From contig JADLBV010000123.1 of NCBI GenBank assembly GCA_020847545.1, positions 1-60,480 on the forward strand: a stretch of 60,480 nucleotides of DNA, written 5' to 3'. This document shows, one piece after another, positions 1-60,480 of this stretch. Positions within the stretch are counted from its first letter, which is position 1. Every line of letters begins with the position of its first letter. The DNA is from Phycisphaerales bacterium (lineage in GTDB: Bacteria; Planctomycetota; Phycisphaerae; Tepidisphaerales; Tepidisphaeraceae). The position numbers and the translations under genes are program-made. Under the pieces are notes generated by a model. The model did no database searches. It was given only the letters and a program-made list of their open reading frames with translations, and was not told the origin of the DNA.

Positions 1-459
1 AAAGACGTAAAACAGGAAAAAATCCAACGACAAAAACGTCCCCAGAATCCCCGTCTCCAAAAACAAAAAGAGGGCCATGTACCCCTTGGTCATCTTCTGG
101 ATGTTCCACGAGGCGATGCACGCCAGCAGGCAGATGAACGTGGAAAGCAGCACCAGCGGAAACGACAACCCATCGATCCCCACCAGATATTCGATGTTGA
201 ACGACTTGATCCAGCTCGCCCGCTGAACCATCTGCACCACGCCGCCGCTCCCTTGCAGATACCCATAACCGTTGCCGACATCCCATTTGAATGTCGCAAA
301 GAGGAGCAACGACGCCGCGAATGTGATGATCGTCGTCACCAGCGCCGTCCAGCGCACCGCTTCGCGCCCCTTGGCCATCAACACGCCAACCGCCCCGGCC
401 GTCGGCAGGAAGATCAGGATCGTCAACAACCAGTTGTTCAAAAATTCCACCATGCCCAT
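1..459 (-). CDS. nuoM: NADH-quinone oxidoreductase subunit M, N-terminal part (cut by window edge)
   Basis: This is the N-terminal 153 codons of a proton-pumping membrane subunit of respiratory complex I. The frame reads MGMVEFLNNWLLTILIF and continues through hydrophobic segments to a conserved-looking stretch around residues 95-110 (GIDGLSFPLVLLSTF), which is typical of NuoM near its second and third membrane helices. A second ATG lies two codons in (position 453). A purine-rich GAGGGAAAGGG precedes the start. The gene begins 12 nt after the nuoL stop, so it is the next gene of the nuoH-J-K-L-M operon. The stop lies outside the window to the left, so the length and any nuoN downstream cannot be judged. 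Confidence 0.93.
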   Translation of the reverse strand, partial: MGMVEFLNNWLLTILIFLPTAGAVGVLMAKGREAVRWTALVTTIITFAASLLLFATFKWDVGNGYGYLQGSGGVVQMVQRASWIKSFNIEYLVGIDGLSFPLVLLSTFICLLACIASWNIQKMTKGYMALFLFLETGILGTFLSLDFFLFYVF

Positions 460-471
460 CAACCCTTTCCC

Positions 472-2730
472 TCACCCCGACAGCGCCACCATGACCGCCC
501 CCGCCAACCCCAGCGCCACCGCCGCCAACAGCACCATCACATACAGCCGAATTCGTCCACTCTGCGCCGACCGCATCGCCGCGCCGACCCCATGGGCCAG
601 CTCGCCGGTCCCATTGACCGCCCCATCCACCAGATGCCGGTCGATCCACCCCGCCAGCGATGAAATCACCCGCACCACCGTCGACGCGCCGTTCACCGTC
701 CCATCCACCACCCACCGATCAATCCACCGGCAGATGGCAGCGCCACCCAATATGACTCCATCAACCCACACGATCTGATACAACTCATCAAAATACATCC
801 CCCGATAGAGCCAGTTCCGCACCCAATGCGCGGGGGGAATCCTCATCAACCAATCCGCCACCGCATACCCCTTCCAGTAGATCGCCGCCGCCAATCCCAG
901 CCCCACCGCGAACGCCCAGTACGCGAATCGTTCCACCAGATGATGACCCTCGATCTGCGCCCGCTGCGAGGGGGTGCGCTCCCGCACCACCAGCTCATCA
1001 TCCCCCAAAGACTCCTCCTCACCGGGCAACTGGGCCGGCCACGCGGTGGAATATCCGGCGAATTTCATCTCTCCCCTCTCTCCACCCCCCCCGATGGGCC
1101 GGGCCTCTTTCTGGATCAGTTGAGTGCAATACTGCCCCGATTCCCGCATCGACCAGTTCAACAGGTCTTCGATCCCCAGAAATTTTCCGCCGATGATGCT
1201 CAGCACCGCCAGCAGCACCAGCGGCACATACATCACCGCCGACTCGCGGGCGTGTGCGTACAATTTCAAATCCCTCGGCTTGCCCCAGAAGGTCAGCATC
1301 CAGCAGCGCATCATGTAAAACGCCGTCAGATACGCCACCCCCGTCGGCAAAATAAAAAAGAGCCAATACCCCAACCCCCGCCCATGACTCAAATCCACCG
1401 CCAAAACCGAAAACGCCCCCGCATCCCGCAAAATCATCTCCTTGGAATAAAACCCCGAAAAGAACGGCGTCCCCGCGATCGCCAGCACCGCGATTCCAAA
1501 CGTCACCGCCGTGACCGGAATCTTCCGCCACAACCCCCCAAACCGGACCATCTCCTGCTCATGCCCCGCCGCCACGATCACCGAACCGGCCCCCAGAAAC
1601 AGCAGCGACTTGAAAAACGCATGGGTCAACAGATGAAACATCCCCCCCACCCACGACCCCACCCCCAGCGCCAGCATCATGTACCCCAGTTGCGAGATGG
1701 TCGAATAGGCCAGCACCCGCTTGATGTCGCTCTGCGCCAGCGCGATCAACGCCCCGATCGTCAATGTCGCACACCCGATGATCGCGATGAACAACTTCGC
1801 ATCGGGTGTCAGAATCGGAAAGATTCGCCCCACCAGATAGACCCCCGCCGCCACCATGGGGGCCGCGTGAATCAACGCCGACACCGGCGTCGGCCCCTCC
1901 ATCGCATCCGGCAACCAGGTGTGCAGCGGAAACTGCGCCGACTTGCCCATCGCCCCCATGAACAGCCCAACCCCCATGATCGTCAGCAATCCCGACCCGA
2001 ATATCGTCCCATCCGACAGCGCCACCGCCCCCCCCATGCCGGCCGTATGCAGCAACGCATGCAGATGGGGCAACGACACATTCCCCAGATGATAAAACAA
2101 AATCCCCATCCCGATCAGGAACCCGAAATCACCGATGCGGTTGACCACAAACGCCTTGGTCGCGGCGTTGGCGGCCGAGCGTTTTTCATGCCAGAACCCG
2201 ATCAGCAGATATGAACACAAACCCACCAGTTCCCAAAAGACAAAAATCTGCAGCAGCGTCCCCCCGATCACCAACCCCAGCATCGAAAAGCAAAAGAGGG
2301 ACAGATAGGTGAAAAACCGGTGAAAGTTCCGGTCATGCGCCATGTACCCGATTGAAAACAGATGGACCACCAGCGCCACCAGCGTGATCATGGAGAACAT
2401 CGCCACGGTCAAACTGTCCACATACAACCCCACATCCAGATACCCCGGATGATCCTGAGCGATCCCGCCGCCGGTCGGCAGCCAGGAGATCGGCAGCACG
2501 ATCGGCCCCTTGCCCGCACCCCACTCGGCCGCCCCGGCCATCGGGCCGGTTCCACCCGACAACCAGAAGATCATCCCCGTGATGGCGCAGGCGAAACTGC
2601 CGGCGATAAAGGCCGTCCCCACCATCCCCGCCAGCGGATTGCCCAGCCGTTTGCCCGCAAAGAGCAACACCCCAAACGCCGCCAACGGCAGCAGCGTCGA
2701 GATCAGGAGCAACAGTGCGGGCAATGGCAT
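472..2730 (-). CDS. nuoL: NADH-quinone oxidoreductase subunit L
   Basis: Largest antiporter-like membrane subunit of complex I, 752 residues, longer than the roughly 610 of E. coli NuoL. Family hallmarks are visible: ELVGLCSYLLIGFW, KAFVVNRIGDFGFLIG, and the conserved proton-channel segment GKSAQFPLHTWLPDAMEGPTP followed by SALIHAAPMVAAG. The extra length is in two places: a hydrophilic linker at about residues 550-600, and the C-terminal segment leading to the last helix, where the motif WIDRxxVDGxVNG occurs twice, 26 residues apart. The gene lies between nuoK (7 nt upstream) and nuoM. It should act in the inner membrane in NADH:quinone electron transfer coupled to proton pumping. Confidence 0.97.
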   Translation of the reverse strand: MPLPALLLLISTLLPLAAFGVLLFAGKRLGNPLAGMVGTAFIAGSFACAITGMIFWLSGGTGPMAGAAEWGAGKGPIVLPISWLPTGGGIAQDHPGYLDVGLYVDSLTVAMFSMITLVALVVHLFSIGYMAHDRNFHRFFTYLSLFCFSMLGLVIGGTLLQIFVFWELVGLCSYLLIGFWHEKRSAANAATKAFVVNRIGDFGFLIGMGILFYHLGNVSLPHLHALLHTAGMGGAVALSDGTIFGSGLLTIMGVGLFMGAMGKSAQFPLHTWLPDAMEGPTPVSALIHAAPMVAAGVYLVGRIFPILTPDAKLFIAIIGCATLTIGALIALAQSDIKRVLAYSTISQLGYMMLALGVGSWVGGMFHLLTHAFFKSLLFLGAGSVIVAAGHEQEMVRFGGLWRKIPVTAVTFGIAVLAIAGTPFFSGFYSKEMILRDAGAFSVLAVDLSHGRGLGYWLFFILPTGVAYLTAFYMMRCWMLTFWGKPRDLKLYAHARESAVMYVPLVLLAVLSIIGGKFLGIEDLLNWSMRESGQYCTQLIQKEARPIGGGGERGEMKFAGYSTAWPAQLPGEEESLGDDELVVRERTPSQRAQIEGHHLVERFAYWAFAVGLGLAAAIYWKGYAVADWLMRIPPAHWVRNWLYRGMYFDELYQIVWVDGVILGGAAICRWIDRWVVDGTVNGASTVVRVISSLAGWIDRHLVDGAVNGTGELAHGVGAAMRSAQSGRIRLYVMVLLAAVALGLAGAVMVALSG

Positions 2731-2737
2731 CGGTTGA

Positions 2738-3088
2738 TTATCCCTTCAATTGCGTTCCCCGCTCCACATCAATCGTCGTGAAATTGTTGTAGAAGCTCAG
2801 GAAGATCGCCAGCGCCACCGCCGCCTCGGCCGCCGCCAGAATGATCACGAATATGGCGAAGACCTGTCCATCCAGCCGCAACCCTCCAGTCCCTCCCGCA
2901 TCAACCGCAAATCGAAACCGGTTAAACGCCACCAGGTTCACATTGGCCGCGTTGAGGATCAATTCCACCCCCATCAAAATCCCGATGGCGTTGCGCTTGA
3001 GCATCATCGTCGCCAACCCGCAGACAAACAGCATCGCCGCCAGGATCAGATAATGATGCAAACCAACTTGGGCGAGCATGGGTGTCAT
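2738..3088 (-). CDS. nuoK: NADH-quinone oxidoreductase subunit K
   Basis: Small three-helix membrane subunit of complex I, 116 residues against about 100 in E. coli. It shows the family core: HHYLILAAMLFVCGLATMML, then RNAIGILMGVELILNAANVNLVAFNRF with the conserved membrane glutamate, and a third hydrophobic helix FAIFVIILAAAEAAVALAIFLSFY with the second conserved glutamate. The start codon overlaps the nuoJ stop by 4 nt (ATGA), so the two are translationally coupled. The short glycine-rich segment after residue 60 (VDAGGTGGLRLDG) accounts for the slight extra length. Identification is secure from motifs and position. Confidence 0.97.
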   Translation of the reverse strand: MTPMLAQVGLHHYLILAAMLFVCGLATMMLKRNAIGILMGVELILNAANVNLVAFNRFRFAVDAGGTGGLRLDGQVFAIFVIILAAAEAAVALAIFLSFYNNFTTIDVERGTQLKG

Positions 3089-3654
3089 GGTCGTCCCTCC
3101 CGCCGTCGCGCCTTGGCCAGATAGGCCGCCCCGATCATCACCACCAGCAGCAACACGCTGATCAACTCAAAGGGGATCAGATAATCCCCAAGCAACGTCT
3201 GTCCCAGATCGGCGATGGTGGGATGCCGCTCCACCGAGGCCGAATTGGCCGGAAATTGCCTCACAATCGCCATCACCAGCGCCACCGCCGACACCACCGA
3301 CACCCCGATCGCCACCGCCACCTCGCCGATCTTCGGTTCATAGCGAATGCCCGGAGACTTGCTGGTCAGCATCACCCCGAAAATGATCAACACCAGCGTC
3401 CCCCCCGCATAAACCACCAGTTGCACCGCCGCCAGAAACTCCGCATCGAGCAGAAAATACAACCCCGCCACGGCCGTCAGCGTGAACAACAAAAAAACGG
3501 CCGTGCGAACAATATTCCGCGACAACACCACCCCCAGCGCCGATGCCCCCGCGAGGATCGCAAAGAGATAAAACAGCACGGCCGAAGCGCCCGCATCGGG
3601 CGGCTGTGGGGTCGTCTGGGCCAGCAGTTGAATCATCATCGCATCGGCTTCCAA
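3085..3654 (-). CDS. nuoJ: NADH-quinone oxidoreductase subunit J
   Basis: Membrane subunit of complex I, 189 residues with five predicted hydrophobic helices. The conserved third-helix segment FLAAVQLVVYAGGTLVLIIFGVMLT is present and is diagnostic for NuoJ (E. coli has a closely similar VQIIVYAGAIMVLFVFVVMM pattern). The protein ends in a basic tail (KARRREGRP). It begins 6 nt after the nuoH stop and overlaps nuoK by 4 nt. In most 14-gene nuo operons nuoI lies between nuoH and nuoJ; here there is no room for it, so the peripheral 4Fe-4S subunit must be encoded elsewhere or be missing. Confidence 0.96.
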   Translation of the reverse strand: MEADAMMIQLLAQTTPQPPDAGASAVLFYLFAILAGASALGVVLSRNIVRTAVFLLFTLTAVAGLYFLLDAEFLAAVQLVVYAGGTLVLIIFGVMLTSKSPGIRYEPKIGEVAVAIGVSVVSAVALVMAIVRQFPANSASVERHPTIADLGQTLLGDYLIPFELISVLLLVVMIGAAYLAKARRREGRP

Positions 3655-3660
3655 GAAATC

Positions 3661-5019
3661 CTACATCACGATCGGCGCTGGATCGGTCAGCCGCCGCTTG
3701 ATATTGCGACCGCTGATCGCCGCGAACACCACCCATCCCAACAGCGACACGAACAACCCCACCCCCACCAGCGACAACACCAACTGCGTCACCAGCGTCC
3801 CCATCGCATGATGCTGCCCATAATCACCAAACCGCCAGGGTGAATAATCCACCCAGGGCAACCCCGGCCGGCGCGGCACAAACAACTCCCACAACGCCCC
3901 CCCCAGCAAAATCACGCACGCCAATGGCAGCAACACCTTGATGCACACATACAACACCTGATCAATCCTCGGCCGCGGCAGCGTCCACCTCAGCCACATC
4001 TGCACAAACATGATCCCCAGCGCCTTGAGCACAAAGACCGCCGCCGCGATGGCGTTGAGCGCGATCAAACCGGTTGCATGAACCCCGTTCGGATCGGCGG
4101 TCCACTTGTGGTGATAATAACCGATCAAGCCAAACGGATCGTTCCATCCCCCCAGAAACAACGCCGCCTGAATCCCACCCACAATAAACATCGCCGCATA
4201 TTCCGCGAAAAAAAAGAAGGAAAACCGCAACCCCGAATACTCGGTATGAAACCCCGCCACCAATTCCGATTCCGATTCGGGCAGATCAAACGGCGCTCGC
4301 TTGTTGGAAGCCAGCGAGGCGATGAAATAGCAGAAAAATGCCAGAAATGTGAACGGATTTTGGAAAATCAGCCAGGTGTGCAACCCACCCCCCTGAATGT
4401 AACCCAGCTCCACCAGATTCAGCGTCCCCGCGCTCATCACGCCGACAAGAATCGCAATCCCCAACGGAATCTCATACGAAACCATCTGCCCCGCCTCGCG
4501 CATCGCCCCAAAGAGCGACCATTTGTTGTTCGACGCCCACCCCGCCAGGATCACCCCCATCACCTCCACCGACAAAATCGCCAAAACCCAGAACAACCCG
4601 GCCGACAATCGCGGCTCAAACGTGAACTCCGGCCCAAACGGCAACGCCAAAAACGCCGCGAAGACCGGCGCGAACGCAAGATAAGGCGCCAGCCGAAACA
4701 ACCACGAATCGGCGCTTCGCGGCACAAGGTCTTCCTTGAGAATCAGCTTCACCCCATCCGCGATCGACTGCAAAATCCCAATCGGCCCCACGCGATTCGG
4801 CCCCAGTCGGCTCTGCATATGCCCCGCGACCTTGCGCTCCCACCAGATGCTGAACATCGCGATCACCGACACCAGCGGCAAAAAAACCACCGCGATCAGC
4901 AACAAACTGTAAATCACCCGCATCAACAGCGTCGGCGCAATCCCCAATGCCCCAAACCACCACGATTCCATTGAAAAAGTAGGTAAAGAACTGGCAAGCA
5001 TCGGCGTCCAGACAGGCAT
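3661..5019 (-). CDS. nuoH: NADH-quinone oxidoreductase subunit H
   Basis: Membrane subunit forming the quinone-binding joint of complex I. Hallmarks: WWERKVAGHMQSRLGPNRVGP near the N-terminus, DGVKLILKEDLVP, the GREAGQ-like AMREAGQMVSYEIPLG, the signature APFDLPESESELVAGFHTEYSGLRFSFFFFAEY-type block with its acidic cluster, and LRWTLPRPRIDQVL near the C-terminus. The start is uncertain. The frame is open to a GTG at 5076, but the ATG at 5019 is preceded by AAGGA five bases upstream and leaves a more typical N-terminus; the ATG at 4971 (MESWWFG) is a further option. Length from 5019 is 452 residues, long for the family (about 325-400), with additions at both ends and an Asp/Tyr-rich loop (YYHHKWTADPNG). 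Confidence 0.94.
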   Translation of the reverse strand: MPVWTPMLASSLPTFSMESWWFGALGIAPTLLMRVIYSLLLIAVVFLPLVSVIAMFSIWWERKVAGHMQSRLGPNRVGPIGILQSIADGVKLILKEDLVPRSADSWLFRLAPYLAFAPVFAAFLALPFGPEFTFEPRLSAGLFWVLAILSVEVMGVILAGWASNNKWSLFGAMREAGQMVSYEIPLGIAILVGVMSAGTLNLVELGYIQGGGLHTWLIFQNPFTFLAFFCYFIASLASNKRAPFDLPESESELVAGFHTEYSGLRFSFFFFAEYAAMFIVGGIQAALFLGGWNDPFGLIGYYHHKWTADPNGVHATGLIALNAIAAAVFVLKALGIMFVQMWLRWTLPRPRIDQVLYVCIKVLLPLACVILLGGALWELFVPRRPGLPWVDYSPWRFGDYGQHHAMGTLVTQLVLSLVGVGLFVSLLGWVVFAAISGRNIKRRLTDPAPIVM

Positions 5020-5199
5020 GGCATCCTTGTCCATCCGGCAATGCGGATCGGGCTTGTCTCCCCGCTCCTTCTCCACCCGCCGGCAACACCCATTTTGTAG
5101 CCGCCGGCCGTGCTTGCTGTCAAGCCAAACACCCCCGCCACAACATGCCCATCCTCATCGTAAGTGTCGCCTTGGAAAGTATTTGCGTTCCATCTGCCC

Positions 5200-5496
5200 C
5201 TACAGCCCGACCATCTTCTCAATCTTGGCCGCGCAATGAAAATCCTTGTCGGTCAAACCGCCGGCCGAGTGGGTGCTGTAATGCACCACGCACCGGTTAT
5301 ACCCCACCTCCAAATCCGGATGATGATTCTCCCGATGCGAAATCCACGCGATCGCATTCACAAACGCCATCGTTTGGTAATAATCCTTGAACGAATAAAC
5401 CTTGACGATCTCCTCCTTTTGACGCACCCACCCCTCCAGTCCCCGCAATTTTTCCTCAATCCGCCGATCATCCAACGCTTTGTCCGTCATGGCCAT
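5200..5496 (-). CDS. phhB: 4a-hydroxytetrahydrobiopterin dehydratase (PCD/DCoH family)
   Basis: A 98-residue pterin-4a-carbinolamine dehydratase, normally recycling the pterin cofactor of aromatic amino acid hydroxylases; in many bacteria without those enzymes the family is linked to molybdopterin metabolism. The active-site block is intact: ISHRENHHPDLEVGYNRCVV with the His-His pair, followed by HSAGGLTDKDFHCAAKIE. The start ATG has AGGAG five bases upstream (TAGGAGTCAAC); a second ATG lies two codons on. It is divergent from trmL and is separated from nuoH by about 180 bp with no visible gene. No hydroxylase is present in the window, so its physiological substrate is open. Confidence 0.93.
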   Translation of the reverse strand: MAMTDKALDDRRIEEKLRGLEGWVRQKEEIVKVYSFKDYYQTMAFVNAIAWISHRENHHPDLEVGYNRCVVHYSTHSAGGLTDKDFHCAAKIEKMVGL

Positions 5497-5606
5497 GTTG
5501 ACTCCTATCCAAAACCGTCACTTTGCGCCCATCTGCCAACTTCGCCAAGACCAAAAATCCCCATCCGTTTGCATTGGATGAACAATTATTGTTATCACAA
5601 CACCCA

Positions 5607-6065
5607 ATGCGTCCCCACGGCCTGAAAATCGTCCTGATGCAACCGTGCATCGCCCCCAATACCGGCAACATCGCCCGCCTGGCGGTGGCCACGGGGTGCG
5701 AATTGCATCTGGTCCGCCCGCTGGGGTTCGTTCTCAGCGACCGCAATCTTCGCCGCAGCGCCATGGACTATTGGCCAAGGCTCAAATTAACCATCCACGA
5801 TGATACCGAATCCCTCTGGCGCGCCATCGCCGACGGACGGCTCTGGCTCCTCTCCAGCAAAGGGACGCAAACCATCTGGCAGACCCCCTTCACATCCGAT
5901 GATTGGCTGATTTTCGGCAATGAACCACGCGGCCTGCCCGAATCGGTCTGGCAGCGCCACGGCAATCGCGCCATCCGCATCCCGCAAGTCGCCGGCGAAC
6001 GCTGCCTGAATCTCTCCACCGCCGCCGGCGTCGCGGTCTATGAAGCACTCCGACAAATTGCGTAG
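5607..6065 (+). CDS. trmL: tRNA (cytidine/uridine-34-2'-O)-methyltransferase
   Basis: SPOUT-class methyltransferase that 2'-O-methylates the wobble nucleotide of tRNA-Leu isoacceptors. Family motifs are all present: QPCIAPNTGNIARLA near the N-terminus, LFGNEPRGLPE-like IFGNEPRGLPESVW in the middle (SAM-binding knot), and IRIPQVAGERCLNLSTAAGVAVYEA at the C-terminus, the knotted loop with LNLS. From the ATG at 5607 the protein has 152 residues, matching TrmL (about 157). The open frame extends 28 codons further upstream but that extension looks unrelated. No Shine-Dalgarno site is seen before 5607, so initiation may be leaderless; the ATG at 5637 is an alternative. Confidence 0.94.
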   Translation: MRPHGLKIVLMQPCIAPNTGNIARLAVATGCELHLVRPLGFVLSDRNLRRSAMDYWPRLKLTIHDDTESLWRAIADGRLWLLSSKGTQTIWQTPFTSDDWLIFGNEPRGLPESVWQRHGNRAIRIPQVAGERCLNLSTAAGVAVYEALRQIA

Positions 6066-6077
6066 AGGCCAAACCTT

Positions 6078-7334
6078 TTACAACCTCGACATCGCCAACT
6101 CGGTGTCCCGCCCCAGATATCGCGCTCCCCACCACCACAAAACCCCTCCAATCGCCATCATCCCCGACACCGCCAGAAATCCGATGTTCATGTTGTGATC
6201 GAACCGATCCGTGATCATCCCCACCACCGTCGGCGAAATCGCATCCCCCAGTGCGTGAATGACAAAAATATTCACCGCGAACGCCGTCGCCCGCATGGAA
6301 GGGTGCGTCACATTGGCCAGTGCCGTATTGGCCGGCCCGGTGTTGAAAAACAGGCAAAAGACCGCCAGAAAAATGACAATCCACGCATATGGAAACGGCG
6401 TCACCAGCATCAACAAAAACAACGGAAACCCGCACAACATCCCCCCCGCCGACACCAGGAAATAAGACCCCGGAAACCTCCCCCGCAGCTTGTCCCCCGC
6501 GATCCCACCCAGGAGCGTGCTCGAAAGCCCCGCCACCACCACGATGATCCCAAACATCATGTTCACCGAAGAGAGCGTCCCCACCCCGCGAAAATCATGT
6601 ACATACTTGGGCATCCAAAACCCAATCCCCCCGATGGCGAATGTCATCGCCGTCATCGCCAGCGTATTCAGGACATACGAAGGGGTTCGCAGCAAGATTA
6701 AATAATCGCGCGCCGTCGCATGTCGGGCGGCCCCCCGCTCCTTTCCATCGGCCGACCCGCGCGGCGGATCGCGCATGAACATCGCCCACACCCCCAGCGC
6801 AATCCCCGGCGGCACCACAATAAAAAACGCCCAGTGCCAGCTCCACGACGAGGCAACCGCACCACCCAGCGTATATCCCAGCGCGCTCCCCACCGGTATC
6901 GCCATGTAAAACCACGACAACACCTTTCCACGGTGTTCGATCGGGTAATAATCCGAAATGATCGTCGGCGCCACCGGCCCATACGCCGCCTCCCCCACGC
7001 CGACAAAGAGCCTCGTCACCAGCAACAATCCAAACGTCCCCGCCAACCCCGATGCCCCGCTGGCCAATGACCACAAAATCACCCCGATCGCCACCAGCAA
7101 CCACCGCGACCACCGATCCGCCAATACCCCGAAAATCGGCGAGGTCACCATGTACGACAGCATGAACGCCATCGCCAGCCAGCCGGTCTTGGCATCCGCC
7201 TGCGCATCCCCCGCCAAATATTGCTTCTGAATCTCCGGCACCACCGCCGCCAACACCTGACGGTCGATGTAATTGAACAAATTGATGCACAGCAACAGCA
7301 CCAGCGCCGCCCGCGCCCCACGGACGATCCCCAT
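6078..7334 (-). CDS. MFS transporter (Spinster-like)
   Basis: Major facilitator superfamily carrier with about 12 hydrophobic helices. The first helix carries LLLCINLFNYIDRQVLAAVVPEIQ, the signature of the spinster/sugar-phosphate-like bacterial MFS branch; the loop after helix 2 reads FGVLADRWSRWLL, the usual MFS loop motif, and RLFVGVGEAAYGPVAPTIISDYYP follows. Substrate cannot be read from sequence. Start choice is uncertain: the ATG at 7334 (MGIVRG) directly precedes helix 1 and has AGGTGG about 10 nt upstream, while the frame is open to ATG 7373 and GTG 7439. It is divergent from the SDR/CoA-transferase/thiolase operon, so it may import the acid that operon consumes; this is inference from position. 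Confidence 0.85.
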   Translation of the reverse strand: MGIVRGARAALVLLLCINLFNYIDRQVLAAVVPEIQKQYLAGDAQADAKTGWLAMAFMLSYMVTSPIFGVLADRWSRWLLVAIGVILWSLASGASGLAGTFGLLLVTRLFVGVGEAAYGPVAPTIISDYYPIEHRGKVLSWFYMAIPVGSALGYTLGGAVASSWSWHWAFFIVVPPGIALGVWAMFMRDPPRGSADGKERGAARHATARDYLILLRTPSYVLNTLAMTAMTFAIGGIGFWMPKYVHDFRGVGTLSSVNMMFGIIVVVAGLSSTLLGGIAGDKLRGRFPGSYFLVSAGGMLCGFPLFLLMLVTPFPYAWIVIFLAVFCLFFNTGPANTALANVTHPSMRATAFAVNIFVIHALGDAISPTVVGMITDRFDHNMNIGFLAVSGMMAIGGVLWWWGARYLGRDTELAMSRL

Positions 7335-7483
7335 GCCGCCCGATCCACCTGATGATGATTCCGTTGCCACCATGCCCACGAAGCGAGCATCATGCCGGGC
7401 GGATTTGCCTAACGCAATCGCTTGAATCCGATCCAACACTTCCCGACAATGCCACCAACCTCAAAACCAGGAGACGCCTCTCG

Positions 7484-8239
7484 ATGATACCGATCGATTT
7501 AAGTGGAAAAGTGGCCTTGATCACCGGCGGCAGCCAGGGCCTCGGCGAGGAATTCGCCCGCACCCTGCACCGCGCCGGCGCGGCCGTCGCGATCAACTAT
7601 TTTCCCGACCCCGCCGGCGTCAACCAGAAACGCGCCCAATCACTGGCCACCGACCTTGGCCAACGCACCATCGTCTATGGCGGCGACGTGCGCGACCTGA
7701 CCATGATGCAGGGAACCGCCCGGCAGGTCGTCGCCGACCTTGGCCGACTGGACATCCTCATCAACAACGCCGGCATCCTGCGAGACAAAACCCTCAAAAA
7801 TCTCGACGCCGAACATTGGCAGGATGTCATCGACACCAACCTGACCGGCGTATTCAACGCCTGCAAGGGCGCTGTCCCGGTGATGTCGGATGGCGGGCGG
7901 ATCATCAGCCTCGCCTCCATCGCCGCCGTCGTCGGCTTCTTCGGCCAATCCAACTACGCCGCCGCCAAGGCGGGCGTCATGGGCCTGACGCGCGTTCTCA
8001 GCCGTGAACTCGCCCGCCGGCGCATCACCGTCAACGCCGTCGCCCCCGGCGTGGTCCTCACCGAGATGGGCAAGAGCATCCCCGATGAAGTGCGCGCCGA
8101 AATGCTCAAAAACATCCCGCTGGGCCGACTCGGCGAACCCTCCGAAATCGCCGGAGCCGTCCTGTTCCTCTGCAGCGACCTGGCCTCCTACATCACCGGC
8201 CAGACATTGCACGTCAACGGTGGGTGGATCGCACCATGA
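7484..8239 (+). CDS. SDR family oxidoreductase (FabG / 3-hydroxybutyrate dehydrogenase-like)
   Basis: Classical short-chain dehydrogenase/reductase, 251 residues. Cofactor motif TGGSQGLGEEFA at about residues 14-25, NNAGILRD at about 92, catalytic Ser in ISLASIAAV, YAAAKAG with catalytic Tyr and Lys at about 160, and the C-terminal SYITGQTLHVNGGW typical of FabG/PhaB-type enzymes. The ATG at 7484 has AGGAG 10-11 nt upstream; 44 upstream codons in the same frame overlap the divergent MFS leader and are unlikely to be coding. Its stop overlaps the CoA-transferase start (ATGA). With the next two genes it could oxidise 3-hydroxybutyrate to acetoacetate, or reduce acetoacetyl groups; direction cannot be told from sequence. 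Confidence 0.9.
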   Translation: MIPIDLSGKVALITGGSQGLGEEFARTLHRAGAAVAINYFPDPAGVNQKRAQSLATDLGQRTIVYGGDVRDLTMMQGTARQVVADLGRLDILINNAGILRDKTLKNLDAEHWQDVIDTNLTGVFNACKGAVPVMSDGGRIISLASIAAVVGFFGQSNYAAAKAGVMGLTRVLSRELARRRITVNAVAPGVVLTEMGKSIPDEVRAEMLKNIPLGRLGEPSEIAGAVLFLCSDLASYITGQTLHVNGGWIAP

Positions 8240-9792
8240 GCCAGTCAACCGCATCGCGCTCTCGGCGCGACAACAAACTCTGCACCTCCGACCAGGCCGT
8301 GGCGCTGATCGGCGATGGCGACACGGTTGCCTGCGGCGGGTTTGTCGGCGCGGCCCACCCCGAAGGGCTGACGGCCGCGCTTGAACGTCGATTTCTCACT
8401 CAACAATCCCCCAAAAACCTCACCCTCCTCTACGCCGCCGGCCAGGGGGATGCCAAACAACGCGGCCTGAATCATCTCGCCCACGAAGGATTGGTCCGCC
8501 GGGTCGTCGGCGGACATTGGGGCCTGGCCCCGCGGCTGGGAAAACTCGCCCTCGCGAACAAAATCGAAGCGTATAACTTCCCCCAAGGGGTCGTCTGCCA
8601 ACTATTTCGCGACATCGCCGCCGGCCGGCCCGGCTGCATCACCCACATCGGCCTTGGAACCTTCATCGACCCGGCCGTCGGCAATGGCGGCCGCGTCAAC
8701 GACCGCACCCTCGAACCGCTGGTCGAACGCATCGAACTCGGTGGCCGACCCTGGCTCTGGTACAAGTCCATCCCGATCAACATCTCCCTCATCCGCGCCA
8801 CCGCCGCCGACCCTGCCGGCAACCTTTCGATGGACAAGGAGGTCATGATCGGCGAAGTCCTCTCACTGGCGCAGGCCGCCCACAACAGCGGCGGTCTGGT
8901 GCTGGCACAGGTCAAGGAATTGCGCGATGAACTGATCCCTCCCCAGCAAGTGACCGTCCCCGGCATCCTCGTGGACCGCATCATCCTCGCCCACGACCAC
9001 GAACACGAACAGACCTTCGCCGAATCGTTCAATCCCTCTTATGTGCAATCGCTCCAGGGCAAAACCATGCCCGCGCCGTCGCCGATGGAACGCGATGAAC
9101 GCTGGATCATCGCCGCCCGCGCCTGTGATGAACTCAAACCGGGCATGATCGTCAATCTCGGCATCGGTATGCCCGAAGGGGTCGCCCGTGTCGCCTGCGA
9201 ACGCGGCATTCTCGACGAATGCACCCTGACGGTCGAAAGCGGCCCGATCGGCGGCATGCCCGCCGGCGGATTGTCTTTCGGCGCCGCCGTCCACCCGCAG
9301 GCCGTGGTCGATCAACCGGCCCAATTCGATTTTTACGACGGGCGGGGACTCGATTTCACCGCGCTGGGGCTGGCCCAGACCGACCGCGCGGGCAACGTCA
9401 ACGTTTCCCGCTTTGGCGATCGCTTCGCCGGCGTCGGCGGTTTTGTGAACATCTCGCAAACCGCCAAACACCTGGTCTTCTGTGGAACCTTCACCGCCGG
9501 TGGATTGGAAGTGCGCATCACCGATGGAAAACTGGAGATTCTCGCCGAAGGCAAAACGCGAAAATTCCTCTCCAATGTCGAGCAAATCTCCTTCAGCGCC
9601 GCCCGCAGCCGCGAACTCAACCAGCGCGTTCTCTACGTCACCGAGCGCGCCGTCTTTCAATTGTCGGACCAGGGCCTTGAACTGATCGAAATCGCCCCCG
9701 GCGTCGATCTGCAACGCCACATCCTCGACCAGATGGATTTTGTCCCCATCATGCGCCAGGTCAAACCGATGCCCGCAAAATTGTTCACCTGA
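8236..9792 (+). CDS. Acyl-CoA:acetate / 3-ketoacid CoA-transferase (single-chain)
   Basis: Class I CoA-transferase with both halves in one chain (518 residues), like YdiF and propionate CoA-transferase. The N-terminal half has GDTVACGGFVGAAHPEGL; the C-terminal half has MIVNLGIGMPEGVARVA and VESGPIGGMPAGG. The Glu in VESG is residue 334, matching the catalytic Glu of YdiF-type enzymes, which forms the glutamyl-CoA thioester. Start: the ATG at 8236 overlaps the SDR stop by 4 nt; a GTG four codons earlier is less likely. The enzyme would move CoA between short-chain acids, for example activating acetoacetate for the thiolase 15 nt downstream. Exact acid specificity is unknown. Confidence 0.92.
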   Translation: MSQSTASRSRRDNKLCTSDQAVALIGDGDTVACGGFVGAAHPEGLTAALERRFLTQQSPKNLTLLYAAGQGDAKQRGLNHLAHEGLVRRVVGGHWGLAPRLGKLALANKIEAYNFPQGVVCQLFRDIAAGRPGCITHIGLGTFIDPAVGNGGRVNDRTLEPLVERIELGGRPWLWYKSIPINISLIRATAADPAGNLSMDKEVMIGEVLSLAQAAHNSGGLVLAQVKELRDELIPPQQVTVPGILVDRIILAHDHEHEQTFAESFNPSYVQSLQGKTMPAPSPMERDERWIIAARACDELKPGMIVNLGIGMPEGVARVACERGILDECTLTVESGPIGGMPAGGLSFGAAVHPQAVVDQPAQFDFYDGRGLDFTALGLAQTDRAGNVNVSRFGDRFAGVGGFVNISQTAKHLVFCGTFTAGGLEVRITDGKLEILAEGKTRKFLSNVEQISFSAARSRELNQRVLYVTERAVFQLSDQGLELIEIAPGVDLQRHILDQMDFVPIMRQVKPMPAKLFT

Positions 9793-9807
9793 ATACGGAA
9801 CACCCAC

Positions 9808-10965
9808 ATGACCAACATCGTCATCGTCGCCGCCAAACGCACGCCTCAGGGACGTTTTTTAGGATCGCTCGCCAAACGCTCGGCCGTCGATCTGGCCGTC
9901 CACGCCTCCCGCGCAACCATGCAAAGCGCCTCCATCCAACCCGAATGGATCGACCAGGTCATCCTCGGCAACGTCCTCTCCGCCGGGCTGGGGATGAACA
10001 TTGCCCGACAAACGGCAGTCAAACTCCAACTGCCGATCACCGTCCCCGCCTTCGTCGTCAACATGATGTGCGCATCGGGCCTGCAGGCGGTTCATCTGGC
10101 CGCCCAGGCGATCCGCGCCGGCGATGCACGCTGCATCCTCTGCGGCGGAAGTGAATCGATGTCCAACGCCCCTTATCTTCTGGACCGCGCCCGCAACGGT
10201 TACAAACTCGGCGACGGCCTCCTGATCGACACCATCCTCCGCGATGGCCTGACCGATCCCTTCGGCCATGGCCACATGGGCAACACCGCCGAAAATCTGG
10301 CCGACCGCTACGACATCACCCGCCAACAACAGGATGCCTTCTCCGCCCGCAGCCAGCAGCGCTATGGCCAGGCCCACACCGCCGGCCGATTCACCGATGA
10401 AATCGCTCCGCTAGACGACCTCTCGGCCGATGAACACCCACGCCCCGACACCACCGAACAAAAACTCTCCACCCTCAAACCCGCCTTCAATCCCCAGGGA
10501 ACCGTCACCGCCGGCAACGCCTCCGGCATCAACGACGGCGCCGCCATGCTCATCCTCTGCGACGGCAACTTCGCCAAAGAACACAACCTCAAACCCATGG
10601 CCGAACTGCTGGGCGAATCCGCCATCGGCTGCGACCCCGCACTGATGGGCCTTGGCCCCGTCCACGCCACCAACGCCCTGTGCAAAAAACTCAAAATCTC
10701 CCCCGCCGATTTCGACACCATCGAACTGAACGAAGCCTTCGCCGCCCAGGCGCTGGCCTGCATCCGCGAATTGAAACTCGATGAATCCCGCGTCAACTCC
10801 GACGGCGGCGCCATCGCCCTCGGCCACCCCATCGGCGCCAGCGGCGCCCGTCTGATCGTCCACCTGGCCCATTCCATCGCCAGTGGCCGCGCTCAATCCT
10901 CATTGGCGACACTATGCGTCGGTGCCGGCATGGGCATCGCCGCCGCCCTGCGCCCCGCAAAGTAA
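9808..10965 (+). CDS. Acetyl-CoA C-acetyltransferase (thiolase)
   Basis: Thiolase of 385 residues. The acyl-accepting Cys is residue 88 in VVNMMCASGLQA; the family motif NEAFAAQ, the GGAIALGHPIGASGAR block (His 340) and the second catalytic Cys 370 in TLCVGAGMG are all intact. It would cleave acetoacetyl-CoA into two acetyl-CoA or run the reverse condensation. Third gene of the SDR / CoA-transferase operon, with a 15-nt gap. All three steps together could interconvert 3-hydroxybutyrate, acetoacetate and acetyl-CoA. The stop lies 4 bp from the end of the convergent M48-like gene. Confidence 0.95.
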   Translation: MTNIVIVAAKRTPQGRFLGSLAKRSAVDLAVHASRATMQSASIQPEWIDQVILGNVLSAGLGMNIARQTAVKLQLPITVPAFVVNMMCASGLQAVHLAAQAIRAGDARCILCGGSESMSNAPYLLDRARNGYKLGDGLLIDTILRDGLTDPFGHGHMGNTAENLADRYDITRQQQDAFSARSQQRYGQAHTAGRFTDEIAPLDDLSADEHPRPDTTEQKLSTLKPAFNPQGTVTAGNASGINDGAAMLILCDGNFAKEHNLKPMAELLGESAIGCDPALMGLGPVHATNALCKKLKISPADFDTIELNEAFAAQALACIRELKLDESRVNSDGGAIALGHPIGASGARLIVHLAHSIASGRAQSSLATLCVGAGMGIAAALRPAK

Positions 10966-10969
10966 TCCC

Positions 10970-12073
10970 CTACCCCTCGGACGAAATAAACCACGCATGA
11001 GGATGTCCCAGCAGATTGGATGGGCTTCGGCAGGTCAAATTCGGAACCCACATCGACAGCCGGCAAACCGATGCGTACATCCGACCGGCCGAAAACCAGC
11101 GTGGATTGGGACGCACCAGATTTCGCCCGATCCATTCCCGCCGGGATTTGGTCGACAGTTCACCAAGCCGTCGTTTCTCAAACCACGCCGTCAATGGTTG
11201 CGGCAACAGCATCCACACGCTCAACCCCAAACCCATTTGCAAAATGTAAATCGGCAAACCAAGATTTTCCGCCGGCAATATCCAATTTAATCCCACCACC
11301 CCCGCCATCACCCAAACCCATGTCAACAAAACCGTCAGCAAAGGAAGCCGCTTGGCACCGCGCTGTTGCGCCCGTGTGATCAATTCGCGCAACAGTTCAT
11401 CACTGGCCAGCATCGCCGCCGCCCGACTGACCATCAGCACCTGACTTTTACCCAGCCCCAACATCGTCACGTTGAACTGTCGCAGGTCCGGCGCGGTGTA
11501 AATTCTCACCTCAACCGGCAACCTCGGTTCCAATTCCAAAATCCGCTCCACCTGCGGTCCGTGATGTTCCACGTGGAACAATCCCGTCGGCAATAGCCGA
11601 GCCTCAAAGCAGGCCGTCGCCAATAACAAAACCAGGAAAATTGCCCCCCACACCACCGGCCAAACCACCCCAAAATTGACCTGAAATGCCAGCATCAACC
11701 CGCACCCAACCAAAAACATCACCGCCTGCTGTCGCACCCCGGCCAGCCAATCAAGACCCCAGGCGCGGATTCCCTGTTTGGCCAATCCAAATTGCCGGTC
11801 CAACAGATATCCAAACCACAAATCGAGTGGAAAATTGATCGCCGCATATGCCGCGAACAAACCCGCCAGCCAAACCATCCCCAACCAGAATGGCATGGGC
11901 GACGCAAGTTGATGCGCGATCCAACGGTTGTCCAGCAAACCGCCCAGCAGCGCCAAATTCAGCAGCACACTGGCGATGGCCCCCCTGCGGCAATGGGTGC
12001 GATAGGTCCGCGCCAGGGTGTTTCGCCCCATCGGATCGACGACAGCCGGTGATGAGATGTCGCCAGTATTCAT
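10970..12073 (-). CDS. M48/Ste24-like membrane protein lacking the HExxH zinc site (pseudo-protease)
   Basis: A 367-residue membrane protein with six or more hydrophobic segments. It resembles CaaX-protease/Ste24 (peptidase M48): residues about 75-110 (FPLDLWFGYLLDRQFGLAKQGIRAWGLDWL) match the Ste24 pattern of a hydrophobic segment, then E/D-x-x-FG-x-x-KQ-T and a following D-x-x-K region, and about residues 205-250 (FNVTMLGLGKSQVLMVSRAAAML, then SDELLRELITRAQQRG) match the region leading into the catalytic helix. Where active members have HExxH, this protein reads LLRELITRAQQRG, so no zinc ligands are visible. It begins 15 nt after metH on the same strand and probably shares its transcript. 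The family call is by motif pattern and should be tested by profile search. Confidence 0.6.
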   Translation of the reverse strand: MNTGDISSPAVVDPMGRNTLARTYRTHCRRGAIASVLLNLALLGGLLDNRWIAHQLASPMPFWLGMVWLAGLFAAYAAINFPLDLWFGYLLDRQFGLAKQGIRAWGLDWLAGVRQQAVMFLVGCGLMLAFQVNFGVVWPVVWGAIFLVLLLATACFEARLLPTGLFHVEHHGPQVERILELEPRLPVEVRIYTAPDLRQFNVTMLGLGKSQVLMVSRAAAMLASDELLRELITRAQQRGAKRLPLLTVLLTWVWVMAGVVGLNWILPAENLGLPIYILQMGLGLSVWMLLPQPLTAWFEKRRLGELSTKSRREWIGRNLVRPNPRWFSAGRMYASVCRLSMWVPNLTCRSPSNLLGHPHAWFISSEG

Positions 12074-12088
12074 GATTCAAAGGCCGAA

Positions 12089-15000
12089 TCAGGTATCAAA
12101 ATACTTCGCCTGCGGATGATGGACAACGATTGCATCCGTGGATTGTTCGGGGATCAGCATCCAGTTTTCACTCAGGGTCACGCCGATCTCGCCTGGGTTG
12201 AGCAGCTCGGCGATCTTGGAGCGATCCTCCAGGTTCGGGCAGGCGCCATACCCAAAACTGTATCGCGACCCGCGATATCCCTGCTGGAACAGGTCATGGA
12301 CATTGGCCGCGTCTTCGGCCCCGAATCCCAGTTCCTGCCTCATGCGCTTGTGCCACAACTCGGCCAATCCTTCCGCGCTTTCGACGCTGAACCCATGCAG
12401 ATAAAGATATTGCTGATACTGGTTGGACTTGAACAGCTCCGCCGTCAGATCGGATGCGCGGCTGCCCACGGTGACCAGTTGCACGCCCAGCACATCAAAT
12501 TCGCCACTGTCGTTCGAGCGGAAAAAGTCCGCGATGCACAGCCGACGACGCCCTTCCTGACGTGGGAAGCTGAACCGCAGCCGCTCCCGCGCCCCGGCCG
12601 GCAGTTTTCGACCACCATCGCCCGACCCTGCCACCTTGCCGGCAAATTCATCGACATGATACACCACCAGATCATCCCCCATCGCCTGCACGGGAAAATA
12701 TCCGTAGACGGCGCGGGGTGTCAGCAGTTTTTCGGCAATCGCTCGTTGTTGCAATTCGGCAAAGACCGGACGGGCCTTTTCGTCAATTGCACGCTCATAG
12801 TCGGCCGTGCTCATCCCTTTTTTGCGAAAACCCCACTGCCCGATGAAGAGCGCGTTTTCATTGATGTAGGCGAACACCTGCTCGGCTGGAATCGCATCGG
12901 CCACCCGACGCCCCCAGAACGGCGGCAGCGGAACCGGATTGTCCTTCGCCACGTCGCTGGTCCCGCTGACGGCCGTCGCGGCCGGCTTGACCGCCTTGGC
13001 CGACAGCTCATCGCGCCGGCGCATGTCCTCCTGATTCTGATCCCACAGCGCCTTGCCTTCGCCGGCGATGATCTTCTCCATCGTCGCAAGCCCTTCAAAC
13101 GCATCCTTGCAATAAAAGAGCATCCCGCCATACAGGCCGGCCAGGTCCTTGGTCGCATAATGCCGCGTCAGCGCCGCCCCGCCCAGCAGCAGCGGCACTT
13201 TCACCTCATGGGCGTTCATCTCCTGAACATTTTCCTTCATCACCGCCACGCTCTTGACCAGCAGCCCGCTCATGCCGATCGCATCGGCCTGTTTTTCCTT
13301 GTACGCCTTGAGAATGTCATTGACCGGCTGCTTGATCCCCAGGTTGTAGACCGTGTAGCCGTTGTTGGTCAGGATGATGTCCACCAGATTCTTGCCGATG
13401 TCGTGGACATCCCCCTTGACTGTCGCCAGCACGATCTTCCCCTTGCTTGAACCTTCCACCTTTTCCATCAGCGGTTCCAGATGCGTCACGGCCGCCTTCA
13501 TCGTCTCGGCGCTTTGCAACACAAACGGCAACTGCATCTGCCCGCTGCCGAACAGATCCCCCACCACCTTCATCCCATCGAGCAGAATATCGTTGATGAT
13601 CTGCAACGGCTTGTAGGTCTTGAGCGCCTCATCCAGATGAACCGTCAAATCCCGTTTTTCGCCGTCGATGATGTGGCGTTTGAGCGTCTCCTCGATGGTG
13701 AGCTGCTCAACCGGTTTGTCGGTCGCGGCCGATTCATCCTCGGTGAACAGGCCCACAAAATAGGTCAACGGATCAAATCCTTCGCGCCGGCGGTCATAAA
13801 TCAAATCGAGCGCGGCATCCCATTTGACCGGATCAATCTTGTTTTTCGGAAGGATTTTGCTGGCGTGAACAATCGCCGCCGTCAAACCCGCCTCGCGCAG
13901 CTCATTCAAAAAGACGCTGTTCAACACCACCCGCGCATCGGGTTTGAGTCCGAAACTGACGTTGGACAACCCCACCACCGTATGACATTTGGGTAGTTCG
14001 CTGCTGATTCGCCGGGTTCCTTCGATCGTCTCCAGCGCGTTTCGTCGATCCTCCTCGATCCCCGTCGAGATCGGCAGCACCAGCGGATCGAACATCAAAT
14101 CCTCATCGCGCAAGCCATATTTATTCACCGACAAATCGCGGATGCGCTTGGCAATCGAAATTTTCCGGTCGGCCGTGCGCGCCATGGCGTTTTGCTTGTC
14201 CTCATCAATCGTCCCCGCCACCACGGCCGCCCCGTATTTTTTCGCCAGGCCGCAGATGCGCTCGATGCGCTCCTCCCCATCCTCCAGGTTCATCGAATTG
14301 AGAATGCACCGCCCGCCGGCCAGTTTTAATCCTTCCTCCATGACGGCCGGATCGGTGCTGTCCAACATAAAGGGCGCGCGAACCTGACGGACATATCGGC
14401 TGATCACCTCGTGCATGTCCTTCACGCCGTCGCGCCCCACGAAATCGACGCACACATCCAACACATGCGACCCATCGCGCACTTCATCGCGCGCCATCGA
14501 CACCAAACCATCCCAGTCGTTGGCCTCCAGCAGCCGTTTGAACTTTCTGGAACCGTTGGTGTTCGTTCGCTCGGCCACGATCAGATAACTCTTGTCCTGT
14601 CGAATATCCTCCGCGCTGTACATTGACGAGATTTGCGGTTTGACCTCTGGTTCGCGCGGCTTGATCGCCGAATTCGGACTGCCATAACCAACTTTTTTAA
14701 CCAGTGCTTCCAAATGCGCCGGCGTCGTCCCGCAGCACCCGCCGACGATGTTGACCCCGTAATCGCGCACAAACCGCACCATCGCCGATGCGAAATCCTC
14801 CGGCGTCAGCGGATAGGATGCCTTCCCATCCACGATCACCGGCAATCCCGCATTGGGCAACACGCTCACCATCCTCGGCCAATGGTGCGACAAATACTGC
14901 ACATGTTCCCCCATCTCGGTCGGCCCGGTGGCGCAGTTCAATCCCAGACAATCCACCTGCTCATAAGGCAAAATCGCCGCCGTCACGGCCGAGATGTCCG

Positions 15001-15601
15001 AACCCACCAGCATCGTCCCAAATGACTCAATCGTCACCTGCACCATCAACGGGACCTTCACGCCGACCTGTGTCATCGCATCGGTCGCCCCGTTGATCGC
15101 CGCCTTGGTCAAGAGCAAATCCTGATTGGTTTCAATCAGCAGCACATCCACCCCGCCGTCGATCAACCCGCGACATTGCTCGGTATAACTCTCCACCAGC
15201 GCATCAAACCCGATGTTCCCCAGCGTCGGCAATTTGGTTCCCGGCCCGATCGATCCGATCACATATCGCGGGCGCTCCTTCGTCTCATATTTGTCACACG
15301 CCCGCCGGGCAACCTGCGCGGCCATCCTGTTCAGTTCATACGCCTGATTCGCGATGTCGAATTCCGACAGCACCACCTTGTTGGCGCCAAACGTATCGGT
15401 CTCCACCGCGTCGCAACCGGCGCGCAAAAAACTCTCGTGAATCTCCTGAATCACATCCGGCCGGGTCTGAACCAGTATCTCCGAACAATTCTCCAGCCCC
15501 AGATAATCCTTGTTCAGATCCAGGTCATAAGTATGAATGCTCGTCCCCATCGCCCCATCGAACACCACCACGCGCTGCTTGGCCAATTCCAGAAAATTCA
15601 T
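12089..15601 (-). CDS. metH: Cobalamin-dependent methionine synthase
   Basis: Transfers a methyl group from methyltetrahydrofolate to homocysteine through B12. All modules are present in order: homocysteine-binding barrel starting FDGAMGTSIH with zinc cysteines in LNCATG and GGCCGTTPAHL; pterin-binding barrel (VAERTNTNGSRKFKRLL, LDVCVDFVGRDG); cap domain (ETMKAAVTHLEPLM); B12-binding fold with GDVHDIGKNLVDIIL (axial His) and SGLLVKS; and the C-terminal reactivation domain (RRRLCIADFF, YGACPNLEDR). From the ATG at 15601 it has 1170 residues, close to the usual 1200-1230. The frame is open 39 codons further upstream, but that stretch contains a palindromic repeat and no homology. The gene is probably first in a transcript with the M48-like gene. 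Confidence 0.97.
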   Translation of the reverse strand: MNFLELAKQRVVVFDGAMGTSIHTYDLDLNKDYLGLENCSEILVQTRPDVIQEIHESFLRAGCDAVETDTFGANKVVLSEFDIANQAYELNRMAAQVARRACDKYETKERPRYVIGSIGPGTKLPTLGNIGFDALVESYTEQCRGLIDGGVDVLLIETNQDLLLTKAAINGATDAMTQVGVKVPLMVQVTIESFGTMLVGSDISAVTAAILPYEQVDCLGLNCATGPTEMGEHVQYLSHHWPRMVSVLPNAGLPVIVDGKASYPLTPEDFASAMVRFVRDYGVNIVGGCCGTTPAHLEALVKKVGYGSPNSAIKPREPEVKPQISSMYSAEDIRQDKSYLIVAERTNTNGSRKFKRLLEANDWDGLVSMARDEVRDGSHVLDVCVDFVGRDGVKDMHEVISRYVRQVRAPFMLDSTDPAVMEEGLKLAGGRCILNSMNLEDGEERIERICGLAKKYGAAVVAGTIDEDKQNAMARTADRKISIAKRIRDLSVNKYGLRDEDLMFDPLVLPISTGIEEDRRNALETIEGTRRISSELPKCHTVVGLSNVSFGLKPDARVVLNSVFLNELREAGLTAAIVHASKILPKNKIDPVKWDAALDLIYDRRREGFDPLTYFVGLFTEDESAATDKPVEQLTIEETLKRHIIDGEKRDLTVHLDEALKTYKPLQIINDILLDGMKVVGDLFGSGQMQLPFVLQSAETMKAAVTHLEPLMEKVEGSSKGKIVLATVKGDVHDIGKNLVDIILTNNGYTVYNLGIKQPVNDILKAYKEKQADAIGMSGLLVKSVAVMKENVQEMNAHEVKVPLLLGGAALTRHYATKDLAGLYGGMLFYCKDAFEGLATMEKIIAGEGKALWDQNQEDMRRRDELSAKAVKPAATAVSGTSDVAKDNPVPLPPFWGRRVADAIPAEQVFAYINENALFIGQWGFRKKGMSTADYERAIDEKARPVFAELQQRAIAEKLLTPRAVYGYFPVQAMGDDLVVYHVDEFAGKVAGSGDGGRKLPAGARERLRFSFPRQEGRRRLCIADFFRSNDSGEFDVLGVQLVTVGSRASDLTAELFKSNQYQQYLYLHGFSVESAEGLAELWHKRMRQELGFGAEDAANVHDLFQQGYRGSRYSFGYGACPNLEDRSKIAELLNPGEIGVTLSENWMLIPEQSTDAIVVHHPQAKYFDT

Positions 15602-15632
15602 CCGCTGTGACACATCAACCTCGCTCTTGTGG

Positions 15633-15650
15633 GGTGGGCCTTGGCCCACC
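15633..15650. repeat. Palindromic element GGTGGGCC-TT-GGCCCACC
   Basis: Perfect 8-bp arms with a 2-nt centre, located about 32 nt upstream of the metH start on the untranslated side. In the metH mRNA it would fold as a short GC hairpin. The 2-nt loop is too small for a normal RNA hairpin, so it would open to a shorter stem or act as a DNA palindrome. No second copy was seen in the window. Confidence 0.6.
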
Positions 15651-15676
15651 ACTCGTCCATCCATCCATCCGGATAT

Positions 15677-15705
15677 ATTGTTGGATGATCCCTGCCGCGG
15701 GTCAA
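15677..15705 (-). promoter_or_regulatory. Putative metH promoter
   Basis: On the minus strand, TTGACC (15705-15700), a 17-bp spacer and AACAAT (15682-15677) form a plausible sigma70-type promoter that would start metH transcription near 15670, leaving a leader of about 70 nt containing the palindrome at 15633-15650. The -10 box matches only 4 of 6 positions, so the call is tentative. No B12 riboswitch could be recognised in a leader this short. Confidence 0.4.
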
Positions 15706-15714
15706 GCTGAATTC

Positions 15715-15734
15715 TCAAATCATTTATGATTTGA
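15715..15734. promoter_or_regulatory. Perfect palindrome, likely operator of the GntR/LacI-type regulator
   Basis: TCAAATCAT and its exact reverse complement ATGATTTGA are separated by TT. The right arm runs into a consensus -35 box (TTGACA, 15731-15736). A 9-bp-arm palindrome overlapping the -35 element of a regulator's own promoter is the classic arrangement for autorepression. The assignment to the regulator starting at 15797 rests on position only. Confidence 0.6.
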
Positions 15735-15758
15735 CAGAACGAAAAGAGAGGATAGAAT
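15731..15758 (+). promoter_or_regulatory. Sigma70-type promoter of the regulator-pseudopilin locus
   Basis: TTGACA at 15731-15736 (6 of 6), 16-bp spacer, TAGAAT at 15753-15758 (5 of 6). The expected start is near 15765, giving a leader of about 30 nt before the ATG at 15797. The -35 box is embedded in the palindrome at 15715-15734. This is the best-matching promoter noticed in the window. Confidence 0.65.
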
Positions 15759-15796
15759 AGAGAGCATATAAATCAGATAAATAGTCTTTTTGCCCT

Positions 15797-16960
15797 ATGA
15801 ATCGTGCTAAAGGACAAATTTTGTTATCGGAGCTGAAACTGGACCCGTTCAGTTCGGAGCAATTGCACGTTCAAATCCAGAAACAGATTCGAGAAAAAAT
15901 CCGGGTACATCGTCTCCCGGCGGGTGAAGAACTTCCGACCAACCACGAGTTATCCGCCGCTTTGAACGTGAGTTATGAGACAGTCCAGAGGGCCATGGTG
16001 GCGTTGGCCGACCATGGAATCGTCGTTCGCCGACAGCGAAAAGGAACATTCGTCAACAAAGAGTTAAGCCCGCGAACCATAGGCATTTTCTGTACGCAGG
16101 CAGTATTCAACCCCAAATCGTCCCCATCCACTTGGCTTTTGGCCCATCATCTGTGCGAAATATTGCATGACCAACAGCGGGATGGCCAAGTTTATTATGT
16201 CCCGGCCGGGGCGGAACCGGAACACAATAAGACATATGGCGACCTGATCCGCGATATTGAGGAGCATCGGCTTTCGGGGTTGGTATTTCTGCGTTTTAAT
16301 CCCGATGAGGTTTCTCACGCCAATTTGCTGGCCGTCGCCCAGCGGCGGCGGATTCCTGTCGTCGGAGCCATATTTGGTGAATCCTTTCCATATACGGTCT
16401 ATCCGGATTATCTCGATTTTTGCCGCCGTGGGATGCTTTACCTGGCCGAACGCGGATGCCGGCGGGTCGCGGTCAGAGCGTTCCCCATCAACGTGGAAAG
16501 AACCAACTTAAATATCCTTCTGGACGCGGCAACGCAGGCCGGCATCCGGATGGAACCGGACGATGTGGCCGTAAAACCGTTCAAATCCACCGCCGACATC
16601 ATCGCACTAGGCGAACATTGGGGCGAGCATTTCGATATCGACCGATACGATGGGGTGCTGCTGGGAGACGATATCGTCGCGGTTGGCTTCGCGCGTAGCC
16701 TGAATCTACGCAACGTGCGTGTACCGGGACAATTGCAAGTGGCAACTCTGTGGAATCGCGGCAATCCGCTTCAACTAGCGATGCCGTTCACGCGGTTCGA
16801 GGTCAACGTCGAACTATGGGTGCGCCGCGGCCTGGAAACGCTTCATGGCCTGATCGAACACCAGGATACGGTGCAGCATCACATTTATGTCAAGCTGGAA
16901 GGTCCTGTTGAGTCCATGCCCGCCCTTTTGTCCCCCGCCATGGAGGGTGCGGTATGCTGA
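15797..16960 (+). CDS. GntR-type DNA-binding / LacI-type sensor transcriptional regulator
   Basis: A 387-residue regulator. The N-terminal winged helix-turn-helix (about residues 20-90: [63 protein letters not shown]) is a textbook GntR domain. From about residue 95 the protein follows the LacI/periplasmic-binding sensor fold, with segments such as [32 protein letters not shown] and [21 protein letters not shown]. This GntR-LacI hybrid is common for sugar-responsive repressors in planctomycetes and Lentisphaerae. Its last codons overlap the pseudopilin start by 7 nt. A palindrome overlapping its promoter suggests autoregulation. No clear Shine-Dalgarno precedes the ATG. The ligand is unknown. 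Confidence 0.88.
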
Positions 16961-17763
16961 ACAATCATACTCAATGCCGTAATGCCCGCTCCAGAACCGC
17001 ATTTACGCTGGTTGAACTCCTTGTCGTCATTGGAATTATATCCGTTTTGATATCGATGCTGCTACCGGCGTTGAACCGCGCAAGACAGTCCGCGCAGTCC
17101 GTGCAATGCCTGAGCAACCTTCGGCAGATCGGCTTGGCGATCCAGATGTACGCCAACGGCAACAAACAAAGCTATCCCCCTTTTTCCTTCTGGTGGCGCA
17201 CCAATCTCGCGACCAACGATAATTTAAACAATTTCAATGCCGGCTCCTGGGCCGCCGAACTGGTTCGTCAAGGGCTTATCAAGGCCCCCCCACTCTTTCA
17301 TTGCCCAGTTTTTCAGACCCAGATCGACTGGTTTGACCAGGCGATGTGGGATGTCAACGGCATCGCCTACCGATGGGCCGACTATGGTTACAATTACACT
17401 TTCATCGGCAGCTCCGCCCGTTATTACCCACCGGCCGATTCACGCTATTACGAGCCGGCCAAGACCACCCAGATTCGTCAACCGGCCACGACCATTCTTC
17501 TGGGCGATTCACAATACCTCGTGGCCCCTGGATCCATCCTCGGATATCACCTATTGGGCGATAACGGCAACGAAGGTGGTTCGATCCTGTACACCGCCGA
17601 TCCGCGCCATGATGGAAACAGTTCCGTCAACATCGCCTGGTGCGATGGTCATGCATCGTCGTTCATGGTCGCCAAGGGAATCAACCCCTATGACGGTGGC
17701 TTGACCGATTTCTACGATCAGAAAAATTACTGGACGCGAGATGGGTTGAAGGTGAATCCGTGA
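16954..17763 (+). CDS. Pseudopilin with prepilin N-terminus and H-xn-DG C-terminal motif
   Basis: A 269-residue protein with a type IV prepilin leader ([35 protein letters not shown]), cleaved before Phe in A-FTLVE with Glu at +5, followed by [24 protein letters not shown], characteristic of the planctomycete/Lentisphaerae pseudopilin families. Near the C-terminus [16 protein letters not shown] carries the H-xn-DG motif, here with 11 residues between His and DG instead of the usual 9. The residue before the cleaved Phe is Ala rather than Gly. It has GGAGG seven bases before its ATG and overlaps the regulator gene. Its function may be surface display or delivery of associated secreted proteins, which is not established for the family. 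Confidence 0.9.
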
Positions 17764-17778
17764 AGTTTTGATCACAAA

Positions 17779-17808
17779 CCGGCACGAGGACGTGGGATCT
17801 CGAGTCGG
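17779..17808 (+). other. Imperfect stem-loop between pseudopilin and PEP-CTERM genes
   Basis: CCGGCACGAG and CTCGAGTCGG can pair at 8 of 10 positions across a 10-nt loop, 16 nt after the pseudopilin stop. No T-tract follows, so it is not a canonical terminator; it could mark mRNA processing or partial attenuation within the locus. Confidence 0.35.
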
Positions 17809-17843
17809 AATTTACTTTTCCCACTGTTTTACGGAGGTGTATC

Positions 17844-18557
17844 ATGCGGAAGTTGTTGTTCATGGGCGGATTCGCACTGGCGACGACGGCCATGTCGTCA
17901 CCGGGCTACGGCGGTTACCTGCAAGACTTTGAGTCCATGACCGTGAATACAACGGTCAATGGCCAGGAGAGCTGGACCGCCAGCGTTGCGGCCAACGCGA
18001 CGGTCATCGATGAAAGCGGCAATCAGTTTGTCAAAATCGTTGATGATTCCAACAATATCGCGCCTTCGGTCGCCTATGCCCAGGTATTTACCTTGACCGC
18101 GGGGACCAATGATGAAGTCTCCTTCGACATCCGGCTGGATGGAAACAGTGGAGGCGGATTGCATTTCAATCTCGCGGGCAATAACGGAGGCGTATGGGTG
18201 GCCAAAAGCGCCTTCCAGGCCAACGGAACTGTGGCCCCCGACAACGCCAATTATGAATCATCTACGTTTGCGGAGGATGAGTGGTATCGGGTGATTTACG
18301 ATCTGGACCCGACAGCCAACACCTATCGCTTTCGAATGATCAAGAAGTCGGATAATTCCGTGCTGGTGGATACCACAAAACCCTTCATCACCAATTCCAT
18401 CAGCAATATCTACTATTTCCAGTTTGCCATGGATGATGCGGTTGGCCCGGCTTGGCAGATCGATAATTTTTCCGTTCAGAACACTCCCGAGCCGGCTGCA
18501 ATGGGTTTGATTTTGACCGGAGCCATGTTGGCCATTCGACGTCGCGCAAGACGGTAA
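17844..18557 (+). CDS. PEP-CTERM sorting-domain secreted protein
   Basis: A 237-residue exported protein. Signal peptide at residues 1-20 (MRKLLFMGGFALATTAMSSP), then a beta-rich region opening with YLQDFESMTVNTTVNGQESW and including DEVSFDIRLDGNSGGGLHFNLAG and YRFRMIKKSDNSVLVDTT, which looks like a concanavalin/LamG-type sandwich. The C-terminus is a full PEP-CTERM tail: PEPAAMGLILTGAMLAIRRRARR (PEP, hydrophobic span, Arg cluster). Such tails are cut by exosortase and the protein ends on the surface or in the extracellular matrix. The ribosome site GGAGGTGTATC is strong. Its place between a pseudopilin and a secreted enzyme suggests a binding partner; that is inference. Confidence 0.88.
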   Translation: MRKLLFMGGFALATTAMSSPGYGGYLQDFESMTVNTTVNGQESWTASVAANATVIDESGNQFVKIVDDSNNIAPSVAYAQVFTLTAGTNDEVSFDIRLDGNSGGGLHFNLAGNNGGVWVAKSAFQANGTVAPDNANYESSTFAEDEWYRVIYDLDPTANTYRFRMIKKSDNSVLVDTTKPFITNSISNIYYFQFAMDDAVGPAWQIDNFSVQNTPEPAAMGLILTGAMLAIRRRARR

Positions 18558-18581
18558 TGCGCTTCGCTCATTCCTTCGCAA

Positions 18582-18630
18582 TGGAACCACGCGTCATTGT
18601 TTAAATCAAACAATGACTGCGTGGATTCCA
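18582..18630 (+). other. Long stem-loop after the PEP-CTERM gene
   Basis: Arms 18582-18602 and 18608-18630 pair almost completely: TGGAA / CCACGC / GTCATTGTTT against AAACAATGAC / GCGTGG / TTCCA with two single-nucleotide bulges and a 5-nt loop. The stem would be about 21 bp. No T-run follows. It lies 25 nt after the PEP-CTERM stop and 47 nt before the next start, so it may protect the upstream mRNA 3' end or partly terminate, lowering expression of the downstream enzyme. Confidence 0.6.
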
Positions 18631-18677
18631 CAGCCGCAAAAATGAGCCTTGCAACACACCGACTTTGAGGAAAATTC

Positions 18678-21233
18678 ATGGATAAAGTGAGCTATAGTCG
18701 CATGTTATGGATGGCTTGGGTCATTCTCACAAATTTTTCTTTTGTCATGGCGAATGAAAAGATCAAAACCATCCAATTGGAAGACCCGATCAGTGTGCCG
18801 CAACAGTCAATCGCACCCGCTCAGGCGGTGTCATTGAATCTGCCGGCATTGCCGGCCAAGCCAGGCAAGGAAATCGTCCTGCGATTTCGCATCGTCAGCC
18901 AGACGACCAGCGCGGCCGGCTGCTATTGGACCGCCAGCCTTGCCCTCAACGGTTCAGCGATCGGTCCCACCACCTCGGCGGGAGACAGCCGATTAATCGG
19001 TCGGGAAAAGAGTTTGTATCTCAAAGCCTCTCAGGAACCCTATCAGGTTTTCAACCGCGACGATCTGATGGTCATGTTCGCTCCTGATTTCGATCAGGCC
19101 GATGCTTTGACAACGGATGGCATGGGTGCAACCTATGTACTGAACATCTCCGACATCTCCCGCGGCGTGGATGTCAACACGCTGAGCATCCGCAACGTCA
19201 TGGAACGATCGCCTTCCACCGCGCCGGTGAATCTTCTGGTGGGCGATATCCAGATTGGCTGGGTGGATGCCGATCAACTGGCCAAAGCCACCATGCAGGC
19301 GCCTCAGCGTGGCGATATTGCCAGGAGTGTCGGCGTCAACGGTTTAAAATTGTCACAGGCAACCGGCGGCGGATTTCGAATTGAGGACGGCAAGGGGACC
19401 GACTTGGCGGTGGAGACGGCCATCAGCATGGACCCGACCGTCGCTGCGGCGCTGGTGGCGGAAGATACGACGCCAAAAGACCCTCAGGTCAACATTGAAA
19501 GCCTCGGCGCTACGGGTTATCGCGTCACGATCAACCTCAAAGACCTGCGGCTGACACGCACGCTAGAATTAAATGGCGGCCTGCTGCGATGGCACGACCG
19601 GTGGACCAACCTGTCCCCGAACATTCGCGGCATCCCGTTTCAATACCGGTTTTTCCTTCGCAATGACCCTGAAACCCGCTTCTGGATATCGGGCAGCAAT
19701 CAAATAACCGCCGTATCCGGCGCGACGCAAAATCCCACGTTGTTCATCGCAGCGGGCGACGAGAGCGGCCGGGGCGTCGGCGTCACAGCCGAAAGCGATT
19801 GGTTGCGGCTGCTGATGGAGATGCGCGGCAACGGCGGCATGGGGGAAATCTTCACGCGATCCCTGGCGCTGGCGCCCAACGCATCCATCGACTTCGACCT
19901 GACCCTCTCGCCCACGACCGAAGGGGGATATTGGCGTTTCATCAACAACCTTCGGCAACGATGGGGCTTGCAGGGCGCGACGATGGATCGGCCGTTTTAT
20001 CTGGCTTATGCCGTACCCGACAATGTCACTGATCCCAAGGAACAGACCCGCCAATCCTTTGGCCACCTCGGCCCCGTCACGGTTGCCGTCGGATCCTGGC
20101 TCGGCCTGAGGGTCGATGCCGACAGCGTACAATCCGGCCGGTTCGGCAAAGCCGACTTGTCGCCCCAATCCCCACAGGCGGCCAAGGAAGTGGACCGTTT
20201 TCTGACTTACGATCACCGTCAATCGGCCCGCGAAGAATACAAGCGGAACGTGGAATTGATTCACGAGGCCTGCCCCAATGTGCGCGTGGTGCAAATGATG
20301 CACCCGGCGATGGAAGTGGTTTATCGTCCCATGCTTGACCGCTGGCCGATACAGGGGGAGGCGATTCTCACGGCCCAGGGGAAACCGTTTGAAGACCTCG
20401 GATACAGCCGCGCCTGGCTGCGCGACTACACCGACCACAATTGGGGCGTTTATTATTTTTCTCCCCGCCCCGGAAGTGCCTATCTGGCCGAGTTGCTCCA
20501 TCGGGAAAATCTGAGCATGGATGCAGGCGGCGATGGCATCTACTGCGATGAAATCTCATTCGCGTTCAACAATCGGGGATATAGCCGCTATGACTATGGC
20601 CGCTGGGATGGCGTCAGCGCCGATCTCGATGCCCAGGGCAACGTGGTGCGGCTCAAGAGCGATAACGGGCATGTGACGGAATCGGCCCAGCTTCAAATCG
20701 CCAACGCCGCCCTGAGCCGGAATAAATTCTTCCTGGCCAACGGCGGACCCGCGCTTCGCAGCACGACCTCTCTGCCGGTCCACTTTTTCGTCGAAGGCGG
20801 CAACGGATCGACCTGGTTCCCGCGGGCGCACCTGATCGCCACACCTTTGGTGTTCGGCAACTTTGGCGATTCCAAAACGATCGGCGGCGTCATGTCAGCC
20901 GTGCGGCATTGCCTGGAGTCCGGCACGATCTATTCCCCCTACGCGGTCAATCTCCTGCTCAAAAGCCCGGACAACTTTGTCAGCAAGCTATACCCCATCA
21001 CCGTCACTCGAATCGGTCCGGGTTGGGTGAGCGGCGTTGAACGTCTGGCCACCATCGTCAGCGGCCCATATCCATGCCCAAAAAACGTTGATTCCGTACA
21101 ATTGTACCGCTATGACGATCAGGGCAACCGCCTCAACGATTCGTCGGACCGAATCAAAACCCCAGGCCCTGAACTTCAACTGGATGTGCCGCGGGGAGGC
21201 ATGGTCATCGCGGAATTCACCTTCAAAAAATAA
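18678..21233 (+). CDS. Large secreted protein, putative glycoside hydrolase
   Basis: An 851-residue protein with an N-terminal signal peptide ending near residue 25 (ILTNFSFVMA-NEK). The first 400 residues look beta-rich. The second half has features of a glycosidase barrel: DYTDHNWGVYYFSPRPGSAYLAELL, then SMDAGGDGIYCDEISFAFNNRGYSRYDYGRWDG with an acidic pair (Asp-Glu) after a predicted strand, then NKFFLANGGP and HFFVEGGNGSTWFPR. A short beta domain closes the protein (MVIAEFTF). I do not recognise a named family; the strand-end DE pair and aromatic motifs suggest a (beta/alpha)-barrel carbohydrate enzyme, which remains inference. Shine-Dalgarno GAGGA is 8 nt before the ATG. It lies in one direction with the regulator, pseudopilin, PEP-CTERM and M55 genes. 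Confidence 0.65.
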   Translation: MDKVSYSRMLWMAWVILTNFSFVMANEKIKTIQLEDPISVPQQSIAPAQAVSLNLPALPAKPGKEIVLRFRIVSQTTSAAGCYWTASLALNGSAIGPTTSAGDSRLIGREKSLYLKASQEPYQVFNRDDLMVMFAPDFDQADALTTDGMGATYVLNISDISRGVDVNTLSIRNVMERSPSTAPVNLLVGDIQIGWVDADQLAKATMQAPQRGDIARSVGVNGLKLSQATGGGFRIEDGKGTDLAVETAISMDPTVAAALVAEDTTPKDPQVNIESLGATGYRVTINLKDLRLTRTLELNGGLLRWHDRWTNLSPNIRGIPFQYRFFLRNDPETRFWISGSNQITAVSGATQNPTLFIAAGDESGRGVGVTAESDWLRLLMEMRGNGGMGEIFTRSLALAPNASIDFDLTLSPTTEGGYWRFINNLRQRWGLQGATMDRPFYLAYAVPDNVTDPKEQTRQSFGHLGPVTVAVGSWLGLRVDADSVQSGRFGKADLSPQSPQAAKEVDRFLTYDHRQSAREEYKRNVELIHEACPNVRVVQMMHPAMEVVYRPMLDRWPIQGEAILTAQGKPFEDLGYSRAWLRDYTDHNWGVYYFSPRPGSAYLAELLHRENLSMDAGGDGIYCDEISFAFNNRGYSRYDYGRWDGVSADLDAQGNVVRLKSDNGHVTESAQLQIANAALSRNKFFLANGGPALRSTTSLPVHFFVEGGNGSTWFPRAHLIATPLVFGNFGDSKTIGGVMSAVRHCLESGTIYSPYAVNLLLKSPDNFVSKLYPITVTRIGPGWVSGVERLATIVSGPYPCPKNVDSVQLYRYDDQGNRLNDSSDRIKTPGPELQLDVPRGGMVIAEFTFKK

Positions 21234-21262
21234 TTCATCCAATGCGACGATGAGGAGACATC

Positions 21263-22060
21263 ATGAAACGTGTACTTATTTTTACTGACCTTGAAGGCAC
21301 GGCCGGCATCAGCTCCTTCCCAAACCACGCCGCTCTCGACGCCAAATATCTCGACCGCTTTCGACGACTTGCAACAGCCGAGGTAAACGCCGCCATTGAA
21401 GGCCTCGTAGCCGTCGGCGTGGAGGACATCCTTGTGGTTGACGGCCATGGCCCCGAAGGGCTTTGGTACGAAGACCTGATCGAGCCGGCCAAATTTCTGC
21501 ACGGCCGCCCGCTGGTTCCATGGAAAATGCTGGATTCGCTGCTGGACGAATATGAAGCCTGCGCCATCATTGGCCAACACGCCATGGCCGGCGTCCGCTC
21601 CAGCAACATGAACCATACCCAGGATCCCTACGGAATTGACCACATCAAGCTGAACGGAAAGCCGATTGGAGAAATCGCCCAGTTCGCGCTCTATCGCGGA
21701 GCCAAAGGAATGCCCTTGTTTTTCCTCAGCGGCGAAGAGGATGCCTGTCGCGAAGCCGAGTCGCTGATCAGCGGCGTTCAAACCGTCGCGGTCAAAAAAG
21801 GCCTCGGCGGCGGCTCCGCAATATCACTCACCATCACCGAAGCCCGTCGGCGCATTCGCCAGGGAATGGAACAGGCCGTCCATCTGCATCGTAACCAACC
21901 GGTCAAGCCCCTCGTTTGGCCCGGCCCATACGTCTTGGAAAAACGTTTTTTTCACACCATTGACGCGGACACGCTTGCCAACCAGATCGGCGCCGAACGT
22001 GTGGACGGACAAACCGTTCGGTTTCGCGGCGAAAACATCCGGGAAGTCATCTACCGTTAG
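21263..22060 (+). CDS. M55 family D-aminopeptidase (DppA-like)
   Basis: A 265-residue zinc aminopeptidase. All five metal ligands of Bacillus DppA (D8, E10, H60, H104, E133) have counterparts: D9 and E11 in FTDLEGTAG, H62 in VVDGHGPEG, H106 in IGQHAMAG and E137 in NGKPIGEIAQ. DppA removes N-terminal D-amino acids such as D-Ala from short peptides, so the protein could process cell-wall peptides. GAGGAG precedes the ATG by 6 nt, and the gap after the secreted enzyme is 29 nt, so it is probably in the same transcript. No signal peptide is visible, so it should be cytoplasmic, unlike its upstream neighbours; uptake of D-amino-acid peptides would be needed. Confidence 0.92.
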   Translation: MKRVLIFTDLEGTAGISSFPNHAALDAKYLDRFRRLATAEVNAAIEGLVAVGVEDILVVDGHGPEGLWYEDLIEPAKFLHGRPLVPWKMLDSLLDEYEACAIIGQHAMAGVRSSNMNHTQDPYGIDHIKLNGKPIGEIAQFALYRGAKGMPLFFLSGEEDACREAESLISGVQTVAVKKGLGGGSAISLTITEARRRIRQGMEQAVHLHRNQPVKPLVWPGPYVLEKRFFHTIDADTLANQIGAERVDGQTVRFRGENIREVIYR

Positions 22061-22151
22061 CCATTCAATATATTCTCCGCTTTTATAACCCACCGCGGCA
22101 TGTCGATGGCGGATGAATCGACTATTGTTAGGACGATAAGGAATTATCCGC

Positions 22152-23153
22152 ATGATTTGGATCTGGCTGCTATTTATTGTCTTTATTCTGGTCATACTCG
22201 CGTTGGACCTTGGGGTTTTCCACCGCAAGGCCCATGTCATTGGCGTCAGGGAATCCCTGGTTTGGTCGGCCATCTGGATCGCCCTTTCGCTGGCTTTCAG
22301 TGTCTTCATCTACTTCGCCTACGCCCACCACTGGGAAGGACTTGGCACCCACACCAGTTCCATGCACCCCACCGGTCTGAACGGCACCCAGGCGGTCATC
22401 CTCTATCTGACCGGCTATGTCATCGAAAAATCCCTTTCCGTTGACAATATTTTCGTCATGGCATTGGTGTTCGGGTATTTCGGCATCCCCGCCAAATATC
22501 AGCATCGCGTCCTCTTTTGGGGCATTCTGGGCGCGTTAATCATGCGCGGCCTGATGATCGCGGTCGGGGCGGCCCTCATCAGCCGATTTGAATGGATTTT
22601 GTACATCTTCGGCGTCTTTTTGCTCCTGACGGCCGGGAAAATGATGTTCTCCAATTCCGAACCGAACCCCAAAAATAATTTTCTGGTTCGACTGACCCGC
22701 AGATGGTTCCCCGTCACCGAAGAGCTGCACGGCCAACACTTTATGGCGCACATCCACGGCCGATGGATGCTCACCCCGTTGGCACTAACCCTGGTGGTGG
22801 TCGAAAGCACCGACCTGCTTTTCGCGGTCGATTCCATCCCCGCCATCTTCGCCATCACCACCGATCCGTTTTTGGTATTCACCAGTAACGTCTTTGCCAT
22901 ACTGGGTTTACGTTCACTTTATTTCGCCTTGGCCAGCATTTTGGAGAAATTTTACTATCTCAAGGCCTCATTGGCGGTCATTTTGGGGGTGGTGGGCGTC
23001 AAAATGCTCGCCAAGGAATGGCTGCACGACATTCATGGCATGAGTTTTTACCTGCTGGGGTTGATCGCCCTGATCATGGTGATCGGCATCGCCGCCTCGG
23101 TTATTCGTTCCCGCCGACTGGCATTGGAACCGGCGGTGGTCTCTCATGGATAA
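22152..23153 (+). CDS. TerC/Alx family membrane protein
   Basis: A 333-residue integral membrane protein with about nine helices. TerC hallmarks: LALDLGVFHRKAHVIGVRESLVWSAIWI near the N-terminus, TGYVIEKSLSVDNIFVMALVF, and VVVESTDLLFAVDSIPAIFAITTDPFLVFTSNVFAILGLRSLYFAL, each with the conserved acidic residues inside membrane helices. TerC/Alx proteins export Mn2+ or help metal loading of exported proteins, and some give tellurite resistance. AAGGAA lies about 11 nt before the ATG. The gap from the M55 gene is 91 bp with no recognised riboswitch, so its regulation is separate or unknown. Confidence 0.93.
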   Translation: MIWIWLLFIVFILVILALDLGVFHRKAHVIGVRESLVWSAIWIALSLAFSVFIYFAYAHHWEGLGTHTSSMHPTGLNGTQAVILYLTGYVIEKSLSVDNIFVMALVFGYFGIPAKYQHRVLFWGILGALIMRGLMIAVGAALISRFEWILYIFGVFLLLTAGKMMFSNSEPNPKNNFLVRLTRRWFPVTEELHGQHFMAHIHGRWMLTPLALTLVVVESTDLLFAVDSIPAIFAITTDPFLVFTSNVFAILGLRSLYFALASILEKFYYLKASLAVILGVVGVKMLAKEWLHDIHGMSFYLLGLIALIMVIGIAASVIRSRRLALEPAVVSHG

Positions 23154-23272
23154 AATACGGGGCCGATTTGGAATTTTTTGTTGGTTCCTGACCCAACTTG
23201 AAGTAAATTACATCACATCTCGCGGGTTTGGCCGCTGAGGAGAATACAATTCAACCCTTCGGAGGGTGTTCA

Positions 23273-24259
23273 ATGCTGTCGAAAAAATCGGCTTTGTGGG
23301 GTGTTGTTGTTGCACTTTCGCTTGGAACAGCGGCACAGGCCGCGGTCACGTTTGTCGCCGACTATTCCGGCGATGGAGCCAACGAAGGGTTTAATGATCC
23401 CACATATGGTGTGCAGCGTAAGGCCGCTTTTCAATTTGCACTGAATATCTGGGGAACGAAACTTCAGAATTCTTATGCCGGAGAAACCGTTCGCGTCCTG
23501 GCCACGTTTGACCCATTAGGTGGCTCCGCCAGCAGCGCTACTCTCGGACAAGCAGGACCGGTTGGGAGTATCGCCAATTTCTCTCCTCCCGCCAATCCCA
23601 AATATCAAACCAGTACATGGTTTGCGGCCGCCTTGGCCAACCATATTAAACAGTCCGATATGTATACCGCCGGTATGGGAAACGAAATTAGCGCCACTTT
23701 CAACAGCGATGTGGACAACTCCACTGTCCTTGGAACATCAGACTTCTATTACGGTACGGATGGCAACGCCGGCAGTGACAGTGATTTTATCTCGGTAGTC
23801 CTGCACGAAATCGCTCATGGCTTGGGATTCACCGGCACCATTAAGTCGGATGGATCATACAACAGCAGCCTGCCATCAATTTACGACCGCTTCCTCGAAA
23901 ACGGCGGCAATGCCCTGACTGGGATGAGTAATGCCCAACGAGTGGCCGCCATCAAAAGCAATGCCCTCTACTGGACCGGCGCGGATGGGACCGCCGCCAA
24001 TGGCAACACACAGATCCAGATGTACGCCCCGACCACCTATTCCGCAGGCTCCAGCATTTACCATGTGGATCAGAGCCTGACCGATCTGATGGCTCCAATC
24101 TATCAGGGTGTCAATCACTCCCCCAGCGCCCGCGATTTGGGGATTCTCTCCGACATCGGCTGGGATCTCGCACCCGTCCCTGAGCCGGCATCGTTGGCGG
24201 TGATTGGATTACTGGCCGCCGGTCAGATGCTCCGTCGGCGTGGCCGCCGGGGTGTGTGA
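23273..24259 (+). CDS. Secreted PEP-CTERM metalloprotease (HEIAHGLGF)
   Basis: A 328-residue exported protein. Signal peptide at residues 1-22 (ALWGVVVALSLGTAAQAA), a mature domain with VVLHEIAHGLGFTGT, that is HExxHxxGF of the zincin type, and a PEP-CTERM tail (PVPEPASLAVIGLLAAGQMLRRRGRR). Similar planctomycete and proteobacterial proteins pair this HExxH domain with PEP-CTERM. The domain begins FVADYSGDGANEGFND, with an Asp/Gly-rich start. The ATG at 23273 has GGAGG 8 nt upstream; the open frame extends 15 codons earlier, before the signal peptide, and is not used. Substrate unknown. It faces nuoA across a 51-bp gap. Confidence 0.88.
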   Translation: MLSKKSALWGVVVALSLGTAAQAAVTFVADYSGDGANEGFNDPTYGVQRKAAFQFALNIWGTKLQNSYAGETVRVLATFDPLGGSASSATLGQAGPVGSIANFSPPANPKYQTSTWFAAALANHIKQSDMYTAGMGNEISATFNSDVDNSTVLGTSDFYYGTDGNAGSDSDFISVVLHEIAHGLGFTGTIKSDGSYNSSLPSIYDRFLENGGNALTGMSNAQRVAAIKSNALYWTGADGTAANGNTQIQMYAPTTYSAGSSIYHVDQSLTDLMAPIYQGVNHSPSARDLGILSDIGWDLAPVPEPASLAVIGLLAAGQMLRRRGRRGV

Positions 24260-24310
24260 TATTCCCTTGTGTGATGTTGTGGTAACGATTGGATGTCCGC
24301 TGGAGAGATT

Positions 24311-24721
24311 CTAATCCCAGCGGAACACGCCTTTGCCCCAGGCGTAAAAATAGGCCACCAGCAACAGCCCCACAAAGACGATGGCTTCGATCAGCAGTTG
24401 CAATCCCATTGATGTATGGGCGACCAGTTCATGTGGGAAGAGCGTGGCCCAGGGGTAGAAAAAGACGATTTCCACGTCAAAAACGAGGAATATCATCGCG
24501 ACGATGTAAAACCGCACGTTAAATCGTCGACGGGCGTCGCCGATGGGCATCATGCCGCTTTCGTAGGTGGTCTCCTTGACCGAGCCGGTGCGGTGCGGGC
24601 CGATCAGGATCGACAGGATCAAATTGGCCGCGGCGAATCCGACGCCGATGATGATCAGCAGGACCACGGGCAACCAGGCACTGGGGGATTGAGCGGCTTG
24701 TTGAGCAAGAATCGAAATCAT
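24311..24721 (-). CDS. nuoA: NADH-quinone oxidoreductase subunit A (isolated)
   Basis: Three-helix complex I membrane subunit, 136 residues. The diagnostic region is intact: ETTYESGMMPIGDARRRFNVRFYIVAMIFLVFDVEIVFFYPWA (the conserved YECG position reads YESG here), then a final helix LLIEAIVFVGLLLVAYFYAWGKG. Normally nuoA is first in the nuoA-N operon. Here it is alone, on the minus strand with unrelated genes on both sides, 19 kb from nuoH-M. A GATAAT box 8 nt upstream of the ATG and no Shine-Dalgarno site suggest it has its own near-leaderless promoter. Confidence 0.96.
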   Translation of the reverse strand: MISILAQQAAQSPSAWLPVVLLIIIGVGFAAANLILSILIGPHRTGSVKETTYESGMMPIGDARRRFNVRFYIVAMIFLVFDVEIVFFYPWATLFPHELVAHTSMGLQLLIEAIVFVGLLLVAYFYAWGKGVFRWD

Positions 24722-24729
24722 GGGTACGC

Positions 24730-24735
24730 ATTATC
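24730..24735 (-). promoter_or_regulatory. -10 box of a near-leaderless nuoA promoter
   Basis: GATAAT on the minus strand ends 8 nt before the nuoA ATG; a start 6-7 nt downstream leaves a leader of about 2 nt. No Shine-Dalgarno site is present. No convincing -35 box was found. Confidence 0.45.
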
Positions 24736-24812
24736 CTACGCAACATTGACGGAAATGGAAGATGTACCGTCACGTTGATCCGATATGCAGGAGTACCGTA
24801 TTTATGTTTCCT

Positions 24813-24917
24813 CCCTCCCCCAGTATTTCTGGGGGAGGGCTGGGGAGGGGGCCTGTTTCGCCAAATTCGGGTAAAGAACCCCCGCCCTAACCCTCCCCCG
24901 GGAATACCGGGGGAGGG
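24813..24917. repeat. Twin-hairpin dispersed repeat (CCCTCCCCC core)
   Basis: Two perfect hairpins, each with 11-bp arms and a 5-nt loop: CCCTCCCCCAG/CTGGGGGAGGG at 24813-24839 and CCCTCCCCCGG/CCGGGGGAGGG at 24891-24917. The sequence between them (GGGGAGGGGGC toward CCCCCGCCCT) pairs as well, so the whole 105 bp can form one larger inverted structure. It fills most of the 294-bp gap between nuoA and the UDP-sugar dehydrogenase and resembles a REP/BIME- or MITE-type non-coding element. A related hairpin lies at 32807-32832. Confidence 0.8.
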
Positions 24918-25015
24918 AATGAGGAGGCTCCGCCGATATCATGAACGTCGCTAAAAATATCAATGCGTTTGTCCTGATCCGATATGATGGATAAAGGGGT
25001 CATCGGAGCCGCTGT

Positions 25016-26329
25016 ATGAATCAACTTGATCGTTTTCGCTCCAAATCCATCACCGTTGGGGTGATGGGGCTGGGTTATGTCGGTTTGCCGTTGTTGCGGG
25101 CGTTTTTTCAGGCTGGACTGAAGGTGCTGGGGTTTGATGTTGATCCGGCCAAGATTGATCAGCTTAAACAAGGGCGTAATTATCTGACGCACCTTGGGCA
25201 GGATTTTGCAAAAAATCTGGCCTCATCGGATCGGTTTGACGCCACCTGCGATCTTGGACGGCTTGGGGAGGCGGATGCGATCATCATTTGTCTGCCCACG
25301 CCGTTGGGTCGGCATTTGGAGCCGGATTTGAGTTTCATCCAACAGGCGGCGGCCGACATTGCCAAGACACTTCGGCAGGGACAACTTGTGGTGTTGGAAA
25401 GCAGCACCTACCCCGGCACGACGCGCGAAATTCTATTATCAACCTTGTCGGCCACGGGGATGCGGTGCGGGCGGGATTTCTTTGTGGCTTATTCCCCCGA
25501 ACGAGAAGACCCCGGCCGGCGCGATTTCAATACCCAGAGCATCCCCAAACTGGTGGGTGGGATCGATCCGATCTCCGGCGAATTGGCCGAGGCGTTGTAT
25601 CAGCAGGCGATCGCCAAGGTGATTCGCGTCAGCAGCGCGGAGGTGGCCGAGGCGGCCAAGCTGCTGGAGAACATCTACCGGTCGGTCAACATCGCGCTGG
25701 TCAACGAGATGAAGATGGTGCTGGATGCGATGGGGATCGATGTGTGGGAGGTGATCGAGGCGGCCAAAACCAAGCCGTTTGGGTTTCAGGCGTTTTATCC
25801 CGGCCCGGGGCTGGGCGGACATTGCATCCCCATCGATCCGTTTTATCTGACCTGGAAGGCGCGCGAGGTGGGGCAATCGACCCGATTCATCGAACTGGCC
25901 GGGGAGGTCAATCAGTCGATGCCGGGCTTTGTCGTGCAGAAACTGTTGCTGGCGTTCAACCAACGAAAGAAGGCGGTGAATGGTGGGCGCATTCTGGTGT
26001 TGGGGTTGGCGTATAAGCCGAATGTGGACGATGTGCGCGAAAGCCCCAGTTTTGAGTTGATCGAACAACTGGAACATCTTGGGGCGCTGGTTGATTATCA
26101 CGATCCGCACGTCCCGGCCACCCATTCCATGCGACGATGGGGAAACATTGGCAAAAAGAGCATACCGCTGACGCCGCAGTCATTGCGTTCGTATGATTGC
26201 GTGCTGATCGCCACGCATCATTCGGCCATCAACTGGCAGATGGTGGCGGATGAATCACAATTGATCGTGGATACGCGCGGGGCGATGCGGGGTGTCAAAG
26301 GGAGACGAGATCATATCGTGCAGGCGTGA
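25016..26329 (+). CDS. UDP-N-acetylglucosamine / nucleotide-sugar 6-dehydrogenase (WbpA/WbpO type)
   Basis: A 437-residue NAD-dependent dehydrogenase that oxidises C6 of a UDP-hexosamine to the uronic acid. N-terminal Rossmann motif VGVMGLGYVGLPLLRAF, central AEAAKLLENIYRSVNIALVNEM helix, catalytic Cys in PGPGLGGHCIPIDPFYL, and the C-terminal UDP-binding domain (VLGLAYKPNVDDVRESPSFELIEQL). The catalytic motif GGHCIPIDP is typical of UDP-GlcNAc/GalNAc dehydrogenases rather than UDP-glucose dehydrogenase. A ribosome site CGGAG lies 8 nt upstream of the ATG. Convergent with a UDP-sugar epimerase, 1 bp apart; together they could make UDP-GalNAcA for a surface glycan. Confidence 0.92.
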   Translation: MNQLDRFRSKSITVGVMGLGYVGLPLLRAFFQAGLKVLGFDVDPAKIDQLKQGRNYLTHLGQDFAKNLASSDRFDATCDLGRLGEADAIIICLPTPLGRHLEPDLSFIQQAAADIAKTLRQGQLVVLESSTYPGTTREILLSTLSATGMRCGRDFFVAYSPEREDPGRRDFNTQSIPKLVGGIDPISGELAEALYQQAIAKVIRVSSAEVAEAAKLLENIYRSVNIALVNEMKMVLDAMGIDVWEVIEAAKTKPFGFQAFYPGPGLGGHCIPIDPFYLTWKAREVGQSTRFIELAGEVNQSMPGFVVQKLLLAFNQRKKAVNGGRILVLGLAYKPNVDDVRESPSFELIEQLEHLGALVDYHDPHVPATHSMRRWGNIGKKSIPLTPQSLRSYDCVLIATHHSAINWQMVADESQLIVDTRGAMRGVKGRRDHIVQA

Positions 26330-26330
26330 T

Positions 26331-27317
26331 TTATACACCGGCCGATTGATACCAGCGCATCGTCTGTTCCAAACCTTCGTCAAACGACACAATTGACTGA
26401 TAGCCAAGGGTCTGTTCGATCAGCGACAAATCGGCCAAAGAATGTTTGACATCCCCGGCGCGATCGGAGGCGTGGGTGGGGGTTAAACCGGGCCGGCCGA
26501 GCGATTGTGCCATTTTCAACGCCAGTTCGTTCACTGTGATCCGTTGGCCGCAGGCGACGTTGTAGACTTCGCCATTTAAGGGGATTTCGTGGCGAGCGGC
26601 CAGCAGGTTGGCATGGATGGCGTTTTCAACGAAGGTGAAGTCGCGGGATTGTTCACCATCCCCATAAATGGTCGGTTTTTGGCCGGAAAGAATCGCCTTG
26701 GCGAATGCGGCGATGACGGCGGCGTAGGCGCTGTTGGCGTTTTGGCGCGGGCCGAAGATGTTGAAATATCGAAGCGAAACCGTGTCCAGATCGTAGCTGT
26801 TGGCATAGGCGCGCAGGAGCGCCTCGCCGGCGACCTTGTTGGCCGCGTAGGGGCTGGCGGGCAAGGGGGGCATCGATTCGATTTTGGGGAGTTGTTCGCT
26901 GTTGCCATACGCACTGGAACTGGCGGCGAACATCACCCGTTTGACCCCCGCCTCGCGGGCGGCTTCCAAAACATTTAATGTGCCGGTGGCGTTGACTTCG
27001 TGATACAACCGCGGCTGTTCCACGGATCGGGGGACCGAACCCAATGCCGCCTGATGAAAGACATAACGGCAATCGCGCATCGACCGGCGCAACAACTCAA
27101 CATCCAAAATTGATCCGATGTGCAGGTCGGCCAGTGGGAATGATTCGACATTGGATCGAGACCCGCCGGAGAGATCATCCAACACCACGACCGCCGCCCC
27201 CAGCCCGGCCAGCGCCTCCACCAGATGCGAGCCGATAAACCCCGCCCCACCGGTGACGAGGATGCGTGAGCGATGGAAAAATGATCCGTATCGTTTTGAC
27301 CAATCCGTTAATGGCAT
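26331..27317 (-). CDS. NAD-dependent UDP-sugar epimerase (GalE/WbpP type)
   Basis: A 328-residue extended SDR epimerase. Cofactor motif VTGGAGFIGSHLVEAL at about residue 21, FHQAALGSVPRSVEQP, catalytic Ser in AASSSAYGN and YAANKVAGE with catalytic Tyr/Lys, then LRYFNIFGPRQNANSAYAAVI. The motif SVPRSVxxP is that of UDP-GlcNAc 4-epimerases (WbpP/Gne). The ATG is preceded by TAGGAT ending 6 nt upstream with no Shine-Dalgarno site, so the mRNA may be leaderless. Convergent with the UDP-sugar dehydrogenase, so both steps to a uronic amino sugar sit together but are transcribed separately. Confidence 0.92.
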   Translation of the reverse strand: MPLTDWSKRYGSFFHRSRILVTGGAGFIGSHLVEALAGLGAAVVVLDDLSGGSRSNVESFPLADLHIGSILDVELLRRSMRDCRYVFHQAALGSVPRSVEQPRLYHEVNATGTLNVLEAAREAGVKRVMFAASSSAYGNSEQLPKIESMPPLPASPYAANKVAGEALLRAYANSYDLDTVSLRYFNIFGPRQNANSAYAAVIAAFAKAILSGQKPTIYGDGEQSRDFTFVENAIHANLLAARHEIPLNGEVYNVACGQRITVNELALKMAQSLGRPGLTPTHASDRAGDVKHSLADLSLIEQTLGYQSIVSFDEGLEQTMRWYQSAGV

Positions 27318-27380
27318 GAACCCATCCTATCGGAGGGGTGGATGGGCCTCAATCGTGTGACTGGAAAGAGATTGAGGAGC

Positions 27381-27908
27381 TTATGTCGAGCCTTCAGGGC
27401 GGGAATCTTCGAGGCCAATGCCGGATTGTTCTCCGGGGGGGAGGTTGCCAAGGTCGAAGTCCGAGGCGGAATCTTCGGAATTCAAGGCCGACATGGGGTC
27501 GAATTCATCGGTGGGGTGGGCCATGGCGGTTTCAAGATGCTCGGCCTCCTGGGATGAGTTGGCATCCGTGGCGGTGGCGGCCGGCGCGGGAGGGGTCATG
27601 TCATCTTCGTTGGGATAGCCGTCGATCTGGACGATGAACGCCACCGAACCGATGCGGATGGAATCTCCCGGTCCGACGGCCGCCTCCTGGATGCGTTCGC
27701 CATTGCGGAACGTGCCGTTGGAGCTGCCGAGGTCTTCGATTCGCAGGTTTTGGCCATCCTTGATGAGCCGGCAATGTTTGCGAGAGACTTCTCCGAGCGG
27801 AATCCGCAGGTCGCAGTCTTCACGCCGGCCGATCACGGTGACATCGCGCGCCACGGAGAAACTCCGGCGTTCGCTGTCTCCTTTGAACATCACCAAAACC
27901 ACCTGCAT
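27381..27908 (-). CDS. FHA domain protein
   Basis: A 175-residue protein consisting of one forkhead-associated domain (about residues 1-100) and an acidic, low-complexity tail. The FHA core motifs are clear: VIGRREDCDLRIP, EVSRKHCRL and IEDLGSSNGTFRNGERI, the phosphothreonine-binding loop set. It would bind phosphorylated partner proteins, for example in kinase signalling, but no kinase is nearby. The ATG at 27908 (MQVVLVMFKG) has GAGG 8 nt upstream; the frame is open 25 codons further but that part is unrelated. The tail is rich in Asp, Glu, Ser and Pro (about residues 100-175) and is probably disordered. Confidence 0.88.
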   Translation of the reverse strand: MQVVLVMFKGDSERRSFSVARDVTVIGRREDCDLRIPLGEVSRKHCRLIKDGQNLRIEDLGSSNGTFRNGERIQEAAVGPGDSIRIGSVAFIVQIDGYPNEDDMTPPAPAATATDANSSQEAEHLETAMAHPTDEFDPMSALNSEDSASDFDLGNLPPGEQSGIGLEDSRPEGST

Positions 27909-28015
27909 AGCTGTCGCCTCTGGAGGATGTGGAACGGGTTTTGAACCATTTTCTAACTTAGCCTCGGAAATGGATTTGAGCAAGTTTGAATGGAGGTTTA
28001 CGACGGGGGAATGCC

Positions 28016-28021
28016 TATAAT
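28016..28021 (+). promoter_or_regulatory. -10 box of the hemW promoter
   Basis: TATAAT, a perfect -10 hexamer, ends 11 nt before the hemW ATG at 28033. Transcription would start near 28028, leaving about 5 nt of leader and no room for a Shine-Dalgarno site. No good -35 box is evident. Confidence 0.5.
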
Positions 28022-28032
28022 CCCTGCCAACG

Positions 28033-29214
28033 ATGATGGATGTTCAATCAGAACAATTTTCCCCGCACATGCTGCCCGGAGGGTTGGCCGAGGGGCTGTA
28101 TGTGCATGTGCCGTTTTGTTTTCACAAGTGTCATTATTGCGATTTTTACAGCATCACTCGCCAGGATGAGGGGAGGATGGGGAAATTTGTCGAAAGATTG
28201 CTGAAAGAAGCTGAGGTTTGGGGAAGTTCAAGCCGGATCAGTACGGTTTTTTTCGGGGGTGGGACGCCGAGTTTGTTGCCGTTGGAGATGATGCGCAAAC
28301 TGTTACAGGGATTGAAGTTAAGATTTGACTTGTCACAAGTGGATGAATGGACTGTGGAGGTGAACCCAGCAACCGCGACGCTGGAATACTGCCAGATGTT
28401 GAGGGAGGAGGGGGTGAATCGATTGTCGTTTGGAGCGCAAAGCTTTGTGGTGGCGGAACTTGCGACATTGGAGCGGCATCATGAGCCAAGGCAGGTGGCC
28501 GAGAGTTTGCAACTGGCGAGGCAAGCGGGGTTTAAGCGGTTGAACATCGATCTGATTTATGCGATTCCGGGGCAGACGTTGGAATCATGGCGGAGGTCGC
28601 TGGAAGAAGGAATGGCGTTGGGGACGGGGCATATGTCCTGTTATGGGCTGACGTATGAGCCGAACACGCCGATGGCGGTGAAAAAGAGGTTGGGGGTGAT
28701 CAAGGGGGCGGAGGAGTCGGTGGAGCTGGAGATGCTTCGACACACGAGGCGACGGTTGGCGGAGGTGGGTTGGCCGGCGTATGAGATCAGCAATTATGCG
28801 AAGGAGGGGGAGGAATGTCGGCACAATCTGATGTATTGGCGCGGGGGGAATTATATTGGGTTGGGGCCGTCGGGGGCATCACATGTGGAGGGGTGGAGGT
28901 GGAGGAATCGGCCGCATTTGAGGGAGTGGGAGGAGGCGGTGGATGAGGGTCGGTTGGCGGCAGTGGAGGTGGAAAAATTGTCGGCCGAGCAGCGGGCGCG
29001 GGAACTGGGGATGTTGATGCTGCGGTTGAGACGGGGGATAAACTATGAGGAATTTGCGGGTCGTACGGGGATGGACGCCCGTATGCTTTTTGCGGGGGTG
29101 GTGGGGCAAATGACAAATCATGGGCTGCTGGAGGGGGATCAAAGCGGGTTTTGGCTGTCTGAGGGGGGATTGGCGGTGGCGGATGCCATCTCGGCGGAGT
29201 TGTTGAAGGGCTGA
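28033..29214 (+). CDS. hemW: Radical SAM family heme chaperone HemW
   Basis: A 393-residue member of the oxygen-independent coproporphyrinogen oxidase-like family. The radical SAM cluster motif CxxxCxxC is present without the extra Cys of true HemN: YVHVPFCFHKCHYCDFYS. Then FFGGGTPSLLP, EVNPATATLEYCQMLREEGVNRLSFGAQSF and the C-terminal HemN-like domain (ISNYAKEGEECRHNLMYWRGGNYIGLGPSGASH). HemW inserts heme into respiratory proteins rather than acting as an oxidase. Two ATGs are adjacent (28033 and 28036). A perfect TATAAT lies upstream with no ribosome site. Confidence 0.93.
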   Translation: MMDVQSEQFSPHMLPGGLAEGLYVHVPFCFHKCHYCDFYSITRQDEGRMGKFVERLLKEAEVWGSSSRISTVFFGGGTPSLLPLEMMRKLLQGLKLRFDLSQVDEWTVEVNPATATLEYCQMLREEGVNRLSFGAQSFVVAELATLERHHEPRQVAESLQLARQAGFKRLNIDLIYAIPGQTLESWRRSLEEGMALGTGHMSCYGLTYEPNTPMAVKKRLGVIKGAEESVELEMLRHTRRRLAEVGWPAYEISNYAKEGEECRHNLMYWRGGNYIGLGPSGASHVEGWRWRNRPHLREWEEAVDEGRLAAVEVEKLSAEQRARELGMLMLRLRRGINYEEFAGRTGMDARMLFAGVVGQMTNHGLLEGDQSGFWLSEGGLAVADAISAELLKG

Positions 29215-29410
29215 TAACGGGTGGGCGGACAGGTTTGCGGGGGGCATTTCGACTAATTCAGGGGCGTTTCACCGTCGATATTTTTCGGTGGAGGCTTCCA
29301 GTTCAATGAATCTCGGTGAACTGCGGAAACAGATTCTGAACGGTTTGCCTTTGCTCCGGGTGGTGGGCGAATTGTAAGTCCATCGTGGGCAAGTTGGAGT
29401 TGGAGAGAGG

Positions 29411-30712
29411 ATGTTTGGACTGGCGAAGAAATTTTTTGTACCCAAGGCCAACCCGATCGGGGTGGATTTTGGGAGTGATGCGCTGCGGTTGGCGCAGGTT
29501 CGATATGAGGAGGGGGATTATCGACTGATCGCGGCGGCCAGCGCGGATGTGCCATCGCATGTGAGGAATGACCCATCGGCGAAGCTGGCGTTTTTTGTGC
29601 AGACGACGAGGGATTTGCTGGCGCAGGGAAATTTTGTGGGCCGGCAGGCGGTGTTGTCGTTGCCGGCGTCGATGATGTTCATTCAGCATCTGCGGATGGC
29701 GAAGATGGATGAGCAATCGACGCTCAAGGCGCTGCCTTGGGAGGCGCAGGGGAAATTACCGATCGACCCTTCGTTGGCGTTGATGCGGCACATTGTCGCG
29801 GGGGAGGTGTATGCGGATTCGGAACCGAAGCAGGAAATTATTTTTATGGCGGCCAGCCGGGAGGCGGTGAACCAACTGCTGGGGGCGGCCGGCCGGGCGA
29901 AACTGGATGTGGTGGGGATGAACATCGAGGCCAAGGCGGTGGTGGACTGCTTTGGGCATATCTATCGGCGCAAGACCGATCAGGAAGTCACCAATTGTTT
30001 TGTGGACATCGGATGCACGGCGACGCGGGTGTTTGTGGCGCGTGGGGAGCAGATTTTGCTGGCGCGGTCGATTCCGGTGGGTGGAGACCACCTGACGCGG
30101 GCGGTGGCGGAGGGGATGGGGATGAAGTTTGAGGAAGCCAGGATGCTGCGAATCAAACTGGCGGCCGTGCAGGCGAGCCATGTTGAAGCGCCGGTCAAGG
30201 TGGCGGTTCGTGAGGAGGCATCGGAGGAGAACAGTTTCGCGTTGTTGTCGGCGGGGTTGAGGGCGGGCGAGGGTCAGCAGCGGCGGGTGGAGGATGGGTT
30301 GAATGATCGGATGGGCGGGGTGGCGCTGGCCGATGCGGAGGTGGAGGATCGAGGGATGGCGGACGTGATGGGGCAGGGGCCGGCGGTGGAGCGGGCGTGC
30401 GAACCGGTGACGGGGAAGCTGGTGGAGGAGTTGGATTTGTGCCGGCGGTATTACGAGACGACGTTTCCGAGCGGCGGGGTGGACCGTTTGATTTTTGTGG
30501 GTGGGGAAGCGCGTCAGCGGGCGATGTGCCAGCGGATTGCGCGGGAGTTGGGGCTGGCGGCGCAGGTGGGTGATCCGCTGGTGCGGATGGGGCGGACGAG
30601 TGATGTGGGGATTGAAAGCGGAATTGACCGGAGGCAGGCGCAGCCGTCGTGGGCGGTGGCGATTGGTTTGAGTTTGGGGCCTGTGGGTGTGCGCAATGAG
30701 GTGCGGGTATGA
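29411..30712 (+). CDS. pilM: Type IV pilus assembly protein PilM
   Basis: Actin-like cytoplasmic ATP-binding protein that anchors the PilN-O-P complex to the inner membrane platform. 433 residues (usual about 350). N-terminus FVPKANPIGVDFGSDALRLAQV is the phosphate-1 loop; FVDIGCTATRVFVARGEQILLARSIPVGGDHLTRAVAEGM is the second phosphate region. An insertion of roughly 90 mostly hydrophilic residues (about 255-340) interrupts the fold before the C-terminal VDRLIFVGGEARQRAMCQRIARELGL. GGAGAGAGG precedes the ATG. First gene of the pilus operon; the 196 bp upstream (29215-29410) contain no gene. Confidence 0.88.
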   Translation: MFGLAKKFFVPKANPIGVDFGSDALRLAQVRYEEGDYRLIAAASADVPSHVRNDPSAKLAFFVQTTRDLLAQGNFVGRQAVLSLPASMMFIQHLRMAKMDEQSTLKALPWEAQGKLPIDPSLALMRHIVAGEVYADSEPKQEIIFMAASREAVNQLLGAAGRAKLDVVGMNIEAKAVVDCFGHIYRRKTDQEVTNCFVDIGCTATRVFVARGEQILLARSIPVGGDHLTRAVAEGMGMKFEEARMLRIKLAAVQASHVEAPVKVAVREEASEENSFALLSAGLRAGEGQQRRVEDGLNDRMGGVALADAEVEDRGMADVMGQGPAVERACEPVTGKLVEELDLCRRYYETTFPSGGVDRLIFVGGEARQRAMCQRIARELGLAAQVGDPLVRMGRTSDVGIESGIDRRQAQPSWAVAIGLSLGPVGVRNEVRV

Positions 30713-31440
30713 ATGTGTCGCCCAATCAACTGAGTTTTCTGCCGGATGATTACCTGGAGCGCAAGGCGCGTCGTCGAACGAACGTGATTTGCGCTTCGTT
30801 GTTTGTGGTGGTCAGTTTGGCGCTGGGGGGGGCGTTTACGCTGGATCAGCGGGCCAATCGGCAGATACAAAGCCGCGAAGACCAGGTGAACCAACGGTAC
30901 GCCGAGGCGGCCAAGCGGATCGTGCAGGTGGAGCAGATGCAGGAGAAACAGCGGCAACTGGCCCGGCAGGCGGAGCTGAGCGCTTCGTTGCTGGAGAAGG
31001 TTCCGAGGAGTTTTATTCTGGCGCAGATCACCAATTCGCTGCCCGGAGGGGTGTCATTGTTGGAATTCAAGCTGGAGTCGAAGGTTCGGGCGACCCCTCC
31101 GCCGCCGACAAAGACGGCGTTTGAGCAGCGAAAGGCGGAGATGGATGCGCAGAAGAAGGCCGCATCCCCCCCGCCGCCGGAGCCAAAACGGTATGACGTG
31201 ACGATGAAGCTGACGGGGGTGGCACAGACGGATGTGCAGGTGGCGCAGTACATCAACAAGTTGTCGCAATCGACGCTGTTGCGGGATGTCAATCTGCTGG
31301 TGAGCGATCAGTACACCCAGGGGGATGACAAGCTGCGGCGGTTTGAGCTGGAGATGACGTTGCGGCCGGATGCGGAGGCGACGGTGGACCTGAATCGTCA
31401 GAATCGGACGGCGGCGGTGGATGTGGAGGCGCGGCCATGA
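30709..31440 (+). CDS. pilN: Type IV pilus assembly protein PilN
   Basis: A 243-residue bitopic inner-membrane protein that interacts with PilM and PilO. The N-terminal LSFLPDDYLERKARRR is the PilM-binding motif of PilN (usual form INLLPxxYRxxK). One membrane helix (ICASLFVVVSLALGGAFTL) is followed by a coiled coil of about 60 residues (REDQVNQRYAEAAKRIVQVEQM...) and a ferredoxin-like domain after a Pro-rich linker (SPPPPEPKRYDVTMKLTGVAQTDVQVAQYINKL). It overlaps pilM by 4 nt (ATGA) and pilO by 4 nt, so the three are translationally coupled. Confidence 0.9.
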   Translation: MNVSPNQLSFLPDDYLERKARRRTNVICASLFVVVSLALGGAFTLDQRANRQIQSREDQVNQRYAEAAKRIVQVEQMQEKQRQLARQAELSASLLEKVPRSFILAQITNSLPGGVSLLEFKLESKVRATPPPPTKTAFEQRKAEMDAQKKAASPPPPEPKRYDVTMKLTGVAQTDVQVAQYINKLSQSTLLRDVNLLVSDQYTQGDDKLRRFELEMTLRPDAEATVDLNRQNRTAAVDVEARP

Positions 31441-31982
31441 AATTGGGTATCAGGGAAATCCTGTTGTTCACGTTGATATTGGGCGTGTTGGGCGGGTCGT
31501 ATTTCTTCGGGTTTCGGCGGACGACGGCCGAGCGCGAAAGGAAACTGGCGGAGATTGGCCGCAAGGAGCAGCATTTGGCGAATCTGCGGCAGGTGACCAG
31601 CGGGATCGATGATCTGAACAACAAGATCAATGAATTTGAGCGGGCGATCGCATTTTTTGAATCGAAGCTGCCGCAGGAAAAAGAGGTGGATCAGATTCTC
31701 AAGGAGGTCTGGCAACTGGCGGAGGCCAATTCGCTGCAAACCAAGACGATCAAGACGATGCGGAGCGAGAAGGCGGCCAATTACAGCGAGCAGCCGATCC
31801 AGTTGAGTTTGAGCGGAGATTTCAACGGGTTTTATGCCTTTTTGCTGCAATTGGAGAAGCTGCCGCGAATCACGCGGATCGGGCAGATGAATTTGCAGAA
31901 GATCAACGGGCACGATGGGGAGATGCAGGCACAGCTGACGGTGAGCATCTTCTTTGAACCGGATGGTCAGTCGGCTCAATAA
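31437..31982 (+). CDS. pilO: Type IV pilus assembly protein PilO
   Basis: A 181-residue inner membrane protein pairing with PilN. One N-terminal helix (EILLFTLILGVLGGSYFFGF), a periplasmic coiled coil (TAERERKLAEIGRKEQHLANLRQVTSGIDDLNNKINEFERAIAFFESKLP), then a ferredoxin-like domain with IQLSLSGDFNGFYAFLLQLEKLPRITRIGQMNLQ, the classic PilO beta-alpha-beta unit. It overlaps pilN by 4 nt. Identification is from architecture, order and the DFNGFYAFLLQLE motif. Confidence 0.9.
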   Translation: MKLGIREILLFTLILGVLGGSYFFGFRRTTAERERKLAEIGRKEQHLANLRQVTSGIDDLNNKINEFERAIAFFESKLPQEKEVDQILKEVWQLAEANSLQTKTIKTMRSEKAANYSEQPIQLSLSGDFNGFYAFLLQLEKLPRITRIGQMNLQKINGHDGEMQAQLTVSIFFEPDGQSAQ

Positions 31983-32006
31983 TACGATGAGTGAACGGAG
32001 CGATTT

Positions 32007-32678
32007 ATGAGCGATGAAACACACGATGAGCGGATGATGGGTGATGATCAGTCCTCTGGAGAATTACAGGCGGAATTGATGTCGGGGGGTGAGGGTGAAT
32101 TTGTGTTAGCCGAGGCTCCCAAGCCTAAAAACAAGGGGTTGACGGTGTTGCTTGGGGTGGTGCTGGCGGGGGCTTGTGCGATTTACCTGACCTATTTTCG
32201 CCACGGGCCGCAATCGGCGGCGGCGGCGACCAATGAACAAAGCGAGCAGAACAGCGCGGCGATCAGCCGATTCCTGGAGGCGGGCGGGGAGAATATCAAG
32301 TTGATGGAACGGATGTTGCGGAGCACCGAGAAGGTGGTGCAGCAGTTTCGCAGTTATCCGAGCACCACGCAGGTTCCGTTGGCGGGGTTGAAGGCGAATC
32401 CGTTCCGATATGAGGCGATCAAGGGGGCGGATCCGGCGGCGGATGAGGAGTTGGCGCGCAAACAGCGGGCCGAGGAACGGGCGGCGGTGTTGAAGTCGGT
32501 GCAGGAGTTGCAGTTGCAGTCGATCATGTGCGGGGAGAGCCGGCGGGCGTGCATGATTAATAATACGTTGTATGGCGAGGGGCAGCAGGTGGAAAGCTTC
32601 ACCATCGAGAAGATCACTCCCGATTCGGTGATTGTGAAAAACGGATCGTACCGGTTTGAACTGAAGATGCAGAGGTAG
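32007..32678 (+). CDS. pilP: PilP-like inner-membrane/periplasmic pilus protein
   Basis: A 223-residue protein at the PilP position. It has an acidic cytoplasmic stretch of about 45 residues, one membrane helix (LTVLLGVVLAGACAIYLTYF), a helical middle part and a small C-terminal beta domain (QLQSIMCGESRRACMINNTLYGEGQQVESFTIEKITPDSVIVKNGSYRFELKM) resembling the HR domain of GspC/PilP that contacts the secretin. It is not a lipoprotein, unlike classical PilP, and the cytoplasmic acidic tail is an addition. ACGGAG lies 6 nt before the start. The secretin PilQ itself is not in the window. Homology is by order and fold pattern. Confidence 0.7.
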   Translation: MSDETHDERMMGDDQSSGELQAELMSGGEGEFVLAEAPKPKNKGLTVLLGVVLAGACAIYLTYFRHGPQSAAAATNEQSEQNSAAISRFLEAGGENIKLMERMLRSTEKVVQQFRSYPSTTQVPLAGLKANPFRYEAIKGADPAADEELARKQRAEERAAVLKSVQELQLQSIMCGESRRACMINNTLYGEGQQVESFTIEKITPDSVIVKNGSYRFELKMQR

Positions 32679-32785
32679 AGAATTTTTGATTTTAGATTTT
32701 TGATTTTCGAGTTGGATTTTCGAGTTGGGATTGAAGATTGGTATTTGTATTTCAATCTAAAATCAACAATCGAAAATCGAAAATA
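32679..32785. repeat. AT-rich dispersed repeat with inverted and tandem copies
   Basis: A strongly AT-rich block in a GC-rich genome. TTGATTTTAGATT (32686-32698) and AATCTAAAATCAA (32754-32766) are exact inverted copies. GATTTTCGAGTTG is repeated in tandem at 32702-32714 and 32715-32727, and further GATTTTCGA-like units occur in both orientations. It occupies the pilP-pilB gap with the hairpin at 32807-32832. Nothing here looks coding. Confidence 0.75.
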
Positions 32786-32806
32786 AATACAGACCCTCTC
32801 CCCTGC

Positions 32807-32832
32807 CCCTCTCCCTGGGTACAGGGAGAGGG
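32807..32832. repeat. Hairpin repeat CCCTCTCCCTG-loop-CAGGGAGAGGG
   Basis: Perfect 11-bp arms with a 4-nt loop, 16 bp before the pilB start. The same design (C3T + C-run arm of exactly 11 bp) occurs at 24813-24839 and 24891-24917, so these are probably members of one dispersed element family. It will sequester nothing essential in the pilB ribosome site, which lies just after it (GGTGGTGAGAG). Confidence 0.75.
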
Positions 32833-32847
32833 AGATGGTGGTGAGAG

Positions 32848-34626
32848 ATGTTTGGGCGCAAGGGACAAGTTGAGGTTGTTGAGGACTGGGCGGAGGGCGT
32901 TGAGCCTTTGTGGGCGCCTCAGAAGGCGGCCGCGCGCAAGTCGGTGGAGGATTTGCTGCTGGAGCGGGGGATCATCAATGATGCGCAATTGACGCAGGCG
33001 CGCTCGGTGCAGGCGCAGACGCCGGGGAAGGGATTGACGCAGATTCTGCTGACGATGAACGCGGCCAGCGAGGCGCAGATTCTGGCGTGTCTGGCCGAGA
33101 CGATCGGGGCGGGATTTGAGACGCCCGACCGCGCGGGGGTGGAGGAGGCGGCGTTTGAACTGCTGCCGGTGGAATACATTCGCAGACACCTGGTGCTGCC
33201 GTTGCGGATTGAGGGCAAGTCGCTGGTGGTGGCGATGGCGGATCCCACCAACGTCTTTTTGCTTGATGAGGTGCGGCGGCGAACCCGGCGCGAGGTGAAG
33301 GTGGTCGTCGCCACGACCGCGGACATCAACAGGACCATTGAACAGATCACCAGCGGCAGCTCCGATGTTCAGGTTGACGAGATCATCAAGGACATGGCCG
33401 AGGATGATGTCCAGTTGGTCAAGGAGGCCAAGGATGAGGTGGCGGACCTGGAAAAGATGGGCAGCGAGTCCCCCATCATCCGGTTTGTCAATTACCTGAT
33501 TTTTGACGCGATCAAACAGGGGGCCAGCGACATCCATATCGAACCCAAGGAGAAGGCGCTGAAGGTGCGGTATCGCATCGACGGGATTTTGTTTGAGGCG
33601 ATGAACCCGCCGCACACGATGCACGCGGCGATCGTGTCGCGGTTGAAGATCATGGCGAATCTGGACATCTCCGAGCGGCGATTGCCGCAGGATGGGCGAA
33701 TCCGCGCGATGGTGCATGGGCGCAAGGTGGACCTGCGCATGAGCACCCTGCCGACGGCGAATGGTGAGAAGGTGGTGATCCGCATTCTGGACAACCGCTC
33801 GATCAACGTGGCGCTGGAGGATTTGGGATTTGGAGAGGATGCCCTGACGATCTGGAAAAAGCAGATTGATGAACCGCACGGCATTTTGCTGGTGACCGGG
33901 CCAACCGGCAGCGGCAAGACGACGACGCTCTATTCATCGCTGCGTTGCATGGATGGCAACAAGCTGAACATCAGCACGGTGGAGGATCCGATTGAATATC
34001 ACCTGCCGCAGGCGAACCAGGTGCAGGTGCATGACAAGATCGGGATGACATTTTCGGCCGCGTTGCGCAGCCTGCTTCGACAGGACCCGGATGTGGTGAT
34101 GCTGGGTGAAATCCGCGATGCGGAGACGGCGCGGATCGCTGTGCAGGCGTCTTTGACGGGGCATCTGGTGCTCAGCACGTTGCACACGAATGATGCGCCA
34201 TCGTCGATCACGCGATTGATCAACATCGGCGTGGAGCCGTATCTGATCGCATCGGCCGTCAATTGCATTTTGGCGCAGCGGTTGGTGAGGCGGATTTGCT
34301 CGCATTGCCGCGAGAAATATGAGCCATCGGATGAAATGAAGGAATTTTTGCAGCTTCAGGGGTTTGAGGGGAGCGAGATTTTTCATGGCAAGGGGTGTGA
34401 CCGCTGCCGCAAGACCGGCCACGCGGGTCGGCTTGGGATTTATGAATTATTGGTCATGGATGACTCGTTGCGTGATCTTGTGACACGTAATCCGAATGTG
34501 ACGGAATTGCGGAAATTGTGTCGTGAGCGGGGATTGGTGACTTTGAGGCAGGATGGGTTTGCGAAGGTGCTCAAAGGGCAGACGACGATCGATGAAATCC
34601 TGCGGGTGACGGAGAGCGGCGTCTAA
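32848..34626 (+). CDS. pilB: Type IV pilus extension ATPase PilB / GspE family
   Basis: A 592-residue hexameric assembly ATPase. N-terminal MshEN-type domain (about residues 25-180: RKSVEDLLLERGIINDAQLTQARSVQ, LPVEYIRRHLVLPLR), then the GspE core: IKQGASDIHIEPKEKALKVRYRIDG, Walker A GPTGSGKTTTLYSSL, EDPIEYHLPQANQVQV, Walker B VMLGEIRDAETARIAVQASLTGHLVLSTLHTNDA, and a tetracysteine zinc motif (CSHC ... CDRC) before the C-terminal helices. Powers pilus polymerisation or type II secretion-like assembly. It is preceded by a 169-bp repeat block. PilT follows after 7 nt. Confidence 0.95.
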   Translation: MFGRKGQVEVVEDWAEGVEPLWAPQKAAARKSVEDLLLERGIINDAQLTQARSVQAQTPGKGLTQILLTMNAASEAQILACLAETIGAGFETPDRAGVEEAAFELLPVEYIRRHLVLPLRIEGKSLVVAMADPTNVFLLDEVRRRTRREVKVVVATTADINRTIEQITSGSSDVQVDEIIKDMAEDDVQLVKEAKDEVADLEKMGSESPIIRFVNYLIFDAIKQGASDIHIEPKEKALKVRYRIDGILFEAMNPPHTMHAAIVSRLKIMANLDISERRLPQDGRIRAMVHGRKVDLRMSTLPTANGEKVVIRILDNRSINVALEDLGFGEDALTIWKKQIDEPHGILLVTGPTGSGKTTTLYSSLRCMDGNKLNISTVEDPIEYHLPQANQVQVHDKIGMTFSAALRSLLRQDPDVVMLGEIRDAETARIAVQASLTGHLVLSTLHTNDAPSSITRLINIGVEPYLIASAVNCILAQRLVRRICSHCREKYEPSDEMKEFLQLQGFEGSEIFHGKGCDRCRKTGHAGRLGIYELLVMDDSLRDLVTRNPNVTELRKLCRERGLVTLRQDGFAKVLKGQTTIDEILRVTESGV

Positions 34627-34633
34627 ATCGCCG

Positions 34634-35704
34634 ATGAATGGTGATATGAGTCTGATCGACGACATCCTGCGCAACGCGGTGGCGGCCAAGGCATCTGACA
34701 TTCACATCAACGTCGGGGCGCCGCCGTTGTATCGAATTCATACGGTGATGTCGGCGAGCGATTTTCCGCTGGTGACGCCGGAGGGGGCGCTGCGGATGCT
34801 CAAGGAGCTGGTCAGCGAGAAGCGGTTCGCGGAGTTTGAGGAGACACGCGACGCTGATTTTTCGTATGAGATTCCGGGGTTGGGGCGGTTTCGCGTCAAT
34901 GCGCACTATCAGCGCAACACGGTGGCGCTGGCGTTTCGTGCGATCAATGACAAGATCAGGCCGATTGAGCAGTTGTTTTTGCCGGAAGTGGTGTCGAAAC
35001 TGACCTATCTGCCGCGCGGGTTGATCCTGGTGACCGGGCCGACCGGTTCGGGCAAATCGACGACGCTGGCGGCGATGGTCGATGCGGTCAATCGGCGGGA
35101 ACAGGGACACATCATCACATTGGAAGACCCAATTGAATATGCGTTTGTGAGCAACAAATGCGCGATCGAGCAGCGCGAGGTGGGCAGCGACGTGCCGACG
35201 TTCGCCAGCGGGTTGAGGCATGTGTTGCGTCAGGACCCGGATACGATCCTTGTGGGTGAAATGCGCGACCTGGAGACGACCAGCGCGGCCATCACGGCGG
35301 CCGAGACGGGCCATCTGGTCTTCAGCACACTGCACACGGTCAACGCGCCGCAGACGATTGAGCGCATCATCGACATTTATCCCAGCGACGAGCAGAACCA
35401 GATTCGTTCGATGCTGGCCAACACGCTGCAGGCGGTCATCAGCCAGACGCTTTTCAAGCGGGCGGATGAGCCGGGGATGATCCCGGCGGTGGAGATCATG
35501 CTCTGCACGCCGGCGGTGCGCAACTGCATCCGCGAGAACCGGATTTTTGAGATTCCCAACGTGATCGAAACCAGCCGGGCGCTGGGGATGCAGACGCTGG
35601 ACAGCTCGATCAAGCAGTTGTACGTCAACGGATACATCAGCAAAGAGGATGCGGTGGCGCAGGCGGCCCATCCGGAGAAGCTGGAGCGGGCGCTGGTCGC
35701 CTGA
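34634..35704 (+). CDS. pilT: Twitching motility retraction ATPase PilT
   Basis: A 356-residue PilT. Family features: LRNAVAAKASDIHINVGAPPLYRI at the start, Walker A GPTGSGKSTTLAAMVD, EDPIEYAFVSNKCAIEQREVG, Walker B ILVGEMRDLETTSAAITAAETGHLVFSTLHTVNAPQTIERII, and the C-terminal PAVEIMLCTPAVRNCIRENRIFEIPNVIETSR, which includes the PilT-specific AIRNxIRE-type motif. Retraction makes the pilus dynamic, consistent with motility or DNA uptake. Two starts are possible, 34634 and 34646; the second has GGTGAT just upstream. Confidence 0.95.
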   Translation: MNGDMSLIDDILRNAVAAKASDIHINVGAPPLYRIHTVMSASDFPLVTPEGALRMLKELVSEKRFAEFEETRDADFSYEIPGLGRFRVNAHYQRNTVALAFRAINDKIRPIEQLFLPEVVSKLTYLPRGLILVTGPTGSGKSTTLAAMVDAVNRREQGHIITLEDPIEYAFVSNKCAIEQREVGSDVPTFASGLRHVLRQDPDTILVGEMRDLETTSAAITAAETGHLVFSTLHTVNAPQTIERIIDIYPSDEQNQIRSMLANTLQAVISQTLFKRADEPGMIPAVEIMLCTPAVRNCIRENRIFEIPNVIETSRALGMQTLDSSIKQLYVNGYISKEDAVAQAAHPEKLERALVA

Positions 35705-35729
35705 TTGACCGGGCGACGGCGGGAGAAAC

Positions 35730-36944
35730 ATGCCAAGTTATCGCTACGAAGCCAGGAGCGCGGGGGGAAAGGTGACGGCCGGCGTGATCGCCGCGGCTAC
35801 GCTGGCGGCCGCGTCGCAGCAGTTGCGCGAACGGGGGGAATACATCCTGTCGCTGGCCCCCGCGCAGGAGTCGGCGCGGAAAAAATCGTTCAATTTCAAC
35901 ATCAGTTTCGGCCCCGGGGCGCGGGATGTGCAGAATTTCACCAGCCAACTGGCGGTGATGATCCGCGCCGGCATCAGCATTCGCGCGGCCATCGAAGGGA
36001 TCGCCGAACAGGCGGCCAATCCGAAATTCAAGGAAATTCTGGTGCAGATGAAGCGGGATGTGGAGGCGGGAAAACCATTTTCCGATGCGTTGCAGCGGCA
36101 TCCCAAAGTCTTCAGCCCACTGTACATCAACATGGTGAAGGCATCGGAATTGTCGGGTGGATTCAGCCGGATGCTGGATCGGATCGCGGGGTATCTCGCG
36201 CAGCAGATCGAAACGCGCAGCATGGTCGTGGGGGCGATGATTTATCCGGGGATCATCGGGGCGATGGCCGTCAGCACGACGATTTTTCTGCTGGTGTTTG
36301 TCGTCCCCAGTTTCAAGGAAATCTTCAAGGGGAAGGAGGCGGCGCTGCCGGCCCCGACGAAGTTGTTGAACCTGATTTCTGAATTCATGGTGGGGAACTG
36401 GTATTTTCTGTTGATTGGGGTGGTGGGCGCGGCGTGGGGGTTTGTGTTGATGCTGCGGACGGACTGGGGGCGAATGTGGTTTGACAAGACCAAGCTGACG
36501 ATACCACTGTTCAAGAAGTTGTTTCGGGCGCTGTATATCAGCCGGGGGTTGCACACGATGGGGCAGCTCATCAACGCGGGTGTGCCGATGCTGGACACGA
36601 TCAGCATCACGGCCGAGATTTCGGGAAATCAGCTCTATCGGCGGATGTGGCGGACGGTCTATTCGGCCGTCAAACAGGGGAAAAAGATTTCATCGCCCCT
36701 GCAGAAGAGCAACCTGCTGCCGCGGTCGGTGGTGCAGATGATCGGCGCGGGCGAGGAATCGGGAAAACTGGGGGAGGTGCTGGATGAGGTGTCGGACTTT
36801 TATTCGCGTGAGCTGCGGGCGGTGATCAAGTCGGTGACGGCGATGATCGAGCCGCTGATGATCATCGCGATGGGGAGCATCGTCGGTTTCATCGCGATGA
36901 GCATCATCCTGCCGATCTTCAAGCTCAGCCAGCTTGTGAAATAG
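35730..36944 (+). CDS. pilC: Type IV pilus inner-membrane platform protein PilC (GspF family)
   Basis: A 404-residue platform protein with two T2SSF domains. The first (about residues 65-190) carries FTSQLAVMIRAGISIRAAIEGIAEQAANPKFKEIL and MVKASELSGGFSRMLDRIAGYLAQQ; the second (about 270-395) repeats the pattern: LHTMGQLINAGVPMLDTISITAEISGN and QMIGAGEESGKLGEVLDEVSDFYSREL. Membrane helices near residues 170-200, 220-250 and the C-terminus. GGGAGAAAC precedes the start, 26 nt after pilT. It completes the M-N-O-P-B-T-C platform set. Confidence 0.95.
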   Translation: MPSYRYEARSAGGKVTAGVIAAATLAAASQQLRERGEYILSLAPAQESARKKSFNFNISFGPGARDVQNFTSQLAVMIRAGISIRAAIEGIAEQAANPKFKEILVQMKRDVEAGKPFSDALQRHPKVFSPLYINMVKASELSGGFSRMLDRIAGYLAQQIETRSMVVGAMIYPGIIGAMAVSTTIFLLVFVVPSFKEIFKGKEAALPAPTKLLNLISEFMVGNWYFLLIGVVGAAWGFVLMLRTDWGRMWFDKTKLTIPLFKKLFRALYISRGLHTMGQLINAGVPMLDTISITAEISGNQLYRRMWRTVYSAVKQGKKISSPLQKSNLLPRSVVQMIGAGEESGKLGEVLDEVSDFYSRELRAVIKSVTAMIEPLMIIAMGSIVGFIAMSIILPIFKLSQLVK

Positions 36945-37006
36945 GCAATAATTCCCGAATAATCGGCATTTGACTCCTGGTGATTTGTATTGGACATCTG
37001 AGGGTG

Positions 37007-37459
37007 ATGAGAGTGGATCATCCCAGGTTGAGCCGAATTGGCCGTCAAAGGCGTGGTTTTACGCTGATTGAGGCGGCGCTGGTGACGGTGATTGTCGGCG
37101 TGGGGGTTGTGTCGATGCTGCGGCTGCTGGCGGCGGGGACATTTGTCAACGCACAGAGCGCGCAGACCACCACGGCGATGAACCTCGCGGTCAACCTGCA
37201 TGAGGCGATGATGCGGATGACGCTCGATCAGGTGGCGGCATTGAACAATGTGACCTATTCGCCGGCGGTCGATTCGGACTTTACGGCGATCTCCTCGATG
37301 TCCTCCTGGAGCCAGAATGTCGCGGTGCAATATGTGCAGCCCGACAAGCTGACCTCCCTGGCGTATGCCAAAACCACCGCGGCGATGGTGACGGTCACGG
37401 TGCTGCACAACGGTAATGTCGTGTATGCCTCGCGACGGCTGGTGACGTCGGCCCAATAA
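37007..37459 (+). CDS. Prepilin-like protein (PilV/GspI type minor pseudopilin)
   Basis: A 150-residue protein with a prepilin leader RRG-FTLIEAALVTVIVGVGVVSMLRLLAAG: Gly at -1, Phe at +1, Glu at +5. The globular part is short with VTVLHNGNVVYASRRLV at the C-terminus. The ATG at 37007 has GAGGG just upstream; a GTG at 36980 in the same frame lies further upstream and is less likely. It follows pilC by about 60 bp and precedes the PilX-like gene, matching the position of minor pilins that prime pilus assembly. Confidence 0.85.
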   Translation: MRVDHPRLSRIGRQRRGFTLIEAALVTVIVGVGVVSMLRLLAAGTFVNAQSAQTTTAMNLAVNLHEAMMRMTLDQVAALNNVTYSPAVDSDFTAISSMSSWSQNVAVQYVQPDKLTSLAYAKTTAAMVTVTVLHNGNVVYASRRLVTSAQ

Positions 37460-37470
37460 GGAAATCGATC

Positions 37471-38925
37471 ATGGTCAAGCGACATGGACAACATCCCACC
37501 GGCATCAGCAGCGTTTTGGCGATGCTGTATCTGGTCTTGTTTTCGACGCTGGCGGTTGGTTTTTTCGCGGCCATCACCACAGCGACGCAGATCGCGGCCA
37601 ATGAACAGCGCAGCGCCCGCGCCCGGCTGGCGGCCGAGTCGGGCATGGCATTCATGCGATATCACTTGGCCACGGCCGGTTTGCCGGCCAGAACCCCGCC
37701 GGACCAGCTTTTTGACGCGCTGATCACCTCGCTGCGCGCCAAGTTCGACAACACCCAGAACATGCCCTCCGGATCGAGTACCATCAGCGTCTCATCGGAT
37801 GGCAATACGATCACAATCCCCGGCGACGGCACCAGCCGGATCTCGCTGGACACCGATGGTTCGGCATTTCGGGCGGTCATCCACAAGTTGATGAACGGTG
37901 AGCAGATTGAAGTCGATGTCTATGGCAGCTTTGGCGGCTCAACATTTGAGCGCGCCATCAGCCTGCATTACGCCAACTTTCCCAGCCCCGCATCCATCTT
38001 CAATTTCGGCGTTGCCAGCAAGGGAAAAATCTCAATGAACGGCAACGTCTCCATCACCGGCACCAAGGGACAAGAATACATGGGTAGCGTCCTGTCCGCC
38101 TGGCTGGACGACCCCAATGCCCTGTCGATGACTGGCAATTCCTTGATTTCAGGCCATGTCTCCTTCGTCAATGCTGCCGCCATGCTCAGCCTCAGCACCA
38201 ATTCCACCATCGCAGGTCTGCATTATGACGACGCTGGTTTTGATGATGTCATCCACAAGGGCATAGAACCGCCTGAATTTCCCTTTGTGGATACCTCTCT
38301 CTTTGAACAATATGTACCCCCATCCTATGACACCGGCTCATCAGTCATCCGCACCAGCAAGCCCAGCGGAACTACGTTTAAGAACATCCGCATCAAGGCT
38401 GGAACCAACCCAAGTTTCTCCGCCAACACCAAAATTCAAGGTGTCATGTATGTGGAATCACCCAACAAGGTCACCTTCAGCGGCAACACCACCATCCAGG
38501 GCGTGATCGTCGTGGAAACCGACGGCGACAACAACGAGTCACTGGATCCGACCCAGAACTTAATCACCTTCAGCGGCAACGTCAGCTTCAGTGATGTCAG
38601 CACACTGCCCAGTACTTCCGATTTTCCCGCTAGCTTGCGTCAACTTACGGGGGCAATGCTGCTGGCGCCCGGCTATGGCACCAGTTTTAGTGGCAACTTC
38701 AACACAATCTCCGGTTCGCTGATCGCCAGTCAGGTAAGTTTTAGCGGCAACGCCGGCGGCACTGTTCGGGGAAGCATTATCAATCTGAACAAAACCGCCA
38801 CCAGCCTCTCCGGCAACTCCGACATCATCATTGAAAGCCAGGGTACGGCCAATTACCCACCCGCCATCAAGTTCGGCAGTTCCTACAGCCCCCTGCCCTA
38901 TACCTATAGCGAGGGAGGCACCTGA
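37471..38925 (+). CDS. PilX-like protein with FSGN-type beta-repeat domain
   Basis: A 484-residue protein. The first 60 residues (VLAMLYLVLFSTLAVGFFAAITTATQIAANEQRSARARLAAESGMAFMRYHL) are the PilX/PulK-type N-terminal helix without a standard prepilin cleavage site. From about residue 185 to 460 the unit S/T-F-S-G-N-x-x-I-x-G recurs with variation at least nine times (SMNGNVSITG, SMTGNSLISG, SFSANTKIQG, TFSGNTTIQG, TFSGNVSFSD, SFSGNAGG and others), suggesting a right-handed beta-solenoid like bactofilin or adhesin repeats. It overlaps the next prepilin gene by 1 nt and has AAGGAA 8 nt before the ATG. It may form a minor-pilin tip or surface shaft. Confidence 0.8.
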   Translation: MVKRHGQHPTGISSVLAMLYLVLFSTLAVGFFAAITTATQIAANEQRSARARLAAESGMAFMRYHLATAGLPARTPPDQLFDALITSLRAKFDNTQNMPSGSSTISVSSDGNTITIPGDGTSRISLDTDGSAFRAVIHKLMNGEQIEVDVYGSFGGSTFERAISLHYANFPSPASIFNFGVASKGKISMNGNVSITGTKGQEYMGSVLSAWLDDPNALSMTGNSLISGHVSFVNAAAMLSLSTNSTIAGLHYDDAGFDDVIHKGIEPPEFPFVDTSLFEQYVPPSYDTGSSVIRTSKPSGTTFKNIRIKAGTNPSFSANTKIQGVMYVESPNKVTFSGNTTIQGVIVVETDGDNNESLDPTQNLITFSGNVSFSDVSTLPSTSDFPASLRQLTGAMLLAPGYGTSFSGNFNTISGSLIASQVSFSGNAGGTVRGSIINLNKTATSLSGNSDIIIESQGTANYPPAIKFGSSYSPLPYTYSEGGT

Positions 38926-39446
38926 TGCAGCGGCAACGGAACCATCGATATCGCACCGGGTTTGGGTTGGTCGAGGCGATGATGAGCCTGACGATCTCCG
39001 CCATGCTATTGACGGCGATCTCGGCCGCGTTTTCCGCATCGGCCGGGGCCATTCGCAACAACGACCGGTTCTTTCAGGCCACGCAGACCGCCCGTGTCGG
39101 GCTTCATCATCTGCTGAGCGAAATTCGCACCGGTTCGGTGGATGAGGCGTGGGATGCTCACGAAATCACCCTCATCACCGGCAGCGCCACGCCGGAGGAA
39201 CGCATTTACAGATATCTGCCCGATCAGGACCAACTGGTGATGATTCTGTCGGCCGACACCACGGCCCATCCTTATGTGCTGGCTCGCGATGTGACCGACA
39301 TGAGTTTTTCGGTGGACATGGGGACGGATTACAACAACGCCCCCTGCGTCGCCCGCGTCAATGTCAGCCTGACCGTCAAGGTAGGCAACAATGAAATCCG
39401 CCTTAGCGGAGCGGCCGCCCCGCGGCGCAATCTGGTTTACAAATAA
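38925..39446 (+). CDS. Prepilin-like protein (PilW/GspJ type)
   Basis: A 173-residue protein with prepilin leader RTG-FGLVEAMMSLTISAMLLTAISAAFSASAGAI (Gly -1, Phe +1, Glu +5) and a beta-rich body with DVTDMSFSVDMGTD and VARVNVSLTVKVGNNEIRLSGAAAPRN-like tail typical of GspJ/PilW minor pilins, which often carry such a paired-strand C-terminal half. It starts with the last base of the PilX-like gene (ATG inside TGATG). Probably the last gene of the pilus operon; the next gene is convergent. Confidence 0.85.
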   Translation: MQRQRNHRYRTGFGLVEAMMSLTISAMLLTAISAAFSASAGAIRNNDRFFQATQTARVGLHHLLSEIRTGSVDEAWDAHEITLITGSATPEERIYRYLPDQDQLVMILSADTTAHPYVLARDVTDMSFSVDMGTDYNNAPCVARVNVSLTVKVGNNEIRLSGAAAPRRNLVYK

Positions 39447-39458
39447 ACTCCAACCGAC

Positions 39459-39770
39459 TTACGATCCCTGACTTTTGGTGATCTCCCACCGCCCGGGAAA
39501 ATCCTCGCGCGCGAACCAGTGGCTGAGCGCCCCGACATAGATGGTCTTGTCATCCTTGGAGACGGTGGACCATAGGAAATAATTCTTGTATTTGCATGTA
39601 TCCAGAAACCCCTTGACCTGAATGGCCGCGGTGAACTGCTCCAGTTTGTTTTCGGAGCCTTGAATGACCCGCTGCATCACATACGATTTGAAATCCGCCT
39701 CGGTGGGCTTGGTATACGTCATCGCGCCCGCCAATGCCGCCAGCAAGACCAGAATGATGAATGATTTCAT
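39459..39770 (-). CDS. DUF4359-like small secreted protein
   Basis: A 103-residue protein with an N-terminal signal or anchor (MKSFIILVLLAALAGAMTY) followed by TKPTEADFKSYVMQRVI, the family's characteristic NPxxxDFxxY-like motif, and the C-terminal KNYFLWSTVSKDDKTIYVGALSHWF. Members of DUF4359 are small exported proteins of unknown role. It is convergent with the pilus operon (12 bp from the last prepilin stop). A perfect TATAAT box ends 8 nt before the ATG with no Shine-Dalgarno site. Confidence 0.7.
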   Translation of the reverse strand: MKSFIILVLLAALAGAMTYTKPTEADFKSYVMQRVIQGSENKLEQFTAAIQVKGFLDTCKYKNYFLWSTVSKDDKTIYVGALSHWFAREDFPGRWEITKSQGS

Positions 39771-39778
39771 GGGGAAGG

Positions 39779-39806
39779 ATTATACCAGAACCATGGCCGG
39801 TGTCTT
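39779..39806 (-). promoter_or_regulatory. Near-leaderless promoter of the DUF4359-like gene
   Basis: On the minus strand AAGACA (39806-39801), a 16-bp spacer and TATAAT (39784-39779). The expected transcript starts 1-2 nt before the ATG at 39770, so the mRNA would be nearly leaderless. Confidence 0.55.
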
Positions 39807-39812
39807 TATCTT

Positions 39813-40832
39813 TTATGCGGATTCCAGATTCCAGCGAACAACATGGTGCTGAAGCTGACGGCGTTGGCCGGCCAGGGACAACCGTAGCGTCTTGGCGACG
39901 ATGCGGGCGGCGGCGTTCAGGTCGGCCTTGACATACCGGACATGATGCAGCGGAAGGTTTCCCGGTGTTCCGCTCAACAGGATAATCTGCGCATCGGCGA
40001 GGCGTTGGCGGAGCGATTCGCCGGCGTTGTCCCATAGTTGCCGCATCAGTTGGCCATTTTGGACCAGAATTGCGGAGGGGTTGAGCAGTTCAAGGTGGCG
40101 CAGCGAGGCATTGATGCCCCGGTGGCGGTCGACCAGGATGATTCGATCGCGTCCAAATCGCCGGCGGCGGGCGTGGTGGGCGTATTCAAATCCGAGTCTG
40201 CTGCGTTCGGCGCCGAGGTTCAAGGATCGCTCCTGAATCAACGCCACGCAGCGTCGGCCGCTTTTGAGCAGGTCATCACACAATTGCCGGGTGATGTCCA
40301 ATTCGTCCAGTGCCACGCTGGGGAGGCCCAGTTCATCGTAGGTATTGCCGAAAACCACGGCCGGTTTCCCTTGGGCGGCAAATTGCGATTGGACCGCCAG
40401 CGGGAGTGAATAGAGCAGATATCCATCGACTTTCTGCGATTGGATCAGCCGGCCGATGGTTGATCGGTCGGCCGCGTTTGGAATCTGCAACAAAGCCGAA
40501 TGAAGGCCCTGTTGTCGGTGGGCATCCAATAGTCCCGTCAGAATGTCGTTTTGCAGGCGGGCATACAGGCCGCGGCTCTGTTCATACACCACGCCGATGC
40601 GCATTCGCGCTTCACGGGGATCGGCCGGGGGTGGGCGGGTGAAATATCCCTTGCCGCGCACGGCGACGATCAACCCTTCGCGGACGAGTCGTTGCATCAC
40701 CAGCCGGGCGGCCGACCGGGAGACGCCAAACCGCCGCGACAGTTCCCATTCGCTCTCCATGAGGATGCGCACATCGCCCGATTGGTGGATTTTGTTCAGA
40801 CAGTGTTTGTATAGTGTGCTGGCGGGGGTCAT
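39813..40832 (-). CDS. GntR-type / LacI-type transcriptional regulator
   Basis: A 339-residue hybrid regulator like the one at 15797. N-terminal GntR winged helix (about residues 5-70: LYKHCLNKIHQSGDVRILMESEWELSRRFGVSRSAARLVMQRLVREGLIVAVRGKGYFT), then a LacI-type sensor (RMRIGVVYEQSRGLYARLQNDILTGLLDA, KVDGYLLYSLP, GKPAVVFGNTY, LPSVALDELDITRQLCDDLLKSGRRCVALI). The ATG at 40832 is chosen because the upstream 36 codons from TTG 40940 overlap the divergent promoter. It is divergent from the PhyH gene; a palindrome at 40914-40934 lies between. Ligand unknown. Confidence 0.85.
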   Translation of the reverse strand: MTPASTLYKHCLNKIHQSGDVRILMESEWELSRRFGVSRSAARLVMQRLVREGLIVAVRGKGYFTRPPPADPREARMRIGVVYEQSRGLYARLQNDILTGLLDAHRQQGLHSALLQIPNAADRSTIGRLIQSQKVDGYLLYSLPLAVQSQFAAQGKPAVVFGNTYDELGLPSVALDELDITRQLCDDLLKSGRRCVALIQERSLNLGAERSRLGFEYAHHARRRRFGRDRIILVDRHRGINASLRHLELLNPSAILVQNGQLMRQLWDNAGESLRQRLADAQIILLSGTPGNLPLHHVRYVKADLNAAARIVAKTLRLSLAGQRRQLQHHVVRWNLESA

Positions 40833-40913
40833 GGCATCGGGTGAACAAGCCCGCCCCACTGCCGGGGATGGACTTGTTGGTGGATTAAAGCATATATAAA
40901 CAAGTGTCTTGAT

Positions 40914-40934
40914 TATCGGCCAAGGTGGCCGGTA
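40914..40934. promoter_or_regulatory. Palindrome between divergent regulator and PhyH genes, likely operator
   Basis: TATCGGCCA and TGGCCGGTA are inverted around AGG (8 of 9 positions match; the inner 6 bp arms CGGCCA/TGGCCG are perfect). It lies 31 nt before the PhyH start, downstream of a possible -35 TTGATT (40909-40914), where a repressor would block transcription. Confidence 0.5.
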
Positions 40935-40964
40935 GTACAAGCACTGTTTTGAAAGGACAAACCA

Positions 40965-41684
40965 ATGGTTTCCGCCAGCCAGATCGCCGATTATGAAAAA
41001 GAGGGCTTCATCCGCATCCGCAAATTTTTAAGCGCCGCCGAGGTGGCGCAACTCAAATCGGAAATCGCTCGATATTCCCACCAGGTGCTGCCCAAGTTGC
41101 CCGAAGGGGACCGCGTGATGGAGGCGGATGGCAAATCGGTGCGCAACCTGTGGCGGATGGAGCATCACGACAAGTTTTTCGACGAATTTTCCCGCCGTGA
41201 GTCGATCCTCTCCACGGTTGGGCCGCTGGTGCATGGCAAGCCGGTGCTGTTGGGTGTGGAGACCTTCAACAAGCCCGCGAAAATCGGATCGGGTGTGCCG
41301 GCGCATCAGGACAACGCTTATTTCTGCCAGACGCCGCCGGATGTGTTGACCGTCTGGATCGCGGTTGATGCGGTGACGCTGGAAAACGGGCCGATTTATT
41401 ATGTCAAAGGGACGCACAAGTTGGGCATGTTGCCGCACAAACCATCGGGTGTATCGGGAAACTCGATGGGGTTGGCCCAGATGCCACCGGCCGAGGAATC
41501 GGACAAATTTTGCGGCACGCTCGATCCGGGTGATGCGCTGATTCACCACTGCCAAACCATCCATTACAGCGCGCCCAACAAGTCCGATTTCCCCCGCTGC
41601 GGTTTTCTGCTGGTCTATCGCGGCGAACACACGAACAATGACCCGCAAATCAAGGCGGCGTATTTGCAGGGGCAAAAGAAGTGA
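40965..41684 (+). CDS. Phytanoyl-CoA dioxygenase (PhyH) family protein
   Basis: A 239-residue Fe(II)/2-oxoglutarate dioxygenase. The iron triad is visible: His and Asp in VPAHQDNAYF and a second His in HHCQTIHYSAPNKS, followed by RCGFLLVYRG where the Arg binds the 2-oxoglutarate carboxylate. DALIHH is the typical turn before the second His. Substrates of bacterial PhyH proteins are diverse hydroxylations of small molecules. AAAGGAC lies 5-6 nt before the ATG. First gene rightward of the divergent regulator, so it is a probable target. Confidence 0.9.
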   Translation: MVSASQIADYEKEGFIRIRKFLSAAEVAQLKSEIARYSHQVLPKLPEGDRVMEADGKSVRNLWRMEHHDKFFDEFSRRESILSTVGPLVHGKPVLLGVETFNKPAKIGSGVPAHQDNAYFCQTPPDVLTVWIAVDAVTLENGPIYYVKGTHKLGMLPHKPSGVSGNSMGLAQMPPAEESDKFCGTLDPGDALIHHCQTIHYSAPNKSDFPRCGFLLVYRGEHTNNDPQIKAAYLQGQKK

Positions 41685-41708
41685 TGTCGATTTTGCCATC
41701 GGCGCGAA

Positions 41709-41714
41709 TACAAT
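41709..41714 (+). promoter_or_regulatory. -10 box of a leaderless promoter
   Basis: TACAAT ends 6 nt before the ATG at 41721, so the transcript should start at or next to the initiator A. No Shine-Dalgarno site is present in the 36-bp gap after the PhyH gene. Confidence 0.5.
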
Positions 41715-41720
41715 TGATCC

Positions 41721-42290
41721 ATGCACGACCCCGGCACCGACCCACTGTCGCCATTGGCGCATCGGATCATTCAGGAAAACGATTACGGCCGACTGGTCGT
41801 TGAATCATCCTCCGCGGCACAACAAAGCCTGGCCGATGTTTCGGCCGGGCAATTGTTGATCGCGCCCATCCGTTCGCCTCTTCATGCGCAGGCGATGCTG
41901 GCCGGGTTGTGGCTCTGGTGCGACGGGCTGGAGCAGTCGCACACCATCAGCCAGGGGATCGACGATCCCACCGGGTCGTTCTGGCACGCCATTTTGCACC
42001 GCCGCGAGGGGGATTTTTCCAACAGCAAATACTGGTACGCCCGCTGCGCCGATCATCCCGTGCTGGCCACCCTGTCGGCCCGCGCCGCCGACATCATCAA
42101 CCCCCTGCCCGCCGATAAGTTCCTGTTAAAGCTGAACTTACGTGGCTGGAACCCGGATGTATTTGTCGATCTGGTGCAACATCTGCACCACCAATCCGAT
42201 GATCCGCTGTTCGCGGCGGCTGTCGCTTTGCAACAACTGGAATGGCGAAGCCTGTTCGACCATTGCACCCGGCTGGCCGTGGGGAAATAG
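41721..42290 (+). CDS. Conserved hypothetical protein, no recognised domain
   Basis: A 189-residue soluble protein without signal peptide or membrane segment. Most conserved-looking block is about residues 75-105 (LEQSHTISQGIDDPTGSFWHAILHRREGDFSNSKYWYARC), rich in His, Trp and Arg; the pattern WHxxLHRREGDFSNxKYW recalls an uncharacterised family seen in planctomycetes and relatives, but I cannot name it. The C-terminal part is helical (VDLVQHLHHQSDDPLFAAAVALQQLEWRSLFDHC). It sits between a dioxygenase and a ceramidase-like hydrolase, so it may serve the same pathway. Confidence 0.75.
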   Translation: MHDPGTDPLSPLAHRIIQENDYGRLVVESSSAAQQSLADVSAGQLLIAPIRSPLHAQAMLAGLWLWCDGLEQSHTISQGIDDPTGSFWHAILHRREGDFSNSKYWYARCADHPVLATLSARAADIINPLPADKFLLKLNLRGWNPDVFVDLVQHLHHQSDDPLFAAAVALQQLEWRSLFDHCTRLAVGK

Positions 42291-42370
42291 ATTCCATTGA
42301 CGGGTCTGTTGTGGGGGATTACAAGCAACGCGCACAATAACATTGGCCTGGTTCCTTCAGGGATTCATCC

Positions 42371-43696
42371 ATGAAATTTGGCGTTCATCGCGTGGAGATC
42401 ACCCCTTCCTTCGCGATGCTGATGGGCGGGTATGATTCGAGGCTCGATCACTTTGATGGCGTCCATGACCCGCTGACCTTCACGGCCGTTTATCTGAACG
42501 ATGGACAACGTGAAGCGTGGATTGGATCGGCCGACCTGTGCCAGTTTCCGGATGGTCCAATTTATGAAGAAGGCATCGGATGGATCGCCAAATCGTTGAA
42601 TTGCCGGCCGGAGGCGATTTTTCTCAATGCCAGCCACACGCATGGTGGGCCTTTGATCCGTCATGAGCCGGGCGTTGAAAACCGCAGATCGCCCCTCCGC
42701 TATTCGGCCGGCAACAGGGAATTGATTCTGCGTTACTTTGATGAGCTTTGGCGGAAGATCGCGGCCGCGTTGTCGACAGCCCGCGATCAGGCCACCCCCG
42801 GCACGCTGCATTACACCCAAACGACGACTGATTTTCCGATCAATCGACGAAAAATGACCGGCCACAACGTCACCATGGCGCCCGACCCGGATGGGCCGGT
42901 GGATGATCGGCTTCGCCTGTTTGCGATAAGGGATTTGGGCGGCAAATTGCGTGTATTGCTGCCGATACTCGCCTGTCATCCGACCTCCACCAGCTCACAG
43001 CACCTGCTGACGGCCGATTTTGTGGGCGCTTGGCGTGCGGCGGTTGAGACGTCGTTGAATCACGCCGTGACATTCTCCTTTTTACAAGCCTGTGCCGGCG
43101 ATGTTCGCCCCACATACACGGCCGATGGCGACCAATGGCGGATCGTCCGGCTTGATGAATTGTCAAAAATGGTTGCGCCACTTTGTGACCAGACGCTAGC
43201 GGCCATCAATGGGCCGTGGCGTGATTGCGGGCCATTGAAATTGGCCTTTGGCGCCCGGCCGATGGAATTGCCCTGCGAAACCACCTATTCCACCCGACAA
43301 TCACTGGAAAAGCTGCAAAACGGAACCGAATGGGAAATTGATTACATGCGCGCCTGTCTGAGCCGGTTGAACAATGGCCAGGGGATCGACAAACATATTT
43401 CGTTTCGGCTGCAGGCGTTGCAACTCAATGAACAACACACCCTGCTCGGATTGAACTGTGAACCCTTGTGCGGGCTGGGGAAAGCCATCGAAACCGCATT
43501 TGGGCCGCACAATGCGGTTGTATTGGGATACACCGGCGGGTGTCTTTGTTATGTGCCCAATGATGAGGAGTTGCCGCGGGGCGGATATGAAACCGAAAGT
43601 TATCTCTGGTGTCCGACCACCGGCCCATTCAAGAGGGGCATCAATCAACGCTTCATCGATGGTTGCCGCCAGTTGATGCAGCAGCTCCATTCCTAA
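42371..43696 (+). CDS. Neutral ceramidase-like hydrolase
   Basis: A 441-residue protein resembling the N-terminal catalytic domain of neutral/alkaline ceramidase (a zinc amidase). The start FGVHRVEITPSFAMLMGGYDSR matches the family's V(G)xxxxDITPP...MxGY opening; IFLNASHTHGGPLI holds the zinc-binding His-Thr-His; LLPILACHPTSTSSQHLLTADFVGAW is the second His and catalytic-region block; FLQACAGDVRP resembles FxQGxxGDVNP. It lacks the C-terminal beta domain of true ceramidases and has no signal peptide, so a smaller sugar or amide substrate is more likely. Confidence 0.8.
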   Translation: MKFGVHRVEITPSFAMLMGGYDSRLDHFDGVHDPLTFTAVYLNDGQREAWIGSADLCQFPDGPIYEEGIGWIAKSLNCRPEAIFLNASHTHGGPLIRHEPGVENRRSPLRYSAGNRELILRYFDELWRKIAAALSTARDQATPGTLHYTQTTTDFPINRRKMTGHNVTMAPDPDGPVDDRLRLFAIRDLGGKLRVLLPILACHPTSTSSQHLLTADFVGAWRAAVETSLNHAVTFSFLQACAGDVRPTYTADGDQWRIVRLDELSKMVAPLCDQTLAAINGPWRDCGPLKLAFGARPMELPCETTYSTRQSLEKLQNGTEWEIDYMRACLSRLNNGQGIDKHISFRLQALQLNEQHTLLGLNCEPLCGLGKAIETAFGPHNAVVLGYTGGCLCYVPNDEELPRGGYETESYLWCPTTGPFKRGINQRFIDGCRQLMQQLHS

Positions 43697-43705
43697 AGAC
43701 ATCCG

Positions 43706-44647
43706 ATGAGCGAACAATCTTTGGCCAGCCCGGTTCGGAATCGGTCCAGCGCGCTGGGGTGGATCCTCGGATCGCTCTTTCTGTACGCCTTTTCTCCGTC
43801 GGTCACGATTTTTTTATCACGCCGAGGTTTGAACGCATTTGAAATGTTCTTTTTGTATTCGCTGGGGAGCGTGATTTTTCTGGCGATGGCCAATCCAATC
43901 ATCGGTCGTGGCGGCCGGACGAATAAGACCAGAGGTTCACTGTCCAAAACCGTATTGCTGGGGTTGTTTGGATATACGCTTTATTACTGCCTGTATCTGG
44001 TCGCCATGACCCGCACATCCACGGGCGGGGTGCCGATGGTGATGATGGCGAATTATCTGTGGCCATTGTTCACCTTTATTTTAATCGCACTGTGGGTGGA
44101 GCATCGGGCGGTGAGGGTGCTGGAATGGACAGGGTTGGTCATCTCAGCGGTTGGTGTTTATTTCAGCAGGGCATCCGGATTTTCATTGGACCAACTGGGC
44201 AGCCTGCAATGGCCATTGATTGCGCTGGCCGGTGCGATTGTCTGGGGGTGGTTTTCGGCCGCGACACAGAAATGGAAGATTGAGGGGATCAGCCCAATCC
44301 TGATTTACAACCTCGTGGCGGTGGTGGTCTCGGGGATTTGGATGCTGGTTCAGGGGTTTGGTCACCTGATCGAAGATCCGACAACAACCGCGATCGCCAT
44401 CGTGGCGGGTATGCTGTTTAATGCGCTGGCGACCTGTTTTTACTTCGCGGGGTTGGAACGTCGGCCAACGGCCGGCCAGTTGGCCGTGTTTAACCTGACG
44501 CCGGTGCTGGCATTGATGGTGATGGCCCTCTGGCAAAAAGTGCCGATGGGGTGGCCGGTGTGGGTTGGGGCGGTCTTGATCATCACCGGCATCATGCTGG
44601 CGCGCATGGGCCGACTGGCAATTGTCAAAAAATCGACGATGTCATGA
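43706..44647 (+). CDS. DMT superfamily (EamA) transporter
   Basis: A 313-residue inner-membrane protein with about ten helices in two EamA repeats: first repeat about residues 15-145 (LGWILGSLFLYAFSPSVTIFLSRRGLNAFEMFFLYSLGSVIFLAM ... MVMMANYLWPLFTFILIALW), second about 160-305 (LAGAIVWGWFSAATQKWKIEG ... RRPTAGQLAVFNLTPVLALMVMALW). The MANYLWPLFTFIL segment is typical. Substrate unknown. The gap after the ceramidase-like gene is 9 nt, so it is in that operon. No strong ribosome site before the ATG. Confidence 0.9.
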   Translation: MSEQSLASPVRNRSSALGWILGSLFLYAFSPSVTIFLSRRGLNAFEMFFLYSLGSVIFLAMANPIIGRGGRTNKTRGSLSKTVLLGLFGYTLYYCLYLVAMTRTSTGGVPMVMMANYLWPLFTFILIALWVEHRAVRVLEWTGLVISAVGVYFSRASGFSLDQLGSLQWPLIALAGAIVWGWFSAATQKWKIEGISPILIYNLVAVVVSGIWMLVQGFGHLIEDPTTTAIAIVAGMLFNALATCFYFAGLERRPTAGQLAVFNLTPVLALMVMALWQKVPMGWPVWVGAVLIITGIMLARMGRLAIVKKSTMS

Positions 44648-45661
44648 TCATTGTCCGGCAAGTTGCCGTGGCGTCAGTTCATTGAGCAACGGCCGGCCCG
44701 CGATCCAGCGTTCAACATTGATGACGAAGATGTCCCAGACGCGCTGGGGGAATTCCGACATCGCGGTCGAACCGGAGATGTGGGGCGTCATGATGACGTT
44801 GGGAAACTTCCATAGCGGATGATCCACAGGCATGGGATAGTAATAGTGCGTATCCAGCGCCGCCCCGGCGATCCAACCTTCGCGCAGCGCCTGCAACAAC
44901 GCCTGTTCCTGAATGATCGGCCCGCGCGCGGGGTTGAGCACAAATGCCCGGCGGGGCAATTGTTTGAGATCATCCGCGCCGACCAGGCCACGAGTCTGAT
45001 CGGTCAGCGGCATCGCGATGATCAGAAAATCGAGGCCGCTTAAAAATTCTCCCTTTTTATCCTGACCATACTCGGCATCCGGCAGCACACCCTTGGGATC
45101 GCCGGTGCCGGGAAGGACAAAATGATCGTCTCTGGGTTTGATGGGGGAGCGGGAAAAGACGTGGACTTTCAGCCCCATCGCCTTACAGAGCCGGGCCGTC
45201 TCGCGGGCCAGGCCGCCATACCCCCAGAAACCAACCGTACAGCCGCGCAACTGGCGTTGAAAGCGGGCGTCGCGGTCCCAGATGCCCGAATCCTGATGAC
45301 GGATCATGCCGCGCACATCCCGCAACAGGTTGATCATCATCGCCACGTTCCACTCGGCGATCGGGATGTCAAACACACCCGCGGCATTGCAGGCGCGGAT
45401 GCCGCGCTCATGAAGCTTGTACTCAAACAAATGGCTGTAACCGGCCGAATCGATGTGCAGCAAGCAAAGATTTTTGGCGGCATCCAGATTGGATGGAGCG
45501 GACGAGGAGAAAAGAATCTCGACCTTCCCGGCCTCCTCCACGGGCAATGCCCACGAATCTCCCTCGCTTGGCGGAATCACCGTCAGATGAACATTGGGCA
45601 ATTCCCGCAGGCGTTCCAGCCCCGGCGCATAAATCGCGTGGTGAATGCAGACGTTTGGCAT
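44648..45661 (-). CDS. D-2-hydroxyacid dehydrogenase family protein with altered catalytic Glu
   Basis: A 337-residue NAD(P)-binding oxidoreductase. Rossmann motif GFWGYGGLARETARL (about residue 142), catalytic Arg in LNPARGPII and catalytic His in TPHISGST are in place. The third catalytic residue, the Glu of the usual ALDVFxxEPLP segment, is replaced: the sequence reads ALDTHYYYPMPVDHPLW, with Tyr where Glu is expected. Such enzymes may still reduce keto acids or may have another role. It follows the enolase-like gene by 18 nt on the same strand. Its stop lies 1 bp from the DMT transporter stop (convergent). Confidence 0.88.
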   Translation of the reverse strand: MPNVCIHHAIYAPGLERLRELPNVHLTVIPPSEGDSWALPVEEAGKVEILFSSSAPSNLDAAKNLCLLHIDSAGYSHLFEYKLHERGIRACNAAGVFDIPIAEWNVAMMINLLRDVRGMIRHQDSGIWDRDARFQRQLRGCTVGFWGYGGLARETARLCKAMGLKVHVFSRSPIKPRDDHFVLPGTGDPKGVLPDAEYGQDKKGEFLSGLDFLIIAMPLTDQTRGLVGADDLKQLPRRAFVLNPARGPIIQEQALLQALREGWIAGAALDTHYYYPMPVDHPLWKFPNVIMTPHISGSTAMSEFPQRVWDIFVINVERWIAGRPLLNELTPRQLAGQ

Positions 45662-45679
45662 GTTGTGAAAATCCGTTGA

Positions 45680-46894
45680 TCAGTCTATGAGAACCTTGCC
45701 CGGAACGCTGTTAAATTCCCCGCTGCCGGGCACGAAGGGGAATTTTTTCTTGATGGCATCGGTCAATTGGATCCCCAAACCGGGCGTTTGCGGCGGCAAC
45801 ACCCGGCCATCACGCATGACGAGCGAATCGCCGATGATTTCGCTGTGCAGCGGACCATAGGCGGGTGCGATTTCAAGGATGCAGGTGTTGGCGGCGGCGA
45901 AACCGCAATGGATATTCTGCATCAACGACCCGCCGGCCCCCCAGGCGTGGGTGGCGACTTTTCGGCCGCGACTTTCGAGCATGGCGGCGACTTTCATGAA
46001 CTGTTCCAGCCCGCCCGTAAAAGAGGCATCAGGCTGGCCAATGTCGAAGCAATCCCGCTCGGCGAAAACCCGCCATTCATAGGTTGTGGTCAGACATTCC
46101 CCACCGGCGATGGGGATCGAGGTGCTTTTGCACAATTCGGCATAACCCCAGGGGTCGGTATAGTGCAACGGTTCTTCAAAGAAAAAGAGATTATACGGCT
46201 CGAGCGCCCGCGCCACCGCAATGGCGGTGGAGACATCCCATGTGTCGGTTGGGCTGTTGCCCATGTGTCCATCGAGCATGATCGCCACATCGTCGCCGGC
46301 GTGTCGGCGCATGAACTGGAGCTTGTCGGCTTCAAATTCGGCGCAGGCGGCCGGACCTTTGGGGGATTGAAACCCTCCATCGGAATCGTGACCGCCCACC
46401 CCTACCTTCAGTCCACGAAATCCCAGCGAGAGATATAAATCCATCTTCTGGGCCAGCTTTTCCTTGGGATAGTTGCTCGGTCCGCCGGTGGCGTAGGCGG
46501 GCAGCGAATCGTGTTTGCGGCCGCCGAGCAGCTCATAAACCGGCAATTTGAGTGATTTGCCCTTCAAATCCCACAATGCCGCCTCGATGCCGTTGAGGAC
46601 AATCGCCCCCAGTCCCACCCGGCACCAGAAGTTGCCGCACTGATACATCCGGCTCCACAACTCGGAAATGTTATCCACCGACTGCCCCACCAGGATCGGC
46701 TCAAAAAATCGCACGATCTCCGGAACCATTTCCGGGCAGAAATAGCCGCCATATGTTTCCCCCAGCCCGATCAACCCCGCATCGGTGTGAATTTCGATAA
46801 ACGCCGCGCTGCGCCGTTTGCGGGCCTCTGAAAGGAAAGGATCGTTCGTGCAGGGACCGGTCAGAAGTACGGTTTGAACCGAGGTAATTTTCAT
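45680..46894 (-). CDS. Mandelate racemase / muconate lactonizing enzyme family protein
   Basis: A 404-residue enolase-superfamily enzyme. N-terminal capping domain (KITSVQTVLLTGPC, then HTDAGLIGLGETYGG), barrel with FRGLKVGVGG, metal ligands Asp in AIMLDGHMGN, Glu in LFFFEEPLHY and Glu in IAGGECLTT, plus IGQPDASFTGGLEQF and the His in KVATHAWGAGG that suggests a general base as in racemase or sugar-acid dehydratase members. Likely acts on a sugar acid. The ATG at 46894 is preferred to an upstream ORF start at 46966 because family alignment begins there; no clear Shine-Dalgarno. Forms an operon with the D-2-hydroxyacid dehydrogenase-like gene. Confidence 0.9.
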   Translation of the reverse strand: MKITSVQTVLLTGPCTNDPFLSEARKRRSAAFIEIHTDAGLIGLGETYGGYFCPEMVPEIVRFFEPILVGQSVDNISELWSRMYQCGNFWCRVGLGAIVLNGIEAALWDLKGKSLKLPVYELLGGRKHDSLPAYATGGPSNYPKEKLAQKMDLYLSLGFRGLKVGVGGHDSDGGFQSPKGPAACAEFEADKLQFMRRHAGDDVAIMLDGHMGNSPTDTWDVSTAIAVARALEPYNLFFFEEPLHYTDPWGYAELCKSTSIPIAGGECLTTTYEWRVFAERDCFDIGQPDASFTGGLEQFMKVAAMLESRGRKVATHAWGAGGSLMQNIHCGFAAANTCILEIAPAYGPLHSEIIGDSLVMRDGRVLPPQTPGLGIQLTDAIKKKFPFVPGSGEFNSVPGKVLID

Positions 46895-46974
46895 CAGTAC
46901 GAGCTTACAGACAATGAAATTGAACTTCCAATTCGATGGATCAAGGCTGACCGCGATGAGGATCAAAGGTCAAA

Positions 46975-47574
46975 TTATTCTTCGATGACGGTCACAGGCA
47001 GTCGTTGACGGCCCCATTTGAGGGCTTCCTGGTGGGTGGGGAAGTAGACATCCAGACGGTTTCCCTTGATGGCGCCGCCGCGGTCGAGGACCGGGACAAT
47101 CTGGCCGCCGTGGTAGCCGGGGATGCTCAGTTGGGTGCCAAACGGGAGCAATCGCGTGTCGGCGGCGACGAATCGGCCATTGTTGTGGCCGACCGTTTTG
47201 CCGCTGGCGGTGATGCCGGCGGCCTGTTCGCCGCAGCATTTGGTGCAGGGGCAATAGGCGGTCACTTCCATCCAGATAATGTGTCTGCGGGGTGTGTTGG
47301 ATGAATCAACCGCCGCCATGGGGAGCATGGAAGCGCCCGACAGGATTTTATGGTCGGCTTCGGGGATGATCGATTCCATCTGTTCGGGGGCCACAGCGGG
47401 CTGATCCATGGCCGGTATAGCCGGTTGGTTGGCCCACGAGACCCCGGCGTGGTGATCGATCAATTGGACAATCGCCTCGCCGGCGATGCCGATGGCCAAT
47501 GCCGCGCACAGCCCCAGCAACAGCCGCCGGGCCAGTCGTTGAATCGCGTTGGTTGGTGTGCCATTTTCCAGCAA
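46975..47574 (-). CDS. 3D domain (RlpA-like barrel) protein
   Basis: A 199-residue membrane-anchored or secreted protein. N-terminal hydrophobic segment (LLLGLCAALAIGIAGEAIVQLI), a linker, then a 3D domain at about residues 95-199: EVTAYCPCTKCCGEQAAGITASGKTVG, RFVAADTRLLPFGTQLSIPGYHGGQIVPVLDRGGAIKGNRLDVYFPTHQEAL. The Asp residues in AADT, LDRGG and RLDVYF are the three that name the domain; related proteins (MltA, stationary-phase survival proteins) act on peptidoglycan. The start is probably TTG at 47574 with AGGTGA just upstream; no ATG in frame precedes the membrane segment. Confidence 0.88.
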   Translation of the reverse strand: MLENGTPTNAIQRLARRLLLGLCAALAIGIAGEAIVQLIDHHAGVSWANQPAIPAMDQPAVAPEQMESIIPEADHKILSGASMLPMAAVDSSNTPRRHIIWMEVTAYCPCTKCCGEQAAGITASGKTVGHNNGRFVAADTRLLPFGTQLSIPGYHGGQIVPVLDRGGAIKGNRLDVYFPTHQEALKWGRQRLPVTVIEE

Positions 47575-47890
47575 AAGTCACCTGTCAGTGGTAAGAGTCC
47601 ATGGCGACTATAGCTGATACCCAAACAGTCGGCGGAGAAAAATTCAAGCCCAAAGCGGCCTTCCGCCGATCTGTAACAGTTATCCCTTCTATGCGGATCG
47701 CCACCCGGCGTCAATGGCCAATAAATCGGGTTTTGGGTTATCGGACCTGACGACCGGGCGTTGGCAGTCGGCGGGATGCGGGTTTTCCGCTTGTAGGGGA
47801 TGTTGCCGCCAATCAACGATATCGCTGACAATAATTTCCACTCCGGCTCGTTGTAGTGGGTGAATGAAACCCATTTACAAAGGAGCAAAC
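47575..47890. other. Intergenic region, divergent 3D-domain and Spy-like genes
   Basis: A 316-bp gap without a convincing gene. It must hold the two divergent promoters, which I could not place. The last 40 bp contain a hairpin (47851-47880) directly before the Spy-like ribosome site. Nothing else of note was seen. Confidence 0.6.
47851..47880 (+). promoter_or_regulatory. Hairpin next to the Spy-like ribosome binding site
   Basis: TTGTAGTGGGT and ACCCATTTACAA pair (one bulge) around a 7-nt loop, ending on the base before AGGAG (47881-47885). In RNA this stem would sit against the ribosome site of the gene at 47891 and could modulate its translation; as DNA it could be an operator. Confidence 0.5.
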
Positions 47891-48682
47891 ATGTTGGAAT
47901 TCATTCGCAATCCCAGAAAGATGTTGCCAGCCGTGCTGGCGGTGGTTTTGGCGGCGCCGGTGGCGGTTTGGGCCGAAGCGCCCTCCACCCAGCCGGACCA
48001 GTCAAACACGCCCAACCATCGACACCACGAGGGCCGCAAGGATCGTAAACGACAGCACAATCCAGGCATAATGCTGGATCGGATGCACGAGACGATCAAC
48101 AGCTTGGATCTCTCCGCGGACCAGAAAACGCAGGTGGACGCCATTTTCACGCAGGCCAAGAGTGATTTTGAGGCGATGCGGGAAAAATGGGAAAAGGATG
48201 ATGTGAAGCCCGGCGATCGCATGAAAGAGGGGCGAGAATTCATGAAGGCCCTGAACAAAAAGGTTGAAGCGGTACTGACCGATCAACAGAAGGAAGCACT
48301 CAAGAAAAAGCGCCAGGAATGGGCGGAAAACCGCAAGGGACGCGGCGAAAGAGGAGATCGCCAAGGCCCGTCGCCCATGGCGATCGAACGGCTGCAAAAG
48401 GCCCTGGACCAGTTGAATCTGACCGACGATCAGAAACAACAGGTCAAGACGGTGCTGGATGAAACGCGCACAAAGCTAAAAGCCCTGCACGAAGAAAGTG
48501 GCGGCGATCGTGAAGCGATGCACGAAAAAGGCCGCAAGATCATCGAAGAAGCGAGGGATCGCATCAACAGCATCCTGACCCCCGAACAGCGGGAAAAACT
48601 CAAGGAAATGCGGGAGAAACGCCGGTCCCATCATGGTGACAAGGGCAAAGACGCCCCGGCCGAAGATTCTTCCAAAACCTGA
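47891..48682 (+). CDS. Spy/CpxP-like LTxxQ periplasmic protein
   Basis: A 263-residue exported, very charged, all-helical protein. Signal peptide at residues 1-27 (MLPAVLAVVLAAPVAVWAEA). Two related helical units follow: one with SLDLSADQKTQVDAIFTQAK and VLTDQQKEALKKKRQ, another with QLNLTDDQKQQVKTVLDETR and ILTPEQREKLKEMREK, each with a pair of LTxxQ-like motifs. This matches the Spy/CpxP fold duplicated once; such proteins are periplasmic chaperones or envelope-stress sensors. The ATG at 47891 has AGGAG 5 nt upstream. A strong terminator follows at 48709. Confidence 0.82.
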   Translation: MLEFIRNPRKMLPAVLAVVLAAPVAVWAEAPSTQPDQSNTPNHRHHEGRKDRKRQHNPGIMLDRMHETINSLDLSADQKTQVDAIFTQAKSDFEAMREKWEKDDVKPGDRMKEGREFMKALNKKVEAVLTDQQKEALKKKRQEWAENRKGRGERGDRQGPSPMAIERLQKALDQLNLTDDQKQQVKTVLDETRTKLKALHEESGGDREAMHEKGRKIIEEARDRINSILTPEQREKLKEMREKRRSHHGDKGKDAPAEDSSKT

Positions 48683-48708
48683 TCATTCCACTGATCTGTG
48701 TGCCCTCC

Positions 48709-48747
48709 GGGGGACGGACAAAAAATGTTCGTCCCCCTCTTTTTTTG
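48709..48747 (+). terminator. Rho-independent terminator after the Spy-like gene
   Basis: Arms GGGGGACGGACA (48709-48720) and TGTTCGTCCCCC (48726-48737) pair at 11 of 12 positions across an A5 loop and are followed by TCTTTTTTT. It lies 26 nt after the Spy-like stop and is the clearest intrinsic terminator in the window. Confidence 0.88.
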
Positions 48748-48871
48748 CGCCGAAATGGCCCAATTATCGGACGAACCGGAAGTTTTTGTCGGATTGGTTT
48801 GGCATCGGGCCAAATTGAATCGTAGGGTTAGGTCCGCTTCATAACTTCTTATCGCCACGGGCCGTCGCAAT

Positions 48872-48887
48872 GCCCCTGAAAAGGGGC
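48872..48887 (+). other. GAAA-capped hairpin in the leader of the PilZ-like gene
   Basis: GCCCCT and AGGGGC enclose a GAAA tetraloop, a very stable RNA hairpin 12 nt before the AGGAG ribosome site of the gene at 48913. The flanks do not match the c-di-GMP-I riboswitch core, so only the hairpin is claimed. Confidence 0.5.
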
Positions 48888-48912
48888 GGCGGCGGCTCCA
48901 GGAGTATGTTCG

Positions 48913-49323
48913 ATGGTATTGGTGGATTCGATGGGAACAGCCCAAGTTGATGGTGGACTCGAATGGCCGGCCGAGTTGGATTTTATCCTCTCGGCATTGG
49001 AGGCCGGCCAGTCAAGCCGGCACAAACAGCGGTCGATGGCGCGCAAGTTGTATCGCGTCAAGGCGGCGCTGCGGCTCTTCGCGGATGGGCCGTTGGAGCC
49101 TCGCGCCCTCTTCACGCGCGATGTCAGCCGACGAAGTCTGGGTTTTGTGACCCAGCACCAATTGCCGTTGGGATATGGGGGCATCCTGGAATTGCCGGCG
49201 CCCGATGGACGGTTGCTGCGCATTGATTGCACGCTGTTGCGCTGCCGGGAGGCGGTGCGGGGATGGTTTGAAGGGGCGGTTTATTTCAACCGTGAACAGT
49301 TCGGATTTGGTTTGATCCCGTAA
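48913..49323 (+). CDS. PilZ-like domain protein
   Basis: A 136-residue protein. After a helical N-terminus rich in charged residues (RHKQRSMARKLYRVKAALRLF), the sequence LFTRDVSRRSLGFVTQHQLPLGYGGILELP has the PilZ pattern (D/N)-x-S-x-x-G(-like)-F then a beta strand, and ends in VRGWFEGAVYFNREQFGFGL. PilZ domains bind cyclic di-GMP through an RxxxR plus D/NxSxxG; here the canonical Gly of SxxG reads Ser-Leu-Gly (SRRSLG), so binding is not certain. AGGAG lies 8 nt before the ATG. It may link to the pilus genes at 29-39 kb. Confidence 0.6.
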   Translation: MVLVDSMGTAQVDGGLEWPAELDFILSALEAGQSSRHKQRSMARKLYRVKAALRLFADGPLEPRALFTRDVSRRSLGFVTQHQLPLGYGGILELPAPDGRLLRIDCTLLRCREAVRGWFEGAVYFNREQFGFGLIP

Positions 49324-49342
49324 ATAAACCAGGAAACCAACC

Positions 49343-49969
49343 TCACCCGGCCTGTTCAAAGGCCCGGCGGATGGCGGTTTGTTCATCAACCTTGTTGCGC
49401 CCATGATCGGTAATTCGGTCGTAGGCTTCGCCGACCCTGCCGGCATGGGCGGGGGTGGATTTCATGTAACGGTCGCAGGCCTGTTGCACCCATTCATTGA
49501 CGACCCGCTGGAGTTCCTCATCGCTCAAACCGCCGGCGTCGATTGTTTTGCCAACCAGTGACTGGGCGGCCTGAAGGGCATCGGGGCGGGCGGTGTTGTT
49601 GTAGATCGTCTGGCCAATCTGTTTGTGCCCTTCTTCGTGGGCATTCAGCTTTTGGGTGGATTTTTTGGGTAGCCAAATGGTGATCGACAGGCTGATGTTC
49701 ATGCGCACGTTCGTGATGGTCACGCGGTCCGCACCCTCCCCCTGCGAGCGGGTGTAACTGACCTCGGCGGAGCAACCGTAATTAAATTCGGTGAAGGCCG
49801 CCTCGCCGGGTTTTAACGGGGGCATGTCGGCGGGTGGATGCTTCGGATCGAACGTCCTGCGTTGCAATTGAACAACTGACTGGACTACATCAACCGCCGG
49901 ATCGGCCGCGAACGCGCCGCCAGCCAACATCCAGACCATCAGGATGGATATAATCGCCCGCCGCATCAT
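49343..49969 (-). CDS. Secreted HEEGH protein (DUF922-like putative metalloprotease)
   Basis: A 208-residue exported protein with signal peptide (AIISILMVWMLAGGAFAA). The middle part has beta strands with FTEFNYGCSAEVSYTRSQG, then LPKKSTQKLNAHEEGHKQIGQTIYNNTA with an HExxH motif, followed by a helical C-terminus. DUF922 proteins pair an HExxH helix with an upstream beta sheet in the same way. Its substrate is unknown. GGAGA precedes the start. It converges on the PilZ-like gene, 19 bp apart. Confidence 0.6.
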   Translation of the reverse strand: MMRRAIISILMVWMLAGGAFAADPAVDVVQSVVQLQRRTFDPKHPPADMPPLKPGEAAFTEFNYGCSAEVSYTRSQGEGADRVTITNVRMNISLSITIWLPKKSTQKLNAHEEGHKQIGQTIYNNTARPDALQAAQSLVGKTIDAGGLSDEELQRVVNEWVQQACDRYMKSTPAHAGRVGEAYDRITDHGRNKVDEQTAIRRAFEQAG

Positions 49970-50112
49970 TCTCCGAATTCATTCAATCGTAGGCACATTA
50001 CCCAATTGCCGCCGACCGGCAACCGACATCCGCTTGTGAATCAATCAATTTGACAATAAAATCCTGAAATTGCATCACCGGGGGATAATTTTTTCATTGG
50101 AACAGACACCCT

Positions 50113-51543
50113 TTGAGCGACAAGACCGATCATCCCGCCGTCCCTGAGGCTTTTGCGGCGTTGGGGGTTCGACCCTCGATCCTGCGTGGGCTTGCGGACG
50201 CCCGTTTTGAAACCCCTTCTGAAATTCAGGCCCTGCTGATCCCCCGCGCCTTGACCGGTGTCGATATTCTGGGTCAGGCCCGCACCGGCACCGGCAAGAC
50301 GGCCGCCTTCGGCATTCCGATCCTCCAGCGGGCGCAAAAAGGACTGGCCTCGCAGGCCCTGATCCTCGTTCCCACCCGCGAACTGGCGGTGCAGGTGGAG
50401 GATGAGATCAAACGTCTGGGCCAACACACGCCCATCCGTTCGGTGGCGGTGTATGGCGGCCAGAAAATCACCGCGCAGATGAAATTCCTCAAGCACGGCC
50501 CGGAAATCATCGTCGGCACACCCGGGCGCGTGATCGACCTGCTGGAACGGCGTATCGTCACGCTGGACAACATCCGTTTCATCGTCCTCGACGAGGTGGA
50601 CCGGATGCTGGACATTGGATTCCGCGATGACATCCGCAACATTTTGTCGCGGGTTAAAAACCTGCATCGAAATGCGCAGCAGGATGCCCCCGAAGAAACA
50701 GCCGGCGATGGGGAAGAGGGCGCCGATGGCCCAACCCGCCCGCAGACGATCTTCGTCTCGGCGACCTTTTCGCCCGAAATCGAAAAACTCGCCCGTCAAT
50801 ACATGACCGAGCCGGTTGAAAAACTGGTCGCGCCGGGCGCCGATGACAAACCCACCGTGGAGAAGGTGGAACAGTATTACCTGTCGGTGCAGCCGTGGGA
50901 CAAATACCGCCTGTTGAAGATGCTGCTGGAGAAGGAAAATCCGGATCTGGCGATTGTCTTTTGTCGAACCAAGCACGGAGCGCAAAAGCTGGCCAAAAAA
51001 CTGCACGCCGACCAGATCGAATGCCGTGAGATTCATGGCAATTTGGCGCAAAACAAACGCGACCGCGTGATGAAAGGGTTTCGGGGCGGCAAATTCGACG
51101 TTCTGGTCGCCACCGATCTGGCCAGCCGCGGCATTGATGTGGCCGACATCAGTCACATCATCAATTTCGACATCCCCGACGACCCGGAAGTTTATGTCCA
51201 TCGCGTCGGCCGAACCGCCCGCATGGGGGCGACCGGCAAGGCATTCACCTTCGTGCAGCGTGATCAGGGTGATGAGCTGACCAAGGTGGAATCGCTCATC
51301 AACATGGTGATTCCGCTGGGCGTGGTGGAAGGGTTTGAACCGCGCCCCACACCGGCCGACTGGACGGATGAAAAACCCCTACCCGGCGGCAACGCCCCGG
51401 CCGCCCCGCCGGCTCCGAGCCGTTATGAACGCCCATACAACCCCAGCGGGACGGCCCCCAGCACGCCGGTGACGCTGCCAACCCCGCCGCGCACTTTGGG
51501 GAGCAAAATCCCCATCACCCGCCGACACCGGCGCCGGCGTTGA
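50113..51543 (+). CDS. DEAD-box-type RNA helicase (DEVD variant)
   Basis: A 476-residue ATP-dependent RNA helicase. Q-motif region FAALGVRPSILRGLADARFETPSEIQALLIP, motif I ARTGTGKTAAF, Ia PTREL, Ib TPGRV, II VLDEVDRML (Val where DEAD has Ala), III SATFS, and helicase C-terminal motifs IVFCRTKHGAQKL, TDLASRGIDV and HRVGRTARMG. An acidic insertion (about residues 195-212) precedes SAT, and the Pro-rich basic C-terminal tail (RYERPYNPSGTAPSTPVTLP...RRHRRRR) is probably an RNA-binding extension. The start is TTG (50113); no in-frame ATG precedes motif Q. A GATAAT box at 50084-50089 may be its -10. Confidence 0.92.
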   Translation: MSDKTDHPAVPEAFAALGVRPSILRGLADARFETPSEIQALLIPRALTGVDILGQARTGTGKTAAFGIPILQRAQKGLASQALILVPTRELAVQVEDEIKRLGQHTPIRSVAVYGGQKITAQMKFLKHGPEIIVGTPGRVIDLLERRIVTLDNIRFIVLDEVDRMLDIGFRDDIRNILSRVKNLHRNAQQDAPEETAGDGEEGADGPTRPQTIFVSATFSPEIEKLARQYMTEPVEKLVAPGADDKPTVEKVEQYYLSVQPWDKYRLLKMLLEKENPDLAIVFCRTKHGAQKLAKKLHADQIECREIHGNLAQNKRDRVMKGFRGGKFDVLVATDLASRGIDVADISHIINFDIPDDPEVYVHRVGRTARMGATGKAFTFVQRDQGDELTKVESLINMVIPLGVVEGFEPRPTPADWTDEKPLPGGNAPAAPPAPSRYERPYNPSGTAPSTPVTLPTPPRTLGSKIPITRRHRRRR

Positions 51544-51604
51544 GATTGAATTTTTACGGGTTTTCAAAATCCGCCCGCAGGTAGAAGATCGACCGGCGGG
51601 CCTC

Positions 51605-51610
51605 TATACT
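51605..51610 (+). promoter_or_regulatory. -10 box of a leaderless mqnE promoter
   Basis: TATACT ends 7 nt before the mqnE ATG at 51618, putting the transcript start on or next to the initiation codon. No Shine-Dalgarno site. Confidence 0.5.
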
Positions 51611-51617
51611 GACAGCG

Positions 51618-52802
51618 ATGTTGGATTTGGGCACGATTTGGGACCGGGCGTTGTGGCCGGCGGCCGAAAAGGTGTCGGCCGGCCAGCCGTTGTCGCAGGA
51701 AGATGGCGTGGCGCTGTACGCCTCGCGCGACATCCATGCCATTGGCCAGATGGCCGATGTCGTTCGCCGGCGGATGCATCAGGACAAGACCTACTACAAC
51801 CGCAATCGGCACATCAATTACACCAATGTCTGCGCCTTGAGTTGCAAATTCTGCTCCTTTTATCGGAAACGCGGCGAAGAGGGGGCGTATGAGATGCCGG
51901 TGGATCAGGTGGTCCACATCGCCCAAAAAGCCGCGCTGGCAGGGGCGACTGAGGTTCATATAGTCGGGGGGTTGCATCCCTGGCTGAAGTTTGATTATTA
52001 CCTGAATATGCTGCGCGGGATTCGCCAGCAATGTCCCGAACTTCATATCAAAGCCTTCACCGCCATTGAGATCGTCCATCTGACGCGCGTGGCGCGATTG
52101 AGCATCCGACAGGTTTTGGAGGCTTTGCGCGACGCGGGGCTGGGTTCGTTGCCGGGGGGCGGGGCTGAAATTTTCGACGACCGCGTGCATGATGAGGTCT
52201 TCAAGGGCAAAGTCCGCGAGGACAAATGGTTTGAGGTGCATCGCACGGCCCACGAACTGGGGATTTTTTCCAACGCGACGATGCTGTACGGCCATATTGA
52301 AAACCCGGCCGAGCGGATCGGGCATCTGATCAAACTGCGCAACCTGCAAAGCCAGTCATTGTCGGCGATGGGAATCGATCATGGCGATTCACTCTCCGCA
52401 CCACCCATCGGCGAAAACCAAACCGGGCGGGCCTGTTTCAACTGCGTCATCCCACTCTCGTTTATCCCCGAGCGATCCGAACTGGGCCACCTGCCGGGAC
52501 CGACCGGCCTGACAGACCTGAAAACATTGGCGATCACCCGCCTGATGGTCCACAACATCCCGCACATCAAGGCCTTCTGGATCATGCAGGGAATCGGTCT
52601 GGCCCAATTGGCGCTCAGTTGGGGATGTGATGATCTGGATGGCACGGTGGTCTGGTATGACATCACCAAACGCGAGGGGCAGGGTGTTCATCAAGAGTTT
52701 CATGTGCGCGACATTCAACGGCTGATCCGCGAAACGGGCGGCCGGCCGGTGGAGCGGGATACGTTGTATCGCGAAATTGAGCGCGAACCCATTCACGCAT
52801 AG
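51618..52802 (+). CDS. mqnE: Aminofutalosine synthase (radical SAM)
   Basis: A 394-residue radical SAM enzyme that joins 3-(1-carboxyvinyloxy)benzoate with SAM to make 6-amino-6-deoxyfutalosine, the committed step of the alternative menaquinone pathway. Cluster motif NVCALSCKFCSFYR (CxxxCxxC), then VTEVHIVGGLHPWLKFDYYLNMLR, LPGGGAEIFDDRVHDEVFKGK and the C-terminal CVIPLSFIPERSEL-GHLPGPTGL characteristic of MqnE rather than MqnC or CofH. It implies that menaquinone is the quinone reduced by complex I here. Other mqn genes are not in the window. Confidence 0.93.
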   Translation: MLDLGTIWDRALWPAAEKVSAGQPLSQEDGVALYASRDIHAIGQMADVVRRRMHQDKTYYNRNRHINYTNVCALSCKFCSFYRKRGEEGAYEMPVDQVVHIAQKAALAGATEVHIVGGLHPWLKFDYYLNMLRGIRQQCPELHIKAFTAIEIVHLTRVARLSIRQVLEALRDAGLGSLPGGGAEIFDDRVHDEVFKGKVREDKWFEVHRTAHELGIFSNATMLYGHIENPAERIGHLIKLRNLQSQSLSAMGIDHGDSLSAPPIGENQTGRACFNCVIPLSFIPERSELGHLPGPTGLTDLKTLAITRLMVHNIPHIKAFWIMQGIGLAQLALSWGCDDLDGTVVWYDITKREGQGVHQEFHVRDIQRLIRETGGRPVERDTLYREIEREPIHA

Positions 52803-52812
52803 GGAAGGGCAA

Positions 52813-53325
52813 ATGGCCGAACAGGAATGGTATTACGCACTAGATGGCCAGCAACTGGGGCCGGTTGAGATTCAGGTGTTGCAGCAATTGCTTGCCAATG
52901 GCAATTTGCAGCCGACCGATCTGGTTTGGCGTCAGGGGATGGACAACTGGCAACCGGCCGGGTCGATTGCGGAATTGAACCCGGTGAATTCAACGGCCGC
53001 GCCGACCCCCGTGTCGGCCTATCCGGTGCCACCGGCCGGGCAAGCGCCGTATGGAACGCCGTTGCCCTATGCGCCCAATGTGACCAATTCACAGGGACGG
53101 GCGACGGCCGCGCTGGTGGTCTCGATCCTGGGGTTTTTCTGTTTTGGGATCGTGCTGGGACCGATCTCGATCTACCTGGCGGTCAAGGCCAAGGCAAACA
53201 TGGCCCGCTCGGGCGATTTTACGGGCCATGGCCTGGCCAAGGCGGCGCTGGTGATCGGCATTGTCGATATCATCACTTTCATGCTGGGCGTGCTGCTACA
53301 GGTTGGGATCATGAAACTGCGGTAG
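52813..53325 (+). CDS. GYF_2 domain plus DUF4190 membrane protein
   Basis: A 170-residue protein. Residues 4-50 form a GYF_2 domain (EWYYALDGQQLGPVEIQVLQQLLANGNLQPTDLVWRQGMDNWQPA), a peptide-recognition fold often found in bacterial membrane proteins. A Pro-rich linker follows, then a DUF4190 double-helix membrane unit (ATAALVVSILGFFCFGIVLGPISIYLAVKAKANMARSGDFTGHGLAKAALVIGIVDIITFML). Role unknown; probably a small membrane adaptor. The ATG has GGAAGGG just upstream. It begins 10 bp after mqnE. Confidence 0.85.
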   Translation: MAEQEWYYALDGQQLGPVEIQVLQQLLANGNLQPTDLVWRQGMDNWQPAGSIAELNPVNSTAAPTPVSAYPVPPAGQAPYGTPLPYAPNVTNSQGRATAALVVSILGFFCFGIVLGPISIYLAVKAKANMARSGDFTGHGLAKAALVIGIVDIITFMLGVLLQVGIMKLR

Positions 53326-53345
53326 ACGATCAGGCGATGTCATCC

Positions 53346-53374
53346 TTCACGCATAATCGCTTCGCCACTACAAT
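53346..53374 (+). promoter_or_regulatory. Leaderless promoter of the Gfo/Idh/MocA gene
   Basis: TTCACG (53346-53351), a 17-bp spacer and TACAAT (53369-53374) give a sigma70-like promoter whose start falls on the A of the ATG at 53381, with no Shine-Dalgarno site. Confidence 0.55.
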
Positions 53375-53380
53375 CCCCGC

Positions 53381-54394
53381 ATGATTCAACTGGCACTTGT
53401 CGGCGGCGCGCATATTCATACTCCGGCGTTCATCAAAACGCTCAAAAGTCGCCCGGAATTCGCGGTTAAATGGGTCTGGGACCACGACCCGGCCCGTGCA
53501 TCCAAAAGCGCAAACGAACTGGGGGCGAAAGTCGTGCCTGATGCAGGGCATATCTGGGCGGATGATTCGATCAAGGCCGTCATCATTTGTTCGGAAACCA
53601 ATCGTCACGAGGAACTGGTCATCCCCGCGGCCGCGGCCCGCAAGCATCTGTTTGTCGAAAAGCCGCTGGGGTTGGGTTCATCCGATGCCGGGCGGATGGC
53701 CAGGGCGATTGAAGCTGCGAAAGTGATGTTTCACACCGGTTATTTCATGCGGGGGATTCCGGAGATGCGATTTTTGCGCGACCAGATTTCGGCCGGCCAT
53801 TTTGGAACCATCCACCGATTGCGCGGCAGCACCTGCCACCGTGGGGCATTGGCGGGATGGTTCGACACCGAATGGCGCTGGATGGCCGATCCAAAGCAGG
53901 CCGGTTGCGGCGCGTATGGCGACCTGGGAACCCATTCGCTGGACCTGCTGCTCTGGTTGATGAATGAAACGCCGGTGCAAAGCTGCATCGCCACGATCAG
54001 CAACGGCACCCGCCGATATGGGGATTGCGATGAATTGGGCGAAGGGTTGTTGCAAATGTCTGATGGGGCGATCGCCACCCTGTCGGCCGGTTGGGATGAT
54101 CTGGCCAATCCACTCAGCCTGCTCATCAGCGGCACCGAAGCAAACGCCGCGATCATGAACGATCAGCTTTATTTCATGTGCAACAAGGTTTCAGGTGCCA
54201 ATGGCACTCAACCATGGACCCAGCTCCCTGAGCCGATCAAGGCGGGGTTTGACGCATTTTTGGATGCCCTTGAAGGCAAACCGGCCGCACTGGTGCCCGT
54301 CAAGGAGGCGGCCTATCGCAATTCCGTCATGGAGGCGCTGTACGAATCCACCCGCAGCGGACAATGGACGGTTCCGGGAAACACCCCGCAATAA
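53381..54394 (+). CDS. Gfo/Idh/MocA family oxidoreductase
   Basis: A 337-residue NAD(P)-dependent sugar or cyclitol dehydrogenase-type protein. N-terminal Rossmann start MIQLALVGGAHIHTPAFIKTL, then the family EKPLG motif in FVEKPLGLGSSDAGRMARAI and a C-terminal alpha/beta domain with GAYGDLGTHSLDLLLWLM, where the Asp-x-x-x-His pair fits the catalytic D/H site. The N-terminal GxGxxG motif reads GGAHIH, which departs from the usual pattern, so cofactor binding may be altered. No sugar transporter is next to it; substrate unknown. Confidence 0.88.
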   Translation: MIQLALVGGAHIHTPAFIKTLKSRPEFAVKWVWDHDPARASKSANELGAKVVPDAGHIWADDSIKAVIICSETNRHEELVIPAAAARKHLFVEKPLGLGSSDAGRMARAIEAAKVMFHTGYFMRGIPEMRFLRDQISAGHFGTIHRLRGSTCHRGALAGWFDTEWRWMADPKQAGCGAYGDLGTHSLDLLLWLMNETPVQSCIATISNGTRRYGDCDELGEGLLQMSDGAIATLSAGWDDLANPLSLLISGTEANAAIMNDQLYFMCNKVSGANGTQPWTQLPEPIKAGFDAFLDALEGKPAALVPVKEAAYRNSVMEALYESTRSGQWTVPGNTPQ

Positions 54395-54412
54395 TTGGGG
54401 CGATCCAAGCGA

Positions 54413-55660
54413 TTATGCACGCCTGAATCGAATCAGCACCCCAACGCTCAGCACCAGCGTCAGCATCATCACCGCGCTGACGCCGGCCACGCCGTAGACA
54501 ATCTGGCCGGGCCAGATGGATTGGGTCAATGCGCCCACCCCCGGCCCGATGGCCGCGCCAAGGCCGACGAGGGCTTCGTGGTAGCCCCCATGTTCGGTGC
54601 TGCCATGGCTGAGGACCATGCCGAAATAAAGGCTGGCGGAGTAGATCATCCCCATCGCCAGTCCAAGAGCCACCTGCCAGACGATCATCATGGCGATGTC
54701 GATGCCGCCGGTTGCCAAGGCTGGCATTCCCAGCAGATCCGATGGCCGCAGGGTGATGCCCCAGAAGGCCAGCAACATCACGGCCGAGGCGGCCAATAGC
54801 AACCGTGGGCGGGTGTGCCAGCCGGTGGTCATGCCGGCCAAGATGAATGCCCCGAATCGGGCGACCAACCAGATGCTGGCGAGCAGGGTTTTGTTCGCGG
54901 TGGAGAGATTGTTCAGCACCGGCAGCGATGGGAGCATCGCCAGCAGGCTGAAATTGATGACATAGACCGCCGGCATGGAGATGCGCGACAACCACAACGC
55001 CAGCCGACGAATGCGTAATAATTGCGGCTCGGGTTCCATATGGACCGGCGCGGCCGTTATCGGTGAATCCGATTTGTCGCGCAACATTTTGTATGCCACC
55101 TGTCCCGCCACGGCATGTCCCAGGGCGGCGAGAATGAATATCCCCAGTGGATGGAGTTGGAGAATCGCCCCGGTCAGTGCGATGACCACCGCCGCCCCGC
55201 CGGACCAGACCAGGTTGTAGATGGACAACCGTCGGGACATCTGATGAGAATCCGCGCCGGTGGTCATCAACCCTTCCAGAATCGGCCAACTGGCGGCGGT
55301 GAACAGGGTATAGACCAGCAACGCCGCGACCATGCCGACGGGTGTGGCCGACACGGCCATGAGCAAGAGCGCAACGAGCATCAACGCCCACTGCAACCCC
55401 GCCAGCGCGCCGCCATGTCCACCCCACCTCCATCGCAACGTCAGCGGATGGGCCAACAACGCCCCGCAGATGGACATGACCCCCTGTGAACTCGCCAGCA
55501 GCAGGTTTTTCAACGGCCCCCAACCGAATTGATGCTCCGTATAAAAGAAGATGCCGTTGAGGAGAAACGAGGCGCCGATGTCCATCAGGCCGGTGACCAG
55601 CAGGACCATCAACAATCGTCGTCGCAGGATGGATGGGGGTGCGGAAACGGTGGTGTTCAT
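54413..55660 (-). CDS. MFS transporter
   Basis: A 415-residue membrane protein with about 11-12 helices. The N-terminus reads LLMVLLVTGLMDIGASFLLNGIFFYTEHQFGWGPLKNLLLASSQGVMSICGALLAHPL, a usual MFS start, and LLVYTLFTAASWPILEGLMTTGADSHQMSRRLSIYNLVWSGG in helices 4-5 is typical. Substrate unknown. Convergent with the Gfo/Idh/MocA gene (18 bp apart) and divergent from the HlyD gene. Confidence 0.88.
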   Translation of the reverse strand: MNTTVSAPPSILRRRLLMVLLVTGLMDIGASFLLNGIFFYTEHQFGWGPLKNLLLASSQGVMSICGALLAHPLTLRWRWGGHGGALAGLQWALMLVALLLMAVSATPVGMVAALLVYTLFTAASWPILEGLMTTGADSHQMSRRLSIYNLVWSGGAAVVIALTGAILQLHPLGIFILAALGHAVAGQVAYKMLRDKSDSPITAAPVHMEPEPQLLRIRRLALWLSRISMPAVYVINFSLLAMLPSLPVLNNLSTANKTLLASIWLVARFGAFILAGMTTGWHTRPRLLLAASAVMLLAFWGITLRPSDLLGMPALATGGIDIAMMIVWQVALGLAMGMIYSASLYFGMVLSHGSTEHGGYHEALVGLGAAIGPGVGALTQSIWPGQIVYGVAGVSAVMMLTLVLSVGVLIRFRRA

Positions 55661-55740
55661 GGATGGGGATATCGGTTGGTCAACATCAATTCGGTGACGA
55701 TCATATCGTCAGCGGAGGGGAAATCGAGCCGTGGACCGCC

Positions 55741-55746
55741 TATAAT
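55741..55746 (+). promoter_or_regulatory. -10 box of the export operon
   Basis: A perfect TATAAT ends 10 nt before the ATG at 55757, giving a leader of only a few nucleotides and no Shine-Dalgarno site. It also contains an ATG (55745) in the same frame as the gene. Confidence 0.45.
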
Positions 55747-55756
55747 GATCCGGCAT

Positions 55757-57013
55757 ATGAATCGACCGATGCGGACGCTTTGGCGTTGGGGAGGGATGAT
55801 TGTCCTGCTGGGGGGAATCGTTTTTGGCGTGCAATGGATTGTGATGCGGCTGGCGAGGCCGGTGGTGACGCTCACACAGGCGGTGGATGGGCCGGTGGTG
55901 CAGGCGTTTTATGCGACCGGCACGATTTCGCCGCAGCGCGACTATCCGATCAAGAGCAACACGGCCGGCATCATCACCGAATTGAAGGTGGACAAGGGTT
56001 CGGCCGTCAAGGCCGGCGATGAACTGGCCAGGGTTTCGGACCCGGAACTGCAATTCAAATACGATCAGGCGAAGGCGACCGTCACCGAAAAAGCCGCGAT
56101 GGCCGATGAGAAGACCTCGCCGGCATTGCGCGAGTTGGATGCGAAGATCGCGGCGTTTGGTGACCTGCTGGCCATCGCCCAACGAGAGGAAAAGCGGATC
56201 ACCGACCTGATTGAGCGCAACGCCGCTTCGACCAACGATCTGGATCAGGCCATTGACCGGCTCAAACGGATGTGGGCGGAGACCGAATCGCTCAAGGCGC
56301 AGCGAGCGAGCAAACAACTGGAATTGCAGAAGGATTTGGAAGTGGCGCAGGCCGCGTTGCGGATCGCGCAATGGAATCTGGATCAGCAGGTTTTGCGCAG
56401 CCCGGTGGATGGGGTGGTGCTGGACCGCCCCACCTCGCTGGGGACGCGCGTGGCGGTCAACGATCACCTGATGCTGGTGGCGGATGTATCGGCACAGAAT
56501 CTGGTGATGCGGGCGGCGGTGGATGAGGAGGATAAGAACAAGGTGCATCCGGGGCAGGTGGTGCGGATGACGCTCTATTCATTCCCGGCCGAATCGTTTG
56601 AGGGGACGGTGGACCGGATTTACGACCAGGCCGACCCGAAGCGCCGAACCTTTGAGATCGATGTGAAGCTGAGCAAGCCCGACACCCGGTTTTCGCCGGG
56701 AATGACCGGCGAACTGGCGTTCATCATGGGGGAAAAGACCAAGGCGACGATTGTGCCGGCGCAGGCGTGGCAGGAGGGGGCGCTCTGGACGGTGCGGGAT
56801 CATCAATTGAAGCGGGTGGAGGCCAAAATCGGGCTGCGCAGCATCGAACGCATCGAAGTGCTATCGGGTTTGTCGGCCGGGGTGGATGTGGTCATCAGCC
56901 CCATCGGAAAAATGAACGAAGGGCAGCGCGTGCGCATCGAGCGGATCGACCCGATGGTGGCGGCGGGATTGAACAAACATGAGCAGAACGATGGATTCAA
57001 GGGATTTAATTGA
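55757..57013 (+). CDS. HlyD/RND-type periplasmic adaptor protein
   Basis: A 418-residue membrane-fusion adaptor. One N-terminal helix (MIVLLGGIVFGVQWIVM), split biotinyl-lipoyl domain (YPIKSNTAGIITELKVDKGSAVKAGDELARVSDPEL), coiled-coil hairpin (TVTEKAAMADEKTSPALRELDAKIAAFGDLLAIAQREEKRITDL ... LQKDLEVAQAALRIAQWNLD), then GVVLDRPTSLGTRVAVNDHLMLVADVS and a beta-barrel domain. It links an inner-membrane pump with an outer-membrane channel. The open frame runs upstream to 55529, but residues before 55757 look unrelated. A TATAAT box just upstream, with no Shine-Dalgarno site, supports this start. FtsX and ATPase genes follow. Confidence 0.9.
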   Translation: MNRPMRTLWRWGGMIVLLGGIVFGVQWIVMRLARPVVTLTQAVDGPVVQAFYATGTISPQRDYPIKSNTAGIITELKVDKGSAVKAGDELARVSDPELQFKYDQAKATVTEKAAMADEKTSPALRELDAKIAAFGDLLAIAQREEKRITDLIERNAASTNDLDQAIDRLKRMWAETESLKAQRASKQLELQKDLEVAQAALRIAQWNLDQQVLRSPVDGVVLDRPTSLGTRVAVNDHLMLVADVSAQNLVMRAAVDEEDKNKVHPGQVVRMTLYSFPAESFEGTVDRIYDQADPKRRTFEIDVKLSKPDTRFSPGMTGELAFIMGEKTKATIVPAQAWQEGALWTVRDHQLKRVEAKIGLRSIERIEVLSGLSAGVDVVISPIGKMNEGQRVRIERIDPMVAAGLNKHEQNDGFKGFN

Positions 57014-57031
57014 CAAGGAGAGCCGCCGGTT

Positions 57032-58289
57032 GTGAGCCGCCGGCGGCCGACAGACATGCGTTGGTTCATCTCCATCCGGTATTTTCTCTCCCACAAACGC
57101 CAGTCGCTGGTGTGCATCGCGGGCGTCACCATCAGCGTGATGATGTTCATCACCATGTCGGCGATGATGGATGGATTTACGGACAAATTCATCATCGAAA
57201 CGGTGGAATCGACCGGCCACATCACCATTCACGATGAGCCGCGCGAACGGGAGACGAAGATTTTGCAGCGGGTGTACAACGACCCCAACGCGCTGCTGGT
57301 GGTTGAGGATGTCAAGCCGCGCGACAAGGTGGAAAAAATCAAAAACCCCAGCGGCCTGCTGGCGACGCTGCGGCGGATGCGCGGCATCACCGGCGTGGCG
57401 CCGATGGTCACCGGCGACGCCATCGCCACCTATGGAACCAAGACGCTGAACCTGTCGATCATGGGGGTTGAGCCTTCGCAGCAGGTGGCCGTCACCACCA
57501 TCGGCGACAAAATGATCGATGGGGATTTTTCAAGGCTGAAAACCACCGCGGATGGACTGATCATCGGGCGCGGCGTCAGCGACATCCTGGGGGCCAGGGT
57601 CGGCGACAGCGTGACCCTCTCCAGCAGCACCGGCGGCGGCACCAGCGCCAAAGTCGTCGGCATCTTCGCCACCGGCGTCACACCGGTTGATTATTCGCGC
57701 GCCTACATGCTCCTCAACGACGCCCAGACGTTGCTGGACCGCAAGAACATCGTCAATGAAATCGTGTTGCGCACCGACGATTACACCAAGGCCGAGGCGT
57801 ACGCTGCCCAGATCGAGGCGATCTGCGGCTATCGCACCGAAAGCTGGCAGGAGAGCAACGCCAATTTCCTGAAAATCTTCCGCATCCAGACGATCATCAC
57901 CTATTTCATCACCGGCGCGCTGCTGGTGGTTGCGGCGTTTGGCGTGTTAAACATCCTCATCATGGCGGTGCTGGAGCGGGTCAACGACATCGCGATCCTC
58001 AAAAGTTTCGGCCTGTCGCGCAACGACATCACGCTGATCTACGTCTTTCAGGGGCTGGTGATCGGCCTGATCGGTTCATTGATCGGCGTGGGATTGGGAA
58101 AACTGGCGATCGAAGGTTTGCGTCGATTGCCGATTCAGATGGAAGGATTGGTGAAGGTCGAGGGACTGTTGATGAGCGAGCATCTCAGCTCCTACATCAC
58201 GGCGTTCGTGGCATCAATGGTGGTGGTGCTGCTGGCGGCGGTCTATCCCGCCCGGCGGGCGGCGCGATATGATCCGGTTGAGGTGATCC

Positions 58290-58303
<14 letters not shown>
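57032..58303 (+). CDS. FtsX-like ABC transporter permease (MacB/LolCE type)
   Basis: A 423-residue permease with the MacB_PCD plus FtsX layout: helix 1 near residues 20-45 (SLVCIAGVTISVMMFITMSAMMDGF), a large periplasmic domain (about 50-280) and three C-terminal helices (ITYFITGALLVVAAFGVLNILIMAVLERVNDIAILKSFGLSRNDITLIYVFQGLVIGLIGSLIGVGLG and VASMVVVLLAAVYPARRAARYDPVEVIRG). The closing YPARRAARYDPVEVIRG is the family signature. The start is GTG at 57032 with AAGGAG about 11 nt upstream; ATG 57056 is an alternative. It overlaps the ATPase gene by 14 nt. Confidence 0.93.
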
Positions 58304-59080
<777 letters not shown>

Positions 59081-59084
<4 letters not shown>

Positions 59085-60358
59085 CAAGCGAAAAAATCAT
59101 CCGCGACCCGGTTCATGATGTCATCGCGTTTAGGCTCCATGACCCGCTCGAATCGCTTCTGTTTCAACTGATCAACACCGAGGAATTTCAACGCCTTCGG
59201 CGCATCCGCCAGCTTGGCATGGCGAGCCTGGCCTATCCGGGGGCGGACCATTCGCGATACTCCCACAGCCTGGGCGTCATGCAGACCGCCCGGCTGATCC
59301 TCGACCAACTTCGACATTTCACCCCCATCGACCCGATCTCCCAAACCGCCTGCCTGGTCGGCACTTTGCTGCACGATCTGGGCCACGGCCCATTCAGCCA
59401 TGTCTTCGAGCGCGTCAGCGGTCTGTCGCACGAACAACAAACCATCCAGATCATCGAAGACCCCGCCGGCCGGGTGCATCAGTTGTTGCGCGAACACGAT
59501 ACCGCCCTGCCATCATTGGTGGTGGATTTGATGAACGCCAGGCCGGAACGCACTTTTTACAGCGACATCCTGTGCGGCCAGCTCGACGCCGACCGGTTCG
59601 ACTACCTGCTTCGCGACAACCTGATGACCGGCAGCAGATATGGTGGTTTTGACCTGCAATGGCTGTTGCACGCACTGGTGGTCGATGGGCCAACCAACCG
59701 TCTGGCCGTGGCATGGAAAGGGGTCAGCGCGGTCGAGGCGTATCTGCAATCGCGCTATCACATGTACCGCAACGTCTATTTTCACAAGGTGGTCCGAAGC
59801 GCCGAGGGGATGGTGAAACTCGCCCTGCAACGCGCCAAAAGACTGGCGGTGCAGGATCGCCTGGAATGGCCGACGCGGGAGCATCTCGTCTATCGCGCGC
59901 TGCTCGGCCAGCGGCTCAATGTCGAGGAATTCACCGATCTGGACGACATCTCCGTGCTCCACTGTTTCAAAATTTGGAAGGATTCCACCGACACCCTGCT
60001 GGCCGGGCTGTGCCGTGGGTTGCTCCATCGGCGGCTGTATAAAACGATTGATTTAACACCCATCGAAGACCCCCAACATCTCGAATCAATACTGCAAAAA
60101 GCCGCCGATGCCATCACCCACCACGGCGGCGACGCGGCCTACGACCTGTTTTTCGACCAACCCGAAGACACCCCCTACGAAACCCGCTGGTCCGCCGATT
60201 CGGCCGGCGATGAAATCCTCGTCCGTGACCCGGCCGGCCAATTGATCCCCTTTGGCGCGATCTCCCCCCTGTCGGCCGCTCTCAATCGCCAACTCACCTT
60301 CCGCCGGCTTCATGTGGCCGAGCCGTATCGCGATGTGGTTCTTGAGGCGATGCGTTAA
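59081..60358 (+). CDS. HD-domain phosphohydrolase (dGTPase/SAMHD1-like)
   Basis: A 425-residue HD superfamily hydrolase. Metal-site residues: His in DHSRYSHSLGVMQTA and HD in LLHDLGHGPFSHVFER, the classic HD pattern, with downstream conserved SDILCGQLDADRFDYLLRDNLMTG, which carries the final Asp. This resembles SAMHD1 and dGTP triphosphohydrolases more than c-di-GMP HD-GYP. The start overlaps the ATPase stop by 4 nt (ATGA), so it is made with the export operon, an unusual partner. The C-terminus (about 340-425) is less conserved. Substrate unknown; a nucleotide or nucleotide-like molecule is likely. Confidence 0.9.
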
Positions 60359-60362
60359 GTAA

Positions 60363-60480
60363 CTATCTCAAAACGGCCAATCGATGTTGACGACGGTACC
60401 ACAACAACGCGCACGCCAGTTGGATGATGCCAAGGTAATTCGATGACTTTTTCGCGTAGCGGATCAATATCGCACGACAC
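60363..60480 (-). mobile_element. IS5-like transposase, C-terminal tail only (cut by window edge)
   Basis: On the minus strand the last 38 codons before a TAG read CRAILIRYAKKSSNYLGIIQ then LACALLWYRRQHRLAVLR, the typical C-terminus of IS5-group DDE transposases (RYxKKxSNYLxxxxLACxLLWYRR). The rest lies beyond the right edge, so neither inverted repeats nor intactness can be judged. It stops 5 bp from the HD-domain gene's end. Confidence 0.75.

Follow-up and report, generated by a model that had tools for sequence, protein, structure and literature searches.

What is a membrane protein of a zinc protease family for, once its zinc site is gone? The question is raised by a gene encoding 367 amino acids (10970..12073, minus strand) in a stretch of 60,480 nucleotides, here called the window, whose source organism is an uncultured planctomycete. 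The product is described below as a Ste24/M48-type membrane pseudopeptidase with a fused C-terminal peptide. A first-pass annotation had read the gene as a dead protease and proposed that it serves as a binder or scaffold. That interpretation is supported in part, and a binding or scaffolding role of the window protein is plausible; the fused peptide and a pattern extending across the family had been overlooked.

The window protein is an M48/Ste24 homologue by descent, as had been suspected. Residues 31-154 (11612..11983, minus strand) match the Peptidase_M48_N membrane helices of Pfam (PF16491, E 2.7e-6) at 27.8 bits, above the cut-off of 27, and the Ste24-type FG-x-x-KQ loop noticed earlier is present in the alignment as RQFGLAKQG at residues 93-101, a stretch common to relatives. 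PDB sequence searches returned no relative. An AlphaFold2 model calculated from five sequences is of modest confidence (mean pLDDT 61.9, pTM 0.54); residues 317-367 have pLDDT below 50, and the C-terminal tail is not placed by structure prediction. When this model was compared with the PDB using Foldseek, ranks 1-9 were all Ste24p/ZMPSTE24 (best E 1.8e-3, probability 1.00; none reaches 1e-3). Using VIA-align, Z was 12.2 for ZMPSTE24 (4aw6_B; 288 residues, rmsd 5.2), 6.7 for HtpX and 5.9 for the first non-metallopeptidase, and note that chance can give helical models Z values of this size. As a control, those five sequences were also used to model the HDxxH relative G010 (mean pLDDT 62.2), and its best matches were ZMPSTE24/Ste24 (E 3.3e-5 with Foldseek, Z 13.2 with VIA-align). 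The unrelated fold that the annotation had named as evidence against its reading was not seen, though with a model of the confidence given above. Fold evidence of this kind lends support to the sequence evidence but cannot stand alone.

In the alignment, the HExxH columns of the window protein are occupied by RAQQR (residues 234-238; 11360..11374, minus strand), corresponding to changes of His to Arg, Glu to Ala and His to Arg. These columns fall inside ELITRAQQR, the stretch previously said to have replaced HExxH. The junction between residues 301 and 302 (11168..11173, minus strand) lacks approximately 29 residues including the third zinc ligand, which lies in EYQAD in the relatives G005 and G010. 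An orthologue from the same genus (G001) has RAMRR in the HExxH columns, and the third-ligand segment (ExxxD) is deleted in both proteins. As read from the alignment, the window protein is without any zinc ligand and is predicted to be catalytically dead. M48 proteases in general have not been lost by the organism, because four further M48 genes with HExxH and ExxxD motifs are kept in the same genome. Comparison of orthologues at the HExxH position, which had been suggested as a check against local decay, gave a divided answer: the motif is retained in the same family as HEMGH in G005 and HDLGH in G010, and the nearest orthologue is dead like the window protein. G005, which also has EYQAD, is apparently an active enzyme. 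G010 (L020:1254-1781), with HDLGH for HExxH and EYQAD kept, is a natural half-step.

A lost zinc site, a deletion and a fusion through a lost stop codon are also what might be expected of a decaying pseudogene that is open by chance, and we therefore give the evidence on selection in full. The G001 orthologue is 72% identical to the window protein, of the same length, full length and gap-free. For the 367 gap-free codons shared by G000 and G001, dN is 0.186 and dS is 0.663 (dN/dS 0.281), and the tail (residues 332-367) has a dN/dS of 0.142. For comparison, the ratio is 0.058 over the final 494 codons of the adjacent metH and 0.168 in the neighboring thiolase gene. Neutral evolution was simulated by placing the observed 257 nucleotide differences at random in 2000 simulated genes. 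None of the 2000 was free of stop codons, and amino-acid changes averaged 159.8 (minimum 139) versus 101 observed. The gene is under purifying selection despite its lost zinc site, which supports the earlier view that a dead protease has been kept intact. With the nearest orthologue also dead and selection visible, local decay does not account for the state of the gene. Two independent genomes carry the reading frame open and at full length, so that decay, already contradicted by the dN/dS of 0.28 and the simulations, is scarcely credible. An RNA element at the 3' end, suspected from conservation in two frames, was also considered and rejected, as pN/pS for residues 332-367 is 0.18 in the annotated frame and 1.35 in the open alternative frame, and the stretch is thus coding. 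An Rfam scan of 10700-12300 gave three sub-threshold matches and nothing above threshold.

The annotation had placed emphasis on metH (cobalamin-dependent methionine synthase; 12089..15718, minus strand), which ends 15 nt upstream on the same strand. The spacing was found as described: the low end of metH is 12089, the pseudopeptidase gene starts at 12073, and the gap between them (12074..12088, minus strand) is 15 nt. To judge from this gap, the two genes are probably on one transcript. Because the G001 gene also lies 15 nt behind metH, one could imagine that the gene is co-transcribed with metH and that its product serves as a scaffold in methionine or B12 metabolism. However, metH adjoins the family gene in 2 of 17 compared loci, both from genomes of the window's genus, and in none of the other 15, and we regard this role as very improbable. 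The upstream neighbor is thus a trait of one genus, and the emphasis on metH does not carry over to the family. Neighboring genes vary from locus to locus across the family; since they differ and metH is genus-specific, genomic context gives no lead to a further partner. On the other side, a thiolase gene on the plus strand (window 10883-10969) stops 4 nt short of the low end of the pseudopeptidase gene, in a convergent and nearly gapless arrangement.

The last ~40 residues of the window protein matched G010 DNA just behind the stop codon of its M48-like gene, where a separate 40-codon ORF starts directly after that stop. Residues ~328-367 of the window protein are, by sequence comparison, a second conserved small protein and not M48. 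The fused homologue of this ~40-residue protein (residues 328-367; 10973..11092, minus strand) was matched with E 5.6e-7 by a single sequence, and the small-protein profile matches the window at 10976-11080 with E 8.1e-19, a value obtained with the window row included in the profile. A separate small ORF lies directly behind the M48-like gene in all five split loci (G010, G005, G012, G011 and G152), with a 4-nt overlap in three, direct adjacency in one and an 11-nt gap in one. When 298 class genomes were searched with the small protein, seven matches were strong and one was weak. A profile built from the strong ones, applied to 397 class genomes, recovered the same seven plus nine weak matches and no additional strong match, and on 392 phylum genomes it found none besides those already known.

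The separate small ORFs are real genes, because synonymous differences exceed non-synonymous differences in 10 of 10 pairs. For the G152-G011 pair the values are 0.775 and 0.177, and identity is 32/40 in the small protein versus 104/342 in the M48 part. When profiles were compared, the split proteins matched both fused tails of the window's genus with a score of 42.0 (E 7.7e-8); none of 100 column shuffles scored as high, the best reaching 9.4. Three of the small proteins were searched against Pfam at E up to 10 and matched 0 families each. Read by eye, the small proteins have no obvious signal peptide and no prenylation box. DUF2256, considered as a possible relative for its GRPxxW motif and photolyase neighborhood, was rejected for want of a Pfam match and of conserved cysteines. 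Separate production of the small protein from an internal start at Met332 is not favored: Met332 falls at a different alignment position from the start codons of the split ORFs, and no clear ribosome-binding site was seen by eye in the bases before it. Weak small-ORF matches were not counted, namely the nine from the 397 class genomes (E 2e-4 to 1e-2), G685 and G067. A scan found no M48-like frame beside the nine or G685; for G067 (L014/L018) the absence was judged by eye from its frames. A further member (L022/G016:C352) is on a contig that ends after the membrane part, and its upstream gene is of the same family as that of G010.

Searching with the M48 part identified four additional loci with a dead M48 domain and the C-terminus LLGRAVHCNxGRPxLWxxLP. 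A profile made from these loci brought their number in 377 class genomes to nine and, in 117 phylum genomes, added two from outside the class. There are thus at least 11 distant relatives in which a related tail (GRAVHCNxGRPxLWxxLP) is fused to a dead M48 domain; three of six scanned against PF16491 were above the cut-off. All family counts should be considered lower bounds, as genomes were sampled and in most of them part of the first-look candidates was scored. The distant fused tails matched the split small proteins with a score of 28.3 (E 2.4e-5; 0 of 100 shuffles as high, best shuffle 9.6). Compared directly with the window's tails, they gave a score equaled by 7 of 100 shuffles, which is not significant, and the two groups of tails are linked only through the split proteins.

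A tree was calculated from 20 rows with the zinc-site columns excluded; G014, G016, G476 and G462 are not in it. The window protein and G001 group with G005 (HEMGH) and G010 (HDLGH) at 100/100, in agreement with the M48/Ste24-like assignment. Three split members with RExxH group together at 100/99, and nine distant fused members at 100/100. AU tests rejected a single clade of all fused proteins (p 1.9e-6) and a single clade of all dead proteins (p 4e-4). Note that the tree contains long branches and that the AU test is subject to the same model bias. The topology implies at least two fusions, from split ancestors, and at least two losses of the zinc site.

We compared the states of the active site across the family, omitting G016 from the counts because its M48 part is cut by the contig end. 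The first zinc His is Arg in 16/16 dead rows and is kept in 7/7 others. By motif, the dead rows comprise the window (RAQQR), G001 (RAMRR), three with RExxH and eleven with RR. The ExxxD glutamate is lost in all 14 dead rows that retain the segment, and the aspartate is kept in the same 14. An invariant Arg and a retained aspartate would suit a dead site that gained other catalytic or ligand-binding chemistry, such as an Arg-lined pocket for a lipid or anion. Against this, the second HExxH position is A, E or R depending on the dead clade, and the whole ExxxD segment is absent from the window protein, so that no common new active site is visible, and we consider such a gain improbable. G008, G014, G040, G049, G209, G350 and G541 are ordinary M48 proteins with HExxH.

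Outside the zinc site, the equivalent of the substrate-binding edge strand was located by alignment at residues 197-208 of the window protein (LRQFNVTMLGLG; 11450..11485, minus strand). Of the ordinary M48 proteins, 5/5 have NA in this strand, and 15 of the 18 peptide-linked rows have GG; the window protein and G001 have NVT, not GG. GG at the edge strand is therefore a frequent trait of the peptide-linked family and not a defining one. A plug-like HP motif is kept in 13/16 dead rows and absent from the window protein, G001 and G006. With its NVT edge strand and lost HP motif, the window protein represents a more derived end of the family.

From these data we infer that the dead Ste24/M48 membrane pseudopeptidase, together with its dedicated peptide, acts by binding, as a holder, adaptor or scaffold, a reading to which we give an even chance. 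In the ancestor, an M48 protein and a small protein would have worked as a pair, with the peptide placed within or at the substrate cleft (edge strand and active-site groove) as substrate or ligand. Pairing does not require death, because G005 and G010 keep the zinc site, or nearly so, along with the small ORF. The edge-strand changes common to active and dead peptide-linked members would fit a cleft shaped for one peptide. With the zinc site gone and Arg in place of the first His, the peptide might be held rather than cut. Fusion would then fix the pair in one chain, the former cleft holding the peptide in trans in split members and in cis in fused ones, and a holder, adaptor or scaffold embedded in the membrane would result. 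Against the cleft-holding step, the window protein and G001 lack the GG edge strand and the plug HP motif.

Alternatively, the M48-like protein may process or export the small protein where it is active, and the dead fused forms may keep only membrane delivery or anchoring, the peptide acting on another partner and not in the cleft. G005, an apparently active enzyme (HEMGH, EYQAD) with the small ORF directly behind it, fits such an arrangement, and the conserved tail residues (GRP, W, LP) could face a partner. However, the majority of members, from at least two lineages, are dead, which rules out processing as the function that was kept, and the small proteins show neither of the export or modification signals sought by eye. 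We consider this alternative rather unlikely. Returning to the reading in which the peptide is bound, a bolder version is that Planctomycetota at least twice converted an intramembrane protease of the Ste24 type into a receptor for a peptide, exchanging zinc for Arg and tethering in the cleft a former substrate, once a separate ~40-residue protein of the next gene, as a two-part membrane switch or scaffold. This version is tentative and we lean against it; if true, the receptor states surviving today would be active/split, dead/split and dead/fused.

Among the closest known systems, the window protein resembles Ste24/ZMPSTE24, the M48A membrane zinc metalloproteases (PDB 4IL3, 4AW6), in its Peptidase_M48_N helices, edge strand, predicted helix order and best fold match; unlike them it lacks HExxH and the third zinc ligand and has a foreign C-terminal peptide. 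BepA, a soluble periplasmic M48 protein of E. coli, has the M48 fold that is predicted for the window protein. According to excerpts of the two reports, substrate binding by its edge strand N105-A106-F107 serves both proteolysis and a chaperone-like function (PMC8423444), and its plug H246-P247 closes the active site (PMC7950410). BepA differs from the window protein in retaining its zinc site, in not being embedded in the membrane and in having TPR repeats. A Ste24 protein can also act without its HExxH: ZMPSTE24 H335A still restricts entry of pseudotyped particles, as stated in an excerpt of PMC8915953. That antiviral protein is an engineered mutant of an active enzyme, unlike the window family, and has no fused peptide. 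Natural dead metallopeptidases are retained as binding or assembly factors, and in plant FtsHi4 REAAV replaces HExxH with the same His to Arg change (both from excerpts of PMC11266112); FtsHi4, unlike the window family, belongs to M41 and not M48. In the main text of that 2024 pseudopeptidase review (PMC11266112), the terms 'M48', 'Ste24' and 'HtpX' are absent, and no dead M48 family with such a peptide partner was found in the literature searched (pseudopeptidase/M48). Natural dead metallopeptidases and a Ste24 protein acting without HExxH are therefore already known, and a dead M48 family with a peptide partner is new within that literature.

Pseudopeptidases are already on record for several metallopeptidase families. 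Here, one family holds active, half-lost and dead states together with a split or fused partner peptide, and for this reason the transition from protease to binder is testable with natural intermediates. An otherwise 'hypothetical' protein acquires candidates for both its partner and its binding site, and a small ORF of ~40 codons that matches no Pfam family is brought to notice.

A light or redox neighborhood, with photolyase, renalase-like FAD proteins and SDR-DUF2867, was considered for the distant fused clade and set aside, as it is confined to a few loci; two loci of other classes, read by eye, have no such neighbors. Renalase-like FAD amine oxidoreductases lie near three distant fused members (L085, L087 and L088); two of these loci also have a photolyase or photolyase-like domain and one has a fasciclin protein, which may amount to a light/redox neighborhood. 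G331 (L089:7495-10131, minus strand) has a single 878-aa open frame in which an NAD(P)-binding DUF2867 protein precedes a dead M48 domain and tail, a possible triple fusion.
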